Assembly: GCA_021199395.1 (NCBI GenBank)
Contig: JAJQIE010000281.1
Span: forward strand, 1-11,069
From: Lachnospiraceae bacterium
GTDB lineage: Bacteria; Bacillota; Clostridia; Lachnospirales; Lachnospiraceae
DNA: 11,069 nucleotides
Direction: 5' to 3'
Below are positions 1 to 11,069 of this stretch, in pieces. Numbering within the stretch: the first letter of the stretch is position 1; each line of letters starts with the position of its first letter. The notes below the pieces were generated by a model. It searched no databases, was not told the DNA's origin, and was given only the letters and a program-made list of their open reading frames with translations. A program made the translations under genes and the position numbers.

Positions 1-77
1 GAGACACGCAAGCTGGTCAATATATGGTTATTTTAAGAGGTCAACAACAGTATAGCATAGTTTTTTTACGACAGCTA

Positions 78-86
78 TGTTATAAT
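78..86 (+). promoter_or_regulatory. Extended -10 promoter of mscL
   Basis: A perfect TATAAT lies at 81-86, preceded by TG at 78-79, which makes an extended -10 (TGTTATAAT). No good -35 hexamer sits 16-18 bases upstream; the region is A/T rich. Extended -10 promoters often work with a weak -35. The implied leader is about 57 nt and ends in a strong AGGAGGG ribosome binding site (138-144) six bases before the mscL ATG. Confidence 0.6.
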
Positions 87-149
87 TTGTAATTATCTAT
101 TAAGGAAATACTATCTGAAAAAAGCTTCAAAGAAAACAGGAGGGAAAAA

Positions 150-587
150 ATGAGCAAAATACTTGACGAGTTCAAAACCTTTATCATGCGTGGAAATGTA
201 ATCGACATGGCCGTCGGCGTGATCATCGGCGGTGCGTTCAGCAATATCGTATCGTCTCTGGTCAATGACATCGTCATGCCGGTCGTTACGCTGATCACCG
301 GCAGGATCAACTTCACAGATCTGATGATTCCGCTTGACGGCAATTCCTATTCAACGCTGGCCGCCGCACAGGACGCCGGAGCGTCTGTCATCGCATACGG
401 CAATTTCATCCAGATGGTAGTTGAGTTTTTGCTGACTGCTCTTGTCATCTTCCTGGTGATCAAAGGCATCAACAAGCTCCACAAGCCCGCTCCCGCTCCG
501 GAACCGACGACGAAGATCTGTCCGTTCTGCAAGTCAGAAATACATAAAGACGCAGTCAAATGCCCGCATTGCGCTTCAGAGCTATAA
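150..587 (+). CDS. mscL: Large-conductance mechanosensitive channel MscL with C-terminal zinc ribbon
   Basis: This 145-residue protein is MscL, the homopentameric membrane channel that opens under membrane tension to release solutes during hypo-osmotic shock. The N-terminal amphipathic helix and first membrane helix (residues about 1-45) carry the family pattern FKTFIMRGNVIDMAVGVIIG, followed by the VNDIVMPV segment. The second membrane helix spans about 82-107. After a Pro/Ala-rich linker (112-119), the usual cytoplasmic helical bundle is replaced by a small zinc ribbon with CPFC at 124-127 and CPHC at 138-141. Such ribbons are seen in some Firmicutes MscL proteins, and what this one does is not evident from sequence. 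The start is fixed by AGGAGGG six bases upstream. It is a single-gene unit with its own promoter and terminator, convergent with the neighbouring operon. Confidence 0.96.
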   Translation: MSKILDEFKTFIMRGNVIDMAVGVIIGGAFSNIVSSLVNDIVMPVVTLITGRINFTDLMIPLDGNSYSTLAAAQDAGASVIAYGNFIQMVVEFLLTALVIFLVIKGINKLHKPAPAPEPTTKICPFCKSEIHKDAVKCPHCASEL

Positions 588-597
588 TCGCATACAA

Positions 598-640
598 AAC
601 CGCCTGACAGGCCTGGTTTATTGCTGTCAGACGGTTTTTT
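598..640 (+). terminator. Rho-independent terminator of mscL
   Basis: The arms AACCGCCTGACAG (598-610) and CTGTCAGACGGTT (624-636) pair with one mismatch around a 13-nt loop and run into a T tract ending at 640. It begins 11 bases after the mscL stop codon. Confidence 0.92.
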
Positions 641-670
641 ATATACACAGGCAGACAGGTTCGCCATATC

Positions 671-745
671 GCTGCCCAAACGTGAAGCGTTTTTCTCATT
701 GGCAGCGCGTCCTGCCGCCGTGCTCATGCGAGGGGGTGCTTCCAT
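671..745 (-). repeat. Family A 75-bp repeat, intergenic copy 1
   Basis: This is a near-complete copy of the repeat also found at 8486, 9055, 9133 and 10761. Read on the minus strand it starts ATGGAAGCACCC and ends with a nested hairpin: an outer GCGCTGCC/GGCAGC stem around an inner AAACGCTTCACGTTT-like arm pair. It lies between the mscL terminator and the inverted-repeat element at 790-953, in a gap of more than 300 bases (588-949). I see nothing else in that gap apart from 44 unremarkable bases at 746-789. It is outside any credible gene, although the minus-strand frame that codes in other copies is also open here. Confidence 0.9.
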
Positions 746-789
746 ACGGCGCACCTGCCCGATTGCACATGAACTTAGGAGACGGCACA

Positions 790-953
790 CTAGTACATCG
801 AATAATTAATAACTGGCTATATTGCGCCGAATGATTTTTCATGTACAAGGCGGAGGAAGGAGGCGTAGCGGTGGCTACGTCGACTGACAACAACGCAGCA
901 CATGGAAAATCAGACAAACAATATGGCTAGTTAATTAATATTCGATGTACTAG
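790..953. repeat. Inverted-repeat (MITE-like) element, 164 bp
   Basis: The 35-nt ends at 790-824 and 919-953 are inverted repeats of each other, with about 30 of 35 positions matching and some mismatches allowing G-U pairs. Both ends start CTAGTACATCGAATA. Inside, further partly paired segments follow (GATTTTTCATGTAC near 832-845 against GCACATGGAAAATC near 898-911), and the centre contains a GTAGC..GCTAC hairpin (868-880). There is no coding capacity. It lies between the convergent mscL and J-domain genes and could act as a two-way transcription terminator, which is inference. Similar GGCGGAGGAAGG-containing intergenic sequences are, from memory, common in Lachnospiraceae. No clear target-site duplication is visible. 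Confidence 0.85.
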
Positions 954-1690
954 CAACACATAATCGGCACACCCATCCACATTCCGCCGCCACCTCCGCA
1001 GCAGCAGCTGCAGATCAGCCAGGTCAGGCAGAGTCTCGTGCAATAGCTTCCCCCCTGGGACATCGGGTTGCCATATTCCTCTCCCATCGTCTGATACCAG
1101 TGGCCTCCGCCCTCCATCTCCTGAAGGAGCTGACGGTACTGCAGATTGTTCGGCTCCATCTGAACTGCCTTTTGTGCATGGTCAAGGGCAAGAACATTAT
1201 TCCCCCGCCCTGAATTTGCAAGCGCGCTTAAATAGTACCAGCGCGCGGTACGGTTTGTAATGCCGTTAAGGACATTGATCGCCTCATCATAATGCTGACT
1301 GCGAATATAGTTCTCCGCGGCGCGCAGATGCGGATCCTCGTTTGCGGAGGAACCGGCGCTGCTGCCCTGACTGCTGCCATAACCTCCAAAACCTCCGTAA
1401 CCGCCATAGCCACCGTAACCGCCATAACCGCTGCGACCCCCGCCTGACGATGTAGATGAAGAGTGGCCGCTCTGCTTTGCTTCGTAGCTGCCGGTACCAT
1501 GTTCCTTATCGTACATAATCTGCTGATACGCCTGCTGTACTTCCTTGAACTTCTCCTCCGCCTCCGCCTTGTTCGGATTATTGATGTTCGCATCCGGATG
1601 ATACTTCCGACTAAGCCTGCGGTATGCCTTTTTTACTTCTTCTTCGGAAGCGTCCCTCGATACCCCCAAAACCTCATATGGATTTTTCAT
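950..1690 (-). CDS. J-domain (DnaJ-like) protein with Gly/Tyr-rich linker, TPR-like region and Cys-rich tail
   Basis: This 246-residue protein has an N-terminal J domain (about 1-62), the module that stimulates Hsp70/DnaK ATPase, with the essential HPD triad at 31-33. A Ser/Gly/Tyr linker (about 74-116) contains repeated GYG units. Next comes a helical region (about 118-190) resembling tetratricopeptide repeats ([24 protein letters not shown]). The tail (217-246) is unusual: seven or more cysteines around a run of glycines. It is not classical DnaJ, since it lacks the CxxCxGxG zinc region and the substrate-binding C-terminal domains. The start at 1690 is chosen over an in-frame GTG at 1720 because GGAGGAG lies just before it. 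It is the last gene of the three-gene operon, 42 bases after the DUF5685 stop. Its TAG stop (950-952) is formed by the edge of the inverted-repeat element. Confidence 0.9.
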
Positions 1691-1710
1691 ATTCTCCTCC
1701 AATGCTTTCC

Positions 1711-1753
1711 GCCCGGACACGAGGCGTTTCTCTCATCGGTGACGCGTTCCGTC
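1711..1753 (-). repeat. Degenerate partial copy of family A
   Basis: The segment GACACGAGGCGTTTCTCTCA continues into TCGGTGACGCGTTCC. It aligns to the first half of family A (AAACGCGAAGCGTTTCTCTCATTGGCAGCGCGTCC) with scattered substitutions. It spans the end of the DUF5685 gene and its spacer to the J-domain gene. The DUF5685 TGA (1733-1735) lies in the part equivalent to the repeat's CAATGAGAG. Confidence 0.65.
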
Positions 1754-2710
1754 CTTTTCTCTCTTTCGCCCGGCTTTTTCCTGCAGTGCCGAGTATTTAC
1801 ACCAGACTCCGGAATACAGAATGTTCCGGATGATCGGCTCATACTGCAGCACAGGCAGACGTTCAAACGCCCGCGAAGCCTCCGTCATCATCCCGATCAG
1901 AATCCTCTGAATCTCATCTTTATCTGGATTCTCCCAGATGTCTCCGGTTCCAAAAGCATCTTTTCCCACACTCTCTTTTACAGTTTCTTCCCCGGACGCT
2001 CCGGATGCCGTTTCCTGCGATCTCTCATTTTGCAGCATTGCAGAAAACACATTATAGTTCCCCCGCTTTTTATCCTTTTCAATATCTTCTACCGCATCCA
2101 TCAGATAAATAAATTTTCCAAGGTAAAAACCGATCTGTCTTAAATCATCCTGCCAGATATCATCCTTCCAGACAAACAGCTCCGCCAGAAAATTGCCGGT
2201 CAGTCCAGACACATAATCAATATCCGTACCTCTGCCTGACAGGACTGCTCCGTCCCGCCATGCCGTCTCCACCTCATGCAGCAGGCGGATATTCTCCTCA
2301 ACTGCCTTCGCCTGCCGCGGGTAAGCCGTCGCGATTTTGTCATAAGCAGATTTCAGCAGAGACGCCATCACACACCCGGTCGGCTTGCGCTCATCCTCCC
2401 AGTCATCCAGGCTCTTCTGATAAGCGAGCAGTACGCACATATCCGCAGCGTAGGCAATTGCGTCATTGCACACCATCGGATGCCTGTGCACCGGATGGAC
2501 GATACAGCGCTTCTCCTCCGTCAGCGTCTCCGGCTCATACAGTCCGGTCAGCAGAACAGCCAGAAAGGTCGTATCATAATTCAGCACCATCTGCGCTCTC
2601 CTGCCATAGCGATGATGAAGCTCCTGGCACAGTCCGCAATAGAAGCTGCGATATTCTGTATATTCCCTCAGCTTCAGCTCCTGCTCATTCACATATATAT
2701 ATCCAAACAT
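1733..2710 (-). CDS. DUF5685 family protein
   Basis: This 325-residue protein matches, by my recognition, the DUF5685 family of uncharacterised Firmicutes proteins. The N-terminus has the expected FGYI..NxxELK pattern followed by a CGLC pair (C25, C28). A second Cys/His cluster lies at 69-81 (C69, H72, H75, H77, C81), so metal binding is plausible. Helical segments carry two acidic motifs, DDWED (102-106) and DAVED followed by KRGNYN (205-220). These resemble the paired aspartate-rich motifs of squalene/phytoene-synthase-type isoprenoid enzymes; that resemblance is inference, not a functional assignment. A Ser/Gly/Glu-rich linker covers about 230-262. The last residues appear to read into a decayed family A repeat. 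The gene begins 5 bases after the stop of the zinc-ribbon gene with only a weak ribosome binding site, suggesting translational coupling. Confidence 0.85.
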   Translation of the reverse strand: MFGYIYVNEQELKLREYTEYRSFYCGLCQELHHRYGRRAQMVLNYDTTFLAVLLTGLYEPETLTEEKRCIVHPVHRHPMVCNDAIAYAADMCVLLAYQKSLDDWEDERKPTGCVMASLLKSAYDKIATAYPRQAKAVEENIRLLHEVETAWRDGAVLSGRGTDIDYVSGLTGNFLAELFVWKDDIWQDDLRQIGFYLGKFIYLMDAVEDIEKDKKRGNYNVFSAMLQNERSQETASGASGEETVKESVGKDAFGTGDIWENPDKDEIQRILIGMMTEASRAFERLPVLQYEPIIRNILYSGVWCKYSALQEKAGRKREKDGTRHR

Positions 2711-2715
2711 AGCGC

Positions 2716-3120
2716 TCAGCTCTTTTTCTGAAACTCATTATGGCATTTTGGACAGGTGATGCAGATTTTCCCTTTTCCGCGCGGGATACGTATTTTCTGA
2801 CCGCAGGAAGGGCACTTATAAATATGGTACTCCTTCGACTGCGAAGCGCGTCTTCCGACCCTGCGGAAGCGATCCTTAATATTCTGCACAAAATCCAGAT
2901 ACTTCTCGTTCTCCTCGCCGCGCTTCATATAATTCCGTGAAAACATCCGATAATAGCTCAGAACCAATATCGCCAGCGCAACCAGATAAATCAGCGGCTG
3001 GCTGGTAAACAGGTTCACGACCAGCAGCACTAGGCACACCGCCAGCATAAACCTGGAAAGATCATCCGTACCGTATCTCCCGGACATAAAATCCTCAAAC
3101 CTTCTCCTAATTTTATCCAT
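2716..3120 (-). CDS. Small two-helix membrane protein with C-terminal zinc ribbon
   Basis: This 134-residue protein has a basic N-terminus, two adjacent membrane helices (about 22-38 and 42-57), a charged linker rich in Arg and Lys, and a C-terminal zinc ribbon with CPSC at 103-106 and CPKC at 123-126 (plus C120). The ribbon lies beyond a positively charged stretch (residues 82-97, RFRRVGRR), so it is probably cytoplasmic. I do not know a function for it. It is the first gene of an operon with the DUF5685 and J-domain genes; a membrane zinc-ribbon protein next to a J-domain partner suggests a role in protein handling at the membrane, which is only inference. The start follows an AGGCGG ribosome binding site, and a good promoter lies about 50 bases upstream. 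Confidence 0.85.
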   Translation of the reverse strand: MDKIRRRFEDFMSGRYGTDDLSRFMLAVCLVLLVVNLFTSQPLIYLVALAILVLSYYRMFSRNYMKRGEENEKYLDFVQNIKDRFRRVGRRASQSKEYHIYKCPSCGQKIRIPRGKGKICITCPKCHNEFQKKS

Positions 3121-3168
3121 TTTATCCGCCTCGCATTTCTAAAATACATCCTTTAAAATCTGTTAGAA

Positions 3169-3197
3169 ACTTTACCCCCAATTCAAAGGAATGTCAA
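3169..3197 (-). promoter_or_regulatory. Sigma-A type promoter of the zinc-ribbon/DUF5685/J-domain operon
   Basis: On the minus strand a perfect -35 TTGACA (3192-3197) is separated by 17 bases from TAAAGT (3169-3174), a 4-of-6 match to TATAAT. Transcription would start near 3162, giving a leader of about 42 nt before the ATG at 3120. It is the best-looking promoter for the minus-strand genes of this window. Confidence 0.7.
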
Positions 3198-3257
3198 CGG
3201 ATGCAGGCTTAATTTCACAGAAATTTTAGACATATCCGGAAGTTTCGTTACATTACA

Positions 3258-3354
3258 CAGCGTTTCTCTATTGGCAACGCGGCCTGCCCTCGCCGAGTGG
3301 CATCCTCGTCCTTAGGACGGGATATTCGTCGAGCGTATGAGAGGGGCGTTTCCG
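3258..3354 (-). repeat. Family A copy carrying an inserted or expanded hairpin
   Basis: The segment at 3258-3288 matches the first half of family A (AGCGTTTCTC, TTGGCAACGCG, CCTGCC). The segment at 3336-3354 matches its last part (ATGAGAGGGGCGTTTCC). Between them, where other copies have only CGCCGAGCTC, there is a hairpin module of about 47 bases that is also present inverted at 6511-6556. It lies in the 3' flank of the histidine kinase gene. Confidence 0.7.
3286..3332 (+). repeat. Family B hairpin module, copy 1
   Basis: It begins GCCCTCGCCGAGTGGCATCC and closes GGGATATTCGTCGAGCG. The centre folds as ATCC, CGTCC, loop TTA, GGACG, GGAT with one bulged base. The same flanks with a different but still complementary inner stem occur on the opposite strand at 6511-6556. 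Confidence 0.75.
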
Positions 3355-3389
3355 CAGCGTTTCTCTTCTTCATGCGATGGGCGTTTCCG
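3355..3389 (-). repeat. Internally deleted family A copy forming the end of the histidine kinase gene
   Basis: CAGCGTTTCTCTTC is joined directly to TTCATGCGATGGGCGTTTCC. Compared with the family consensus, the middle (TTGGCAGCGCG to CGAGC) is missing and one base of the CCCCCTCGC run is lost. The kinase reads into it as T-E-T-P in place of the usual M-E-A-P. It then shifts frame because of the lost base and stops at the TGA within CGCATGAAG. Confidence 0.7.
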
Positions 3390-5688
3390 TAGCTGCCGGA
3401 AAACACAGCTTTGCCATAAACAGATCCTTCTGCACCAACACCTCAAAGCTCCCTTCCAGCAGTTCCGTCAGGTTCTTCGCGATCGAAAGCCCCAGGCCGC
3501 TGCCCTCGCTGCTCCGGCTTGCATCTCCTCTCACAAAGCGGCCGGTCAGCTCATCCGCTTTCACCGTAATCGGATCATCAGATACATTCTGGAGGATTAT
3601 CAGGATTTCCTCCTCGCGCCTCAGTATGACGCAGACCTCCGTATTCTCTTTTGCGTATTTACAGATATTGCCAAGCAGATTTTCCAGGATGCGCCAGAGC
3701 TGACGGCCATCCGCCATAATATACAGCGGCTCCCTTTCCATCTGCCAGGAGAGCTGCAACCCACGCTCCTTCAGCCGCTCCTCAAATTCTCCGCACGCCT
3801 GCATCAGTATGCTCTGCACCTGTATGCGCGTAATCTCAAGCTCGATGTTTCCGGAGCTGATCTTGCTCGCCTCTACCAGATCCTCTGTGAGCTGCTTCAG
3901 GCGCTGCGATTTCTGATCCAGTATTTCAACATACCCACGCGCCCGCTCATTTTGCAGATCCTCTCTTTTCAGCAGATCGACGTAATTCACGATCGAGGTG
4001 AGCGGTGTCTTCAGATCGTGAGATACGTTTGTGATCAGCTCCGCCTTCAGGCGCTCATTTTTCACAATCGCCTCCAGGGCGTCGCAAAGGCTGTCTCCCA
4101 TTTCATTGACCGCTTCCGCCATCTTTCGGGATTCTCCGGGAAGCGCGGACGCGTCTATCCGGTATTTCAGATCGCCCTGGGAAATCTGATGAATGCCCTC
4201 GTAGATGTTCTGTTTTCCCGCCATATCCCGCATCAGATACAGCAGCACCGCCATATCCAGCAGTACGACCAGTACCAGTCCGCTACGCCCAAACAAAAGC
4301 AAAAACAGAAAATTCAGGACAAAAAAACCAACATAGAGAAGAATCAGCTGACCGGAAGCCGCCCGCGAGGAATTGACCTGCCGCCAGGTCCATATCAGAG
4401 TGCGGGTAACAGAATTTGTCCACAGAGTTTTTGCACGAAGCCTCCTCACAAATCCCAGGCATGCGGATAAAAATACAAGCCATGCGGATGCAACTACAAT
4501 CGCAGCCTGGTATTTTTCCTGTCCGGGAAGGATCTGCGTCATCTGTCTCCACCTGGACGCAGCCAGCAGATACAGGATCGCCGCGATCAGGCATATCCCT
4601 GCGGCGAGCTCTGTCGGAATCAGATCCACCGGAAGAAGCTCCGACGCCGTACCGTCTTCCTTTCGACCCGCGCCAGCCAGCGAGCAGACAAAGCAAAACA
4701 ACAGTATCACCAGGCAAACGGCCGCTCCGGCTCCCGCTCTCCAGATAATCGTCTCCCGCTGTGCGTAATAATCCGACCAGGTCTGCAGCTCATCACTCAC
4801 CGGATAGGAGGTGTTTACGGCCAGATAGACTTTTTCATTTGTCCCTGCGAACCTTTCCTGAAGGAACCACTCCGAGGCCTCCGCATTCAGCACCCGCTCC
4901 GGGTTCGTCACCATAATATTGAAGCTGCGTTCTCCTTCATACAGGCTGGTATACTCGTCGTCCGCTTCCGCAGCGGCAACCGCCTCTTCATAGGTATCCT
5001 GACCCGTATTGGTATAAAGCTCCCCCGTGGAAGTATTTTCAATACAGTAAAGCAGGTTCGACGGTGCCTGGGCGGACCAGCTCTCATCCTGCATCGTCGA
5101 ATACTCTGCATATCGCTCATAGAGATCCGCTACCGCTTCATCAAGCTTTGTATACATTTCTACCACATATCCGGCGGAATCGGAATACCACCGTGAGCAT
5201 TCCGCCAGCGTGATCCCGGTCACAGGAGTAATCGTCTCCAGAGTCTCCGAATGCTCGTCCAGCCACTCGCCCGCATCCCCTGTACCGTCCGCGGACGCCT
5301 CCTCTATCGCGTCATGCAGAACCTGCCAGCCCCCATTTTCATAAAAATCCAGCAGATCCCCCAAAAGGTAGGTGGTGTTCATATCCCGGACAGTATTTCC
5401 CACGCTGTCATAGGACTGGATATCAATCTGTTTGTCCCGGTCGAATTCGCCATCCGTCTCCAGCAGCCGCGCGTTATCCTGTCCGCGGATTTTATTGGAA
5501 AGCACGGTGTCCACCTGCCGGAAAAACAATTCAGACTCTTCATAGCTCTGCGACAGCTCGCCAAAGCTGTAGGAATCCTCCATCCAGAAGCTGATGCTCA
5601 CCAGACAAAGCGCAATGGCTCCGGCCGCAGCCGCCTGAAGCAGTACCAGCAATATTTTTATCTGCTTTTTATAAATCAGTCGTCTCAC
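3370..5688 (-). CDS. Membrane sensor histidine kinase (HisKA/HATPase type)
   Basis: This 772-residue two-component sensor kinase is partner to the response regulator whose gene it overlaps. It has an N-terminal membrane helix (about 12-34), an extracytoplasmic region (35-312) with no domain I recognise, and then a block of hydrophobic helices (about 313-338, 358-378, 394-414, 446-466, 468-487). A HAMP-like linker follows (about 494-545). The dimerisation domain has the H-box NVSHDLKTPLTS with phospho-acceptor H557. The ATPase domain has an N-box (LENLLGN, 668-674), an F-box-like RFVRGD (717-722) and a G2 box GSGLGL (729-734). The expected DxGxG G1 box is replaced by NVSDDPI (701-707). It starts with GTG at 5688, overlapping the regulator stop by four bases (GTGA) and preceded by GGAG. 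The C-terminal TETPIA comes from a family A repeat remnant. The stimulus is unknown. Confidence 0.93.
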   Translation of the reverse strand: MRRLIYKKQIKILLVLLQAAAAGAIALCLVSISFWMEDSYSFGELSQSYEESELFFRQVDTVLSNKIRGQDNARLLETDGEFDRDKQIDIQSYDSVGNTVRDMNTTYLLGDLLDFYENGGWQVLHDAIEEASADGTGDAGEWLDEHSETLETITPVTGITLAECSRWYSDSAGYVVEMYTKLDEAVADLYERYAEYSTMQDESWSAQAPSNLLYCIENTSTGELYTNTGQDTYEEAVAAAEADDEYTSLYEGERSFNIMVTNPERVLNAEASEWFLQERFAGTNEKVYLAVNTSYPVSDELQTWSDYYAQRETIIWRAGAGAAVCLVILLFCFVCSLAGAGRKEDGTASELLPVDLIPTELAAGICLIAAILYLLAASRWRQMTQILPGQEKYQAAIVVASAWLVFLSACLGFVRRLRAKTLWTNSVTRTLIWTWRQVNSSRAASGQLILLYVGFFVLNFLFLLLFGRSGLVLVVLLDMAVLLYLMRDMAGKQNIYEGIHQISQGDLKYRIDASALPGESRKMAEAVNEMGDSLCDALEAIVKNERLKAELITNVSHDLKTPLTSIVNYVDLLKREDLQNERARGYVEILDQKSQRLKQLTEDLVEASKISSGNIELEITRIQVQSILMQACGEFEERLKERGLQLSWQMEREPLYIMADGRQLWRILENLLGNICKYAKENTEVCVILRREEEILIILQNVSDDPITVKADELTGRFVRGDASRSSEGSGLGLSIAKNLTELLEGSFEVLVQKDLFMAKLCFPAATETPIA

Positions 5689-6383
5689 TGAATATTCTCC
5701 ACTTTGTAGCCGATCCCCCAGATCACCTTGAGATATTTCGGATTCTTCGGGTCAATCTCAATCTTCTCCCGGATATGGCGGATATGTACCGTCACGGTAT
5801 TGTCCGCGCCAAAAGCCTCTTCTTTCCAGATGGCCTCGTATATCTGATCGATCGAGAATACCTTACCCTTATTCTTTACCAGAAACAGCAGAATATTGTA
5901 TTCAATCCTGGTCAGCTTCACCGGCTCGCCGTCTACCGTGACTTCCTTACGGTCGTCATTGATCCTGAGCCCGCCGGTAGTATAGACAAGCTCAGAGTTC
6001 TCCGGCTCCGCCGCGCCAAAATTCGTATAGCGCCTGATCTGAGACTTCACACGCGCAATCAGCTCCAGCGGATTGAACGGCTTCGCCACATAATCGTCCG
6101 CCCCCAGGTTCAGCCCCAGCACCTTATCCGTATCCTGTGTCTTCGCAGAGAGGATGATGATCGGAATACTGCTCTTTTCGCGTATTTTCATGATCGCGTG
6201 AAGGCCGTCCATCTTAGGCATCATCAGATCCAGAATCAGCAGATGGATCTCCTGCTGCTGCAAAATCGCAAGTGCCTGCTCTCCATCATATGCCCTGAAT
6301 ACCTGAAAGCCTTCCTGTACCAGATAAATTTCAATCGCGTCCACGATCTCCTTCTCGTCATCGCATACCAGAATATTGTACAT
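5685..6383 (-). CDS. OmpR-family response regulator (receiver plus winged-helix DNA-binding domain)
   Basis: This 232-residue transcription regulator is activated by phosphoryl transfer from its histidine kinase. The receiver domain (about 1-115) has the acidic pair D8/D9, phospho-acceptor D52 in LILDLMMPKMDG, S79 in LSA, and K101 in KPF. A short linker (about 117-128) leads to a Trans_Reg_C winged helix (about 129-229) with the typical LTRIEYNILLFLVKNKGKVFS and TVTVHIRHIREKIE segments and a final VIWGIGYK. Length and layout are normal for the VanR/PhoB-like group. GGAGAG lies shortly before the ATG. The gene is first in a two-gene operon with the kinase (4-base overlap). Target genes cannot be read from this window. 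Confidence 0.95.
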   Translation of the reverse strand: MYNILVCDDEKEIVDAIEIYLVQEGFQVFRAYDGEQALAILQQQEIHLLILDLMMPKMDGLHAIMKIREKSSIPIIILSAKTQDTDKVLGLNLGADDYVAKPFNPLELIARVKSQIRRYTNFGAAEPENSELVYTTGGLRINDDRKEVTVDGEPVKLTRIEYNILLFLVKNKGKVFSIDQIYEAIWKEEAFGADNTVTVHIRHIREKIEIDPKNPKYLKVIWGIGYKVENIQ

Positions 6384-6401
6384 ACTGTCTCTCCTTTCCC
6401 T

Positions 6402-6422
6402 GTCTTATCCACCGTCTTATCC
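6402..6422 (-). promoter_or_regulatory. Two direct repeats GGATAAGAC upstream of the response regulator
   Basis: On the minus strand GGATAAGAC occurs at 6414-6422 and again at 6402-6410, a 12-base period, 19-39 bases before the regulator start codon. OmpR-type regulators usually bind direct repeats about 10-11 bases apart, so autoregulation is possible but the spacing is slightly long. No clear promoter fixes where transcription starts. Confidence 0.25.
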
Positions 6423-6430
6423 TCTATATT

Positions 6431-6462
6431 TAATGATTCGAGCGACAAAAGGGTATGATACT
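6431..6462 (+). repeat. Family C motif, copy 1
   Basis: TAATGATTCGAGCGACAAAA followed by GGGTATGATAC matches, in inverted orientation, the segment at 10972-11004 with only a few substitutions. Here it forms the left part of the composite element and lies just upstream of the response regulator. Confidence 0.7.
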
Positions 6463-6510
6463 GCGGATTGCTGCCTGCTTCGCACTCTCGCATCTCCGCT
6501 GCCGCTTAGG

Positions 6511-6556
6511 CCGGCGAATATCCCGCACGAAGTGTGGGATGCCACCCGGCGAGGGC
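6511..6556 (-). repeat. Family B hairpin module, copy 2 (inverted)
   Basis: On the minus strand it reads GCCCTCGCCGGGTGGCATCC, then a stem CAC-TTC-GTG, then GGGATATTCGCCGG. The flanks match copy 1 at 3286-3332, but the inner stem sequence differs while keeping complementarity. Confidence 0.75.
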
Positions 6557-6608
6557 TAAACGGACATCCACTGGATGTCCCTTGTATCATTTAATATAGA
6601 AGAAACAA

Positions 6609-6666
6609 AACCGGCTTCCGCACCGGAAATACACATAACTTTACTCCAGTTTAACAGAAGCCGGTT
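6609..6666 (-). terminator. Rho-independent terminator of pyruvate kinase
   Basis: On the minus strand AACCGGCTTC (6657-6666) and GAAGCCGGTT (6609-6618) are perfect 10-base arms around a 38-nt loop, followed by TTGTTTCTTCT. It begins 42 bases after the pyruvate kinase stop. The loop is long, but arm length and T-rich tail fit a terminator. Confidence 0.8.
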
Positions 6667-6707
6667 AAATTCATATCAATAATTCATTAAGGTTTTCTTA
6701 TAAATCG

Positions 6708-8147
6708 TCATTTTGCCTCGATAACGTGCATCATATTGGTCATGGCTCCCTTTCCCCTGACAATATTCGTCGCGGGATCGCCCGCCGTGAGCACCACCAT
6801 ATCGCCCGGCTTTACATACCCGTCCCGTTTTACAATATACATCGCGTGAGAAATAATATGCTCCGTCGTATCCTCCGCGTAGCCCTGCAGCGGTGTCACG
6901 CCCCAGTATATTTGCATTTTCCGGAGCGCCCATGCATTGGGGGAAATCGCGTAAATCGGAATCGAGGTGCGGAAATTCGACATCAGGCGCGCCGTCTGGC
7001 CGCTCATGGTCGGAGTGACAATGCAGTCCGCCTGAACATTCACAGCGGTCCGGATCGCAGCCAGGCCTACAGCGCTGGATACATTGGCGTCCCCGCGCAG
7101 TCCGTGATATTCCTGTATCTGGGAATCATTTACATTGTAGCCTTCCGTAGTCTCCGCTATCTGCGTCATCATTTTCAGCGCCTCCAGCGGATATTTCCCC
7201 GCGGCAGTCTCTCCGGAAAGCATGATCGCGTCGGCACCTTCCCGGATCGCGTTCGCCACATCCGTCACCTCCGCTCTGGTGGGGCGTGGATTGCGGATCA
7301 TGGAATCCAGCATCTGTGTAGCAATAATAACAGGCTTGTACCTCTTATTGCATTTCCGGACAATAAGGCGCTGCACATGGGGCACCTCATAGGCCGGGAT
7401 TTCTACGCCCATATCGCCGCGCGCAACCATAACGCCGTCCGCAGCCTGGATAATGCGATCAATATTCTGGATCCCCTCGGCATTTTCAATCTTCGCAATC
7501 ACATCAATATGCTCTCCGCCGTTTTCCTTCAGAAGCTTTTTAATTTCTTTAATAGCGTCCGCGTCGCGCACAAAGGAAGCGGCGATAAAGTCAATGCCTT
7601 CCTGTATGCCAAAAAGAATATCCTCGCGGTCTTTTTCCGTAATACCGGGCAGATTGACCCTGACATTCGGAACATTCACGCCCTTGCGCTGTCCGAGAGT
7701 ACCGCCGTTTTCCACCCTACAGACTATATCTGTTCCATTTATTTCCTTTACCTTCAGCCCGATCAGGCCGTCGTCGATCAGAATCGTATCTCCCGGTTTT
7801 ACATCCTGGGAAAGCTGAGCATACGTCTGGCTGACTCTTTTTGCGTCTCCTTCTATCGTATCAGAAGTCAGTGTAAACTCCGCCCCGGTCTGAAGCGTCA
7901 CCGGTTCTCCGTCCTTCAGCATTCCGGTACGGATCTCCGGCCCCTTTGTATCCAGAAGAATAGCGATCGGCTTTTTCATCTCCTCCCGGACGCTTTTGAG
8001 CAGATCAAAGCGCGCTCTCTGCTCCTCATGTGTGCCGTGTGAAAAGTTAAAACGCGCGATGTCCATTCCGTTTTGAACCAGCGCTTTCATAACCTCCCGG
8101 TCATCTGTCGCCGGTCCCATTGTACAGATAATTTTTGTTTTTTTCAT
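6708..8147 (-). CDS. pyk: Pyruvate kinase
   Basis: This 479-residue enzyme catalyses the last step of glycolysis, phosphoenolpyruvate plus ADP to pyruvate plus ATP, in the cytoplasm, normally as a tetramer. The N-terminal part has the TMGPAT motif and RFNFSHGTHEEQ (32-43). The B domain lies at about 70-168. The signature IAKIENAEG (217-225) carries catalytic K219 and metal ligand E221, and ARGDMG (242-247) carries metal ligand D245. The segment ATQMLDSMIRNPRPTRAE (276-293) and LSGETAAG (310-317) are intact. The C-terminal allosteric domain covers about 345-479. It lacks the extra PEP-utiliser-like domain found at the C-terminus of many Bacillus and clostridial enzymes, so it is the short form. 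GGAGGG lies just upstream of the ATG. It is transcribed alone, with its own terminator and a hairpin-rich region upstream. Confidence 0.98.
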   Translation of the reverse strand: MKKTKIICTMGPATDDREVMKALVQNGMDIARFNFSHGTHEEQRARFDLLKSVREEMKKPIAILLDTKGPEIRTGMLKDGEPVTLQTGAEFTLTSDTIEGDAKRVSQTYAQLSQDVKPGDTILIDDGLIGLKVKEINGTDIVCRVENGGTLGQRKGVNVPNVRVNLPGITEKDREDILFGIQEGIDFIAASFVRDADAIKEIKKLLKENGGEHIDVIAKIENAEGIQNIDRIIQAADGVMVARGDMGVEIPAYEVPHVQRLIVRKCNKRYKPVIIATQMLDSMIRNPRPTRAEVTDVANAIREGADAIMLSGETAAGKYPLEALKMMTQIAETTEGYNVNDSQIQEYHGLRGDANVSSAVGLAAIRTAVNVQADCIVTPTMSGQTARLMSNFRTSIPIYAISPNAWALRKMQIYWGVTPLQGYAEDTTEHIISHAMYIVKRDGYVKPGDMVVLTAGDPATNIVRGKGAMTNMMHVIEAK

Positions 8148-8172
8148 TTCGATTTCCCTCCGGAATTCTGTT

Positions 8173-8201
8173 GTTTTAATCTACTGTAAAAGCATCCTCA
8201 A
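8173..8201 (-). promoter_or_regulatory. Possible promoter of pyruvate kinase
   Basis: On the minus strand TTGAGG (8196-8201) lies 17 bases before TAAAAC (8173-8178); both are 4-of-6 matches to the sigma-A consensus. The leader would be under 20 nt. The -35 overlaps the base of the hairpin at 8194-8253. It is the only reasonable candidate close to the gene, but it is weak. Confidence 0.3.
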
Positions 8202-8450
8202 TGGACAGACTCGTGACATGCTTGCATGTCTAAGTGGCTGTCCATTAGAGGATCAAACCGGTATGAGCAAGCAAGGCGGTGCTGAGCGCCAGTGGCGCTC
8301 GTTTAGCACCGACCGAAGCGGAGCGGAGAAGCACGGATTGCGGTGCCGGGCGCCAGTGACGCCCGTTTGGCGCCGACCGGAGCGAAGCGTAGATATCGGT
8401 GGTGATTGCGAGAGTTCCAAAGGAACGAAGCAATCAGCTTTTACATGTAG
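8181..8450. repeat. Hairpin cluster enclosed by a closing inverted repeat, upstream of pyruvate kinase
   Basis: CTACTGTAAAAGC (8181-8193) and GCTTTTACATGTAG (8437-8450) are inverted repeats with one extra base, enclosing about 240 bases. Inside are a long hairpin (8194-8253) with arms ATCCTCAATGGACAG/CTGTCCATTAGAGGAT and an inner perfect GACATGC/GCATGTC stem; two tandem hairpins with a 64-base period (8276-8393); and a hairpin with GATTGC/GCAATC and GTTCC/GGAAC stems (8404-8435). No credible gene lies in the 432 bases from 8148 to 8579. This could be a mobile palindromic cluster or a large structured RNA. Confidence 0.7.
8276..8393. repeat. Two tandem hairpin repeats, 64-base period
   Basis: Units at 8276-8329 and 8340-8393 share GCGGTGC, GCGCCAGTG, GCGCCGACC-like blocks and a trailing GGAGCG/GAGCGAAGCG segment. 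Unit 1 folds through GGTGCT/AGCACC and GAGCGCC/GGCGCTC. In unit 2 an A-T pair becomes G-C in the inner stem and a T-A pair becomes C-G in the outer stem, so both helices are kept. Confidence 0.8.
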
Positions 8451-8485
8451 CGGTGCAGCCGGCTATACCTGTAAGGATCATTAGC

Positions 8486-8560
8486 GCTGCCCAAACGCGA
8501 AGCGTTTCTCTCATTGGCAGCGAGTCCTGCCGCCGAGCTCATGCGAGGGGGCGTTTCCAC
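8486..8560 (-). repeat. Family A 75-bp repeat, intergenic copy
   Basis: A near-perfect copy (GCTGCCCAAACGCGAAGCG to GAGGGGGCGTTTCCAC), placed just downstream of the sigma-like gene, whose last stop codon is at 8580. The inner hairpin AAACGC-TTC-GCGTTT is perfect in this copy. It sits between the sigma-like gene and the hairpin cluster upstream of pyruvate kinase. Confidence 0.9.
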
Positions 8561-8579
8561 TTTTCCGGCGTCCGCGTCG

Positions 8580-8795
8580 TCATGCTTCCGTCTCTATCTG
8601 GTCGCCGGTCACCCTGAGGAGACTTTCAATCTCCTCCACAGGCATCTCCAGATAGGCGGAAACCTCCTCCGCGGAAACCTTATGCCCCAGATCCCTTTCC
8701 AGATTGTGAACCGCTTCATTCAGATGATTTACCCTGCTCAGAAGCCCGCTATTCATCCGCATACTTTCCTGCCCGCTGCTCACAGCCTTTTCCAT
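8580..8795 (-). pseudogene. C-terminal part of the frameshifted sigma-70-like gene
   Basis: This 71-codon frame has its own ATG at 8795 but reads as the continuation of the upstream sigma-like protein. The segment from about residue 26 onward (LNEAVHNLERDLGHKVSAEEVSAYLEMPVEEIESLLRVTG) fits sigma region 3, where a helix pair of the type ELGxxPTxEEVAxxLxM is normal. It overlaps the upstream frame by 47 bases in another phase, and a stop codon blocks extension beyond about 8812, so continuation needs a +1 (or -2) shift within about 8749-8812. Sigma region 4 (the -35 binding helix) is absent: the frame ends at TGDQIETEA. No good ribosome binding site precedes 8795, though overlap-coupled restarting cannot be excluded. 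It may be a true mutation, a sequencing error or a coupled gene. Confidence 0.6.
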
Positions 8796-9477
8796 CGTCC
8801 CGTATGGTGTTTAAAATATGGGCGCTGCAGGCAGCGACGCTCTCAAATTCTCTCAGTGACTCCACCGCGATGAGCAGCCCCATATTTCCCTCCTGAATCA
8901 GATCCTCAGAAGGCAGGGCATCCTCTCCGTATTCCTCCGCCATCTCGCAGATCAGGGGGAGATAAAGCTCTATCAGCTTCCCTCTGGCGTCCGCGTCGCC
9001 GTTCTTCGCGCACTCAATCAGCCGAATTTCCTTCTCATTATCCGCATCAGAATCATCGCCCAGACGCGAAGCGTTTCTTTCATTGGCAGCGCGTTCTGCC
9101 GCCGAGCTCTTGCGAGGGGGCGCCTCCATAGCGTTGCCTAAACGCGAAGCGCTTCTTTCATTGGCAACGCGTCCTGCCGCCGAGCTCTTGCGAGGGGGCG
9201 CTTCCATAAGCGCAGACACCTCATCCACATAAAGTGAAAGACTTCGCCGTTCTTCCGTAGAAAAGGGGGCTTCCATCTCCGTTGCCTGCTCTTTTGATTC
9301 TACCACACGAATATTCTGTTCCGCAAGATAATCATAGATTAACTGAAACTGATTTTCCTCAAGCGGAATATTTTTCAAAATATCACGGATCTGCGGCTTC
9401 GTCAGAAATCCGTTGCTTTGGTCGGCGACCTCCTTCATCTCTGTCAGAAGTGCCCGGAATACAATTCTGTTTTCCAT
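8749..9477 (-). CDS. Sigma-70-like protein, N-terminal part, carrying two in-frame family A peptides
   Basis: This 242-codon frame begins with a region like RpoD region 1.1 (residues about 20-60, FLTKPQIRDIL ... YDYLAEQNIRVV), then a short region 1.2-like segment (SLSLYVDEVSAL, 80-90). It continues with IRLIECAKNGDADARGKLIELYL and PSEDLIQEGNMGLLIAVESL (151-208), the hallmark of sigma region 2. Between them, residues 91-116 and 117-142 are two tandem 26-residue copies of the family A peptide. The aromatic-rich promoter-melting part of region 2 is not conserved, and region 4 is missing from the downstream part too, so normal sigma activity is doubtful. From about residue 228 the reading departs from the family and soon stops, while the next phase carries region 3; the gene is probably frameshifted. 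GGAGG lies 10 bases before the ATG. It follows the protease gene by 50 bases. Confidence 0.75.
   Translation of the reverse strand: MENRIVFRALLTEMKEVADQSNGFLTKPQIRDILKNIPLEENQFQLIYDYLAEQNIRVVESKEQATEMEAPFSTEERRSLSLYVDEVSALMEAPPRKSSAAGRVANERSASRLGNAMEAPPRKSSAAERAANERNASRLGDDSDADNEKEIRLIECAKNGDADARGKLIELYLPLICEMAEEYGEDALPSEDLIQEGNMGLLIAVESLREFESVAACSAHILNTIRDDGKGCEQRAGKYADE
9055..9129 (-). repeat. Family A repeat inside the sigma-like gene, second coding copy
   Basis: This copy encodes MEAPPRKSSAAERAANER followed by NASRLG in the sigma-like reading frame (residues 117-140). It is separated from the copy at 9133-9207 by three bases, giving an exact 78-base, 26-codon period. It carries CTTGCGAG where the intergenic copies have CATGCGAG. 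Confidence 0.9.
9133..9207 (-). repeat. Family A repeat inside the sigma-like gene, first coding copy
   Basis: This copy encodes MEAPPRKSSAAGRVANER followed by SASRLG (residues 91-114). The outer stem has changed from GCTGCC to GTTGCC at one end and from GGCAGC to GGCAAC at the other, a paired change that keeps the stem. Confidence 0.9.
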
Positions 9478-9527
9478 CTCTGCTTATCCTCCAAACATCT
9501 GGTTTTCCAAAATTTTATCATCCTCCG

Positions 9528-10940
9528 TCAGTCCGACAGCTCCAGAAGGGCACGCGCCAGGATGGGATCATCCGTACTTTGCGTATCCTCGCTTTCTTCT
9601 ACGATTATATCCGGCGTAATCCCGTTTCCGTCTATCTCCTGGCCGTTCGGAGTGTAATAATGCTCTACCGTAAGCTTAAAAGCCGATCCGTCCGACAGCG
9701 AGTAGGTTTTCTGCACAACTCCTTTCCCATAGGTCTGTGTGCCAATGATCGGCCCCAGTCCATAGTCCTGAACCGCGCCGGCAAATATTTCTGACGCGCT
9801 CGCGGAGCCGCCATTCACCAGCACCGCCACTTCACAGGTCACACTCCTCTCATCGTCCGCCGAATATTCCTCACGTCCGCCGTTTTTGTCCTCTGTGTAT
9901 ACGATCAGCCCTTCCGGCAGTATCTCATCCAGGATGTCGCAGACAGAGGTAAGCAGGCCGCCCGGATTATCTCGCAGATCTACAATCAGCTTTTTCATCC
10001 CCTGGCTGTTCAAATCTTCAACCGCATCTCGGAACTGTTCCACCGCGCTTTCGGTAAATTCAGTCAGCCGCAGATAACCGATGCCGTCTTCCGGCATCTC
10101 ATACGTCACATAGTCAGGAACGATGTCGCTGCACGTAATCGTAAGCTCCAGCTCCTCCTCTGTATCCGGGCGATAAACCGTCATGGTAAAGGTATCCATT
10201 GACTTAATCAGGGATACAAGCTCTGTCTGGCTGAGCTCCTCTACGGATTCCCCGTCCAGCGCACGGACAATATCCTTTGCCAGAAGGCCTCCCTCCTCTG
10301 CCGGGCTGCCCTCATATACCTCTCCTACATAAAACTCGCCGGTCTCGCTGTCTGTGCCGATCGTTGCGCCGATCCCGTAATACTCTCCCTTTGTAGAGTC
10401 CACTACAGACGACAGCTCCTCCGCAGTATAATAGCTCGCGTACGCGTCATCCAGTCCGGCTGCTACTCCTTTGAAAAGATATGCTTCCAGAAGCTCTCCG
10501 TCTACCTCTTCCAGATAGTTTTCCTCAATAATTTCCTGTATCTGCGCGAGCTTTGACAGAGTGCTGCTGCTCGTAAGAACCTCCGCGCCCGGATTCCCGC
10601 GCCCTGTCAGATTTCGAATCACCCTCGGTGCCAGAACAACCAGAAACATACTCAGAAAGACCAGCACCGCGCCTAATAGCAAGCCATTGATAAAGCGTCT
10701 CTGGCTGCGTTTTTCCAGAGCCTCGATCAGAAGCTCCTGCTCTCTGGCATTTTCTTCAGCGCTGCCCAAACACGAAGCGTTTCTTTCATTGGCAGCGCGT
10801 CCTGCCGCCGAGCTCACGCGAGAGGGTGCTTCCATCGTGACATTCTCTTCTGTAGCATTCCCTTCTGTGACATTTTCATTTGCCGCATCCGCCTCCGGGA
10901 TGCCTTCTTTCGGGATTCCGTCTTCCGGCAGGCAAATCAT
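9528..10940 (-). CDS. S41-family C-terminal processing peptidase (CtpA/Prc-like), membrane-anchored, with family A peptide in its cytoplasmic tail
   Basis: This 470-residue serine protease belongs to the tail-specific or C-terminal processing family, which cleaves extracytoplasmic proteins near their C-termini. A cytoplasmic N-terminus (1-82) precedes one membrane helix (about 83-105), so the catalytic part faces outward. A PDZ domain covers about 180-265 (YYGIGATIG, GSPAEEGGLLAKDIVRALDG). The protease domain (about 280-450) has DLRDNPGGLL (321-330), the catalytic serine in GGSASASEIFAGA (S381 by comparison with Prc spacing) and the catalytic lysine in GTQTYGKG (K406). Residues 36-60 are an in-frame family A repeat. 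The N-terminal 1-35 is acidic with repeated N-V/A-T-E units. GGAAGG lies ten bases before the chosen ATG. The sigma-like gene follows 50 bases downstream. The substrate is unknown. Confidence 0.94.
   Translation of the reverse strand: MICLPEDGIPKEGIPEADAANENVTEGNATEENVTMEAPSRVSSAAGRAANERNASCLGSAEENAREQELLIEALEKRSQRRFINGLLLGAVLVFLSMFLVVLAPRVIRNLTGRGNPGAEVLTSSSTLSKLAQIQEIIEENYLEEVDGELLEAYLFKGVAAGLDDAYASYYTAEELSSVVDSTKGEYYGIGATIGTDSETGEFYVGEVYEGSPAEEGGLLAKDIVRALDGESVEELSQTELVSLIKSMDTFTMTVYRPDTEEELELTITCSDIVPDYVTYEMPEDGIGYLRLTEFTESAVEQFRDAVEDLNSQGMKKLIVDLRDNPGGLLTSVCDILDEILPEGLIVYTEDKNGGREEYSADDERSVTCEVAVLVNGGSASASEIFAGAVQDYGLGPIIGTQTYGKGVVQKTYSLSDGSAFKLTVEHYYTPNGQEIDGNGITPDIIVEESEDTQSTDDPILARALLELSD
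10761..10835 (-). repeat. Family A repeat inside the S41 protease gene
   Basis: A near-complete copy read in the same frame as in the sigma-like gene. It gives MEAPSRVSSAAGRAANER followed by NASCLGS, residues 36-60 of the protease, between an acidic tail and the charged segment before the membrane helix. The insertion keeps the reading frame open. Confidence 0.9.
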
Positions 10941-10971
10941 ATCATAATTTCCTTCCTTTTGATTTCCGTTT

Positions 10972-11004
10972 GTATCATATCCTTTTGTCGTTTAAATCAT
11001 AATG
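10972..11004 (-). repeat. Family C motif, copy 2
   Basis: GTATCATATCCTTTTGTCG followed by TTTAAATCATAATGA is the reverse complement of the motif at 6431-6462, with a few substitutions. It sits about 32 bases upstream of the protease start codon and may be the end of a larger element cut by the window edge. Confidence 0.65.
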
Positions 11005-11018
11005 ATGTCGGGGTCAAT

Positions 11019-11037
11019 ATCATCTACGGTAGATGAT
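11019..11037. promoter_or_regulatory. Perfect 19-bp palindrome upstream of the S41 protease
   Basis: ATCATCTAC-G-GTAGATGAT has nine-base arms around one central base. The dyad could be an operator or part of a repeat element running off the window. A TTGACC (11011-11016 on the minus strand) lies directly downstream of it on the transcribed side, with TAAACG 17 bases later, a weak promoter match for the protease gene. Confidence 0.4.
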
Positions 11038-11069
11038 GCCTACGGATTTCTTTGCACTTCGTGCTTCCG

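What the first reader, a model, noticed from the sequence alone, without database searches (positions are those of the whole stretch)
671..10835. A 75-bp palindromic repeat family that behaves as a coding element
Five near-complete copies (671, 8486, 9055, 9133, 10761) and degraded copies (1711, 3258, 3355) lie in one 11-kb window, all in the same orientation. Three are inside genes, in the same frame, in two unrelated proteins. Working through the consensus, all three frames on the + strand are open and one minus frame (the coding one, starting ATG) is open. A second minus frame is open only in the CTTGCGAG copies, and the third is closed by TGA. A repeat that is open in four or five of six frames can land in genes with little damage. 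Rickettsia palindromic elements are the known parallel; I know of no described equivalent in Lachnospiraceae, but cannot search.
Basis: partly seen in the sequence, partly recalled or inferred. Interest (0 to 1): 0.85.

Follow-up and report, generated by a model that had tools for sequence, protein, structure and literature searches.

The report
Mobile palindrome inside bacterial genes
A roughly 78-letter hairpin-forming DNA repeat has spread through the genomes of one group of Lachnospiraceae bacteria and often sits inside genes, where it should add a bland 26-amino-acid stretch to the protein; such coding repeats are known mainly from a few distant microbes, and a database lists this one as a non-coding RNA.

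Summary
The finding holds and is larger than reported. The repeat is genome-wide: 60 blastn matches in this 72%-complete MAG. Rfam knows the sequence as GA-cis RNA, RF02987, on the strand opposite the peptide. Counted genomes of one clade carry 8-54 matches; those placed outside it carry 0-3. In three clade genomes, 102 of 109 matches were examined: 50 lie in genes with the peptide in sense, 13 antisense, 32 between genes, 7 overlap a gene edge. In a second sample one frame dominates (42 of 54): METPPRxxSAAGRxxxxENAARLGGA. The window's inserts are absent from 21 of 21 orthologues each; DNA-level empty sites exist. A stem with many different sequences is 96% Watson-Crick paired, against 51% when arms are dealt among copies; G-U pairs do not clearly exceed A-C mismatches, which suggests constraint on DNA. 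In other genera the family sits just before start codons. Best reading: a non-autonomous palindromic repeat that works like Rickettsia palindromic elements but is not one. The mobiliser is unknown, translation is inferred, and antisense copies fit the RNA model better.

The parts
671..746 (-). Full copy between the convergent genes mscL and dnaJ-like; peptide strand -, Rfam GA-cis strand + (664-747, 34.1 bits, just under the gathering score of 34.7)
8485..8561 (-). Full copy between the 5' end of the pyruvate kinase gene and the 3' end of the sigma-like gene, both on -; GA-cis 45.1 bits on +, above the gathering score
8485..8522 (.). Hairpin P1: variable outer stem 8485-8491/8516-8522 with inner stem 8493-8498/8502-8507
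   Evidence: sequence; covariation
8529..8552 (.). Hairpin P2, the constant core: GCCGCC-GA-GC-TCAT-GC-GA-GGGGGC
   Evidence: sequence
9055..9130 (-). In-gene copy 2 in the sigma-like gene: MEAPPRKSSAAERAANERNASRLGD; GA-cis 28.8 bits on +
9132..9209 (-). In-gene copy 1, in tandem with the former: MEAPPRKSSAAGRVANERSASRLGN; the two make a 52-residue insert missing from orthologues; GA-cis 33.0 bits on +
10760..10836 (-). In-gene copy in the S41 peptidase, in its N-terminal tail: MEAPSRVSSAAGRAANERNASCLGS; GA-cis 30.2 bits on +
1711..1749 (-). Degraded partial copy between the DUF5685 and dnaJ-like genes
   Evidence: E 0.007
3251..3297 (-). Degraded partial copy downstream of the histidine kinase gene
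   Evidence: E 5e-4
8749..9477 (-). Host gene: sigma-70-like protein (regions 1.1 and 2 lie either side of the insert)
9528..10940 (-). Host gene: PDZ/S41 peptidase

Best explanation
A non-autonomous, palindromic DNA repeat of two hairpins that multiplied in one clade of a Lachnospiraceae genus. SHOWN: it is dispersed, and high copy number is confined to that clade among the genomes placed; it sits both between and inside genes; inside genes it is mostly in one orientation and one frame; related genomes show empty sites with inserts of 75-81 bp, most often 78 (26 codons), without a consistent target duplication; stems change sequence but stay paired. INFERRED: it moves by copying itself into new sites through an unidentified helper, probably as a DNA hairpin; insertions in genes survive when they add whole codons in the frame that gives the blandest, linker-like peptide; the peptide is translated and near neutral; old copies decay to fragments and leave longer proteins. 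The same core in other genera (leader type) lies in 5' leaders just before a ribosome-binding site, so the coding repeat is probably a derivative of, or sister to, that leader element.
For: Genome-wide copies (60 matches; 54 GA-cis matches). Ortholog-collapsed set of 111 loci: 59 sense, 7 antisense, 38 intergenic, 5 overlapping a gene edge, 2 at contig ends; sense bias p 2e-11; 42 of 54 in one frame, p 3e-11 (tandem copies are not independent, so these p are optimistic). Census of the GA-cis matches of three genomes, 102 of 109 examined: 50 sense, 13 antisense, 32 intergenic, 7 edge (sense bias p 3e-6). Inserts absent from 21 of 21 sigma and 21 of 21 S41 orthologues. MurF: full copies in 3 of 46 genomes, fragments only in 3 more. 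Nine distinct DNA empty sites. Outer stem 96.2% Watson-Crick against mean 51.0%, maximum 56.1% of 500 deals. G-U 20 against A-C 15 over three stems. All 11 counted genomes with 8 or more matches and a usable MurF fall in one clade. The peptide frame has the lowest aromatic plus Cys (4.3%) and bulky hydrophobic (13.1%) content of six frames.
Against: No mobiliser was found: Y1 transposase is absent from G013, G030 and G035, which carry 26-48 matches. No terminal signature or target duplication fixes the ends. Translation is not shown. Antisense in-gene copies have higher GA-cis scores than sense ones (median 49.1 against 43.2 bits, 13 against 50 copies, p 0.014), and in a hand-picked sample taken mostly from the top of the score list, ORFs on the RNA strand outnumbered the others 10 to 5 (my count, leader-type L363 left out), so an RNA role for some copies is not excluded. 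G-U 20 to A-C 15 is compatible with a modest RNA preference. Most assemblies are MAGs, and the gene caller is home-made.
Confidence: 0.82

Rival explanations
1. It is what Rfam's name says: a structured cis-regulatory RNA (GA-cis) acting in 5' leaders.
For: RF02987 matches. Outside the genus 65 of 84 copies are followed within 120 nt, on the RNA strand, by a Shine-Dalgarno-like word and an ORF of 60 aa or more; on the opposite strand 3 of 84, at random places 200 of 1440 (a first count gave 63 of 88). There G-U exceeds A-C 8 to 2, not significantly. Inside the clade, antisense in-gene copies score higher with the RNA model.
Against: In this window no Pfam-supported gene starts downstream of any copy on the RNA strand. 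In the clade 63 of 102 copies lie in genes, most with the RNA strand antisense. Of 38 intergenic clade copies only 4 pass the leader test on the RNA strand, 13 on the other. G-U does not clearly exceed A-C.
Confidence: 0.08
2. Functional, selected peptide: the 26 residues are kept for a benefit such as a flexible linker, not merely tolerated.
For: Frame and orientation bias; similar peptide in 54 host ORFs.
Against: Patchy presence at any one site; copies also between genes and in other frames; fragments in MurF.
Confidence: 0.07
3. The copies are not in the protein: they are bypassed or removed, like the untranslated palindromic elements of Magnusiomyces mitochondria.
For: Hairpins inside genes that are bypassed in translation are known (passage in PMC6649704).
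Against: In-gene copies are stop-free in the host frame and the commonest insert is 78 bp = 26 codons; a bypassed element needs neither.
Confidence: 0.05
4. Local duplication or ancestral protein sequence.
For: Tandem copies 78 bp apart.
Against: Absent in 21 of 21 and 21 of 21 orthologues; present on 24 other contigs.
Confidence: 0.01

Closest known systems
Rickettsia palindromic elements (RPE)
   Same: Dispersed palindromic repeat, intergenic and intragenic, fused in frame into conserved protein genes (passages in PMC2229807)
   Different: RPE are 105-146 bp with long stem-loops and 12-bp terminal inverted repeats; this is 75-81 bp with two hairpins. Its stems vary in sequence yet stay paired, whereas RPE were described as losing repeat identity (passage in PMC6649704). 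Different phylum.
Wolbachia and Methanocaldococcus jannaschii coding palindromes
   Same: In-frame palindromic inserts in housekeeping genes (passage in PMC2996958)
   Different: Unrelated hosts; sequences not compared here
Rfam RF02987 GA-cis RNA
   Same: Same conserved P2 core and P1 hairpin; 1 of 5 window copies passes the gathering score
   Different: In other genera longer (my model 91 nt; tandem period 88 in L128), often with GGAGG in P1, in 5' leaders; here 75-81 nt and mostly read as peptide from the opposite strand
ERIC, YPAL and other small bacterial repeats with open reading frames
   Same: PMC2229807 lists open reading frames for several such families and fusions to genes (passages)
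   Different: Longer (about 100-200 bp in that review); fusions there are few
Short palindromic elements of organelle genomes (Volvox; Allomyces double-hairpin elements)
   Same: Short repeated hairpins, nested insertions (Volvox passages in PMC2670323; Allomyces only as a reference title there)
   Different: Organelles; mtDNA palindromes are primarily non-coding (passage in PMC6649704)
REP/RAYT and PARCEL
   Same: Small palindromic repeats; PARCEL is also coding
   Different: REPs are 20-40 bp and extragenic (start of abstract of PMC3733652 in listings); their link to Y1-type transposases is recalled. PARCELs are amphipathic repeat domains of surface lipoproteins (passages)

Membership tests
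Rickettsia palindromic element | In-frame coding insert in diverse conserved genes plus intergenic copies | tested here: met
Rickettsia palindromic element | 105-146 bp length | tested here: not met
   insert 75-81 bp at nine empty sites
Rickettsia palindromic element | Terminal inverted repeats making a long stem-loop | tested here: not met
   two separate hairpins
Rfam RF02987 GA-cis | Covariance model score at or above 34.7 bits | tested here: met
   8479-8562 45.1 bits; the other four window copies 28.8-34.1, below it
Rfam RF02987 GA-cis | Leader position before a gene on the RNA strand (taken from the family's name; its founding paper was not seen) | tested here: not met
   0 of 5 window copies; 4 of 38 intergenic clade copies pass a leader test that random places pass in 200 of 1440
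REP with Y1/RAYT transposase | Carrier genomes have a Y1 transposase | tested here: not met
   PF01797 in 25 of 47 genomes; none in carriers G013, G030, G035
MITE | Terminal inverted repeats and target-site duplication | tested here: inconclusive
   0-4 nt of junction ambiguity, no constant duplication, approximate ends at poorer sites
Bypassed (untranslated) palindromic element | Insert skipped in translation | not testable with these tools
   needs proteomics

The most novel reading that the evidence does not exclude
A leader RNA element that carries its own ribosome-binding site changed lifestyle: in one clade it lost the Shine-Dalgarno, shrank from about 88 to 78 bp (26 codons) and became a mobile repeat that lives inside proteins, read mostly from the opposite strand, while its hairpin arms are continually rewritten in matched pairs by a DNA-hairpin copying process.
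Probability: 0.3. Interest if true: 0.9.

Novelty: new variant of a known kind. Interest (0 to 1): 0.78.

Why it matters
In the passages read here, palindromic repeats inside housekeeping genes are described from Rickettsia, Wolbachia and one archaeon. Here they are abundant in Lachnospiraceae, inside housekeeping genes such as MurF, DNA polymerase III alpha and Lon, and can be caught full, decayed and absent in one gene across a genus. That makes the old idea that selfish repeats lengthen proteins directly testable. It also means that one Rfam RNA family covers something that, in one clade, is largely a coding repeat, so automatic annotation there is misleading.

Tried and rejected
Single-sequence RNA folding gave no strong signal (z -2.2 to +0.8). 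Y1 transposase as mobiliser: rejected on distribution. Phage or plasmid carriage: no exact core match in viral contigs, and no blastn match of one 84-base copy in plasmids or phages. One search returned 32 candidate empty sites; I dropped 12 that are contractions within element arrays, L126 against L094 (its subject holds an element relic) and 4 ragged ones (L160, L169, L059, L070). The remaining 15 rows are nine distinct sites after merging orthologous rows (L147 with L062; L141 with L056:349; L098 with L099; L083:379 with L084, L143 and L163). Their flanks agree in 36-48 of 50 bases, so ends at the poorer sites are approximate. Structure prediction was not run: the usable alignment would have held loci that its rule does not list. 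The 21 S41 and 21 sigma orthologues are all of the same genus; more distant matches were left out.

Sampling cautions. The MurF tree is a quick FastTree run of 45 genomes with no support values printed; G030 (48 matches) is not in it, and five genomes of the clade (G456-G460 except those counted) were not counted. In one search genes were called by a home-made codon-usage score. Whether host genes are single copy was not tested.
Full report
Observation. The window is contig C279 of a 2.28-Mb MAG, 71.6% complete. The five copies and their single orientation are real. Two copies lie in tandem in a sigma-70-like gene and one in an S41 peptidase gene. blastn with one copy gives 60 matches, on the window and 24 other contigs; a profile run on those 25 contigs lists 81 at E 0.01.

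Identity. Rfam identifies the sequence as RF02987, GA-cis RNA, on the + strand, opposite the peptide; one window copy passes the gathering score and four fall below it. RF02987 matches 16 of 60 relatives, all 16 among the 36 genomes of the same genus (own included) and none of the 24 from other families, with up to 54 matches in a genome. In a spread of the whole family it matches 31 of 397 genomes and 28 of 334 genera. In a quick MurF tree of 45 genomes, all 11 counted genomes with 8 or more matches fall into one clade of 16; counted genomes outside it have 0-3; G030, with 48, could not be placed. The only paper in the library that names GA-cis is the Rfam 15 paper, in a table of structure updates (passage). 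That GA-cis was proposed as a cis-regulatory RNA is recalled and rests here on its name.

Structure. Two hairpins recur: P1 with a variable outer stem and an inner hairpin of the type GCGAAGC, and P2 with a near-constant GCCGCC-GA-RC-NNNN-GY-GA-GGGGGC core, whose stem switches between GC/GC and AC/GT. Of 154 unique full copies, 146 were parsed: P1 has 1273 of 1318 pairs Watson-Crick, with 90 different arm sequences. For 135 copies taken as from the genus, the outer seven pairs are 96.2% Watson-Crick; dealing arms among copies gives 51.0%, at most 56.1% in 500 deals. G-U against A-C is 14/9 in P1, 4/3 in the inner stem and 2/3 in P2, 20 against 15 in all (p 0.50). An RNA under selection on this strand should favour G-U, so I read the constraint as acting mainly on DNA; this is an inference, and a modest RNA preference is not excluded.

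Where copies sit. Among 158 copies taken as from the genus, collapsed to 111 loci, 59 are inside genes with the peptide in sense, 7 antisense, 38 intergenic, 5 overlap a gene edge and 2 lie at contig ends; 42 of 54 framed sense copies share one frame (9 and 3 in the others, 5 unframed), in 54 ORFs. Because that sample was chosen by similarity, I took the GA-cis matches of three good assemblies whatever their place: G013 (29 of 29 examined: 14 sense, 1 antisense, 12 intergenic, 2 edge), G014 (37 of 41: 19, 5, 11, 2) and G008 (36 of 39: 17, 7, 9, 3). Together 50 sense, 13 antisense, 32 intergenic, 7 edge. Against the simple picture, antisense copies score higher with the Rfam model (median 49.1 against 43.2 bits, p 0.014; in G008 alone 55.5 against 44.5, p 0.003), and a hand-picked sample mostly from the top of the score list had 10 copies in ORFs on the RNA strand against 5 (my count at ORF score above 30). 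Either sense copies have drifted from the RNA model under peptide selection, or some antisense copies keep an RNA role. Stops alone do not explain the sense excess: in 33 intergenic copies one frame of the other strand is open in 27, as is the peptide frame. The peptide frame is the blandest of the six.

Hosts and empty sites. Host proteins include MurF, DNA polymerase III alpha, Lon, ApgM, a RelA/SpoT-domain protein, UvrD- and DEAD-type helicases, a DnaB_2 protein, an FGGY kinase and an EF-G-like GTPase fused to a NYN domain. In the sigma-like protein the 52-residue double insert falls in a clean alignment gap (for example YVDELASL^SEIND in G010), absent in 21 of 21 orthologues; the S41 insert lies in a variable N-terminal tail and is absent in 21 of 21, though in two of these the tail was not aligned. 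At DNA level nine distinct sites have an empty counterpart in a related genome, inserts 75-81 bp, 78 at five of them (at one of these five an orthologous row gave 81), junction ambiguity 0-4 nt. L109 and L083 are reciprocal: each carries a copy the other lacks, the second with poorer flanks. A MurF orthologue was found in 46 of 47 genus genomes (in G030 only a distant Mur ligase matched); of the 46, two are cut short by contig ends; 3 carry full copies (in G035 beside a partial one) and 3 carry only fragments.

Other genera. Outside the genus a separate model (91 nt) finds 88 near-full copies in 72 loci. By a simple string test 19 of 35 core matches in named loci have GGAGG in the upstream part, against 2 of 103 in loci taken as of the genus. 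Of 84 copies with a recognisable P2 end, 65 are followed within 120 nt on the RNA strand by a Shine-Dalgarno-like word and an ORF of 60 aa or more (49 within 40 nt), against 3 of 84 on the opposite strand and 200 of 1440 random places; of 38 intergenic clade copies only 4 pass, and 13 on the peptide strand. So the leader type may well be regulatory. Several have a start codon in P1 a few bases after the GGAGG (seen, not counted). The coding type and the leader type share a core but differ in length, context and orientation.

Mechanism. Movement is shown only by outcome: dispersed copies, empty sites, tandem arrays, and one copy in G013 split by another palindromic repeat. Y1 transposases do not track copy number, and no copy was found in viral contigs, plasmids or phages at the sensitivity used. 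I hold DNA-hairpin-based copying by an unknown helper as likeliest, at about even odds; the coding-repeat reading itself I hold at 0.82, unchanged by the checks, since the third genome agreed and the antisense score difference weighs a little against.

Comparison. Passages on RPE (PMC2229807), on coding palindromes in Rickettsia, Wolbachia and M. jannaschii (PMC2996958) and on their decay (PMC6649704) describe the same way of life. Length and hairpin layout rule out membership in RPE. Searches for such an element in Lachnospiraceae, for RPE-type papers and for the Rfam name listed, among the rows shown, no title or abstract describing this repeat as a coding element; most subscription papers are not in that library, and the RPE founding papers were not read.

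Noticed in passing
window 8185-8445 (+): Match to Rfam RF01699 Clostridiales-1 RNA (76.2 bits). It contains two tandem copies (8266-8329, 8330-8393) of a second palindromic family whose stem also seems to vary in matched pairs (by eye); 19 distinct examples in the loci then fetched.
   Followed up: partly
L413, about 2047-2176 (G013:C31:175046-175175): A GA-cis copy split inside the P2 hairpin by a copy of that second palindromic family: a nested insertion. A copy in G008:C10:163688-163809 is split in the same hairpin by another short palindrome (by eye).
   Followed up: partly
window 790-953: Imperfect inverted repeat, 35-nt arms 86% complementary, 94 nt apart (CTAGTACATCGAATA...): MITE-like.
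   Followed up: no
window 8749-8800: The sigma-like ORF ends early and seems to continue in another frame (8580-8795): an apparent frameshift, real or an assembly error. Described only.
   Followed up: no
window 3251-3395: Degraded GA-cis remnant that seems interrupted by another short palindrome, like the one in G008:C10; the kinase ORF ends in ETPIA, like the element's peptide. By eye.
   Followed up: no
window 6433-6461 and 10972-11000: 29-nt inverted repeat pair, 86% complementary (ATGATTCGAGCGACAAAAGG...), possibly a further dispersed repeat.
   Followed up: no
MurF proteins L332-L343: Several genomes of the high-copy clade have long low-complexity insertions of other sequence in MurF (predicted proteins up to 615 aa against about 456).
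   Followed up: no
L071, L055, L100, L102, L130, L269: Leader-type GA-cis copies carry GGAGG + ATG + short ORF inside P1, suggesting a leader peptide or translational coupling.
   Followed up: partly
G008, G013, G014 copies: In-gene copies with the RNA strand in sense score higher with the GA-cis model than those with the peptide in sense.
   Followed up: partly
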